From positions 1 to 36,243 of the IMG/VR virus record IMGVR_UViG_3300030090_004082: a stretch of DNA of 36,243 nucleotides; one strand, written 5' to 3'. Positions 1 through 36,243 of this stretch are shown piece by piece. A model generated the notes under the pieces. That model saw only the letters and a list, made by a program, of their open reading frames with translations, had not been told where the DNA came from and made no database searches. The translations under genes and the position numbers were made by a program. The first letter of the stretch is position 1; each line of letters opens with the position of its first letter. Source of the stretch: a virus.

Positions 1-99
1 CGTCAAAAGGGACCGGATGCTGGCGCGGCTGAACAAGGCCTGGCACGGGCACGCGGTCTGGTGCGAGTACGCCAGCATTGCCAAAGATCCGGAGATCGG
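1..99. repeat. Terminal direct repeat (circular contig overlap), left copy
   Basis: The first 99 bases are identical to bases 36145-36243. The repeat sits inside the coding sequence of the zincin gene, and joining the ends restores one uninterrupted reading frame. It is therefore best read as the overlap of a circular or circularly permuted molecule, giving a unit of 36,144 bp. A true 99-bp packaged terminal repeat cannot be excluded without read data. Confidence 0.95.
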
Positions 100-406
100 C
101 GACCTGGTTGGTGATCCCGACGACAAGCTGGCACCGATGGCCGCGTTACTGTGCCACGAAATAGCGCACGCCATCGATTATACGGCTGGACGGTTGACCA
201 TTGACGGCCGGAGCTATGGACCAGTCGGATCCGGCCACGGTCGGAAGTGGCGGGCGATCTACCGGACCTTGCGGAACGCATACGTTGCGACAGGTAATTA
301 TAAGCCCGCGCCGACCAATAACGTGATCGAGTTCCCGGTCACAAAAACAAAAGACGCGCGGATGGATCTGATCGGCTTGCCGCTGTTCGACAGAGTCGCG
401 GCTTAA
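1..406 (+). CDS. SprT-like zinc metalloprotease (zincin), C-terminal part; continues from 35903
   Basis: This is the 3' part of a gene whose start is at 35903; joined across the circle it encodes about 215 residues. The visible part enters in frame at base 2. It has the zinc-binding motif HEIAH (residues 133-137 of the joined protein) in a helix reading LLCHEIAHAIDY, followed by a GHGRKW segment that fits the downstream histidine region of SprT/WLM-like peptidases. The family role is metal-dependent proteolysis, often acting on proteins bound to DNA. The phage role is unknown; degrading host or DNA-crosslinked proteins is an inference. It is the last gene of a three-gene cassette with an LPD29 protein and a TGT-like enzyme. 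The stop codon lies two bases before the Shine-Dalgarno sequence of the serine recombinase. Nearly all arginines are CGG, unlike the next gene. Confidence 0.85.
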   Translation, partial: VKRDRMLARLNKAWHGHAVWCEYASIAKDPEIGDLVGDPDDKLAPMAALLCHEIAHAIDYTAGRLTIDGRSYGPVGSGHGRKWRAIYRTLRNAYVATGNYKPAPTNNVIEFPVTKTKDARMDLIGLPLFDRVAA

Positions 407-418
407 CGGAGGATGGAT

Positions 419-1147
419 ATGTCCATACACACAGGGAAGTATGTGCCTTATCTGCGCGTCTCGACCGACGCCCAGGGCGCCGACGGTTACGGCATCGAGG
501 CGCAGCGCGAGGCAATCAACCGGCACCTCAATGGGGGCGATTGGGTATTGCTCGAGGAATTTGTCGAGGTTGAGTCCGGCAAGAAGACCATGCGCAAGCG
601 GCCGGTGCTCAACAAGGCGATAGCCTACGCGCTCAAGCACGACGCGACAGTGATCGTCGCCAAGATCGACCGCATGACGCGGAGCGTCGGTATCTTGCAC
701 GATATCTTAAGGTCCGGCGTGCGCATTATTTTTTGCGACGTGCCCGACATGGGCAACCCAAGCACCAATCGCCTGATCCTCAACGTGATGGCAACCATCG
801 CCGAGTTCGAGGGCGCGCGGATCTCGGAGCGCACCAAGGAGGGTCTTGGCGTCGCAAAGTCCAAGGGCAAGGTGCTCGGATCCCCGAACCCGCAAGCCGG
901 GGCGGCAGCCGCGAACCGGAAGCGCATGACAGCGGCCGACGAGCACGCGCTCGAGGTCGGCCCCAAGATCAAGAAGGCGCGCAAGGCGGGCGCCAGTAGC
1001 TACCGCGAGATCGCCGAGGCGCTCGGCAACCTGGGTATCCAGACATCACACGGCGGGTTCAAATGGCAACCGACCAGCGTGCGCAATACCGAGAAGCGGT
1101 ATGACGAATTAACAGGAGGGAGTGAAGATAATGGCGAAGGCAAGTGA
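419..1147 (+). CDS. Serine recombinase (resolvase/invertase family)
   Basis: It encodes 242 residues. The N-terminal catalytic domain shows YLRVSTDAQ with the nucleophile at Ser15, then KIDRMTRS and an EFEGARISERTKEGL segment, the conserved resolvase core. A C-terminal helix-turn-helix follows (around ASSYREIAEALGNLGI). The length is that of small serine recombinases, far shorter than large serine integrases. I chose ATG 419 because GGAGG (408-412) sits 6 bases upstream, whereas ATG 413 would abut it. The family cuts and rejoins DNA through a phosphoserine intermediate at paired crossover sites. The genome also has a tyrosine integrase, so this enzyme may resolve multimers, invert a segment or act as a second integrase. 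No crossover site was recognised. It overlaps the next gene by 17 bases. Confidence 0.9.
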   Translation: MSIHTGKYVPYLRVSTDAQGADGYGIEAQREAINRHLNGGDWVLLEEFVEVESGKKTMRKRPVLNKAIAYALKHDATVIVAKIDRMTRSVGILHDILRSGVRIIFCDVPDMGNPSTNRLILNVMATIAEFEGARISERTKEGLGVAKSKGKVLGSPNPQAGAAAANRKRMTAADEHALEVGPKIKKARKAGASSYREIAEALGNLGIQTSHGGFKWQPTSVRNTEKRYDELTGGSEDNGEGK

Positions 1148-1787
1148 GACATTACTGGGCCAAGCGATCAAGGCGGCGTCTCGTTTTCAAAGGTCGCGCA
1201 AAATTTGGGAGCAAGCGGGCCGCCGATTTATCAGAAATGTTGATGTCTATTGTTGGCGAAATCGGTTTCAACTTATGTCAACGTCGGCAAAGGCGCTGAT
1301 GGTGATGCAAAATGTACCAGATGATTGCGGCCCTACAATTGCGCGTTGGCACAATATGAACTCAAAAGCCATGACAGTTATTAGGGCGATTGGCGACTAT
1401 ACGATCACCGAGCGGCAATCTTTCACCATCAGCGAGCTAGAGGTGGCGTTGCCAAAAAATTTCAGGTGTAGCCGCAAAAGTATTCAATCAATTGTCAATC
1501 GCGGAGTCGAGCTAAAACTTTTAATGCGCGGATGTAATTCCAGATTCGACATCACGGAGTTGTTTGTCGAGCAAATCTATGCGCGCACTCTTTGTAGAGA
1601 TTTAACCCCAGATATTGTGATGTGGTGCCGTCAAGTCGTAATGATCGACGACATGGTACGCACTGCGATTGAGACCACTGAGCAGGAAACGCGCGGCGCG
1701 CTTTACGACAGTGGACACCGCACGATTAGCGAGCGCATCGACATGGGCGATTACGACGATGAAATTGGTTACAAAAGAAGCAAGTGA
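1131..1787 (+). CDS. Winged-helix-like protein of unknown function
   Basis: It encodes 218 residues that I do not recognise as a named family. The middle (FTISELEVALPK, then SRKSIQSIVNRGVELKLLMRG) reads like a winged helix, with a recognition helix and a wing, so DNA binding is plausible. The C-terminal third is acidic. I chose ATG 1131, with GGAGG at 1115-1119 eleven bases upstream; an in-frame GTG at 1122 is too close to that site. The gene is visibly more A+T-rich than its neighbours and uses many A- and T-ending codons, suggesting a different origin. It lies between the serine recombinase and three 21-bp-phased repeats in front of the excisionase-like gene, so it could be the regulator acting there. 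That link is inference only. Confidence 0.55.
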   Translation: MAKASETLLGQAIKAASRFQRSRKIWEQAGRRFIRNVDVYCWRNRFQLMSTSAKALMVMQNVPDDCGPTIARWHNMNSKAMTVIRAIGDYTITERQSFTISELEVALPKNFRCSRKSIQSIVNRGVELKLLMRGCNSRFDITELFVEQIYARTLCRDLTPDIVMWCRQVVMIDDMVRTAIETTEQETRGALYDSGHRTISERIDMGDYDDEIGYKRSK

Positions 1788-1790
1788 TGG

Positions 1791-1848
1791 TTGGAAATTT
1801 TTGCCAGCGAGTTGGAAAATTTTGCCAACATTTTGGTAAAAATTACAC
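1791..1848. promoter_or_regulatory. Three operator-like sites at 21-bp spacing upstream of xis-int
   Basis: TTGGAAATTTTTGCCA (1791-1806) and TTGGAAAATTTTGCCA (1812-1827) match at 15 of 16 bases and begin exactly 21 bp apart. A third, partial site starting TTGGTAAAAATT begins another 21 bp on, at 1833. Each full site is near-palindromic (TTGG...CCA). Two-helical-turn phasing places all sites on one face of the DNA, as for cooperative repressor operators or integrase/excisionase arm sites. The segment is A+T-rich and lies in the 90-bp gap before the excisionase-like gene. Confidence 0.6.
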
Positions 1849-1877
1849 GAGTCAAATGACCCAGTAAAATCTATTAT

Positions 1878-2120
1878 GTGACGATGACCAAGAACCGTCC
1901 CTTGCACACCTGGCCACGAGGATTGCGCCGCGAAGATGCGGCCAGCTACCTCGGCATATCGGCATCGACGTTCGACCAAATGGTCGCCGAACGTCGGATG
2001 CCGGAGCCTCGCCAGGCAAGTAGGGGCCGTGTCGTTTGGGATCGTCACGAGCTCGACGGTGCGTTCGACCGCTTACCGAAACGCGGAGAAGCTACCGGCA
2101 ACCCGTGGCATGAGGCTTAA
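1878..2120 (+). CDS. AlpA/excisionase-like helix-turn-helix protein
   Basis: It encodes 80 residues. The stretch GLRREDAASYLGISASTFDQMV is the helix-turn-helix of MerR-like excisionases and AlpA regulators, followed by a short wing containing VVWDRHELDGAFDRL. Such proteins bend DNA at attachment sites to drive excision or activate integrase transcription. The start is a GTG at 1878, with an in-frame ATG at 1884; neither has a strong ribosome-binding site. The stop codon is followed directly by the integrase ATG at 2121, so the pair is an operon and the context strongly supports a recombination directionality factor. The phased repeats at 1791-1848 lie just upstream and are candidate binding sites. 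Confidence 0.75.
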   Translation: MTMTKNRPLHTWPRGLRREDAASYLGISASTFDQMVAERRMPEPRQASRGRVVWDRHELDGAFDRLPKRGEATGNPWHEA

Positions 2121-3227
2121 ATGAAAATTAAACTTAAATACTTGAACACATACCCGGACGCGCGCGGCGATTTAAAGATCTACTACCGCCGCAAGCGCAC
2201 GCTAAAGGGGATCGAGATCACGGCGCGGCCGCCAGGGTCTCCCGAGTTCATGCAACAGTATTACGCGGCGCAGCAGAAACACGAGCTCGAGCTCGGCATG
2301 CAGCGGCAGATCGCGCCCAGGTCGCTCGAGTGGTTGATCTGCGAATATCGCAAGGGCGACGATTGGAAGCGCCTCGGAGACAAAACCAAGACTCAAAAGA
2401 AGAATCGCTTTGACCAATATCTCCCGCGCTTTGGGCACTTGCCAATCGATATGCTGGATCGCGTCGGTGTGCGGCGGATCCGCGACGAGAAGGAAGACGC
2501 GCCCGCTGCGGCGAACCAGCGACTGAAGGATCTCAAGGCCGTGTTTAACTGGGCCAAGCGCGAGGAAATTGTCGATAGCAATCCGGTGCTCGAGGTCGAG
2601 AAACTTGCACTAAAGAAAAAAGCCGATGGCACCAAGGGCCACCGCACCTGGACAAAGGCCGAGGTCGAAAGGTTCCTCGATTACTATCCGCTAGGCACAA
2701 AGCAACACCTCGCGATGATCGTGTTCTTGTACACCGGCACGCGCGTCTCGGATGCCTGTCGCCTCGGACCGGCGATGCTCGAGGATGACACGATCACGTT
2801 CGTCGAGGTGAAGAACGCCGAGAAGGTTGACAAGGAAGGCGAGACCAATCCGAAGGTCACGCGCATTCCAATGCTCGAGCCGTTGCGCCAGGCGCTCGAG
2901 GCATACAACGCGACGCAGAAAGTCATCGGCATGACCTGGATCTCGCACTCGAGCGGGCGACCGTACAATGCCAAAACGATTTCTAGCTGGTTCGTTGACC
3001 AGGTGAAAGCGGCGGGGCTCGGCGAGGGCCTCACGCCGCACGGGATCCGCAAGCGCGCGGCAACATATATTGCTGACGCGGGCGCAAGTAGTAAGCAAAT
3101 AATGGCAGTATTCGGCTGGAAAAAACCAGAGCAAGCGGAAGTTTATACGGCCGCCGCCGAGGCAAAACGCCTTGCAAAAGAGGGGCTTGAAAAACTAAAA
3201 GTGACTACAGAAAATCAGGTGGATTGA
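2121..3227 (+). CDS. int: Tyrosine integrase
   Basis: It encodes 368 residues. The N-terminal arm-binding part (1-60) and a SAM-like core-binding domain (about 65-155) precede the catalytic domain. Catalytic positions are Arg208 in YTGTRVSD, His307 and Arg310 in PHGIRKR, Trp333 in FGWKKP where many relatives have His, and the nucleophile Tyr342 in AEVYTAAAE. The family integrates and excises phage DNA at attP/attB via a 3'-phosphotyrosine. The gene follows the excisionase-like gene without a gap. Its last codons contain one copy of AAGTGACTACAG, repeated twice downstream, which may mark arm sites of attP. No tRNA-like core was recognised, so the attachment site remains unassigned. Confidence 0.95.
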   Translation: MKIKLKYLNTYPDARGDLKIYYRRKRTLKGIEITARPPGSPEFMQQYYAAQQKHELELGMQRQIAPRSLEWLICEYRKGDDWKRLGDKTKTQKKNRFDQYLPRFGHLPIDMLDRVGVRRIRDEKEDAPAAANQRLKDLKAVFNWAKREEIVDSNPVLEVEKLALKKKADGTKGHRTWTKAEVERFLDYYPLGTKQHLAMIVFLYTGTRVSDACRLGPAMLEDDTITFVEVKNAEKVDKEGETNPKVTRIPMLEPLRQALEAYNATQKVIGMTWISHSSGRPYNAKTISSWFVDQVKAAGLGEGLTPHGIRKRAATYIADAGASSKQIMAVFGWKKPEQAEVYTAAAEAKRLAKEGLEKLKVTTENQVD

Positions 3228-3231
3228 CTAC
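3199..3231. promoter_or_regulatory. Repeat copy A (AAGTGACTACAG) plus partial copy at the end of int
   Basis: AAGTGACTACAG lies at 3199-3210 within the last codons of the integrase. A shorter TGACTAC follows at 3225-3231 across the stop codon, 23 bp after the same heptamer in copy A. Two further 12-mers, one inverted, lie at 3327-3338 and 3372-3383. Placement on both sides of the int/exonuclease gap fits integrase arm-type sites or a regulator's operators. Confidence 0.5.
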
Positions 3232-3277
3232 GTTTTTTTAAGTAATTGGAAGCGTTGGGATATTTTGTAGGGCTGGA

Positions 3278-3306
3278 GGTCCGGGCCGGACCCGTTCAAT
3301 TGAACG
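3278..3306. repeat. Two adjacent palindromes in the int-exonuclease gap
   Basis: GGTCCGG and CCGGACC (3278-3284 and 3286-3292) form an inverted repeat around a single central base. They are followed at once by the perfect 14-bp palindrome CGTTCAATTGAACG (3293-3306). No T-run follows, so a terminator is unlikely. Protein-binding sites, such as an attP core or an operator, are more plausible. The rest of the 3228-3395 gap holds the AAGTGACTACAG repeats. Confidence 0.45.
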
Positions 3307-3326
3307 ATTACAATGGCTTGTGGTCT

Positions 3327-3383
3327 CTGTAGTCACTTGGTTCTCCCTATATATCCCGATGCTTCCTGACAAAGTGACTACAG
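3327..3383 (+). promoter_or_regulatory. Inverted repeat overlapping a ribosome-binding site
   Basis: CTGTAGTCACTT (3327-3338) and AAGTGACTACAG (3372-3383) are perfect 12-bp inverted copies separated by 33 bases that include TATATAT. The right copy ends inside the AGGAGG (3382-3387) that serves the small ORF at 3396. In RNA the two arms could pair and mask the start of that ORF and of the coupled exonuclease. As DNA they could be operators. Copy A at 3199-3210 is the same sequence in direct orientation. Confidence 0.55.
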
Positions 3384-3395
3384 GAGGCAGAGACA

Positions 3396-3488
3396 ATGAG
3401 AGACTTTTTTATCCTGGTCGGCGAGTTCGTCGGCTTCTTCAGCGTCATGTTTATGTTCTATGTGTACTTTGTGGTATTCGCAACATGA
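3396..3488 (+). CDS. Tiny hydrophobic peptide (30 aa), possible leader or membrane protein
   Basis: It encodes 30 residues, beginning MRDFFILVGEF, and almost everything after residue 4 is hydrophobic with many Phe, Val and Tyr, so it would form one membrane helix. AGGAGG at 3382-3387 is 8 bases upstream of the ATG, a strong ribosome-binding site. The stop overlaps the start of the exonuclease gene (ATGA at 3485-3488), which suggests translational coupling. It may be a real membrane peptide, or simply deliver ribosomes to the next gene, which lacks its own strong site. No family was recognised. Confidence 0.6.
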   Translation: MRDFFILVGEFVGFFSVMFMFYVYFVVFAT

Positions 3489-4486
3489 GCGCCGCGCAAA
3501 AAAAGTACATCGGCAAGATCACCAGCGACCTGATGCTATCTTGCTCGAGGCTCCCGGCCCTTATGGGCATGAGCCAGTATGAGACGCCGAGCGATGTGCT
3601 GCGAAGCGTGACCAGCGCCATCGAAGCCGGTGACAATTACAAGCGCGACGATACCGTGCCAAGCGAGGCCGCCGCGTGGGGCAATATGACCGAGGGCATG
3701 ATCCTGGCGGAAGGCTGCCGACGTCTGGGGCTCCGCGATCCGGAGCTCGAGATCACCGAGCCGGTGATCCATGACACGATACCATTGCAAGGATCGCTCG
3801 ACGGCCAAGCGGACGGAGCAGGGCTCACGTTTACGACGGATCCCGACGCGGGCATCTATGTCATCGGACAGGACGAGATTACGCTGGAGGGAACGGGCGT
3901 CCTCGAGGCTAAGAACACGAGCCACTATCCCGAGAACGAGCCCGCGCTTACCAGGGGCCCGATCCAAGTCCATGGCCTTATGATGTGCACCGGGTATAAG
4001 TGGGCGGCGATTTTCGTACTGTATCGAGGCACAGAGTTGCGGTGCTTCCTATACGCGCCGGATCCCGCGACCATTGCCAAGATCGAGGCCGACGCCATCG
4101 AGTTCGAGTCACGCGTCGAGACGTTTCGGCGCGAGGGTGTCCTGGACTGGTATCCAGCTTTTAGCGCCAACGATGCCGCGACGATGTACGCGCGCAGCGA
4201 GCCCGAGCAAGTGATCGATTTCGACGAAGACGTTAGCGACAAGGTGCTTGAGTTGATCGACGCGCAGCGCGCGAAGGAAGCCGTGACGGAACTGATTAAA
4301 AAGCTACAAGGCGAGATCATGGATGTGATGGGAAACCATGAACACGCAGTCGCCTACGAGGATGGCCGCGCCGTTGCGACCGTTAAGTGGGGCATGACCT
4401 CGGCGCGTAACTACAAGGCCAAGGCCGCGTATCGAACCGAGCCAAGCCGGTCGAAGTCGCTCAGCGTGAAGGAGATCATCGAATGA
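3485..4486 (+). CDS. YqaJ-like viral recombination exonuclease (PD-(D/E)XK)
   Basis: It encodes 333 residues from ATG 3485, the start coupled to the preceding small ORF; an upstream in-frame extension to 3320 would run through the repeat region and is rejected. The motifs are those of the YqaJ/lambda-exonuclease family: Glu70 in WGNMTEGM, Asp106 in GSLDGQAD, Glu141-Ala-Lys143 in VLEAKN, and Gln161 in the PIQVHGLMM helix. These enzymes degrade one strand of duplex ends to give single-stranded DNA for recombination. They normally pair with an annealing protein, and none of the RecT/Beta type was recognised here. The C-terminal part (about 225-300) looks helical. It overlaps the LexA-like gene by ATGA. 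Confidence 0.85.
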   Translation: MSAAQKKYIGKITSDLMLSCSRLPALMGMSQYETPSDVLRSVTSAIEAGDNYKRDDTVPSEAAAWGNMTEGMILAEGCRRLGLRDPELEITEPVIHDTIPLQGSLDGQADGAGLTFTTDPDAGIYVIGQDEITLEGTGVLEAKNTSHYPENEPALTRGPIQVHGLMMCTGYKWAAIFVLYRGTELRCFLYAPDPATIAKIEADAIEFESRVETFRREGVLDWYPAFSANDAATMYARSEPEQVIDFDEDVSDKVLELIDAQRAKEAVTELIKKLQGEIMDVMGNHEHAVAYEDGRAVATVKWGMTSARNYKAKAAYRTEPSRSKSLSVKEIIE

Positions 4487-4719
4487 AGATCACGAAACGA
4501 CAGCGCGAATACCTGGACGCGATTAGCGAGTTCGTTGCGGCCAACGGGTACAACCCGACTCAAACGGATCTTGCCAGGCACCTGGGCGTGCACCGTAACA
4601 CGGTCTACGAAACTGTCCGGAACATGCGCCGCGAGGGCATTCTCACAGATCGTCCGGGATCGCGGGGCGTCGAGCTCCCCGATGAACTACCAGGTGCACC
4701 TCGCGCGTCTTTGGGTTGA
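4483..4719 (+). CDS. LexA-type winged helix-turn-helix regulator without a peptidase domain
   Basis: It encodes 78 residues. Residues 1-65 match the LexA DNA-binding domain: TKRQREYLDAISEFVAANGY, then PTQTDLARHLGVHRNTVYETVRNMRREGIL, then a wing ending GSRGVEL. The S24 self-cleaving peptidase domain of LexA and phage repressors is absent, so it cannot be inactivated by RecA-driven autocleavage. It could act as a small repressor, or occupy host SOS boxes. The ATG overlaps the exonuclease stop. The 3' end overlaps by 77 bases the 3' end of a gene on the opposite strand, so the two transcripts collide here. Confidence 0.8.
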   Translation: MKITKRQREYLDAISEFVAANGYNPTQTDLARHLGVHRNTVYETVRNMRREGILTDRPGSRGVELPDELPGAPRASLG

Positions 4720-5014
4720 CGTAACAAAGCCGCACGCCGAGGCGCCGCTGGTGCGCGGTCAAAACGCGCGAGATCCGCGTCGCATAGTTTCGCCCTTTTT
4801 GGACGCGTGCATTGTCGGCCTTTATATCGAGCAACAGTATCTCGGGCGGCGTTGCTTTCACACAGATCAGATCAATCGGGCCGACCCCGAACCAGGGGTG
4901 GAAAACAAAATACCCGCGTGAAATAAAATACTCGGTTGCAATGGCTTCGCAACGCGCACCGACGCGTCGCCTGGCCGCCATGTTGCCATCAGAATTTTTA
5001 CCGGGCGGCGTCAT
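4643..5014 (-). CDS. PD-(D/E)XK nuclease, Holliday-junction-resolvase-like
   Basis: It encodes 123 residues. A core reading VGARCEAIATEYFISRGYFVF, then GPIDLICV, then LLLDIKADN gives the E...D...DxK pattern of the PD-(D/E)XK fold. The length suits an Hjc-like or VRR-NUC-like endonuclease, presumably cleaving branched or damaged DNA. It is the last gene of the leftward block and follows the lysis genes, an unusual place for a recombination gene. ATG 5014 lies inside the 3' end of the small lipoprotein gene; a second in-frame ATG is 11 codons later. Its 3' end overlaps the convergent LexA-like gene. Confidence 0.65.
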   Translation of the reverse strand: MTPPGKNSDGNMAARRRVGARCEAIATEYFISRGYFVFHPWFGVGPIDLICVKATPPEILLLDIKADNARVQKGRNYATRISRVLTAHQRRLGVRLCYVNPKTREVHLVVHRGARRPAIPDDL

Positions 5015-5141
5015 CGAGCTTCTTGTCGAGCTCGTATATCTGGTAGGTTTGCGCGGCGTTCGTCACCGCTCCAAGGATTGCCATGTGAATGCATCCAGAG
5101 CAAAGCGCGGCGGTTGCCAATATGACGGCGACGCGAATCAT
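4998..5141 (-). CDS. Small lipoprotein-like protein (47 aa), possible outer-membrane spanin
   Basis: It encodes 47 residues starting MIRVAVILATAALCSGC. Positive charge, a hydrophobic stretch and Cys17 in a lipobox-like LCSGC imply a lipoprotein; the -3 position is Cys rather than the usual Leu, so the box is not ideal. The mature part is about 30 residues ending in a charged helix. The ATG overlaps the holin stop (ATGA), giving coupling in the lysis cassette. Position and size fit an Rz1-like outer-membrane spanin, with the membrane/coiled-coil protein at 5939-6304 as a possible inner partner. It lacks the proline-rich tract of classical Rz1, so the role is tentative. Confidence 0.55.
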   Translation of the reverse strand: MIRVAVILATAALCSGCIHMAILGAVTNAAQTYQIYELDKKLDDAAR

Positions 5142-5554
5142 TTTTTGAAATTCTTCGCAACCTTTTCAGCCGAACGGCCACAGACGTAACCGCCGACGCC
5201 GATCATTAACAGGTTCCACAATTCTTCCGGCAGCGGGATCGACAGCGGCACCTGGTCGCCCGCGAACATGCGCACGGCGAGCTCGACCAAGGGCGCCGCG
5301 AGATAGTTCCATCCGACGATTGCCGTGATCGTGAGCATCAGGATCGGCCGCCAGGTCGCTGTGATCTTGTGTTCGCTTTCGGCTTCCGCCTTGATAACGC
5401 TCGCGGCCGCTTGCTCTATCGCCGCGCTGTTCTGCATGAGCGCCATGTTGAGCTCGCGCTCGATCTCCATGCGTTTGTCTTTGTCCTCGGGAAGGATCCG
5501 CTTGACGACATCGCCGACCAGCGGGCCAAGGACAGGGAGCAGGGCACCAATCAT
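5138..5554 (-). CDS. Holin, GTA-type three-helix family
   Basis: It encodes 138 residues from ATG 5554. It starts MIGALLPVLGPLVGDVVKRI, continues with a charged amphipathic helix rich in Glu and Lys, then TWRPILMLTITAIVGWNYLAAPLVELAVRMF and a last hydrophobic segment ELWNLLMIGVGGYVCGRS. This is the pattern of the GTA_holin_3TM family, common in alphaproteobacterial phages and gene transfer agents. It would form inner-membrane holes at lysis. It lies one base after the endolysin stop and is coupled to the small lipoprotein. Longer in-frame extensions upstream overlap the endolysin and have arginine/proline-rich out-of-frame character, so they are rejected. Confidence 0.8.
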   Translation of the reverse strand: MIGALLPVLGPLVGDVVKRILPEDKDKRMEIERELNMALMQNSAAIEQAAASVIKAEAESEHKITATWRPILMLTITAIVGWNYLAAPLVELAVRMFAGDQVPLSIPLPEELWNLLMIGVGGYVCGRSAEKVAKNFKK

Positions 5555-5555
5555 A

Positions 5556-5942
5556 TCAGTAACTCCAAACGGTAGGGCGTGGATAGTTTCCAGGCTCGAG
5601 GGCGTCGAGATGCAGAAACCTCGAGGCTGGTGCCCCGCGCTGCGCGATCCCGACGCCCGTGATAGCCGGATCCGCCAGGGCAATGCGCAGGAGCCTATGG
5701 GCGTCCTCACCCATCACGGCGATATCCGCCGCCTTTCCGGTGACATGCGGGCCGCGCAACCCGGTCGAGCTCACGTTGCTATTGTGCAACGCGCATCGAT
5801 ACCCGGAGGTAATCGGCATTGCCTTGCCGAACTCTGTGCGGATCCGCTGTAGCGCCGCGACGAAATCAAGATCCATTTCCGACTTGTCGCAGCACGCGCA
5901 TGCGAACTCGCCGCGTGTAAAGTTCTCGAATTGCCAGGTCAT
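5556..5942 (-). CDS. Endolysin, M15-family peptidase
   Basis: It encodes 128 residues. SGYRCALHN, then GPHVTGKAADIAV and RFLHLD hold the zinc ligands of the M15/VanY-like fold (His and Asp in H-x6-D, then His in HLD). The family cleaves D-Ala or stem-peptide bonds of peptidoglycan. An N-terminal segment with CACC may bind metal or form a disulfide. No signal peptide is present, so it should need the adjacent holin to reach the periplasm. ATG 5942 overlaps the preceding stop (ATGA). Confidence 0.88.
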   Translation of the reverse strand: MTWQFENFTRGEFACACCDKSEMDLDFVAALQRIRTEFGKAMPITSGYRCALHNSNVSSTGLRGPHVTGKAADIAVMGEDAHRLLRIALADPAITGVGIAQRGAPASRFLHLDALEPGNYPRPTVWSY

Positions 5943-6304
5943 GTTGCGGGTCCGTTGTCGACAGGGGGATGTTTCCCATTATGAGATTTGAGGTATTCAG
6001 ATCGATGTGCGTCTACATCTTTGCGGAGGTGCTCGACCTCGCACTCGAGCCGCTCGAACGAACGGCTTAACTTGTCGCGTTCTTTGACCGAGTTCATCCC
6101 GGCGATGACATCGACACGCTGGCCGGTGAGTTCTGTGGCGGTATCATTTTTGTCGAGGCGATTGTCTAACTGCCCGAGCTTCTTGATTGCTTCCTTGAGA
6201 TCCGACTCAAGGTCTCCCAGGCGCGTCTTCACAACCACGAAGCTGCTGACGACTGAGACGAGCATCCCGCCCATCGTTATCAGGAGGCGTGCATCAAGTT
6301 CCAT
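5939..6304 (-). CDS. Membrane-anchored coiled-coil protein, possible inner-membrane spanin
   Basis: It encodes 121 residues from ATG 6304 (MELDARLLITMGGMLVSVV). One N-terminal membrane helix (about 8-27) is followed by a long heptad-rich, highly charged helix (about 28-105), with a break near residue 70. This N-in/C-out layout with a periplasmic coiled coil is that of i-spanins. It sits immediately upstream of the endolysin and overlaps it by ATGA. No sequence family was recognised, and a small accessory membrane protein of other function is possible. Upstream in-frame codons to 6382 run within the preceding gene and look out of frame. Confidence 0.55.
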   Translation of the reverse strand: MELDARLLITMGGMLVSVVSSFVVVKTRLGDLESDLKEAIKKLGQLDNRLDKNDTATELTGQRVDVIAGMNSVKERDKLSRSFERLECEVEHLRKDVDAHRSEYLKSHNGKHPPVDNGPAT

Positions 6305-6626
6305 CGAGCGCATCACCGACCAAAATGGCGCACACGTATTTGTGCCTGGGGTAGATTGCGACCACAGCGAAGTTTTCGTCACTCTCCCAATATTCGACTA
6401 GAGGTTGATTCGGATCGATCTTCATTTCCATTAAGCCTCGCGCAACGGGTTTCATGCCGCTCGCGATTAGCGCGTTGATGAGACCTAATCCTGTCCAACA
6501 CGGATACATCGCGTTGCGTGTTATCTGTGGCGGTGGAATTACAGCCTCAGTCTTTGTCTCCGCGACTGTCTGGCAAGCGCATAACAGAACCGTGACGGCG
6601 AACACAGTTATGCGGCAAACATTCAC
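6294..6626 (-). CDS. Lipoprotein of unknown function
   Basis: It encodes 110 residues if translation starts at GTG 6626, which overlaps the stop of the tail chaperone gene (GTGA); a TTG at 6650 would extend it by 8 residues. The N-terminus MNVCRITVFAVTVLLCAC is a signal peptide with the lipobox LCAC (lipidated Cys18). The mature part is about 90 residues, with a conserved-looking WESDENFAVVAIYPRHKYVCAI segment. It lies between the tail fibre chaperone and the lysis cassette. Possible roles include an outer-membrane spanin or a surface lipoprotein blocking reinfection; neither can be told from sequence. Confidence 0.6.
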   Translation of the reverse strand: MNVCRITVFAVTVLLCACQTVAETKTEAVIPPPQITRNAMYPCWTGLGLINALIASGMKPVARGLMEMKIDPNQPLVEYWESDENFAVVAIYPRHKYVCAILVGDALDGT

Positions 6627-6946
6627 GGCTTTGTCGGCCAGACCGGCCAACTTTTCATAGCCTCTATATCGTCTACCGGCGGCGTAGGCGCTGTGGCTGG
6701 CAGATCGCGCAATGCCTGACGATACGTTGTTTGCGCATCCGTCATTGCTGGGCTATCGGCAAACGACCACCAGTCTGTTTCTGATAGTTTAGCATTGCGA
6801 TCGCCACGCATGGCAGCCATTGCGCGCCCAACTCGCCCCGCCTCAAATTCTGCCTCTGCCGCTTCCAGCGCAGCAAGCTCATCGCCTGTGATTTCGACTT
6901 GCGATTGACCTTCCGGTGTCGCGACGGTTTTAAATCTAGCCATCAT
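6623..6946 (-). CDS. Tail fibre assembly chaperone-like protein
   Basis: It encodes 107 residues. The C-terminal half, RNAKLSETDWWSFADSP, then YRQALRDLP and finally SWPVWPTKP, is the signature of the phage tail assembly chaperone family (Phage_tail_APC-like), in which a DW motif, an RxxLRDLP motif and a terminal WPxxP are typical. The first half is acidic and helical. The gene begins 7 bases after the tail fibre stop, the usual position of fibre chaperones, and overlaps the next gene by 4 bases. Confidence 0.75.
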   Translation of the reverse strand: MMARFKTVATPEGQSQVEITGDELAALEAAEAEFEAGRVGRAMAAMRGDRNAKLSETDWWSFADSPAMTDAQTTYRQALRDLPATAPTPPVDDIEAMKSWPVWPTKP

Positions 6947-6952
6947 ATGCTC

Positions 6953-8833
6953 CTAACTGTTAGCCAGCCCGTAAACGCGGACTTGTCCCGATGCGATATC
7001 GCCTGATGAAAAATACAGCTTGAACGCATCAAGGTCGGCGCTCGCCTGATACTTTCCCATGCCATCGACAGCGTGGAGGTTATTTGATGCTTCACTACCA
7101 GCGAGAGAAAATCGCATTGTCGTTTCAATGCTTGTGTCTTTTGGGGAGAACAACCAAATCGGACCAGACACTCCTTGGCCTTGGTTGGTTGCTACAGAAC
7201 TCATTAGCACAACCTGCGCTTGGCTTGACCCTTCCGAATTTCCATCGCCGCTCGATCCTTGATACCAGTGTTTTGTAACATAGGCGTAGTTGGAGGCCGT
7301 CAAATAACTCGATCCGTTGTCATCGCTGAAATTAAAGAGTAGCCCCACCGAATGTGTGGCTGGCAGTAACTGGTCAAGCACAATTAAGTAAGTGTCGTAA
7401 GTTGAAGTAATCAGGCTGGTGAACTCCAACGACGCGCTTGATGAAGCTGTTGTTGTGCTTAGGTGATTCAGCCCACCACCCGCCGCTTGGAAAGTCGGCG
7501 CGGCGCCAGCGCCGTTGCTGGTCAATACCTGACCGCTGCTGCCGGTCGCAACGTGCGCCGGATTGCCGCTTGCATCGTAGGTAATCAAATTGCCGTCAGT
7601 GCCGCTCGCCATCTTGGCGAGGCTCACCGCATCGTCCGCAATCATCGCCGTGCCGACCTGAGCGTAGCTTGGGTCTGTCCCGTCAGAGGTGAGGACAGTG
7701 TTTGCTGATCCGACAGCGAGGCGCGCCGTCGCGTTAGAACTGTCGCGAATGATTACGTCGCCGCGTGTGGTCATAGGATCAGCAAGCGAACCAGCATTCC
7801 CCGTTCGCGTAAACGACACAAGCACGGCGTCGGAGTTGCTAAAGCTGCCGTTGCTAACAACGTGCGTTACCGCGAGCTTCACATACCCGGAGGCGTCAGT
7901 CGATGCGCCCGATATCTTGTACGTCGCAAAATTTTGTTGTGCGGACTTTTTGGTGATTGTCACCTGTCCACGGTCACTCGTTTGCGTCGAATCATCCCAG
8001 GTAAGAATGAACGCGCTAACATCGGGGTTCCCTGACGCGGCAGTCGAGTCATCGATAAATATTTGAGAGACACTGCCCAAAGTTCCATTGTTCAGCCGGA
8101 TCACGCCCGCGCCAGGATCGGCATCAGATGTCGTCGTAGAGAACGTGTAAAGCAAGCCGCCAACGCCGTCGGCCCCATCGCTTCCGGCTGCGCCGCTACT
8201 GCCCGAACTGCCCGTCGCGCCAGTAGGAATCCCCAGGCTAAACGCCAGGGCGCCAGTTGAATCGGTGAACGTCGCGGATCCGGTCGCGCTTCCACCAACG
8301 CCTACCGTGCTTGTGGATACGCTGACAGAGTTCACGCGCCCGGTCGTCGCCTCGGGGTTGCCGGTGCTGCTATCGAACCCCAGCAATTTACCCAGGCGAT
8401 CCGCTTTTGCTGGGAGTGTCATATCGATGCTCGTCGGATCCGTGACGGGCGCCTTGATCGCGCGGTCAGCGTCCTCGGCGACCTGTTGCACAAAGATCGT
8501 CTGGCTATCGAGCTCGGTGTTTAGCGACGACGCGAGGAGATCACCCGCCGTCACGAAGTCCGTGGTGCGCTCGATGGTGCGCGCGCCCGTGATCGTGATC
8601 GTGTTGTCGCTGGTTGCGGCCGCGCCAAGCGTCACGGAGCCGGTGCCGTTCGACGCGTTGAGCGTAACCGTGTATTGCGTCGAGCCCGAGCCCTCGGTGA
8701 GCTTGGTGCTGTCCTTATAGACCGCGATGTCTGTAGTCGCGAGAACGGGGAAGGTGAACGCATACGGGCCGGTCCCGGCGGATCCGGAATACACGACGCG
8801 GCGGTCAACTGCCGTGATGCTGTAGTCAGCCAT
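6953..8833 (-). CDS. Tail fibre protein, T7-type N-terminus with collagen-like stretch
   Basis: It encodes 626 residues. The N-terminus (1-160) reads like the T7 tail-fibre attachment domain: YSITAVDRRVVYSGSAGTG, a beta-rich part, then FVQQVAEDADRAIKAP. Around residues 205-225 is a Gly-X-Y collagen-like stretch (GATGSSGSSGAAGSDGADG). Ser/Thr-rich repeats follow, and a C-terminal head (about 455-626) probably contacts the host. It should form trimers on the short tail. A ribosome-binding site (AGGAGA) precedes the ATG in the 47-bp gap. The C-terminal half is the likely host-range determinant. Confidence 0.85.
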   Translation of the reverse strand: MADYSITAVDRRVVYSGSAGTGPYAFTFPVLATTDIAVYKDSTKLTEGSGSTQYTVTLNASNGTGSVTLGAAATSDNTITITGARTIERTTDFVTAGDLLASSLNTELDSQTIFVQQVAEDADRAIKAPVTDPTSIDMTLPAKADRLGKLLGFDSSTGNPEATTGRVNSVSVSTSTVGVGGSATGSATFTDSTGALAFSLGIPTGATGSSGSSGAAGSDGADGVGGLLYTFSTTTSDADPGAGVIRLNNGTLGSVSQIFIDDSTAASGNPDVSAFILTWDDSTQTSDRGQVTITKKSAQQNFATYKISGASTDASGYVKLAVTHVVSNGSFSNSDAVLVSFTRTGNAGSLADPMTTRGDVIIRDSSNATARLAVGSANTVLTSDGTDPSYAQVGTAMIADDAVSLAKMASGTDGNLITYDASGNPAHVATGSSGQVLTSNGAGAAPTFQAAGGGLNHLSTTTASSSASLEFTSLITSTYDTYLIVLDQLLPATHSVGLLFNFSDDNGSSYLTASNYAYVTKHWYQGSSGDGNSEGSSQAQVVLMSSVATNQGQGVSGPIWLFSPKDTSIETTMRFSLAGSEASNNLHAVDGMGKYQASADLDAFKLYFSSGDIASGQVRVYGLANS

Positions 8834-8880
8834 TGTTCAATAGTCTCCTTTGGTATTTGTACACCGCGGTCAAATAAAAA

Positions 8881-11352
8881 TCATCCTGGATATTCCGGCG
8901 CGCGTTCCGGCAAGTTCTCGCCAGGCGCCCACCAATGCTTTTGGTCGAACTTCCGCCGCCGCGAACGCTCAAAACGCCGGAACGATGCGTCTGCTTTTGG
9001 GTCTACCATCTTTTTTAGATTGTCCCAGACCAGGCGCTCGAGCGCGAGGCGACCATACCAAGCACTAGACCCAGGGAAATATCGTTGCAGAAAGTTCACC
9101 GACTCACGCCCGAATTTTGTCTCCTCGCCCATACTTAGCTGATACGCGTTGCCGACCGTTAGATTTAGAAAATCGTTTAATAAGCCTACTTGCGGTCCGG
9201 CAACCGTCGCGCCTAACCCGCGCCCGTATTCGTTCCGCTGCGAGAACAGGAAGTCGCCGATGATGCCCATGCCGCCGCCGGTCAAGATTGCCTTGCCCCA
9301 GAATTTTGGATCGCTCATGTCCATCGGATCTCGACCCTTGAGCATCTCGCGGCCTTGTAGTCCGAGCCCGCCCGCGATGGCCATCGTGACCATGAAGTCC
9401 AAGCCATACTGGACCTTGTTCCCCCAGCCCTCGAGCGTCATGTATCGCTGCAAGTTGTTCTGGATAATCGTCGTCGGGAAGCTCTTGAACTGCGCGAAGC
9501 CCTCGATGATCTCACCGGCAAGCGTTCCCTTTGTTGTACCGCCGCGCAGAAAGGCGCGCGACCGTATCGTCGCTTGCGGCACCGCTTGCGTCGTTTCTTG
9601 CTCGATCATCGTTAGGATTTGCGTCGCGATCTCGCGGCCGAGCCCTGGCTTAAGATCCGTGCGGTCCTCGATGTTGGACGGGCGCACGAACTTGTTGCCT
9701 TTGTAGTCCTCGAGCTTGCTGTTGCGAATTATGTCCCAGCGGTCGGATCCGATGCCGTACTTCTCGAGCGTGTTGCGTGTCGTGTCCGGCAGATCGTCGA
9801 ACTTGCGTCCGGCCTGGTCGCCGAGCCAGCCCAGGAACTCGATGCCGAACGTCTGCCGGGCGGCTTGCGTCCAATGGGACAGGCCGACGCCGCGCAGCAC
9901 CTTGTCGGATATTTGTTGCGAAATCTCGGGACCGCTTACCTCGCCGAAAAAACGCGCCTGGCTTTGTGCCAGGTTCATCCAGTTATCAGCGCCAAGGCCC
10001 AACTTGACCCCGAACTGCGTCTTTTCTTGCGCGCTGAGCGGCGCGATGAACTGGGAGAACGCGCGTCGGATAATCCGGTTCGTTGGAATGCCCGCCATCT
10101 GCGCGGAGATCCGAGCCGTATTCAAGTCGCCAGGTATCGCAATTATAGGCACGCCACCAAGTAGCGAGGCTTGCAATGTGTTGCGCAAGGTCCCGCCGGT
10201 ATTGGCAAGCCACTCGCTCGCCGGAATGTTGCCCTCCCCCGTGAACAGCTTGAGCATGGTGTCGAACTGGTACGCGTCCGCTTGCAATGCGGCGGTCGCC
10301 TTGCGGCCGTCATTGTTCGCGATCCGCTGCGCCTCGATCTTGAGCGCCTCGATGGTGTGGCGTGGATTCGGCCCAAATGTTTCGAGTAGCGCGATATCCT
10401 TCGACATAGAGTCGATGTGCGACATCATGGTATTGAAAACGTCCGGATCGCCGAACCGCTCTTGGTAGCGCATCCAGGCATCGGCGTCCTTGAATACTAA
10501 GAATCGATGATCCATGCGCCGGTTAGCAAGCGAGGCCGGTTGCCCGGTCTGCCCTGGCTTAATTTTGTTTAGGCCGTCCTGCGCAATCGTCTCGTGTACG
10601 TCGCGGAGCGCGAGCTCGAGCTCCTGTTTCGTGAACGCGCGGCCGGTGCGCTCGTTAACCATCTTCTCGAGATCGAGTTGATCGTCCAGGAATCGGATCC
10701 ACTCGGTCGCACCCGCCTCGCGCACCAGGGTGCTGTTGTGCGTCTGTGGCAAGTTCCAGTTCTTGCGGTTGGCGATGGCCATGCCCGCCGCGTTCGCGCG
10801 TAGCCGCAAATATTCAGCGGTGTCTTTCCATTGCTCCGCGATTAGCTTTGCCGACGCGAGCCCGGTATCTTCACCGAATACCTCTTTCAAAAGATCCAGT
10901 TGCTCCGAGCGACCTTCACGCCCCGTAATTGTTTCCCGGTTTGCGCGAAGCCCGTCCGAGAACCGCGACAATGCGGTGCGCCTGGTTGCCTCATAAGTCG
11001 AGTGCAAGTTCGCGCCGAAACGCGGCATCGACTCATCGATTGCGACCATTGCCTGCAACGCCAGGCCCGGCCGCTGCGCGTCGCCAGTGACTAGGCCGGT
11101 TGTGTTTTTGAGGCGTTCTTTCGTTTCTTTAAATTTTTTGATGCTAAGTAACGCGTTCTGTTTCTTGCGCGCCGCCTCATATTTCAATTGGTCAAATGTT
11201 TCGCGCGCGGCAGCCTCGGCGGCACCTTGCTCGCCGAGCTCCTCGATCATGTCGGCGCGGTTCTGCTCAAACAGATCGCGGGCATAGCGCGCCTGGTCAT
11301 CTGTTATAGATCCCTCGCGCTGGCCGTTAATGATGCATTCGTCAAAGCTCAT
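8881..11352 (-). CDS. Large internal virion / DNA-ejection protein (823 aa)
   Basis: It encodes 823 residues. The N-terminal 120 residues are charged and helical. A long helical middle follows. The segment around 640-700 is glycine-rich and hydrophobic (MVTMAIAGGLGLQG, AILTGGGMGIIGDF), and the C-terminus is basic with FLQRYFPGSSAWYGRLALERL and RRFERSRRRKFDQKHWW. Its place after the 1289-residue protein and before the tail fibre is where T7-like phages keep gp15/gp16 ejection proteins. Membrane-active segments would suit a protein that crosses the envelope with the DNA. No enzymatic motif was recognised, and no family name can be given with certainty. TAATG overlap couples it to the gene upstream. 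Confidence 0.6.
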   Translation of the reverse strand: MSFDECIINGQREGSITDDQARYARDLFEQNRADMIEELGEQGAAEAAARETFDQLKYEAARKKQNALLSIKKFKETKERLKNTTGLVTGDAQRPGLALQAMVAIDESMPRFGANLHSTYEATRRTALSRFSDGLRANRETITGREGRSEQLDLLKEVFGEDTGLASAKLIAEQWKDTAEYLRLRANAAGMAIANRKNWNLPQTHNSTLVREAGATEWIRFLDDQLDLEKMVNERTGRAFTKQELELALRDVHETIAQDGLNKIKPGQTGQPASLANRRMDHRFLVFKDADAWMRYQERFGDPDVFNTMMSHIDSMSKDIALLETFGPNPRHTIEALKIEAQRIANNDGRKATAALQADAYQFDTMLKLFTGEGNIPASEWLANTGGTLRNTLQASLLGGVPIIAIPGDLNTARISAQMAGIPTNRIIRRAFSQFIAPLSAQEKTQFGVKLGLGADNWMNLAQSQARFFGEVSGPEISQQISDKVLRGVGLSHWTQAARQTFGIEFLGWLGDQAGRKFDDLPDTTRNTLEKYGIGSDRWDIIRNSKLEDYKGNKFVRPSNIEDRTDLKPGLGREIATQILTMIEQETTQAVPQATIRSRAFLRGGTTKGTLAGEIIEGFAQFKSFPTTIIQNNLQRYMTLEGWGNKVQYGLDFMVTMAIAGGLGLQGREMLKGRDPMDMSDPKFWGKAILTGGGMGIIGDFLFSQRNEYGRGLGATVAGPQVGLLNDFLNLTVGNAYQLSMGEETKFGRESVNFLQRYFPGSSAWYGRLALERLVWDNLKKMVDPKADASFRRFERSRRRKFDQKHWWAPGENLPERAPEYPG

Positions 11353-14300
11353 TAGGCGCAGTCCTTTAATCTATTGAGCATCGATGCGTCTTGCTCTATC
11401 TCGCGGAGCTCGTCCTCGACGCGGCGCATCTCCGGTATCTGCTTGCCTTGCGCATCCTCGAGAAAGCGCCCGGTCGGGATCATCATGTCGAGGAGATCCG
11501 ATTGCGCCCGTGCCGCTGTATCGAATAGCCCGATATCCATCGGCGCGTCGCCGCCCGTCATCGGCGCATCGACGGCCGCCTGGGCGCGCTGCGCACCTGT
11601 GATTGCCTCGACGCCTTCCATAAGCATTTGCTCCCCGGCGTCGGTAATTTCGCTTGCAATTTGCTGCGCTTGCGCCAAGTTAATAGTGGAGGTTTCGTCT
11701 ATGAGATTCTTCTCACTTGAGGGCAAATATCCCGCTGTGCTGCGGGAGGACGGCAAGGCGTTTTCCTGGTCCAATACACGGGAAGCCTGGTCCGAAATGT
11801 CTGCGCGCGAGCTCATGTCTGACACGCGCACACCTGAGCTAACCGCTTCTGAATTTGAAACGCGGCTTGCGGTTGCGGGTATTGAGCCGAGTACACTGTC
11901 GGCGATTTCAGAGAACTCCGAACCCATTTGATTCCGCGCAGCATTATATAGCTGCACCATTTCTCGATTTGCCGCTTGTATAAGCTCGTCGCCGCTTAAA
12001 GGTGCTAGGCGCGCCCGCATTTCTGGATCCGGTAATTCAGCAATGATGGCGGGCGTATCTGGATCTCCGCGCGAAATTTCATAGAGTTGATGGCCGCCTT
12101 GTGCATGCTTCGCGTCGTACAGCGCACGCTCGATAATTAAGACCTCGCCAATAACGCCATCTTTATTGATAACCATGAGTTTTTTGTCGAAATATCGCGA
12201 GCTTGAGATACCGCGAAATCCCTCATCGACAACATGATAAGACTTCGATAGCTCTTTGATAAACGCCGTGGCCTCGTCGGGCCTTGTGACCGTAATCGTT
12301 GCCCGCGATACATCCGCTATGCGATTTAGTTCGCCGACATATTTATCGTTGATCTTAGCCTCGACACGATCCCGTTCCTTTATTGGCCCCGCGACATAAT
12401 CGACCTCGTGCTCGCCAGCGGCTTTCTGCACTGCTGCATTTAGCTCGACGTTAAATGCCTCGTTGCGGGTCATAATATCGTCTATAGATGCGTAGGCCTG
12501 GCGCGACTGTAGTATACTAGCAAGGTTCTCGAGCTCGGCCTCGGTTAGATCCTGCGCCAATACCAGGCGTTTTTTCTTCGCGTCGGGACCCATTTCCAGG
12601 ATCTTTTGCGCGTTCTTTTGCGCGACCTCGGCCGCGAACTCCTGGTCCGTTAGAACGCGCGCCGGGAGCTCGGGCATACCCGCCTCGTCAGCTATGGCAT
12701 ACGTCGAGTTGCCATCGAGTAAGGTGTAAGTGCCGTCGCCGTTGTCTTTGACCGATAACGGCCCGCGCTTCGCCTTGTCGCCGAGCGCGGCCTCGGCCAT
12801 GAAGACTTTTGCGTTAGCGACGCCATCCGGTCGGCGGCGGATCGGCACGATGTCCTGAATCGGAACATCGATGCTGTCGGATGTCGGCTCGAGGTAGTAG
12901 CGATAATCCGGCGCTATCTCGCCTCGCGCGATTAGATCCTCATCGCTCGGCCGCGCCGCAATGCTTTCAACGAGCTCGCGCTCGAGCATGTCCGATTGCG
13001 CCTCGTACCCCTTGCCGCCAGGCTCGGCGAAACTGTCTAACCTTTCAACATGGCTTGCTGCGATTGAATCAATTTGCGGTGGAGCATCAACATCGATGAT
13101 CTCTCCGCGTTCTGGAATGCCGTCGAGATCGCCGCGTTCAATTCCTCCTCGGACAGCATCGGCGAAGTCTCGAGCGGCTGGGGCGGCTCGGCCTGTTTCT
13201 TTGAAGCGTTTCGCTGCTTCGGTGAGGGCGTCGGAGAGGGGGCCTTTCCGGTTCGCCGTGATTTGGAGCGTTTGGATCGCTTGGCCATCGGTTTGTGCCT
13301 TTGCTGCGTTTTGATCTGTTGAAAGTGTATTGCCACCGGCTTCGATGCGCTTTTCGTTCTGCACCAGGGAATTGAACACGGCGCGATCTTTGCGGAGGAT
13401 CTTGATCGTCTCGTCGAGAACCTTTGCGCGTTCCTTAAACAAGGACTCGACCAGCATCTCCTCGCCGAACAAAGTGTCTTGCGTGGCGACCGTGAACTCC
13501 GCGTCCATAGCCTGTCGCACGATTGCCTCGGCTTGCGTAAGGTTCGACGGGTCGGTGTCTTTCAATACGCGCAACAGCGCCATGTGTTTATCTTTGTCGC
13601 GCACCAGGCGGCCGACGATTGCGGCGTAATCCGTCCTCACAAGTTCATTGACCACCAATTGAAAGGATTCGTCAGATAGCTCCACCAGATCATAGATCCG
13701 CCGCACGAACTGCGAGCGCGGCGGGAGCTTCGCCTTTAACGCTTCCGGTCGGATCCGCATCACCTTCGCCGCGTCGATAATCATCCGCTCATCGCCTAAT
13801 GGCGTATTTGCAATGTTGACCAGTGATGCATCGATCATCGCGTCTTGAGGTGTGTGGCCGTCTGTCTCTTTTATAAGGCGCCCATAAATTTTGATTTCCT
13901 GGCTCGGGTCATTTTCCAATATCCGCTGCGCGAGGCCTAGCCGCTGGTGCCCATCCGCGATGAACCTCCGACCATTTGCGTATTCATACACGGTGATCGT
14001 GCCCGAGAGCGCCGGGTCCCAACGCGTCTCTTTCTCGAGCCGGTGCCCGGAAACGATTCCGCGCTCATCGATGCCGGATTTAAATTGGAACGTCTTCGCA
14101 TCGACCTCGATCTCTGCCGGGTCGAATCGATAGATCTCGCCATCGAGGTTGTCGTAGTGATGGACATCGAGCTCGGCGACTTCGCGCGTCGTCGGTGGTA
14201 GATCGATGCGCGGCTGCCCTTCATTGATTAGGTTAATTGTCTCGGCTGCGACGCGTTGCGCATTTTCGTTCTGCGCGTCCATGTCGCTATCTTTAAATGG

Positions 14301-15221
14301 CGAGTTGGCCGCCAGATCCACCTCGCGCTCGAGCTCGTTTAATGCACCGCGCGCTTGTTCCGGCACGTTCAAGCCATTGTCGCTCATAACGCGAAACGCG
14401 TCGGCCATCTGTTCCGGTGATAGGCGGTCTACGGTTTCAAGCATCTCGCGGCCGATAGCCCGCGCCGGATTTATCTTGTCGCCAATGGCACGCGACGCGT
14501 CGAAACCGCCTTGGCCGACGACGCGAAACCCTGCGCCCCCTACAAACGCGCCGCCGGTTGCCGCAACAAAATCGTTGAAGTCATATTTGAGCCCGTACTT
14601 TTCGCGCATCGCTGCGACGGCCGGTTGCGTGTAGCCCACCACACCGGCACTTGCGAGGCCATCAATCAACCCAGCACGAGCAAGCGCCTTGAGCCCAAAC
14701 TTGTAACTCGCGCCTATAACAAGCCCTGGCAATAGTTCCGCTGGCCCTGTCACAGCCGACTTTAATTCAGCGGCCGCGCTTCCAAGCAACTCGCCCCAAA
14801 ACCCGCCCGTCGTTTGTCGGTTTGTCGTATCAAAGTAACGCGCTTCTATTTGCGGCAACCGTTGCTTTATGCGCCGCTCGATCTCTTCTCGATCCGGCAC
14901 CTGTATCCCGAGCGGCTCGGCGCGTTCGCGTAATAGTGTTAGCTTTTCCTCGTACTCATTCCAACCGCCTGTGCGGCCTTGTATATATTCAAGCATGCCG
15001 CCAGGATTCATAAGGCGTTCGCCTGTCGCATCTTTGACTTGATCGACAATCGGCGCGAGCTCAGCGACGTAGTTTTCCTGTATCATTGTAATCGACATCG
15101 CGCGGCTAAAGCGGTCATAGCCCGCGCTCATGTTGTCAGCGAAATCCGTATCCGGGCCATCCGACACTTGCCATTGCGTGCCCGCGAAATCGTTTGAATC
15201 AATTGTGAATAGCGAGCTCAC
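11352..15221 (-). CDS. Polyvalent-type internal virion protein with two ParB-like and one RelA/SpoT-like segment
   Basis: It encodes 1289 residues. After a gp16-like helical N-terminus with a hydrophobic patch (about 155-240), a ParB/DdrB-like segment spans about 355-480 with FIADGHQRLGLAQRI at 420-434. A second, PIQDIVPIRR to LLDGNSTYAIADEAG, spans about 787-848. Residues about 940-1050 (GPIKERDRVEAKI, DVSRATITV, GEVLIIERALYDAKH, GHQLYE) resemble a RelA/SpoT-type nucleotidyltransferase fold. The rest is helical linker. Several effector-like domains in one giant protein within the ejection module match the described class of polyvalent proteins, thought to enter the host with phage DNA. The domain calls are by eye; the RelA/SpoT-like one is the least certain. 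Catalytic activity is unproven. Confidence 0.6.
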   Translation of the reverse strand: MSSLFTIDSNDFAGTQWQVSDGPDTDFADNMSAGYDRFSRAMSITMIQENYVAELAPIVDQVKDATGERLMNPGGMLEYIQGRTGGWNEYEEKLTLLRERAEPLGIQVPDREEIERRIKQRLPQIEARYFDTTNRQTTGGFWGELLGSAAAELKSAVTGPAELLPGLVIGASYKFGLKALARAGLIDGLASAGVVGYTQPAVAAMREKYGLKYDFNDFVAATGGAFVGGAGFRVVGQGGFDASRAIGDKINPARAIGREMLETVDRLSPEQMADAFRVMSDNGLNVPEQARGALNELEREVDLAANSPFKDSDMDAQNENAQRVAAETINLINEGQPRIDLPPTTREVAELDVHHYDNLDGEIYRFDPAEIEVDAKTFQFKSGIDERGIVSGHRLEKETRWDPALSGTITVYEYANGRRFIADGHQRLGLAQRILENDPSQEIKIYGRLIKETDGHTPQDAMIDASLVNIANTPLGDERMIIDAAKVMRIRPEALKAKLPPRSQFVRRIYDLVELSDESFQLVVNELVRTDYAAIVGRLVRDKDKHMALLRVLKDTDPSNLTQAEAIVRQAMDAEFTVATQDTLFGEEMLVESLFKERAKVLDETIKILRKDRAVFNSLVQNEKRIEAGGNTLSTDQNAAKAQTDGQAIQTLQITANRKGPLSDALTEAAKRFKETGRAAPAARDFADAVRGGIERGDLDGIPERGEIIDVDAPPQIDSIAASHVERLDSFAEPGGKGYEAQSDMLERELVESIAARPSDEDLIARGEIAPDYRYYLEPTSDSIDVPIQDIVPIRRRPDGVANAKVFMAEAALGDKAKRGPLSVKDNGDGTYTLLDGNSTYAIADEAGMPELPARVLTDQEFAAEVAQKNAQKILEMGPDAKKKRLVLAQDLTEAELENLASILQSRQAYASIDDIMTRNEAFNVELNAAVQKAAGEHEVDYVAGPIKERDRVEAKINDKYVGELNRIADVSRATITVTRPDEATAFIKELSKSYHVVDEGFRGISSSRYFDKKLMVINKDGVIGEVLIIERALYDAKHAQGGHQLYEISRGDPDTPAIIAELPDPEMRARLAPLSGDELIQAANREMVQLYNAARNQMGSEFSEIADSVLGSIPATASRVSNSEAVSSGVRVSDMSSRADISDQASRVLDQENALPSSRSTAGYLPSSEKNLIDETSTINLAQAQQIASEITDAGEQMLMEGVEAITGAQRAQAAVDAPMTGGDAPMDIGLFDTAARAQSDLLDMMIPTGRFLEDAQGKQIPEMRRVEDELREIEQDASMLNRLKDCA

Positions 15222-15222
15222 G

Positions 15223-18171
15223 TTAGGTGCCGCGATTGTTGTTTATAAATTGCTCGACAGTGCCGTCTCCCTTTGCGGTGTTATAGATGCGTTTCCATAA
15301 CTTTGCTTGCCCTTCTAATGTTGTGGGCAATGGGCCCCTTGCCCTGGACAATAAAAACAATCGAGCGGCGATAGCGCCGTATAACGGCTTTTGTAAATCC
15401 ACATGATTCAATTGCATGTAATCTATACCGAACTCACTTTTAATTTTTGCACGCGCTTTGCGTAGTTTGTTTGTGTTGCGGCGCGTTTCTTTGAACCCTA
15501 TGGGATCTACTTGCCAAATCCCCTTACTTATCCGGCGGAATGTTTCTGGGTTATTTCCAAAATCAGATTCGACTCTCGCGATACGCGTTAAGAACAAACC
15601 ACCACCAAACACAGCATCGACAGCACGCACCGCTGAATCGACGACAGGACGGCCTTTCGCGTTAGCTGTTTGCACTTGCTGCATTTCTTGGGTGCTCAGC
15701 TTCCGCTTAATTGCTGTGCTTGGCGTAATGTTCTGGTCGGGGAACTCCTCCGGCATATCGGACTGTATCGATTGATCCGGATACTCTTCCGTCATGTCGG
15801 GCTCTATCGATTGATCCGGATACTCTTCCGTCATGTCGGGCTGTATCGATTGATCCGGTGTCTCTTCCGTCATGTCGGGCTGTATCGATTGATCCGGATA
15901 CTCTTCCGGCGACCGGACATCGAACGATGTAGGCATAGGCTCGGGATCCGCGACTTCTATTTCTTGCAGCGCGTTAATGTCGAGCACATACGGGATCGGT
16001 GAGATATCAGGTGGAAGCTCAATGCCATCGTCATCGAATCTGCGTATGCGACTGGCGACCAGGTTCCCGCGACTATCGCGCAATGTATAAAGTCCGGATC
16101 CATAGCTTTCTAACTTGAGCCCTGGGATCATGCTTGCGGTTATTGGTTTGAGCTCGCCGGTCAATTTATTTTCATAGACAGGCGTGCCGTGCGTTTGATC
16201 TAGCGCGTTGAGATCGTCATCGGTGATTGACGCAATCGTCGCCTCGAAAGCATCCTCATCGCGAACATGGTTGCGCGGCAAAATGATTCTATCGTCGTCA
16301 TATTCAATTATACCGCCGACCGCGTTTTTACCTTTATCGGATCCGCCGACAACTTCGTGCACAATGTTTTCGAGCTTCTTTTTATCGTATTCCTCATTCC
16401 CATGTCGCGATATGTAGATTGCGCGCGCGGTCTGTTCGATATCGCCGACGAGGCCGGGCTTTTCTCTAAGAGATTGCCCAACTATTCCAGTTATATCGTC
16501 CCGTAATGCTGTCGTTTGGGTTGCTCCCAAGTTGACCTTGGCGCCACTAGCTATCGCACGGCGCCCCTCAAAATATTCAGCCGCCATGCGTTTATTCATC
16601 AGCGACCCAATCAATGCGAGATCGGTTGCGTCGGTTTGAGTTGCAATCTGCGCAAACACTTTCGGCGCATCCCGACCGGCCGCTTGAGTGATGCTTTCAA
16701 CAAGCACCGCTTGCGCCGCAATGTCTGGGTTAGATTTAGAAAATACGCTTTTTAATTGGTCGATAGATTCCTGGCTCAAATAAACCGTATCGACGTTATA
16801 AAATAGGCTTGCGTTTTTGTTGGCTGTTATATGGTCTTTTAGCTTTGCTGGGTCGGCCATGTCAGCTTTGCTCAAGGCAACTGGCGTGTCGAGCCGTTGC
16901 GCTTTGTGCAAGGCCGCAAGAGGATCTTTGATTTCTCTTTTACGTGTCGCCTCGGCCGCCTTGCGCAATCGCTTTTCTTTTTTGACCAGATATTCTGGGG
17001 TCGTTTTGTTGGCGTTTACGAACGACTGTATTTGCTTTGCGGCCCTATCGGCCGCTTCTCTGTAAGCAGCAGATCCGCCTTGCCCTATGGTGCCTAGTTC
17101 TGCATTTTCGCGCGCAAGAAAGTCAACTCTTTGCACAAGAGCCGGATCACCTAAGTCGCCCGCCTTTTTGCGCAACTCGTCTAAATCAGCGTCGCCAATA
17201 TGTCCGCCATCGCCCAATATCCCAAGTCGTCCATTTATTTCGCGATTGAGATCCTTGATCTCTGCGGTGCGCAAAGCGTCGGCTTGTCGTATATCTGTAT
17301 CAAATGCGTTTGTTAAAATCTCGATACGCAAGTCATCGATGCCACGCGCTAGACCCTTGCCGGTTTTGCGGTCCTCGCGGAACTTATTAAGAAACGCGCC
17401 CTTGTCTTTTGCGTCTCTAAACTCGCGTCGAATGCGCGCCTCGTGATAACGGTTTTTTGCCTTTGCGATATATGTCTGTATAGATTTCGGCGTTTGGCCC
17501 AGGCTTTCCATCGAGTCCTTGTAATTGACCATTGCCGCTTTGAACTCTTGGTCGCCGCCGCGAGTTGCGACCTGGCCCATGAGACCGGCGTGCTCGAGCA
17601 TACTGTCCGTGATGCTGGTTGCATCGCCGTCCAGGATCTTTTGTTGCTCCTTGATCGCGTCGGCCGACCGATCCAAGAACGCGGAACGTGCATAGCTTTC
17701 CAGCTTGGCCTGCGTGCGCGCAGCCGTTAGCGGATCCATGTCCTTGAGCGCGGACGTATAGCCGCCGATGATTGCGATCAGGCCCGCCTGGAAATCGTTA
17801 GGGTCCTGCTTCGTTTTCTTCGCTTCGATGTACGCGTTGCCGATGGCCTCGCGCGCCTTCGCCTCAACTTGAACGCCGCCAATCTTGCTCGCCGCATCGA
17901 ATGCCGCTTGGCCGTAGATGTCGGTCGGCCGCTCGCCGCCGTATTGTTCAAGCACCTGTTCCGGATTCTGGGACCCGGCGGCCGTACCCTCGGAGATGGC
18001 GGTTTGCTCGGCGCGCTTGAACGCGAAGTTCTGGACTTGCTGCGCGCGCTGCGCGAGCTCGCCGTACATCTTGCCCGTCTCGCGCATCGCGGCCTGGTCA
18101 ATGTTGGGCGGCACCTCTATCGGTTGATTGAGGCCTACCTGGCGCTGATATGTTCGGTATCGCGGTGCCAT
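15223..18171 (-). CDS. Internal virion protein with C-terminal lytic transglycosylase-like domain
   Basis: It encodes 982 residues. The first 700 are mainly charged helices, as in gp15-like core proteins. A linker at about 755-819 consists of five 13-residue repeats of the type TEEYPDQSIQPDM. The C-terminal 126 residues (from 857) look like a lytic transglycosylase: LTRIARVESDFG with candidate catalytic Glu868, then SKGIWQVDP and GAIAARLFLL. In T7 this activity sits at the N-terminus of gp16, so here it has moved to another core protein. It would open a local hole in peptidoglycan during DNA entry. The gene lies between the gp14-like gene and the 1289-residue protein. Confidence 0.75.
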   Translation of the reverse strand: MAPRYRTYQRQVGLNQPIEVPPNIDQAAMRETGKMYGELAQRAQQVQNFAFKRAEQTAISEGTAAGSQNPEQVLEQYGGERPTDIYGQAAFDAASKIGGVQVEAKAREAIGNAYIEAKKTKQDPNDFQAGLIAIIGGYTSALKDMDPLTAARTQAKLESYARSAFLDRSADAIKEQQKILDGDATSITDSMLEHAGLMGQVATRGGDQEFKAAMVNYKDSMESLGQTPKSIQTYIAKAKNRYHEARIRREFRDAKDKGAFLNKFREDRKTGKGLARGIDDLRIEILTNAFDTDIRQADALRTAEIKDLNREINGRLGILGDGGHIGDADLDELRKKAGDLGDPALVQRVDFLARENAELGTIGQGGSAAYREAADRAAKQIQSFVNANKTTPEYLVKKEKRLRKAAEATRKREIKDPLAALHKAQRLDTPVALSKADMADPAKLKDHITANKNASLFYNVDTVYLSQESIDQLKSVFSKSNPDIAAQAVLVESITQAAGRDAPKVFAQIATQTDATDLALIGSLMNKRMAAEYFEGRRAIASGAKVNLGATQTTALRDDITGIVGQSLREKPGLVGDIEQTARAIYISRHGNEEYDKKKLENIVHEVVGGSDKGKNAVGGIIEYDDDRIILPRNHVRDEDAFEATIASITDDDLNALDQTHGTPVYENKLTGELKPITASMIPGLKLESYGSGLYTLRDSRGNLVASRIRRFDDDGIELPPDISPIPYVLDINALQEIEVADPEPMPTSFDVRSPEEYPDQSIQPDMTEETPDQSIQPDMTEEYPDQSIEPDMTEEYPDQSIQSDMPEEFPDQNITPSTAIKRKLSTQEMQQVQTANAKGRPVVDSAVRAVDAVFGGGLFLTRIARVESDFGNNPETFRRISKGIWQVDPIGFKETRRNTNKLRKARAKIKSEFGIDYMQLNHVDLQKPLYGAIAARLFLLSRARGPLPTTLEGQAKLWKRIYNTAKGDGTVEQFINNNRGT
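15715..15909. repeat. Five tandem 39-bp repeats inside an internal virion gene
   Basis: Five in-frame units of 39 bp (195 bp) encode PEEYPDQSIQPDM-like 13-mers. The first four are nearly identical and the fifth is diverged (PEEFPDQNITPST). Near-identity at DNA level suggests recent expansion by slippage or recombination. The product is an acidic, proline-containing linker before the transglycosylase-like domain. Copy number may vary among relatives. Confidence 0.95.
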
Positions 18172-18189
18172 TAGTAGATCGCGCTCATA

Positions 18190-18804
18190 CTACGACGGCC
18201 CCCAAATTATGTTACCGCCGGAGTACGGCGTGCTTGAGTATCCGGCAGGGAAATTTGAAACGGCGGCTGTAGCGCCCCCGGCGCTGGCGCCGCCGCCGCC
18301 GAGCAATGAATATTCACCACCCGGACCACCCATCATTCCGTAAGTTCCGAGAGACATACCGACGCTCGTGATTGCGCTAAACATTGCGCCGCGCTTCGCG
18401 GCCTTGCCCGCCATGCGATACTGCGCGGCTTGGTGCTCGGCGCTCTTTTGAATGATGATCTGGTTTTGCTGTGCAATGAATCGATTGTCTCTGGTCATGG
18501 TGAAATCTTGGAAACCCTGATCCAGGTTGACCGTCATAAGATTGCCGATGGATCCGCTAAATGGATCGAGCGATCCGGCGGCTGCGCGCGCGTTAATCGT
18601 CGCGGCGTTCCGCTTCATTTGTTCGAGCACCTTGATACCATCCTCGCGGTGCGCGAGCTCCTGTTGCCTCGACTGGAGAACCTGACTCCGCGCTTGCACA
18701 AGCGTCTGATCCGCTTGCGCCTTGTACATGGCGTCGGTTGCTTGGCCTTGTTTGATTGTGCCGTATGCCTGGACAAGAGAGGCGGCGACTGCGAGTTCTG
18801 CCAT
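18190..18804 (-). CDS. Internal virion protein, T7 gp14-like
   Basis: It encodes 204 residues. A long alpha-helical part (about 15-110), rich in Gln, Ala and charged residues, contains RSQVLQSRQQELAHREDGI and the gp14-type stretch NARAAAGSLDPFSGSIGNL. After AAKRGAMFSAITSVGMSLG comes a glycine-rich tail. In T7-like phages this protein is ejected first and forms a channel in the outer membrane. Its place directly after the tubular tail protein B gene supports the call. Confidence 0.8.
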   Translation of the reverse strand: MAELAVAASLVQAYGTIKQGQATDAMYKAQADQTLVQARSQVLQSRQQELAHREDGIKVLEQMKRNAATINARAAAGSLDPFSGSIGNLMTVNLDQGFQDFTMTRDNRFIAQQNQIIIQKSAEHQAAQYRMAGKAAKRGAMFSAITSVGMSLGTYGMMGGPGGEYSLLGGGGASAGGATAAVSNFPAGYSSTPYSGGNIIWGPS

Positions 18805-21009
18805 TTACTGTCCCACACTGACTTTGTAATCGAGCGCCAAGACCGTGAGGTCCAGCGGCGCGGGTTGCGTAACTGTGATAGCGCCCTCGTCATTGAAACC
18901 GAGGAGCGGGCCGACTTTCTTCACGCCGGTGAATTGCGGCACGGCTACGTCCAGGATGTCGGAACCGAAAGCGCGGAACGAAACCAGTTGCCCGTTGACG
19001 GTCATCGATTGTGACTCGAACACCTCGGCGTTGACCTCGAGGATGCGTTTCTTGAATGCCCGGATGTTGCCGCTTGCCAGGCGCGTTTCGCACGGCATCG
19101 TTTTGGCGGTCATCGTGAAGGGGAGGCCGATCTCGAAATTCGTCGCGCTTGCGCGGTCAAATGTTACAGATCCGCTCGATACGGTTTTCTGCGACTGCAT
19201 CACGCCATCGACCACGACATCGAGCGTCGCGCCCTCGAGGTGCGCGGCGGCGCCGGTACTCGCGACCGACGCGGAGAATACTGCGCTGTCAGTATGGAGC
19301 GTCGCGTCGAACGCCTCGACATAGTAGACGGTCGCGCTGTTGATCGTGCGCTTGCAAACCACGTACACCGTGTCGAGGTCGACACCGACGGCCTCGAACG
19401 TGCCCGTGGTTTTTAGCACCGTCGGCGCGACAACTTGCTGGGATCGCAGTAGCGAATAGCACGCAATGGATCCATCGCCGGAATTGACAATGAACAAGCG
19501 GTCGGCTTCCTCGGTCGAGGTCGCGCGGCGGATTGCCATGTCGATTGGCGTCTTGAGCAAGTGTCCCGATAGCAGCGAGATCGCGCTGGTCGTGTAGCTA
19601 AGCTCGGCGTCCGTAAACACCATTTCGTTAAGCGACTTGCCGAGCCGCTGCACGTAGAGCGTGCCGCTATCCAGACCGGCGACAGGGACGCCCGGCTTGG
19701 AGCCGTTTCGTGTCCCGACCTTGACCGTGATGTTACTCGGCGTGATTGGCTCTTGAGTAACTTGCGGCAAAAAGAACTCGGACGCGGTTGTGAAGATTTG
19801 AAGATCGCGGCCGCTATGAATATCGACGATGGCGTTGAGACTGTCGGTTGTGATGCTCCCGATGATCGCCTGGTCATCGAGTGATTCGCCCAGGTCGAAA
19901 TCGAAAAAGTTATTGACCGTCGAGCCCCAGAACGTCGTCGGTAGCGCCTTTGCGCCAGCGAACCAAAGACGCCCCTCGTGAAACGTAATCGATACAGGAT
20001 AGCCCCGGTCACTCGACCAGGCATCCTCGTAGCCGTGCTCGATCTCATAGCTTCCGGAGCCTATCGCGCTGTTATCGAATAACGCGACCTCGGCGAAGAC
20101 CTCGGCCTTTGTGACGCTTTGCACATTTACGATGCGCATACGGCCGTATGAGCTCGTGACGTTTATATATTGCCCAACGTGACTTTCGACCGCGAAGGTA
20201 CTCGTCGCGTCCGGCTGCGTTGCCCAGGCGACGCTGACCGTGGCCACTTTAGACGATCCCACATAGTCGCTGATGATCCTGGTCTGCCCGCTGCCGGTGC
20301 CGCCGGTTATTCGGATCGTGCTGCCGTTATAGATATCGTCGTTCGCATCGGCGCCGCTGTCGAGGGTGATGGTCGCCGAGGCGCCGGCCTGGGCGGTGCC
20401 GGTGCGGCCGTCGTGGAAAATGTTATTCGCAGCGGTGAGCGTGATGCTTTCGATTGACGCGTTTGGCGTGATTGTTCCGGCCGGGTTTGTGGCCGTCAGC
20501 GTAAACGCATGCTTGGGCGCGTTCGTAAACGTGAGGGCGCTAAGTGTCCATTCATCGTGATCGGCGCCGCGCACGAGTTTCTGAGGCGGGAGATCCTCGT
20601 GTACCAGGATCATGGTGTCGGCCGACTGCGCGAACCGTAGCTTGTCGAGCATCGCGCCTGTGATCGACGACGCGGTTATGAAATCGTTTGAGGTGCTATT
20701 GATTCCGGTGACAAGTGCGCCGTTGCGGAAGACGTAGATTCGGCCCGCCGTCACACAAAACATATAAGTATCGGTGGCCGAAAACTCGAACGGTATCAGG
20801 GCCACACCATTCTGCGGCGCCGCAGCGGTCGGTAGTTGAAATATAAACTTAAGCCCGTCGCGCCGTTTGATTCCGCCCTGGGGAAGACAGAACACATTCT
20901 CGGCCGTCTCGAGCGCGTTATAGTATTGTTGCAAGTCGATACGCGCGCGGAGCAACGGATCGAGCGCGCCGCTTGCGAAGTTCGTCTGAATCTGGATTAC
21001 GCGGCTCAA
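18805..21009 (-). CDS. Tail tubular protein B (gp12-like nozzle)
   Basis: It encodes 734 residues. The N-terminus, IQIQTNFASGALDPLLRARIDLQQYYNALETAENVF, then PQGGIKRRDGLKFI, is characteristic of podoviral tubular tail protein B. Later motifs include SSDRGYPVSITFHEGRLWFAGAK and FWGSTVNNFFDFDLG, also typical. Six copies should form the tail nozzle. The start overlaps the tail tubular protein A stop by 4 bases. Confidence 0.9.
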   Translation of the reverse strand: MSRVIQIQTNFASGALDPLLRARIDLQQYYNALETAENVFCLPQGGIKRRDGLKFIFQLPTAAAPQNGVALIPFEFSATDTYMFCVTAGRIYVFRNGALVTGINSTSNDFITASSITGAMLDKLRFAQSADTMILVHEDLPPQKLVRGADHDEWTLSALTFTNAPKHAFTLTATNPAGTITPNASIESITLTAANNIFHDGRTGTAQAGASATITLDSGADANDDIYNGSTIRITGGTGSGQTRIISDYVGSSKVATVSVAWATQPDATSTFAVESHVGQYINVTSSYGRMRIVNVQSVTKAEVFAEVALFDNSAIGSGSYEIEHGYEDAWSSDRGYPVSITFHEGRLWFAGAKALPTTFWGSTVNNFFDFDLGESLDDQAIIGSITTDSLNAIVDIHSGRDLQIFTTASEFFLPQVTQEPITPSNITVKVGTRNGSKPGVPVAGLDSGTLYVQRLGKSLNEMVFTDAELSYTTSAISLLSGHLLKTPIDMAIRRATSTEEADRLFIVNSGDGSIACYSLLRSQQVVAPTVLKTTGTFEAVGVDLDTVYVVCKRTINSATVYYVEAFDATLHTDSAVFSASVASTGAAAHLEGATLDVVVDGVMQSQKTVSSGSVTFDRASATNFEIGLPFTMTAKTMPCETRLASGNIRAFKKRILEVNAEVFESQSMTVNGQLVSFRAFGSDILDVAVPQFTGVKKVGPLLGFNDEGAITVTQPAPLDLTVLALDYKVSVGQ

Positions 21010-21629
21010 CTGTTTCGCGCCTCAATAAGCGCGAAGTCGAGGATGTTGTTGCTCGGGCTCGTGGTGCCGTCCACGTTGACCGCTTCGCGGAATGCGCCGC
21101 CGCGCCCGTTTTCGCTTGGTGCGCCGACCGCGACCGATTGCCAGTATTGCGCTTTAGTGATTTGGTCAGTGACCGCCTCGGCAAAGTGCCAACAGCAATA
21201 ATACTTGATTACCTGGACGAAGTAGGACGGCATCACCGACTCGTCCGGCTTGAACTGGTAGTCAATGTGAACCTCGGTGAAGTCCGTGAAAATCTGGCCC
21301 GCGTAAACCTCCCACCCGTCCGTTTGCGGCGAGGCGCCCGCTGTCGAGCTTGTGAATAATGCGCGCGCTCCGGATCCGATTAGATCGGCGGGCAATGCGT
21401 AGGCGTGTGTCCATTCGCTCGCGGGCGCATCGGCCAGGCGGGCGAGTTGCGATTTCTTTAAGGTGAAGCTAAACGGGTATTTACAGAGAAGCTGCACGAG
21501 CATGTCGTCATAGAGACGGTCGCAGATTTGCGCCGCGTCGGTGCCCTCCGAAAACGACGAAAGGGGGCTCGCCCCCAACATTATAAGACTGTCAGAACAG
21601 ATCGAGAGCTTGGTGTCGCCGGTCGCCAT
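21006..21629 (-). CDS. Tail tubular protein A (gp11-like adaptor)
   Basis: It encodes 207 residues. KLSICSDSLIMLGASPLSSF, then YDDMLVQLLCKYPFSFTLKK and the ALPADLIG segment are characteristic of the gp11-like gatekeeper/adaptor, which joins portal to nozzle. A perfect 9-bp hairpin lies between it and the preceding gene and may lower its transcription relative to capsid genes. Confidence 0.88.
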   Translation of the reverse strand: MATGDTKLSICSDSLIMLGASPLSSFSEGTDAAQICDRLYDDMLVQLLCKYPFSFTLKKSQLARLADAPASEWTHAYALPADLIGSGARALFTSSTAGASPQTDGWEVYAGQIFTDFTEVHIDYQFKPDESVMPSYFVQVIKYYCCWHFAEAVTDQITKAQYWQSVAVGAPSENGRGGAFREAVNVDGTTSPSNNILDFALIEARNS

Positions 21630-21649
21630 TGCGCCCCCAGGTCAAAGAT

Positions 21650-21673
21650 GCGGGGAGCCCGTGAGCTCCCCGC
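21650..21673 (-). terminator. Hairpin between capsid and tail genes (attenuator-like)
   Basis: GCGGGGAGC and its perfect complement GCTCCCCGC form a 9-bp stem around a 6-base loop. On the leftward strand it is followed by ATCTTTGACC rather than a run of T, so complete termination is doubtful. A partial terminator or mRNA-processing structure that sets capsid-to-tail stoichiometry fits its position between 21681 and 21629. Confidence 0.5.
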
Positions 21674-21680
21674 GATCCGT

Positions 21681-21965
21681 TTAGTCGGAGTCGGAAACCG
21701 CCCCGATGGTTGTGCCGTCGCCGATATCGACAACGCCTGACGCGTTCGATACGACGATGTGCATCGTCACCGTGCGTGTGCCGCCCGTGGCACCGTGCAC
21801 GATAATCATGTCGCCGACGTTGAGCGTGTCCGAGAGGTCATTAAAATAACCGCTCGCATCGATAGCCGTGTGGGCATCAGTGCTCGTGTAGACGTAAAGA
21901 GCGGGCAGGGATCCAGCCAAAGACTGACCACCCAGCGCGCCCCATCCGGATCTTGCAAAAGCCAT
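21681..21965 (-). CDS. Small capsid-associated protein of unknown function
   Basis: It encodes 94 residues. After MAFARSGWGALGGQSLAG, the sequence is beta-rich and Gly/Thr/Asp-rich (LNVGDMIIVHGATGGTRTVTMHIVVSN), with no charged helices. Size and position, two bases after the major capsid gene, suggest a capsid decoration or head-completion protein. I do not recognise a named family; the role is inferred from neighbours only. A hairpin follows its stop. Confidence 0.65.
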   Translation of the reverse strand: MAFARSGWGALGGQSLAGSLPALYVYTSTDAHTAIDASGYFNDLSDTLNVGDMIIVHGATGGTRTVTMHIVVSNASGVVDIGDGTTIGAVSDSD

Positions 21966-21967
21966 GA

Positions 21968-22825
21968 TTAGGACTCCCTGCTGGTGATTTTGACAATGCC
22001 GCCAGCCGATCCGTCATCGATGGCAACCGCACCAGCACCGAACATCGAGGAAACCAAGAACGAGGTCTTGTCCGCGATGTAATTGATTTCGGTTTTCTGG
22101 TTCATCGAGACGCCCATGCCGAGCGCGTCCTTGTGGAACGCGTAGGCAAGACGGTCGTTTGACCCGTCTTTGGTCAGGCCGCCTTCGTCACGGTCGCCGA
22201 GCATTACGATAGTAAAGCCCAACCAGGTCCGGAGACTGCCGTCAACTAAGCTACGCACAGAATTGAAATCCGCCGAAGTTGCACTGGTCTGACCCAGCAA
22301 AGCCTCGAGCGAATTAGCGTGCATCAACAGCACACGATTGTCGGCCGGGACGTTGTTTGCATCCAGGGCCGCCTTCGCTGCGCGGATCTTGCCGGTGTTC
22401 ATGTCCGATGCGGATCCGGATGATCCGTCTTCCGCGACCGTGTTTGCAACGGCTACAGATGTCGCTGAGTCTAGGGCGTCAATGACAACCTGGTCCATGC
22501 GGCGCCCGATTGCGTTGCCGACGGCCGAGCTTAACTCGGAGCGGTCGGAAAACGAAACGTGGCTCTGGTTGAATATGTCGCTGTACTCAGACGCGATGTA
22601 ATCTGTCATCGTGGCTGTGACGAGTGAATACGTCAGGTTCATGGGTGTGACTTCGGTCTGCGGTGTGCGAACTGCCGCAACGCCCTTAGTCAGCTTGTTG
22701 AATTTTACGGTGTCGCCGGTCACTGACTTTTCGCGCACGAGTCCGGCGAGTTGCCGGGCAGCCTGGTAGGCTTGCTTCACTTCGCTGTCGAAAATCGTGA
22801 CGAACGATGGGGAGATCGTCGCCAT
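21968..22825 (-). CDS. Major capsid protein
   Basis: It encodes 285 residues. The sequence (MATISPSFVTIFDSEVKQAY, RMDQVVIDALDSATS, NRVLLMHANSLEALLG, FTIVMLGDRDEGG, YAFHKDALGMGVSMNQKTE) is that of a short HK97-fold capsid protein of Bordetella-phage/podovirus type. It directly follows the scaffold gene and has the largest gap of the structural module before it, where a promoter-like sequence occurs. The protein would assemble around the scaffold into the icosahedral head. Confidence 0.85.
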   Translation of the reverse strand: MATISPSFVTIFDSEVKQAYQAARQLAGLVREKSVTGDTVKFNKLTKGVAAVRTPQTEVTPMNLTYSLVTATMTDYIASEYSDIFNQSHVSFSDRSELSSAVGNAIGRRMDQVVIDALDSATSVAVANTVAEDGSSGSASDMNTGKIRAAKAALDANNVPADNRVLLMHANSLEALLGQTSATSADFNSVRSLVDGSLRTWLGFTIVMLGDRDEGGLTKDGSNDRLAYAFHKDALGMGVSMNQKTEINYIADKTSFLVSSMFGAGAVAIDDGSAGGIVKITSRES

Positions 22826-22906
22826 TTTTGGATACCTCGAAAAAAGTTTTCACTGTTTCGCGGTTATCCAAAACGGGCCGCCGGTTAGCGCATGTCCGGC
22901 CACAGG

Positions 22907-22936
22907 GTTATCGGGCGCTTACTGTACAAATATCAA
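22907..22936 (-). promoter_or_regulatory. Possible promoter for the major capsid gene
   Basis: On the leftward strand TTGATA (22936-22931) and GATAAC (22912-22907) are separated by 18 bp, giving 5/6 and 4/6 matches to sigma-70 boxes. They lie in the 127-bp gap between scaffold and capsid genes, the only sizeable gap in the structural module. Extra capsid transcription here would be sensible, but the match is weak. Confidence 0.3.
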
Positions 22937-22952
22937 TAGGGTCGTTTGCGCG

Positions 22953-23765
22953 TCAAGGGTATTTCTCGCCGTGCATCTCGTAGACCATGCGCTCAACCTT
23001 TTGCGTGAACGCAGGGTCGGACCCGTATTTCGGGTCGCGCATGAGCTCCTCGATATCGGACATCGATGCCGGTGCGACCTCGGCTTGGGCGGCGGCGCTC
23101 GGTATGTCCGGCTCGTTGTAGCTTTTTCGGATCTTGTTCATGGCGCTGATAAACGCCGCGTTCGATGACGCGTTAGCGATGGCCTCGAGCTCGCTGTCGT
23201 TAAGCACCTTGCTCGAGTGGAATTTCATTAGCCACGCGTCCATCGACTTGATGATGCCGTCGGCGTTGCGGCCGAGCTTCGACATTTCTTCGACGCGGCT
23301 TGTCTCGATCTTGTCGGCGATCTCGCCCTGGGCATCGAGGTAGAATTTTGTCAGTTCCTCGAATTGGCCCTGGTCAAGCCCCTGGTCTTTTGCAAGTGCC
23401 AAGAAGTCCGTCAGGACCGGATCGCCCTCATCCAAGCCCTGAAGCGCCTCCACTTGGCTCGTGTCGTATTTGTCAGGAACTTTGTGCTTGCCGCTATCCA
23501 TTTTCTTGCGGAGTTCGCGGTACGCGTTAGCCATTGCATCAACATTGGTTTCGCCTTTCTCCGGATCCCAGAATTGTTCCGGTATGTGCTCCGGCCGCTC
23601 GGCGGGCTCGGCGGCCTCGGGCTCCGCTTCCTGCACCAAGTGCGGGGTCTCCGGCTCGGCTGTGGGCTCGGTCGGCTCTTCGGGCGGTGTCAGGTTCAAC
23701 AGGCTTTCGGGCTTGTCCTCGACAGGCGCCTCGGGTGTTTCATCAATTGCTTGTGCTTCACTCAT
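22953..23765 (-). CDS. Capsid scaffold protein
   Basis: It encodes 270 residues. The first 65 are extremely rich in Glu and Pro. HIPEQFWDPEKGETNVDAMANAYRELRKKMDSG, then a helical middle and a C-terminal helical hook (YGSDPAFTQKVERMVYEMHG) are typical of podoviral scaffolds. It lies between portal and major capsid genes as expected. It should guide procapsid assembly and leave before DNA packaging. It overlaps the preceding gene by 4 bases. Confidence 0.85.
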   Translation of the reverse strand: MSEAQAIDETPEAPVEDKPESLLNLTPPEEPTEPTAEPETPHLVQEAEPEAAEPAERPEHIPEQFWDPEKGETNVDAMANAYRELRKKMDSGKHKVPDKYDTSQVEALQGLDEGDPVLTDFLALAKDQGLDQGQFEELTKFYLDAQGEIADKIETSRVEEMSKLGRNADGIIKSMDAWLMKFHSSKVLNDSELEAIANASSNAAFISAMNKIRKSYNEPDIPSAAAQAEVAPASMSDIEELMRDPKYGSDPAFTQKVERMVYEMHGEKYP

Positions 23766-23974
23766 TTGCGGCTCCGATGTCTTTTGATTCTTCGCTCAAT
23801 ACTGCGCACGATTTCGTTTTCACCCTCGCGCATAAAGCCGTGAGACGGATCCTCCCCGGCCGTAAAACAAGGGCGCTCAATAGTCGTCTCGCGAAGGTGC
23901 GACAGCACTTTCGCACCGGCTTCCGTACTGAAAGTGCGGGCATATAGCTGGTCAAGGTTCTCAATATCACTCAT
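23762..23974 (-). CDS. Bbp19-like small phage protein
   Basis: It encodes 70 residues. LYARTFSTEAGAKVLSHLRETT, then FMREGENEIVRSIERRIK, resembles the Bbp19 family found between portal and scaffold genes of Bordetella-phage-like podoviruses. Function is unknown. It is coupled on both sides: its ATG overlaps the stop of the small basic gene and its stop overlaps the scaffold start. Confidence 0.65.
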   Translation of the reverse strand: MSDIENLDQLYARTFSTEAGAKVLSHLRETTIERPCFTAGEDPSHGFMREGENEIVRSIERRIKRHRSRK

Positions 23975-24111
23975 TTTTTACGCTTTTTAGGAAACCCCGC
24001 TCGCATATTCGCGTAGGCTTTCGGCGTTATTGTGCTCTTGCTTTTCGGACGCGATGTCCCGGCCTTTTTTCGGGCGTTCATGTTGGCGTAAAGTCCACGT
24101 TTCTTCGGCAT
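23971..24111 (-). CDS. Small highly basic virion-module protein (46 aa)
   Basis: It encodes 46 residues starting MPKKRGLYANMNARKKAG, with about one third Lys/Arg and no acidic residue. The MPKKRGLYANI-type start is recurrent in tiny proteins next to portal genes of phages. It lies between portal and the Bbp19-like gene and shares an ATGA with the latter. Nucleic acid binding or assembly support is possible; nothing more can be said. Confidence 0.75.
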   Translation of the reverse strand: MPKKRGLYANMNARKKAGTSRPKSKSTITPKAYANMRAGFPKKRKK

Positions 24112-24119
24112 TAGTTTTC

Positions 24120-25667
24120 CTATGCTGCCATTTCCGGTTCTTCAGCTTGCGCCTCCTGCGCTTGCATCATCATTTGTTGCATCTGCGCCATCATCTCTTC
24201 GCGCTCGTCCTCGGTGTTCATAACAACCATCGGCACGCCGAGACGGTCGGCGATGTATCCGAGCGCGCGTTCCTGGTTGAGCGCCATCTGTCCAGCCGGT
24301 CCGACGGCCTGGGCAATCTGCATGAATTGCATGAGGGCCCCGAGCTCGTCCTCGTTCTGGGCACGGGCGAGCGGCGACACGGGCACGATCTTCACCTCTT
24401 GACCATCCACCTTGAGCGGGAGATCGATCAGGTTTTGCTGGTCCATGATGTAAAGGACACGGCGGCAGATCGGGAGCAGCGCCTCGGTAATGAGACGCCC
24501 GAACGATGCGCCCATTTGCGTTGCGAGCGTCGAGATCCGATGCGACATTTCGGTCGCGGTGCGGGCGCTCATGTTGTCCGATGGTAGCGTGTCATCGAGG
24601 AGGATCTGCTTAATCGAGATCTTCAGATCCTCGAGCACCATCTGGCCGACGTTAAAATCACCCCCTCTCGGTAAAGCCTTGAGGCTTTCGCCCTGCGGCC
24701 CCCCGTTCCTGGCGACGGGGATTATGGAACCAGGTTTGACGCTCACAGTCTCGGGATTCAGCACGCCATCATCGGCGGCCGTATAGACGCCGCTGATCGC
24801 AAGGCTCGCGTTTTGCAGAATCAGTTTCTTGGTGACGTTAATGGATTTGATGTCGGGCAATGCACTGAGCAGAGGGCCGCGCCCGATGGCCTCGTTGCTG
24901 GCAACCATGTACCTGGCGATGACCCATTGACTCGAGTCCTGTTCGCGAAAAACGAGTTCGTCCTCGGACTTCGGGTAAATTACATGGTAGCAATAGTAAT
25001 CGCCCTCGGGCTTGTAGATGGTGGCCTCGAGGAGCTCTACGTCCTCGGTCGGCTTATCGTCGATCAGTTCTTGCAGCTTCTCGGGGATCTTCGCGTCGGC
25101 CCAGGTCTGCGTGATGGCCTCGCCCTTGATCTTCAGCTTCCGGAACACGGTGTCGATCTTGCCGTGCGCGCCTTGCTCAAAGCTCACAAGATACTGAGGC
25201 ACCGCCTCGAAACGGATTGGCGTGAGCTCGTCGCCTGGCGCGATGCGCATGCATCCGGTGCCGACGCAGAGATCGAGCAGCATTTCCGACATAGCCAGGT
25301 CGAAGTTGCTTTGACGCAGCACCGCGAACATTTTCTCGGTGTACATATCAAGCGCGGCCTGGACGCCTTCACGCTGTTGCGGGTCAATGTCGTTGCCAGC
25401 CGTTAAGCGGCACCAGTTTCGATAGGGCGGGAATAGCGTCGATTGAATCTTGTTCGCGAAGCGTTGGGTGCTGTGGATCGCGGTCGAGTCATAGACATCG
25501 ACCATTTTATTCTCGCCCTTGACGCCGCCCTCGTAGTCGCCGCCAAATAGGTTGCGCTGTGGCAATGCGTACTTGTAGGCGTCCTCAAGGATCCCGCGCC
25601 AGTTGTCCTTGTGGCGATCGGCAATCTGGTGCCGGGCCATTACCTCTTTAACGGTGAGCTTTTCCAT
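24120..25667 (-). CDS. Portal (head-tail connector) protein
   Basis: It encodes 515 residues. KDNWRGILEDAYKYALPQRN, then VYDSTAIHSTQRFANKIQSTLFPPYRNWC, TGCMRIAPGD, and the C-terminal SARTATEMSHRISTLATQMG and GRLITEALLPICRRVLYIM helices match the podoviral head-tail connector family (T7 gp8-like). A Gln/Met-rich tail (about 490-510) ends the protein. Twelve copies form the portal ring for packaging and tail attachment. The start overlaps the preceding stop (TGATG). Confidence 0.92.
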   Translation of the reverse strand: MEKLTVKEVMARHQIADRHKDNWRGILEDAYKYALPQRNLFGGDYEGGVKGENKMVDVYDSTAIHSTQRFANKIQSTLFPPYRNWCRLTAGNDIDPQQREGVQAALDMYTEKMFAVLRQSNFDLAMSEMLLDLCVGTGCMRIAPGDELTPIRFEAVPQYLVSFEQGAHGKIDTVFRKLKIKGEAITQTWADAKIPEKLQELIDDKPTEDVELLEATIYKPEGDYYCYHVIYPKSEDELVFREQDSSQWVIARYMVASNEAIGRGPLLSALPDIKSINVTKKLILQNASLAISGVYTAADDGVLNPETVSVKPGSIIPVARNGGPQGESLKALPRGGDFNVGQMVLEDLKISIKQILLDDTLPSDNMSARTATEMSHRISTLATQMGASFGRLITEALLPICRRVLYIMDQQNLIDLPLKVDGQEVKIVPVSPLARAQNEDELGALMQFMQIAQAVGPAGQMALNQERALGYIADRLGVPMVVMNTEDEREEMMAQMQQMMMQAQEAQAEEPEMAA

Positions 25668-25924
25668 CAGGTGACAGAGTTGCCGAGCGTCGTTTGCAAC
25701 CCGCCCTCGATGCCCGCCTGGGCGTCGTCACGCTGAGCCAGCAACATGCGAATGCCGCCAGTGCGGCGGGCGTTCCTGGACGCAGCTATTTTGCGCTCCT
25801 CACTCGCTTCGCGTTGCTCGGCGCGCTTCTCCTGTTTTGCGAGACGCGCCTCTTGGGCTTGCTGCGCGGCTGCGATGCTTGGGTCAGGTTTCGGTGGTTT
25901 CGGTGCCGAGAAAAGTCCGCCCAT
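25667..25924 (-). CDS. Small charged virion-module protein
   Basis: It encodes 85 residues. It starts MGGLFSAPKPPKPDPS, then a long helix of Ala, Gln, Arg, Lys and Glu (15-50) and a glycine-containing end. The GLFSAPKPP start is shared by small proteins found just upstream of portal genes in related phages. Its role is unknown; a minor head or core component is plausible. It overlaps the gp13-like gene by 41 bases and the portal by 3. Confidence 0.65.
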   Translation of the reverse strand: MGGLFSAPKPPKPDPSIAAAQQAQEARLAKQEKRAEQREASEERKIAASRNARRTGGIRMLLAQRDDAQAGIEGGLQTTLGNSVT

Positions 25925-26444
25925 GGTATAGCCTCGCCATCATGTAAAAGTCAGATTGCTCGGGCCCGAATTGTCGTAGCAGGCCCTCAGTCTCAAATTT
26001 AAGGAATCTGGCGAATCGTGTCGCCCGGTCATTTGTTGATTGCACACCAATTTGGCACCGCCACAGTCCCATGATGTGACCAATGTGGTCGAAAAACATG
26101 CGCGCGCCGTACCCGACAGAGAGCGGGTGCGCACTTACCAGGTCGCCGCGCAGCATCCAGGCCTCGGCGACGCCGGGATAGAACGGCACGACGCCGAACG
26201 AAAGTACTGGTTTCCCGTCGTCTAGCGCCGTGATTGCAGGGCCCGACGCTGAGTAGCTTTGCAGCATGCCCATGTAGTCCGGGTGCGCTTCCATATTGGC
26301 CTGTTGCCAGGGGTCTAGGTCGAGTAGGTACACGTGCGCGAGGCTGAAGTCGACGAAGCGGCCGGGGAGGTCGCGTGAATTTAGAAGATGCAATAGGTTC
26401 GTTTGGTGATTATAATCAGGAATCTGTGTTTCCTCCCCGCCCAC
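25884..26444 (-). CDS. T7 gp13-like GNAT-fold head protein
   Basis: It encodes 186 residues. DFSLAHVYLLDLDPWQQ, GVVPFYPGVAEAWMLRGDL, and ARFLKFETEGLLRQFGPEQSDFYMMARLYHG resemble the gp13-type family (DUF2833), which has an acetyltransferase-like fold and is needed for T7 virion assembly. Whether it acetylates anything is unknown. No ATG is available: a GTG at 26444 is used here, and GGAGG lies inside the first codons, so the true start could be slightly downstream at a rare codon. A strong hairpin separates it from TerL. Confidence 0.65.
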   Translation of the reverse strand: MGGEETQIPDYNHQTNLLHLLNSRDLPGRFVDFSLAHVYLLDLDPWQQANMEAHPDYMGMLQSYSASGPAITALDDGKPVLSFGVVPFYPGVAEAWMLRGDLVSAHPLSVGYGARMFFDHIGHIMGLWRCQIGVQSTNDRATRFARFLKFETEGLLRQFGPEQSDFYMMARLYHGRTFLGTETTET

Positions 26445-26460
26445 TGCCAGGGCACCTTGA

Positions 26461-26485
26461 CCCCCGCCTCGTGCGGGGGTTCTTT
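26461..26485 (+). terminator. Rho-independent terminator, plus-strand orientation
   Basis: CCCCCGC, loop CTCGT and GCGGGGG (26461-26479) are followed by TTCTTTT on the plus strand, a textbook intrinsic terminator. All genes here are on the minus strand, where the hairpin is preceded by an A-run and followed by TCAAGG. It should therefore stop rightward (antisense) transcription, or act on the leftward mRNA as a processing or stability hairpin between TerL and the gp13-like gene. Confidence 0.6.
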
Positions 26486-28039
26486 TCAGAACACGTTGAA
26501 ATCGGTCTGAGCGGTTACCGGCTCAAAGCGGATCCCTGGGCGATTGCCGCGTGTCAGGCGGCGGTGCTCGGAGCTCATGCACATATATCCGTATGCGTCG
26601 CCGATGTGACTTGAATCATTCTTGACCGGCTTGTCGGTAAAGCGGTCGTTGCCGCCACCAATAGCGACGCGCTTGAAATGATACCCGCCGCTGAGCGCCT
26701 TGCGGAGTTGCGGACATTGCGCGCTGACCTGGAGCCCTGGCTTGCCGTCGATGAAGCGCAACATCGGCGCGGCGCCCGCCTCGCGGCGGACCTGGAAATC
26801 GTTACTGGCGGTCGGCTGAGCGTTGAGCCCCAGGGTGCGCAGATAGTCGAAGCTCGTAACCTCGAATATTTCGTCGCGTTTGGATCCCGCCGGATCGCCA
26901 TAGATTTGCGGCTCGAGATCCTTGAATCTGGTATTGAGCTCGAGGAGCAGATGTTGCCCGAACCGCTCGAGGCCCATGTCCTTCGACACGATCTCGAACA
27001 ATACGTTCCAGCGGCCGCTCGGTAGGCGCTGGCCAAAGGTCGCGGCGGGCGTGAGGCCGAAATCGAGGCCGACGATGATGGGGAGCTTCATGTCGATGTC
27101 GATATGGTCGGCGCTCATCGTCGTATCGACGTACTCTTCCCATACGCTCCGGCCCTCCTGGACGTAGACGAACTCGCCGCCGACGTAGCACTTGATCCAA
27201 TCGAGGCCCTTGCCGCCAAGCTGCTGGTCATAGTAGCCAGGGATCAGGTTGTTTATGTTCTCGGCATTCGGATTTGGCACCCAATGGCGCCCGGCTGCGA
27301 GCGTTGCTTGCGGATCCGACGCGTCGCCCTCGATCATGCCGCCGGGCTGGCGGAAGAACTTCCAGGCATACTTGCCGCGACCCGGTTTCTCTTTCACGAA
27401 CGTGTCATGGATCCAGTGGTCTGAATCGGGTGGGTTGGTGCACATCCACAGCCCGCGCCAGGTGCACTCGACATCCGACGCGGACGGGAAACGGCCGACG
27501 CGGGCGGTGATCGCCGACGCAATGGCCTTCGGGATCTCGCGGCATTCGTCGATGAATGCGCCCGTGAGCTCGAGCGATAGGACGCGGCGCGTGTCTCGCG
27601 GGTTGTCGAGCGCCAGGAACAGCACCTCGCAATCGACGCCCGGCGCCCCGTCGCGTGGTGGCAGTTGAATATGATGCGTAATCGGCGGCGACCAGCGCAT
27701 TGGCCCGAAACGGTCCTCGGGAAAGAGCTCCTGCCAGGTCTTGATCGTCGTGGTGCGGAGCTCCGGATAGCTGTTCCGGACAATGGCGAACCGTGTCTTG
27801 CGCACGTTGTCGCGGTTGGGTTCCTGTTTCAAGGCGCGAAGGAAGATCTCGGCGCAACAAGCGTATGATTTACCGGATCCGACCGGGCCCATTATCATGC
27901 GGACGAAAGAATTGTCGTTGAGAAAGGCCCAGGTTGTCGGGCTCTGGGTAAAGTCCAGGTTCAGGTCGCCGGTCCTGCCGCCCGTGGGTGCCCTTGTGCG
28001 GCGTTTCGAGCGGTCTGTGGCGCGCTTAGTCCTCGCCAT
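26486..28039 (-). CDS. terL: Terminase large subunit
   Basis: It encodes 517 residues. Walker A is MGPVGSGKSYACC (about 51-59). LELTGAFIDECREI holds the Walker B acid pair. The C-terminal nuclease has IVGLDFGLTPAATFG with the first metal-binding Asp, EIYGDPAGSKRDE-like residues and the SHIGDAYGYM aspartate. It is the packaging motor and cutter that feeds DNA into the procapsid through the portal. The TerL type matches T7-like/podoviral enzymes. It overlaps the XRE gene by 14 bases. Confidence 0.93.
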   Translation of the reverse strand: MARTKRATDRSKRRTRAPTGGRTGDLNLDFTQSPTTWAFLNDNSFVRMIMGPVGSGKSYACCAEIFLRALKQEPNRDNVRKTRFAIVRNSYPELRTTTIKTWQELFPEDRFGPMRWSPPITHHIQLPPRDGAPGVDCEVLFLALDNPRDTRRVLSLELTGAFIDECREIPKAIASAITARVGRFPSASDVECTWRGLWMCTNPPDSDHWIHDTFVKEKPGRGKYAWKFFRQPGGMIEGDASDPQATLAAGRHWVPNPNAENINNLIPGYYDQQLGGKGLDWIKCYVGGEFVYVQEGRSVWEEYVDTTMSADHIDIDMKLPIIVGLDFGLTPAATFGQRLPSGRWNVLFEIVSKDMGLERFGQHLLLELNTRFKDLEPQIYGDPAGSKRDEIFEVTSFDYLRTLGLNAQPTASNDFQVRREAGAAPMLRFIDGKPGLQVSAQCPQLRKALSGGYHFKRVAIGGGNDRFTDKPVKNDSSHIGDAYGYMCMSSEHRRLTRGNRPGIRFEPVTAQTDFNVF

Positions 28040-28235
28040 AGTCCTTGACCACTAGCTCTGCGCCAAAGACGTGGAGAATCGCCTCAAGCGTCCCGGTGTT
28101 TGGCACCTGGTCGCCGTCCTCGATGCTCTTAATCGTGCTCGTCGAGACTCCGGCGCTATTCGCCAGCGCCGTCCGGCTCATCCCCTTGATCGCGCGGCGT
28201 GTCCTCACCGCGTCCGTTATCCATGTTCTCGTCAT
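28026..28235 (-). CDS. XRE-family helix-turn-helix regulator between terminase genes
   Basis: It encodes 69 residues from ATG 28235, with GAGG 6 bases upstream; an in-frame ATG at 28247 is less well placed. The fold is the Cro/CI helix-turn-helix: VRTRRAIKGMSRTALANSAGVSTSTIKSIEDGDQVPNTGTLEAILHVFGAEL. It overlaps TerS by 80 bases and TerL by 14, an unusual place for a regulator. It could tune late expression or be an antitoxin-like remnant. No toxin gene is adjacent. Confidence 0.8.
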   Translation of the reverse strand: MTRTWITDAVRTRRAIKGMSRTALANSAGVSTSTIKSIEDGDQVPNTGTLEAILHVFGAELVVKDYGED

Positions 28236-28617
28236 CGAGTACCTCATACGTTGTCGTTGGTCCGGTTATGTTGACGCCGATCACGCTCGGCTTGTTCTGC
28301 TCGCCGGTCTGGTCCAATAGGCCGTGGTGCTTGGCCAAGAGACGCAGGGCGGAATCCTTGTTGTGCAACTCGACCTCGATCTGGTTGCCCTCGGCGGTCG
28401 GCGTGATCTTGACCTTCTTGATCGAGGCGCGGGCGCGTGGCGATAGGTCGGCGGCGCTTTGGAGCGTGACGCGGCCCTCGGCGTCCCAGAACAATACGTC
28501 CGTGATCTCGCTCGTCGCGAGCTTCCCGAGCTCCTCGAGCACATGCTCGCGGTCGGCCTGGTCGCCGTATGCCAGGATATTGCGCGCGCGGCGCGTGGTG
28601 ATGGGGCGCTTGGTCAT
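28156..28617 (-). CDS. terS: Terminase small subunit
   Basis: It encodes 153 residues from ATG 28617; codons further upstream belong to the previous gene out of frame. An N-terminal region with NILAYGDQADREHVLEELGK precedes a beta-containing middle (GRVTLQSA, VKITPTAEGNQIEVELHNKDSALRLLAKHHGLLDQTGEQ), as in Terminase_2-type small subunits, where KxxALxLLxKHxGL is typical. It would recognise phage DNA and load TerL. The ATG overlaps the preceding stop (ATGA). The last part overlaps the XRE gene. Confidence 0.75.
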   Translation of the reverse strand: MTKRPITTRRARNILAYGDQADREHVLEELGKLATSEITDVLFWDAEGRVTLQSAADLSPRARASIKKVKITPTAEGNQIEVELHNKDSALRLLAKHHGLLDQTGEQNKPSVIGVNITGPTTTYEVLDDENMDNGRGEDTPRDQGDEPDGAGE

Positions 28618-29243
28618 CGCGGCCGATACTTCGTTGCGGCGTGGGCGTGGCTCCACTCTTCGAGGGCATGGTCGTAGGGCAAAAGGTGCGACTCTACGGC
28701 GTTGCCGTCGTAGAAGCCTGACATCCGGCAACCCCAGAACCCTTCCGTATGGTAAAAGTCGAGGTTCATAGATCCGCAACGCCTTGCGTTTTCTTCACGG
28801 CTCGATAGCTGCCTGTGATTAACCAACAATGCGGGCGCAAAATTGAGCACCCCAACCGACGCACCATTATCATCGAGGGCGTGCTCGCCGAGCCAACCGA
28901 CATACGCATATCGCTGCATATTGTCGGTGACGATACTGCTGCCCAAGAGCAACGCCTCATAATCGAGGCCCGAGGCGCTAATCGCGCGCTCGATGCGCTC
29001 GATGGTCGGTCCATGCATCTCGAGGATCGGCTTAACCTCGACCAAGACCGGCTTGCGGGCCGGGCCCGAAGGGGCACGGATCGCGAAATCAGGAACCCAG
29101 CCATGCAAGTCGAAAGGCTCATATTCCCAATGCCACCCGGCCCGGTCGAAAAACGCGGCCCAGCGCGCCTCGAGGCGGGACCGAAAGAGCATGCCGCGAT
29201 ATTTCGTTTCGATGGCGGGGATATTGTAAATAAGCTCATTCAT
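28614..29243 (-). CDS. PD-(D/E)XK nuclease-like protein
   Basis: It encodes 209 residues from ATG 29243. YRGMLFRSRLEARWAAFFDRAGWHWEYEPFDLHGWVPDFAI, then KPVLVEVKP, shows the E...PD...ExK arrangement of the PD-(D/E)XK nuclease fold, akin to small phage and plasmid nucleases of uncertain target. A C-terminal half with RCGSMNLDFYHTEGFWGCRMSGF has three cysteines that could bind metal. It lies just before TerS and is coupled to it. Possible roles include DNA processing at packaging or host DNA attack; both are guesses. Confidence 0.65.
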   Translation of the reverse strand: MNELIYNIPAIETKYRGMLFRSRLEARWAAFFDRAGWHWEYEPFDLHGWVPDFAIRAPSGPARKPVLVEVKPILEMHGPTIERIERAISASGLDYEALLLGSSIVTDNMQRYAYVGWLGEHALDDNGASVGVLNFAPALLVNHRQLSSREENARRCGSMNLDFYHTEGFWGCRMSGFYDGNAVESHLLPYDHALEEWSHAHAATKYRPR

Positions 29244-29385
29244 CGCGCTTCGTCCTCCGCATCCAGTCGCGGGCGCTTTCGCCCGGCAGCCGCTCGCGCT
29301 CGAACGCCTCACGCATGGCCTGGATCGCCTCGACGTAACTGCGGATCGCGTCCTGCTCCCAGTCGTACCCGTTGCCCTTGGTCAT
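29236..29385 (-). CDS. Small charged protein (49 aa), unknown
   Basis: It encodes 49 residues: MTKGNGYDWEQDAIRSYVEA, then a helix rich in Arg and Glu ending DWMRRTKRDE. The ATG overlaps the stop of the DUF6378-like gene (ATGA) and its stop overlaps the start of the nuclease-like gene, so it fills the gap exactly. No family was recognised. Confidence 0.7.
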   Translation of the reverse strand: MTKGNGYDWEQDAIRSYVEAIQAMREAFERERLPGESARDWMRRTKRDE

Positions 29386-29654
29386 TGGTCATTGACCAGG
29401 GACCAGTAAATCAGCGCATATCCGACGAGATCGTGGATACTGTCGTCGTGGTCGGGCGTCTCGATCAGGCGCGATATCTTTAACTGGCACATCATCAGCG
29501 CCGCCTGTTCCGCCGTGACGCGGTGGCCCATCGTCGCGCTCCATTGTTGCGCGATGCGGCGGTGGTTCTCGCGCATGCTGCCGTAGCCCTTGCCTCGGTC
29601 CTCGAGCGTGTCCACGACCGACGCGACGAAATCGACGAGCGGGCTATTGGTCAT
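29382..29654 (-). CDS. DUF6378-like phage protein
   Basis: It encodes 90 residues from ATG 29654 (MTNSPLVDFV). TLEDRGKGYGSMRENHRRIAQQWS, then AEQAALMMCQLKISRLIETPDHDDSIHDLVGYALIY, matches the conserved pattern of DUF6378 (YG...N...IA..W, then MM..LKI.R and H.DS..D..GY). Function is unknown; the all-helical acidic pattern recalls MazG-like nucleotide pyrophosphatases, but I cannot assign activity. It overlaps genes on both sides. Confidence 0.75.
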   Translation of the reverse strand: MTNSPLVDFVASVVDTLEDRGKGYGSMRENHRRIAQQWSATMGHRVTAEQAALMMCQLKISRLIETPDHDDSIHDLVGYALIYWSLVNDQ

Positions 29655-29901
29655 AGCACGCGTTCCATGTGAGCTCGGGCAGGGGGCGCGATGCCTTGGT
29701 CGCAATGTACTCGTAGTGACGCGATCCGATGCGGCGCTGGGTCAGGAACACCAGGCCCTCGCGGGCCAGGCGCCTGGCAATGTCCGCGTCAGGGGTCGAG
29801 CCCTTCATACGGTCGCAGGCCAGGAAACCATCGTGATAGATGCATGATTCGCCGGGCGCGGCGCGGTCCAGGAAACGGGCGAAAAACTGTTCTGGGGTCA
29901 T
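29644..29901 (-). CDS. Hypothetical protein (85 aa)
   Basis: It encodes 85 residues starting MTPEQFFARFLDRAAPGESC. The middle (ADIARRLAREGLVFLTQRRIGSRHYEYIATKA) reads like a helix followed by beta strands, resembling a small winged-helix or DNA-binding module. GAGG precedes the ATG. It overlaps the next gene by 11 bases and the preceding small ORF by ATGA. No family was recognised. Confidence 0.6.
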   Translation of the reverse strand: MTPEQFFARFLDRAAPGESCIYHDGFLACDRMKGSTPDADIARRLAREGLVFLTQRRIGSRHYEYIATKASRPLPELTWNACYDQ

Positions 29902-30056
29902 TGGTTCCTCCGAAACTGGGAAAATTTTACGTGGTCCCCCCGATCACAGACGCGCGGGCGGGGGGGCCAGGGGGCCGCGAGCCGCAGAAATCCGGGACTT
30001 TTTGGCCGCGATGCACTGTGCAAACGACCGCTTGATGTTTGCACGATCCTCACCAT
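29898..30056 (-). CDS. Small proline/arginine-rich protein (52 aa)
   Basis: It encodes 52 residues with a proline-rich middle (LAAPWPPRPRVCDRG) and a basic C-terminus. The ATG overlaps the end of the winged-helix gene (stop at 30050-30052), and its stop shares an ATGA with the next start. This exact fit argues that it is expressed. The coding segment also contains the inverted repeat at 30018-30044 and a G-rich tract at 29956-29974, so the DNA may have another role. Confidence 0.5.
   Translation of the reverse strand: MVRIVQTSSGRLHSASRPKSPGFLRLAAPWPPRPRVCDRGDHVKFSQFRRNQ
30018..30044. promoter_or_regulatory. Inverted repeat GTGCAAAC / GTTTGCAC
   Basis: GTGCAAAC (30018-30025) and GTTTGCAC (30037-30044) are a perfect 8-bp inverted repeat with an 11-bp spacer. 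The half-site GTGCAAA is the same core that occurs four times in the divergent region at 34411-34472. A shared regulator, for instance the RHH protein encoded at 34204, is the simplest explanation. It lies at the end of the winged-helix replication gene. Confidence 0.5.
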
Positions 30057-30745
30057 CCCTCGACCTCCGATACCTGGCGCAATGTTTGAGGTGTCGAGCG
30101 CCGGGCGCGCAATGCCTCGAGAACCGCGCGTTCTGTGGCTTCCGCGATGGTTTCGGGCTCGATGTTCAGCTTGGCCAGGCGGTCGGCCTCGTCAATCTGG
30201 CGCTCGGCGCTCCGGTTCTCGCCGCTGGCGCGCTCCACAGCCCGGCAAAACGCAGATGCGAGAGACACACAAACGCGGGATCGTTCCCTCGAGCTCCCTG
30301 TCTGTTCTGATACGCGGCCCTCGGGCACTCCGTCTTGCTGCTCAATGGCTTGAGGTTTCGGCGCGTGAAACTGCTCGAGCGTCGGCAACGGCGTCGCCTT
30401 GCCCTCGAATAAGACCTGGTAGCGATTCACCGGCCACTTCGACCCGCGACGCTCCACCTTGAACTTGCGCGGGCTCAGCTTGCGCAAATAACCGCGCTCG
30501 ATAAGCCGCGTCGCCGCCGGCCCGATGTTGTTTGGATGGTGGCCGATGTAACGCCCAATAGTCTCGCGCGTCGGCCACGCGATACCGTGGCTATTGGTAT
30601 GGATGCAAATGCACCCGAGCACCCGCAGCGCCATCTCGTCAAGCGTCCGGTCCATCACGGCGCGGCTCGGCATGATGCTATATTTCCGCTTTTCCACGAT
30701 CTCCGGGAAGTCGGTGCGCTTTTCTTTAAAACGGGATTTCGTCAT
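30050..30745 (-). CDS. Winged-helix replication protein
   Basis: It encodes 231 residues. The first half is a winged helix: YSIMPSRAVMDRTLDEMALRVLGCICIHTN, then GIAWPTRETIGRYIGHHPNNIGPAATRLIERGYLRK and a basic wing. Such domains open phage replication initiator/helicase-loader proteins of the lambda-O or RepA kind. The second half is charged and mostly helical, with no ATPase motif. Neighbours (primase-helicase, SSB-like protein) support a role in replication, although transcriptional control is also possible. Confidence 0.65.
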   Translation of the reverse strand: MTKSRFKEKRTDFPEIVEKRKYSIMPSRAVMDRTLDEMALRVLGCICIHTNSHGIAWPTRETIGRYIGHHPNNIGPAATRLIERGYLRKLSPRKFKVERRGSKWPVNRYQVLFEGKATPLPTLEQFHAPKPQAIEQQDGVPEGRVSEQTGSSRERSRVCVSLASAFCRAVERASGENRSAERQIDEADRLAKLNIEPETIAEATERAVLEALRARRSTPQTLRQVSEVEGW

Positions 30746-31193
30746 TTAGATCCTCGTCCTTGGTTTTGTCTCGAACATCGGTGACCTTGATCCCGTGGAA
30801 CTCACGCTTGGCCACGAGCACCTCGGCCGGTATCAGCTTCACCAGTTCCTCGAGCGTGAAGGACACGCCACCGGCTGCCGCGATGTCGACGAGTTGCGCG
30901 TCGTCTCGGAACACAGTCACGATGTCGCCGCTCTTATGCTTTGCGGTCCACACCGCCTCGGGCAAAGGTCGATGGCCGTCCGCCGTCGCGACCTGATCCA
31001 GTGCCACCCAGGCTCGGCGCATCCCTTCGCTTTGTTTCGCGATCCGCGCCGCGTCGTTCGACTTGATCGCCTCATCGAGCAAGTTGCGTTGCTGGTCGAA
31101 CTTGTTTCGGAGGTACTCGGACACGAGACGCGGGAGCCGGTCCACGCCCCATTTCATTTCCATTGACCTAGACACGGTATCGAGGTTCTTCAT
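30726..31193 (-). CDS. Replication-module protein with SSB-like C-terminal tail
   Basis: It encodes 155 residues from ATG 31193 (MKNLDTVSRSMEMKW), with GAGG upstream. The N-terminal half is helical; the centre (AVWTAKHKSGDIVTVFRDDAQLVDIAAAGG) is beta-rich. The last residues, KDEDLNDEIPF, match the acidic tip with terminal Ile-Pro-Phe that bacterial SSB uses to recruit replication and repair proteins. No OB fold is obvious. The protein may dock on host SSB partners or coat DNA. It overlaps the winged-helix gene by 20 bases. Confidence 0.6.
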   Translation of the reverse strand: MKNLDTVSRSMEMKWGVDRLPRLVSEYLRNKFDQQRNLLDEAIKSNDAARIAKQSEGMRRAWVALDQVATADGHRPLPEAVWTAKHKSGDIVTVFRDDAQLVDIAAAGGVSFTLEELVKLIPAEVLVAKREFHGIKVTDVRDKTKDEDLNDEIPF

Positions 31194-31372
31194 GCCTCGA
31201 CCTCCGCGCCGCCACCCGTCCCGCAAGGTTGAAATGTAGCGAGCGCCGCACCCCAACCGCGCTTCAAGCGGTTGCGGTGCGCGTGCGCTTCAACCTTAAG
31301 GGGCGGAGAAGTTGGAGCGCACGTTTTTGCGCCCCAAGTGCGCGCCAACTGTAGTTTTGAGACGCGCCTCAT
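31190..31372 (-). CDS. Small basic protein (60 aa) spanning the hairpin region
   Basis: It encodes 60 residues starting MRRVSKLQLARTWGAKTCAP, basic and Ala/Gly-rich. Its ATG overlaps the primase-helicase stop and its stop overlaps the next ATG, as for genuine coupled genes. However, it is built over two strong inverted repeats (31225-31349), and the protein is low in complexity, so it may instead be a reading frame that keeps ribosomes moving across a structured DNA element. Confidence 0.45.
   Translation of the reverse strand: MRRVSKLQLARTWGAKTCAPTSPPLKVEAHAHRNRLKRGWGAALATFQPCGTGGGAEVEA
31225..31349. repeat. Pair of large inverted repeats, candidate replication origin
   Basis: The first element (31225-31297) has an inner stem CGCACCCCAACCGC (31247-31260) with GCGGTTGCGGTGCG (31268-31281), 13 of 14 paired around a 7-base loop. 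It is flanked by AGCGC/GCGCT and by an outer perfect AAGGTTGAA (31225-31233) / TTCAACCTT (31289-31297). The second is GTTGGAGCGCAC (31311-31322) with GTGCGCGCCAAC (31338-31349), 11 of 12 paired. GCGCTTCAA also repeats at 31259 and 31285. The position next to the primase-helicase suggests an origin or priming signal; a structured mRNA element is the alternative. Confidence 0.65.
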
Positions 31373-33366
31373 ATCTGCACCGTCCCTGGCATCAAATCCA
31401 TGTTCACAAAGACCCCATTTTCCTCTTTCCGAGTCTTTGGATTGCGCACTTGGTCCTCAAATATCATGCCCCTTTGAACCCACGTTTTGAGGATCGCTTT
31501 CGCGCTGACCTCGGACACATCGGCCCCCGCATCGATGACCACATCGCCCGCCCATCGTTTCGTGCCGCGCGACTTTTTGAGCGTGTACCGTTGCCCGTCC
31601 TCGAACCCGTTTTGGATCGTTTGCAGCGCGATCCTGGCGCTCGAGGTGCTCAGCCCGTCGAACGGGTTGGGCGGCGACCACGGCTCGAGCACGCCAACCT
31701 CGTCACCTGGCACCAGCGGCCCGTCGCCGTTAGGGATCGCCTGACCGTGCCGCTGATACCACTCGGCGAGCGCCAGCGGCCTCGACATATTCGCCTTCGC
31801 GTCGTCGCAACGCACAAAGTACGGGCGACGTTCGTCCGTAATGCCGAACGCCTCGGCTTCCTTCTGCGTCATCACGGCAAGCGTCCGCGCCGCGCGCACC
31901 GCACCGGATAGCGCACTGGCTCCGCGTGCCTGGTCAATGTTTCCCGGCTGCGCAGCGCCGCCTGGTTGGCCCTTCCGCACATGGTGCACGAGGTCGATGC
32001 TGCCGCGCGTCGCCTTGGCAATGTCAGCGAACAACGTGCAAACGTAATCGACCTCCGGGTTGCTGTTCTCGTCTAGGCTATGCGTCTTGATGAATGGATC
32101 CACTTGCAGCACGCCAATCTCGCGCGCCTTCATTTCCTCGATGACCTCGCCGACCGCCGGGTTGGCGATCAGGTCCACGCCATCCCTGGACGCCACGATG
32201 AGCTTGCGGTCGCGCCCGCTGTCCAGGAACAGGCGCCCCTCGAGCGCCTCGGGCTCTATCTCGAACCGCTCACAGATGGCCCAAGCGCGCCGATAGAGCT
32301 CGTCCAGGGGATCCTCGAGGTTATAGTGCCAGACATTCACCGGTTCGGGCACCTCGACGCCAAGCAGCGGGCGCCCCGTTGCCAGGGCAATAGCCTCGGT
32401 CAATGCTAGGGTCGTCTTGCCAGCGCCGCCCGGCGACACGGTGCACGATACATATCCTCGGATCAGGTGCCGCCCATAGACCCATTCTCGAGGCGTCACA
32501 GCGCGCATGGCCGCCGCGCTGAATGATGTAGCCGTCACGGCGCGATACGCGCCCTCGAGCTCCGCAGCGCCTCCGACAAGCGCCCGCAGATCCTCGACGC
32601 TGTTTGCCTTGAGCCAATCGCTCACGTCTCCCTTGTCCGGCAGCCCTGGCAGCCGCACCACGCGCATGGTCCGCGCCGTGTCTTTTAGGTGCGCGGTGAT
32701 CTTGGTCGCGTGTTGGCCGCCCGCCGTGTCATTATCCGGCAGGACCACGATATCGCGATCCTTAAACCAATGGTTTAGCTTCGCGTTCCAATTGCCTGCA
32801 CCGCCGCTATTTGTTGTCGCGAGCAACCCAGCCGCATGCAACCGATCGGCATCTTTCTCGCCCTCGACAATGTGCACCGTCTCCGATGCTCGAGCGATCA
32901 GATCCGGCAGCCTGTAGGGCAGGGGATCTAGGCCGCCCAGGCCATAGACCTCGCGCCCGTTCACGACGCGCTTTTGGCGAAATGTTTTCTTGCCGTCGCT
33001 CTCGATCCGCTCGACGATGTAGCTGACCGCGCCGCTGGCGTCTTGGTATTCGTACCTAACACTAGATGTAGTACCCCGCGGCCGTGCCGGCGCTACTATA
33101 TCTTGTGTTTCCGGCCCCTCGAGCCCTTGCTCTCGCAACCAATGCGACACGCCACCATTCTCGCGCGCCTCGGGCACCTCGTGCAGGATCAAGTCAATGC
33201 AACCGCCGCCCTCGCCGAGCTCGTGATCGAACCAGGTGCCCTTTTCAAGATCCACCGACAGCGAGCCATGCGTGCCATAGCGCAGTTCGCGCGCGCTTGA
33301 TATGGCACGGTTAGGCTCGCCTCGGAGGATCTTAACGACCGGGCCGATGAGCTCGGAATAGTCCAC
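31369..33366 (-). CDS. Primase-helicase (TOPRIM plus RepA-type AAA ATPase)
   Basis: It encodes 665 residues. An N-terminal primase-like region (1-80) without a cysteine zinc cluster precedes TOPRIM motifs VEGEKDADRL (167-176) and VVLPDNDTAG (207-216). The C-terminal half is a RepA/RecA-type ATPase with Walker A SPGGAGKTT (311-319) and Walker B GVLQVDPF. A small winged-helix-like end (KKSRGTKRWAGDVVIDAGADVSEVSAKAILKTWV) closes the protein. It should unwind the phage genome and lay primers at the fork. With no phage DNA polymerase seen, the host polymerase is presumably used. The start overlaps the SSB-like stop. Confidence 0.9.
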   Translation of the reverse strand: MDYSELIGPVVKILRGEPNRAISSARELRYGTHGSLSVDLEKGTWFDHELGEGGGCIDLILHEVPEARENGGVSHWLREQGLEGPETQDIVAPARPRGTTSSVRYEYQDASGAVSYIVERIESDGKKTFRQKRVVNGREVYGLGGLDPLPYRLPDLIARASETVHIVEGEKDADRLHAAGLLATTNSGGAGNWNAKLNHWFKDRDIVVLPDNDTAGGQHATKITAHLKDTARTMRVVRLPGLPDKGDVSDWLKANSVEDLRALVGGAAELEGAYRAVTATSFSAAAMRAVTPREWVYGRHLIRGYVSCTVSPGGAGKTTLALTEAIALATGRPLLGVEVPEPVNVWHYNLEDPLDELYRRAWAICERFEIEPEALEGRLFLDSGRDRKLIVASRDGVDLIANPAVGEVIEEMKAREIGVLQVDPFIKTHSLDENSNPEVDYVCTLFADIAKATRGSIDLVHHVRKGQPGGAAQPGNIDQARGASALSGAVRAARTLAVMTQKEAEAFGITDERRPYFVRCDDAKANMSRPLALAEWYQRHGQAIPNGDGPLVPGDEVGVLEPWSPPNPFDGLSTSSARIALQTIQNGFEDGQRYTLKKSRGTKRWAGDVVIDAGADVSEVSAKAILKTWVQRGMIFEDQVRNPKTRKEENGVFVNMDLMPGTVQI

Positions 33367-33863
33367 TAGAATACGGTATCGTCGTCGGCTGCGGCCGCTG
33401 GTGCGGGTGCGCTATCGCCTGGCTTATCGACGAACCCGACGAACTCGAGCGCGGGGCCCGCGTTGCCGCGCTTGTCTTTCACCAGGTCGCTTGTGACCTT
33501 GAGCTTCGACAGCTTGCCCTCGGGCTGGTCCTTTATCTGCTTGTACAGCTTCCGGAAGACGTTCACCACGCTCCACGAGAACCAACTAAAACGCAGATCG
33601 CCATGCTCGGGAATGTAGGCGTTGACATACCAAGCGTTTTTGTACCCGTCGCCAGGTTGCTCTAGGGTTTCGCCAAGCGCCTGACCATATACGAAGTGCT
33701 TGGGATCAGAGTCTAGGTTCGCCCATCCGGCGCGGAACGACTGCGCGTCGAGATATAGCTCCGTCGGGTCGATGCTTTCGCCCGCGACGCTGAAATAATG
33801 GTCCTTCGCGTTCCAGCTTAGATACTGATCGACGCCGCCGTCGGCGGAAAATATGTCACTCAT
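33366..33863 (-). CDS. Single-stranded DNA-binding-like protein
   Basis: It encodes 165 residues. The protein is rich in aromatic residues and beta strands (DHYFSVAGESIDPTELYLDA, AWYVNAYIPEHGDLRFSWFSW). After a Pro/Ala linker (SAPAPAAAADD) it ends ADDDTVF, an acidic tip with a terminal aromatic residue as in SSB proteins. With its place directly upstream of the primase-helicase, an SSB role is likely, although the core does not obviously match bacterial SSB. It could also be the annealing partner of the YqaJ-type exonuclease. Confidence 0.65.
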   Translation of the reverse strand: MSDIFSADGGVDQYLSWNAKDHYFSVAGESIDPTELYLDAQSFRAGWANLDSDPKHFVYGQALGETLEQPGDGYKNAWYVNAYIPEHGDLRFSWFSWSVVNVFRKLYKQIKDQPEGKLSKLKVTSDLVKDKRGNAGPALEFVGFVDKPGDSAPAPAAAADDDTVF

Positions 33864-33866
33864 GTT

Positions 33867-34214
33867 TCACTCCTCTATTGTTGTTTCGGCCGGATAAAGT
33901 TTCGCCCAGCGCAGCCAGCCAATAATCTGCGTCCAGGTCTCCCAGGGGAGCACGACAAGCGTCTCCTGGTTGTCGTCGCGCACGAACAGCGCGTCCGATC
34001 CGCCGCCCTGCTCGAGCGCCTTATAGAGCGTAGTGAACCCTTTGCGGCGCCGCTTGCACTCGCAAATGAGCCCGGCAATTTGCACATCGCCCGAATACTT
34101 ACCTCCGAGCGCGCCGCTGAGTGGTTGCTTTGATGCTTGCACACCAAGCGCCTGATGCGCGCGCACGACCTCGAGCTCATAACCCGAGCCCTTGCGCTTG
34201 GACCTACTGCTCAC
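33867..34214 (-). CDS. Hjc-like Holliday junction resolvase
   Basis: It encodes about 115 residues. KGSGYELEVVRAHQALGV, then SGDVQIAGLICECKRRR, gives the Glu...GD...ExK pattern of Hjc/PD-(D/E)XK resolvases, followed by ALEQGGGSDALFVRDDNQETLVVLP, also typical. It would cut branched replication and recombination intermediates before packaging. No ATG is present: TTG 34229, GTG 34223 and GTG 34214 are possible; I give the last, just outside the preceding stop codon (34206-34204). It starts inside the end of the RHH gene. Confidence 0.8.
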   Translation of the reverse strand: MSSRSKRKGSGYELEVVRAHQALGVQASKQPLSGALGGKYSGDVQIAGLICECKRRRKGFTTLYKALEQGGGSDALFVRDDNQETLVVLPWETWTQIIGWLRWAKLYPAETTIEE

Positions 34215-34389
34215 TGCGCACACCAGCAACGAAGCGCCGCGCGCGTTCGTCCAGGCGTTCGTCGATCAGCTTAGTGCGCAGTATCTTGCGACATTGCGCG
34301 GTCATGCTGCGCTCTTCACGCGCCGCCTCATCGTAAAGCGCGTCAAAGGTTTCGTCGTCGAGTCTGATGTGGATCTGCCGCGTGTACAT
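34204..34389 (-). CDS. Ribbon-helix-helix (Arc/MetJ-type) regulator
   Basis: It encodes 61 residues. MYTRQIHIRLDDETFDALYDEAAREERSMTAQCRKILRTKL has the beta strand plus two helices of Arc-like repressors. It is the first gene of the leftward block and adjoins the divergent region whose four GTGCAA repeats are natural candidates for its operators. Autoregulation and control of the leftward operon are likely inferences. Confidence 0.85.
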   Translation of the reverse strand: MYTRQIHIRLDDETFDALYDEAAREERSMTAQCRKILRTKLIDERLDERARRFVAGVRSEQ

Positions 34390-34545
34390 TTGTGTTCCGG
34401 ATGGTCAGTTGTGCAACACACGGAAGGTACGCCGTGCAAAATAATTTAACAATTGTGCAAAAAAATGTGCAAAGGCCCTTGCAAACACCAAACGTATGCC
34501 CTATTTGTTTAATTGTTCCCACAAAAAACAAGGAGGTTTCGCGAT
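34390..34545. promoter_or_regulatory. Divergent control region with four GTGCAA repeats
   Basis: This 156-bp A+T-rich gap separates the leftward and rightward blocks. GTGCAA occurs in the same orientation at 34411-34416, 34434-34439, 34455-34460 and 34467-34472, and a related TTGCAAAC follows at 34479. A leftward promoter may be TTGCAC (34472-34467) with TTAAAT (34449-34444), 17 bp apart, a weak match covered by the repeats. A rightward one may use TTGCAA (34479-34484). AGGAGG at 34531-34536 is the ribosome-binding site for the LPD29 gene, 9 bases before ATG 34546. Confidence 0.6.
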
Positions 34546-35130
34546 ATGACTATCGAATACATCGACGCGGTAGCGGTCGCCAAAATGATCCGGAAGGATT
34601 TAAAGGCCGCGTTCCCTGGTACAAAGTTCAGCGTCCGGAAAAACGGATACGATTGCGTCACGATCAACTGGACCGATGGCCCAGCCAGCGACGCCGTGAT
34701 GGCCGTCGCTAACAAGTATTCCGGCGGCGGGTTCGACGGGATGATCGACTCCGAGTATTGCAAGACCTCGTTCATTTCTCCGATCGGCGAGGTTGGCGTC
34801 GCTAAATGCTCGGGCACCGAGGCCAGCATGGGTGTGATCCCGGCTTACGAAAACGAAGTCCCGCCCGGCAGCCGGTTGGTTTCATTCAATACCAAATACA
34901 TTTTCGACAACCGGCGGATCTCTAACGGCGTCTGGATCGAAACCATCGACGCTGTTGTGAAGGCGTGGGGCTTAGATCCGGAAGACTACAAGCCGACGAT
35001 CAGGGGCAAGGGTGACGACGAGCGGTTGGTTTTGCCGTTTGGTTTTGTCCCTGCGGCCAACGAGTCATTTGATCGGTTGGCCATGCGGGAAGCCTACGCA
35101 AAAGACTACACGGGACGGGAGGCCGCGTGA
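34546..35130 (+). CDS. LPD29-domain protein
   Basis: It encodes 194 residues from ATG 34546, chosen for AGGAGG 9 bases upstream. The N-terminal 80 residues (YIDAVAVAKMIRKDLKAAFPGTKFSVRKNG, then INWTDGPASDAVMAV and GGGFDGMIDSEY) match the large polyvalent-protein-associated domain LPD29. That domain occurs in giant injected proteins and as stand-alone phage genes; its activity is unknown. The C-terminal part is unassigned. It is the first gene of the rightward block. Arginines are almost all CGG (with AGG), a bias shared with the next two genes. It overlaps the TGT-like start by TGATG. Confidence 0.8.
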   Translation: MTIEYIDAVAVAKMIRKDLKAAFPGTKFSVRKNGYDCVTINWTDGPASDAVMAVANKYSGGGFDGMIDSEYCKTSFISPIGEVGVAKCSGTEASMGVIPAYENEVPPGSRLVSFNTKYIFDNRRISNGVWIETIDAVVKAWGLDPEDYKPTIRGKGDDERLVLPFGFVPAANESFDRLAMREAYAKDYTGREAA

Positions 35131-35906
35131 TGAAACGGATCCCCGGCAGTTACAAGCGGATCATCCTGGGCACGCCGATCACTCCGGCGGCCCGGTGGTC
35201 TGAGCTCGACGGCAAGTCTTTCTGTGTTTCCTTTGCGGAGCCGAGAGACTTGGACCGGGCAATCGCAGCGGTCGGCGATAACGAGATCCTGTTACTGGAC
35301 AACGGCGCATTCAGCGCCTGGAAGCGGGGCATCGAAATCGATTGGTCGGAATATTGGGCCTGGGCAATCGATGCGATGGAGCGGTGCCCGAACGCGGTCG
35401 CCGTTATCCCCGATGTGATCGGCGGCGATCCGGATGCGAATTGGATGATGGCGGCCGAGGCCGTCCGGAAATATGTGCCACGGAAATACACCGGCCGGTT
35501 GATGTTCGTCTGGCACATGGACGAGCCCATCGATGTGTTGATCGACGCCGCGCGGTTGTTCAACTTTGTCGCCATCGGATCCTGCGCCGCGTTCGACATC
35601 ACGAAGGGCGCCAAGCCCGGCACCAAGTTCTATGAGCGGATGCGGGAAGCATGGGACGCGATTGGCGCGGTCGAGGCCTTGGGCCTGGGCGAGCGGCCTT
35701 TCGTCCACATGATGCGGGGCCTGGGCAAGTTGAAGGACTTCGCTTGGGACAGCGCCGACAGCACAAACGTCGCAATCAACTACAAGCGGTGGGCAGCGAC
35801 AAACGCGCCCACGAGCCCGGCGCCGGTCAAGGCGATGGTCGAGCGGCTGAGCTACGAGATCAACGGTGCGGCAGAGTTGCCGCTGACAATGAAGGAAGCA
35901 GCATGA
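35130..35906 (+). CDS. TGT/DpdA-like transglycosylase-fold protein
   Basis: It encodes 258 residues from ATG 35130 (GGGAGG 7 bases upstream; an overlapping GTG at 35127 is less likely). ILLLDNGAFSAWKRG, AVIPDVIGGDPDANW, FVWHMDEP, FNFVAIGSC and FAWDSADSTNVAINY follow the barrel motifs of tRNA-guanine transglycosylases and the phage DpdA enzymes. The zinc-binding CxCxxC cluster of bacterial TGT is absent, as in short DpdA-like proteins. DpdA inserts 7-deazaguanines into DNA, protecting it from restriction; this is the favoured role. No preQ0 synthesis genes are present, so the precursor would come from the host. Sixteen of 17 arginines are CGG and one AGA. The stop overlaps the zincin start (ATGA). 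Confidence 0.7.
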   Translation: MKRIPGSYKRIILGTPITPAARWSELDGKSFCVSFAEPRDLDRAIAAVGDNEILLLDNGAFSAWKRGIEIDWSEYWAWAIDAMERCPNAVAVIPDVIGGDPDANWMMAAEAVRKYVPRKYTGRLMFVWHMDEPIDVLIDAARLFNFVAIGSCAAFDITKGAKPGTKFYERMREAWDAIGAVEALGLGERPFVHMMRGLGKLKDFAWDSADSTNVAINYKRWAATNAPTSPAPVKAMVERLSYEINGAAELPLTMKEAA

Positions 35907-36243
35907 ACATCAACACGATGATACGGGAGATCTCGGACATTGCCGTCGCGGAGGGCTTGGTCGATGCGTCCTGGCCCTCGACGCTGCGGGTCAAGTTGCG
36001 GAAGCGGAAAGGGACCAGCTACGGCGGCAAGAAAGACGGCACGCCTTGGATCAACATCGCGACGCCCTCGACCTGGCACTACACGCCAGGCGAGATGAAA
36101 CTGGTCGAGGATTGCTTAAAGTCCTGGGGCAATGCCAAGCCTGGCGTCAAAAGGGACCGGATGCTGGCGCGGCTGAACAAGGCCTGGCACGGGCACGCGG
36201 TCTGGTGCGAGTACGCCAGCATTGCCAAAGATCCGGAGATCGG
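35903..36243 (+). CDS. SprT-like zinc metalloprotease, N-terminal part; continues at base 1 of the circle
   Basis: It starts at ATG 35903, overlapping the stop of the TGT-like gene. The reading frame runs off the end and joins in frame with 1-406. The N-terminal part (MNINTMIREISDIAVAEGLV, then a strand with SYGGKKDGTPWINIATPS and WHYTPGEMKLVEDCLKSW) precedes the zinc-binding half. The last 99 bases are the duplicated overlap. See the entry at 1-406 for motifs and role. Confidence 0.85.
   Translation, partial: MNINTMIREISDIAVAEGLVDASWPSTLRVKLRKRKGTSYGGKKDGTPWINIATPSTWHYTPGEMKLVEDCLKSWGNAKPGVKRDRMLARLNKAWHGHAVWCEYASIAKDPEI
36145..36243. repeat. Terminal direct repeat (circular contig overlap), right copy
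   Basis: This is identical to bases 1-99. The length of 99 equals a k-mer size commonly used in metagenome assembly, and the repeat lies within a gene with no regulatory sequence, which favours an assembly overlap over a packaged terminal repeat. Confidence 0.95.

Follow-up and report, generated by a model that had tools for sequence, protein, structure and literature searches.

The genetically characterized reference for base exchange in phage DNA is DpdA of phage 9g, which inserts preQ0 into DNA and whose His196 has been named as a DpdA marker (PMC6884629). Besides such pathway-encoding phages, a class of singleton DpdA enzymes has been described (group 3 of Hutinet et al., 2019), with representatives in phages 7-11 and MED16, in which no synthesis genes were found. 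The DNA of MED16 contains dADG (PMC8306585), and that of phage 7-11 contains ~50 dADG per million nucleotides, about 0.02% of G; for the singleton class, modification status has been described as hard to predict (PMC6884629). The same fold occurs in bacterial and archaeal TGTs (1iq8 and Zymomonas TGT) and in Cap10 of type IV CBASS, which acts with Cap9 on a protein N-terminus, and deazaguanylation by Cap9/Cap10 has been reported (PMC11996544). The LPD29 domain is known from polyvalent proteins, large injected polypeptides of many domains, whose MPTases were described with a Glu ligand (PMC5512222). Here, we describe a phage operon in which an LPD29 protein, a TGT-superfamily enzyme, and an SprT-like protease are encoded by overlapping genes.

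The window is the whole 36,243-nucleotide IMG/VR record IMGVR_UViG_3300030090_004082. Because its terminal 99 bp repeat exactly (positions 1–99 = 36145–36243), it represents a circle of 36,144 bp. The join is right because the SprT reading frame crosses it uninterrupted as one frame of 215 aa, and its homologues align across residues 1–214. The phage is of marine type, and in gene content it looks like a temperate podovirus, with a T7-like connector, internal virion proteins, a terminase, a RecE-like exonuclease, and a tyrosine integrase. The virion region also contains two huge genes at 15223–18171 and 11352–15221 (982 and 1289 aa, respectively); the sole PHROG match of the 982-aa product is C-terminal and to a PHROG of unknown function.

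All genes of the operon lie on the plus strand. The gene for the solo LPD29-domain protein (194 aa; 34546..35130) starts with ATG at 34546 behind the ribosome-binding site AAGGAGG and overlaps the gene for the TGT-superfamily enzyme (258 aa; 35130..35906, ATG at 35130 and stop at 35906) by 1 nt in TGATG. The latter overlaps the SprT-like gene by 4 nt in ATGA. The SprT-like gene begins with ATG at 35903; its N-terminal part (residues 1–113) occupies 35903..36243, and the remainder, including HEIAH (residues 133–137), H160, and the C-terminal GLPLF, occupies 100..406. A serine recombinase (420..1147; PF00239, E 5e-28; ATG at 420 or in-frame ATG at 413) begins a few bases past the SprT end. Because of the two overlaps and this short spacing, translation is likely coupled along one operon, with these four genes as its minimum content. 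The operon heads the rightward block and is divergent from a ribbon-helix-helix gene at 34204–34389, across an AT-rich intergenic region (34390..34545) that carries the LPD29 ribosome-binding site and in which a promoter scan found no sigma-70 consensus. The opposite block is a replication block encoding the ribbon-helix-helix protein, a PDDEXK nuclease, a small protein, and a Toprim/AAA primase–helicase. The GC contents of the LPD29, TGT-like, and SprT genes (0.57–0.62) gave no signal of foreign origin. The layout thus agrees with the first-pass annotation, which had placed three overlapping genes at the head of the rightward block and followed them across the circle to position 406, and the identities it gave them are borne out by PF18847, phrog_887, and a conserved HExxH with a third His. 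A gene at 1122–1787 encodes a 221-aa product without a Pfam match; its GC content is 0.48 versus 0.58, and identity to the homologues from two close relatives is just 29%, whereas the adjoining recombinase is 91–94% identical.

The TGT-like protein had no Pfam match. It was assigned to phrog_887 (E 1e-28), the PHROG to which 9g DpdA also belongs (E 2e-98), and a profile alignment of the two by hhalign gave a Prob of 96.4 over 153 columns. In this alignment, the DSGAF/DNGAF and WHMDEP/FHAGEP motifs, the His of "VHG", and the DS nucleophile motif coincide; residue 196 of the 9g enzyme is His and pairs with H193 of the window enzyme. D57, D95, H129, and H193 are invariant across 64 TGT-family sequences, D210 is present in at least 90%, and these five residues are candidates for the catalytic site. 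The CxCxxC zinc motif of TGTs was found in 0/167 family members, nor does 9g DpdA have it. The AF2 model (pLDDT 91.8) adopts the TGT/DpdA barrel fold, with archaeosine TGT (Z score 15.6), Cap10 (9ntn; Z score 15.6 over 226 residues), and DpdA (7ui4; Z score 14.2 over 225 residues) as matches. Foldseek alone ranked aldolase-type barrels on top, and re-alignment lifted the TGTs; a PDB sequence search with TGT profiles yielded chance matches only, whereas the fold search worked. Single-sequence scans of viral contigs likewise gave no match for TGT or LPD29, and alignments were required. The family profile also matched the MED16 enzyme (225 bits) and the 7-11 enzyme (175 bits), both of which share small size and DpdA-type residues with the window enzyme, although identity to them is ~30%. 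Compared with the DpdA enzymes of 9g and slur01, it is ~60 aa shorter, and the FolE/QueD/QueE/QueC genes and the clamp gene of those phages were not detected in the window phage. On the basis of sequence and model, the gene encodes a DpdA of the small singleton type and thereby adds a new member to an enzyme family already known from phages.

The barrel and the conserved Asp residues are also those of bacterial and archaeal TGTs (sequence identity 7–13%), and phrog_887 carries the name "queuine tRNA-ribosyltransferase". The enzyme might then act on tRNA, altering the queuosine status of the host and tuning translation during infection. This is improbable: the zinc site of those TGTs is missing throughout the family, the DpdA His is present and invariant instead, and relatives of the enzyme sit in phages with dADG in their DNA. 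The tie of Cap10 for the best structural match raises a second possibility, that of a protein-directed Cap10 relative whose target, bound or edited, would be a protein N-terminus carrying a deazaguanine, for instance in a counter-defence to type IV CBASS. Cap9/Cap10 chemistry offers a precedent, but the identity to Cap10 is 11%, the sequence is closer to DpdA, fold similarity establishes no function, and the window shows no CBASS genes (neither Cap9 nor CD-NTase genes were among its annotated proteins). We regard this as the least probable of the readings considered.

The most probable activity of the enzyme is to replace guanine in DNA with a 7-deazaguanine that the host makes or that is salvaged. 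We infer DNA as the substrate, as well as the identity of the base and the protective effect; the dADG in MED16 and 7-11 is a correlation seen in relatives. In the proposed mechanism, the TIM-barrel enzyme would take guanine out of phage DNA via a covalent Asp–deoxyribose intermediate, 7-deazaguanine (preQ0 or a derivative) would be inserted in its place, and mild protection from restriction would be the expected effect. Given the dADG level in phage 7-11, the activity of singleton DpdA may be low or partly directed to another target.

When the major ORFs were scanned for enzymes that could supply the base, the best 25 of 37 Pfam families included none for 7-deazaguanine synthesis. Because no synthesis genes were detected in the phage, the host or salvage would have to provide it. 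The preQ0 transporter YhhQ (YhhQ/Vut_1, PF02592) was present in 53/166 TGT loci and adjacent to the TGT gene in 41; after removal of near-duplicates, it was present in 33 and adjacent in 23 of 100. It occurred in 0/80 LPD29 loci, a control unmatched for host or phage type, and was not found in the window. Some of the phages surveyed by Hutinet et al. had YhhQ, with no correlation with phage group; in our loci, it tracks the small singleton-DpdA subfamily and is its recurrent partner. This family-wide linkage suggests base salvage, although bacterial YhhQ serves tRNA queuosine too, a point for the tRNA-directed alternative. PAPS reductase was considered as a constant TGT partner and rejected, being present in 28/166 loci and adjacent in just 4 non-redundant ones. 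On a Bradyrhizobium plasmid (L024:4570–5687), the TGT-family gene overlaps a gene for a nucleoside 2-deoxyribosyltransferase, and L182 is similar.

The SprT-like protein scored 18.6 bits against PF10263, under the curated cut-off of 25.6. Nevertheless, H133, E134, and H137 of the HExxH motif and the third ligand H160 are invariant in 13 homologues, and HExxH with a later His ligand is the arrangement of SprT/SPRTN; the window protein is a putative zinc metalloprotease. Human SPRTN has a PCNA-binding peptide, and a clamp-like C-terminal peptide occurs in the long relatives of the window protein. The 13 homologues come from as many IMG/VR contigs, of which 11 carry a homologue of the serine recombinase; on the opposite flank, the primase is common to several. 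What precedes SprT differs between contigs: small unrelated genes occupy the slot in six (L002, L004, and L011–L014), it is empty or nearly so in L008 and L010, and LPD29 and TGT are absent from it in all 13. In the close relative L003 (2025–2930), a PAPS-reductase-like gene (phrog_424), of the family present in 28/166 TGT loci, directly precedes SprT. SprT belongs to the core genes of these phages, and LPD29 and TGT fill the variable slot ahead of it. The protein probably works on or near DNA, as a protease or in repair, and by analogy with the SPRTN family, it may act on DNA–protein crosslinks.

The LPD29 protein matched PF18847 with 74.8 bits (cut-off 27; E 9e-21), and its AF2 model has a pLDDT of 94.8. 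A fold search gave weak BON/BolA-like matches only (best Z score 6.8, all under 8). Viral contigs typically encode LPD29 as a stand-alone protein of ~190 aa, in many cases close to recombination genes of the YqaJ or ERF type, and it is solo on hundreds of plasmids. It appears to be a common solo early or accessory protein. In the IncN plasmid pTR4 (L023, 242–4438), a solo LPD29 protein shares a 4.2-kb stretch with antirestriction genes and a protease of the SprT family.

The first-pass annotation had proposed that the three genes form one counter-defence or DNA-modification unit, in part because LPD29 and metallopeptidase domains both belong to polyvalent proteins, and had named the lack of co-occurrence elsewhere as a refuting result. 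The polyvalent-protein argument is weak. The LPD29 domain is shared, but LPD29 is normally solo in phages and is solo on many plasmids, the window encodes three separate proteins of 194–258 aa, and the third ligand of its protease is an invariant His and not the described Glu. In the neighbor search, this SprT family occurred in 0/166 TGT loci and 0/80 LPD29 viral loci. A wider SprT scan covered 51 loci, including repeats, and TGT or LPD29 accompanied SprT in the window alone. LPD29, counted with our own LPD29 profile, was found in 3/166 other TGT loci (L026, L175, and L194), and TGT in 1 of 80 LPD29 viral loci; PF18847 gave no match over 50 TGT records, controls included, and this result was not counted as absence. 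L026, with a terminase 58% identical to that of the window, comes nearest to this layout; there, TGT heads the rightward block, and a weak LPD29-like protein of 91 aa lies two genes beyond it. No locus besides the window had all three genes in the collections searched, which are incomplete, so that a rare three-gene unit known here from one record could escape them.

A true three-part counter-defence unit would fit the overlapping start and stop codons and the single orientation, the distance of 0.5–2 kb between LPD29 and TGT in L026 (where the LPD29 match is weak), L175, and L194, and the IncN plasmids in which LPD29 and an SprT-like gene lie ~3 kb apart in an antirestriction region. Against it, the three genes meet in the window alone among the loci searched, and each has a separate partner set elsewhere. 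The unit is already largely refuted by the co-occurrence counts, and we consider it very improbable. The single-cassette reading is not supported, and the trio is not a conserved unit. DNA modification stands as the best reading of the TGT-like gene, with its DpdA His and phrog_887 membership, but not of the trio jointly. LPD29 and TGT may share a preference for early accessory regions without a fixed partnership. The operon would then be a chance meeting of modules and no dedicated three-part device: a small singleton DpdA that swaps DNA guanine, a core SprT, and a common solo LPD29. We favor this interpretation and judge it reasonably probable.

A new and unexpected lead came from the C-termini. 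TGT-family proteins end in a Q-[ML]-[ED]-L-x peptide whose surrounding sequence varies (71/99 members; mean of 14.3 for shuffled tails). Under stricter redundancy removal, 52/75 divergent members had Q..[LM] within their final 16 residues, compared with 6.3% of 1213 other proteins from the same loci (Fisher p 3e-39, ignoring shared descent). Several DpdA enzymes of the preQ0 pathway end in QELF (Quinobequin and R7M), MELF (slur01), or QMELF (VPv64), and dpdA adjoins or lies near a phage beta-clamp gene in 9g, slur01, R7M, RHph_I36, and JY38. This placement of dpdA, immediately next to or close to the clamp gene that the phage itself encodes, was seen in five phages of unrelated hosts (loci L263, L301, L303, L305, and L306). 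The tails of the long SprT relatives are GLPLF, QEGLF, and QLDLF, and that of the window SprT, GLPLF, is a partial match to the consensus. The accepted consensus for C-terminal binding to beta is QLxLF, established for transposases (PMC4549789); no paper linking DpdA with the clamp was found in the literature searched.

These patterns would suit a replisome-coupled set in which the DpdA-like enzyme and SprT both dock on the beta sliding clamp via their C-terminal peptides, so that guanine exchange and the clearance of DNA–protein crosslinks, including stalled DpdA–DNA covalent intermediates, take place behind the fork. For the window itself, the picture is weaker: the tail of its TGT-like protein, ELPLT, is degenerate, the motif is absent from the MED16 and 7-11 enzymes, SprT and TGT are not together elsewhere, short SprT forms have no tail, and short motifs are no proof of binding. 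We therefore hold the coupled set to be possible but doubtful. Because of the ELPLT tail and the lack of the motif in MED16 and 7-11, the clamp and fork claim is limited to the family. In this broader form, the phage DpdA family and the window-type SprT family would be clamp-docked and act at the fork on newly made DNA, and in this phage, SprT could also clear DpdA–DNA covalent intermediates; we put it forward tentatively, as a rather unlikely proposal.

In the operon of this phage, a speculative three-part weapon is replaced by a testable placement, that of the TGT-like gene among the singleton DpdA enzymes. No report on how phages direct guanine exchange to the DNA that they newly make was found in the literature searched. 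The clamp-like tails, if confirmed, would reveal the means of this targeting.
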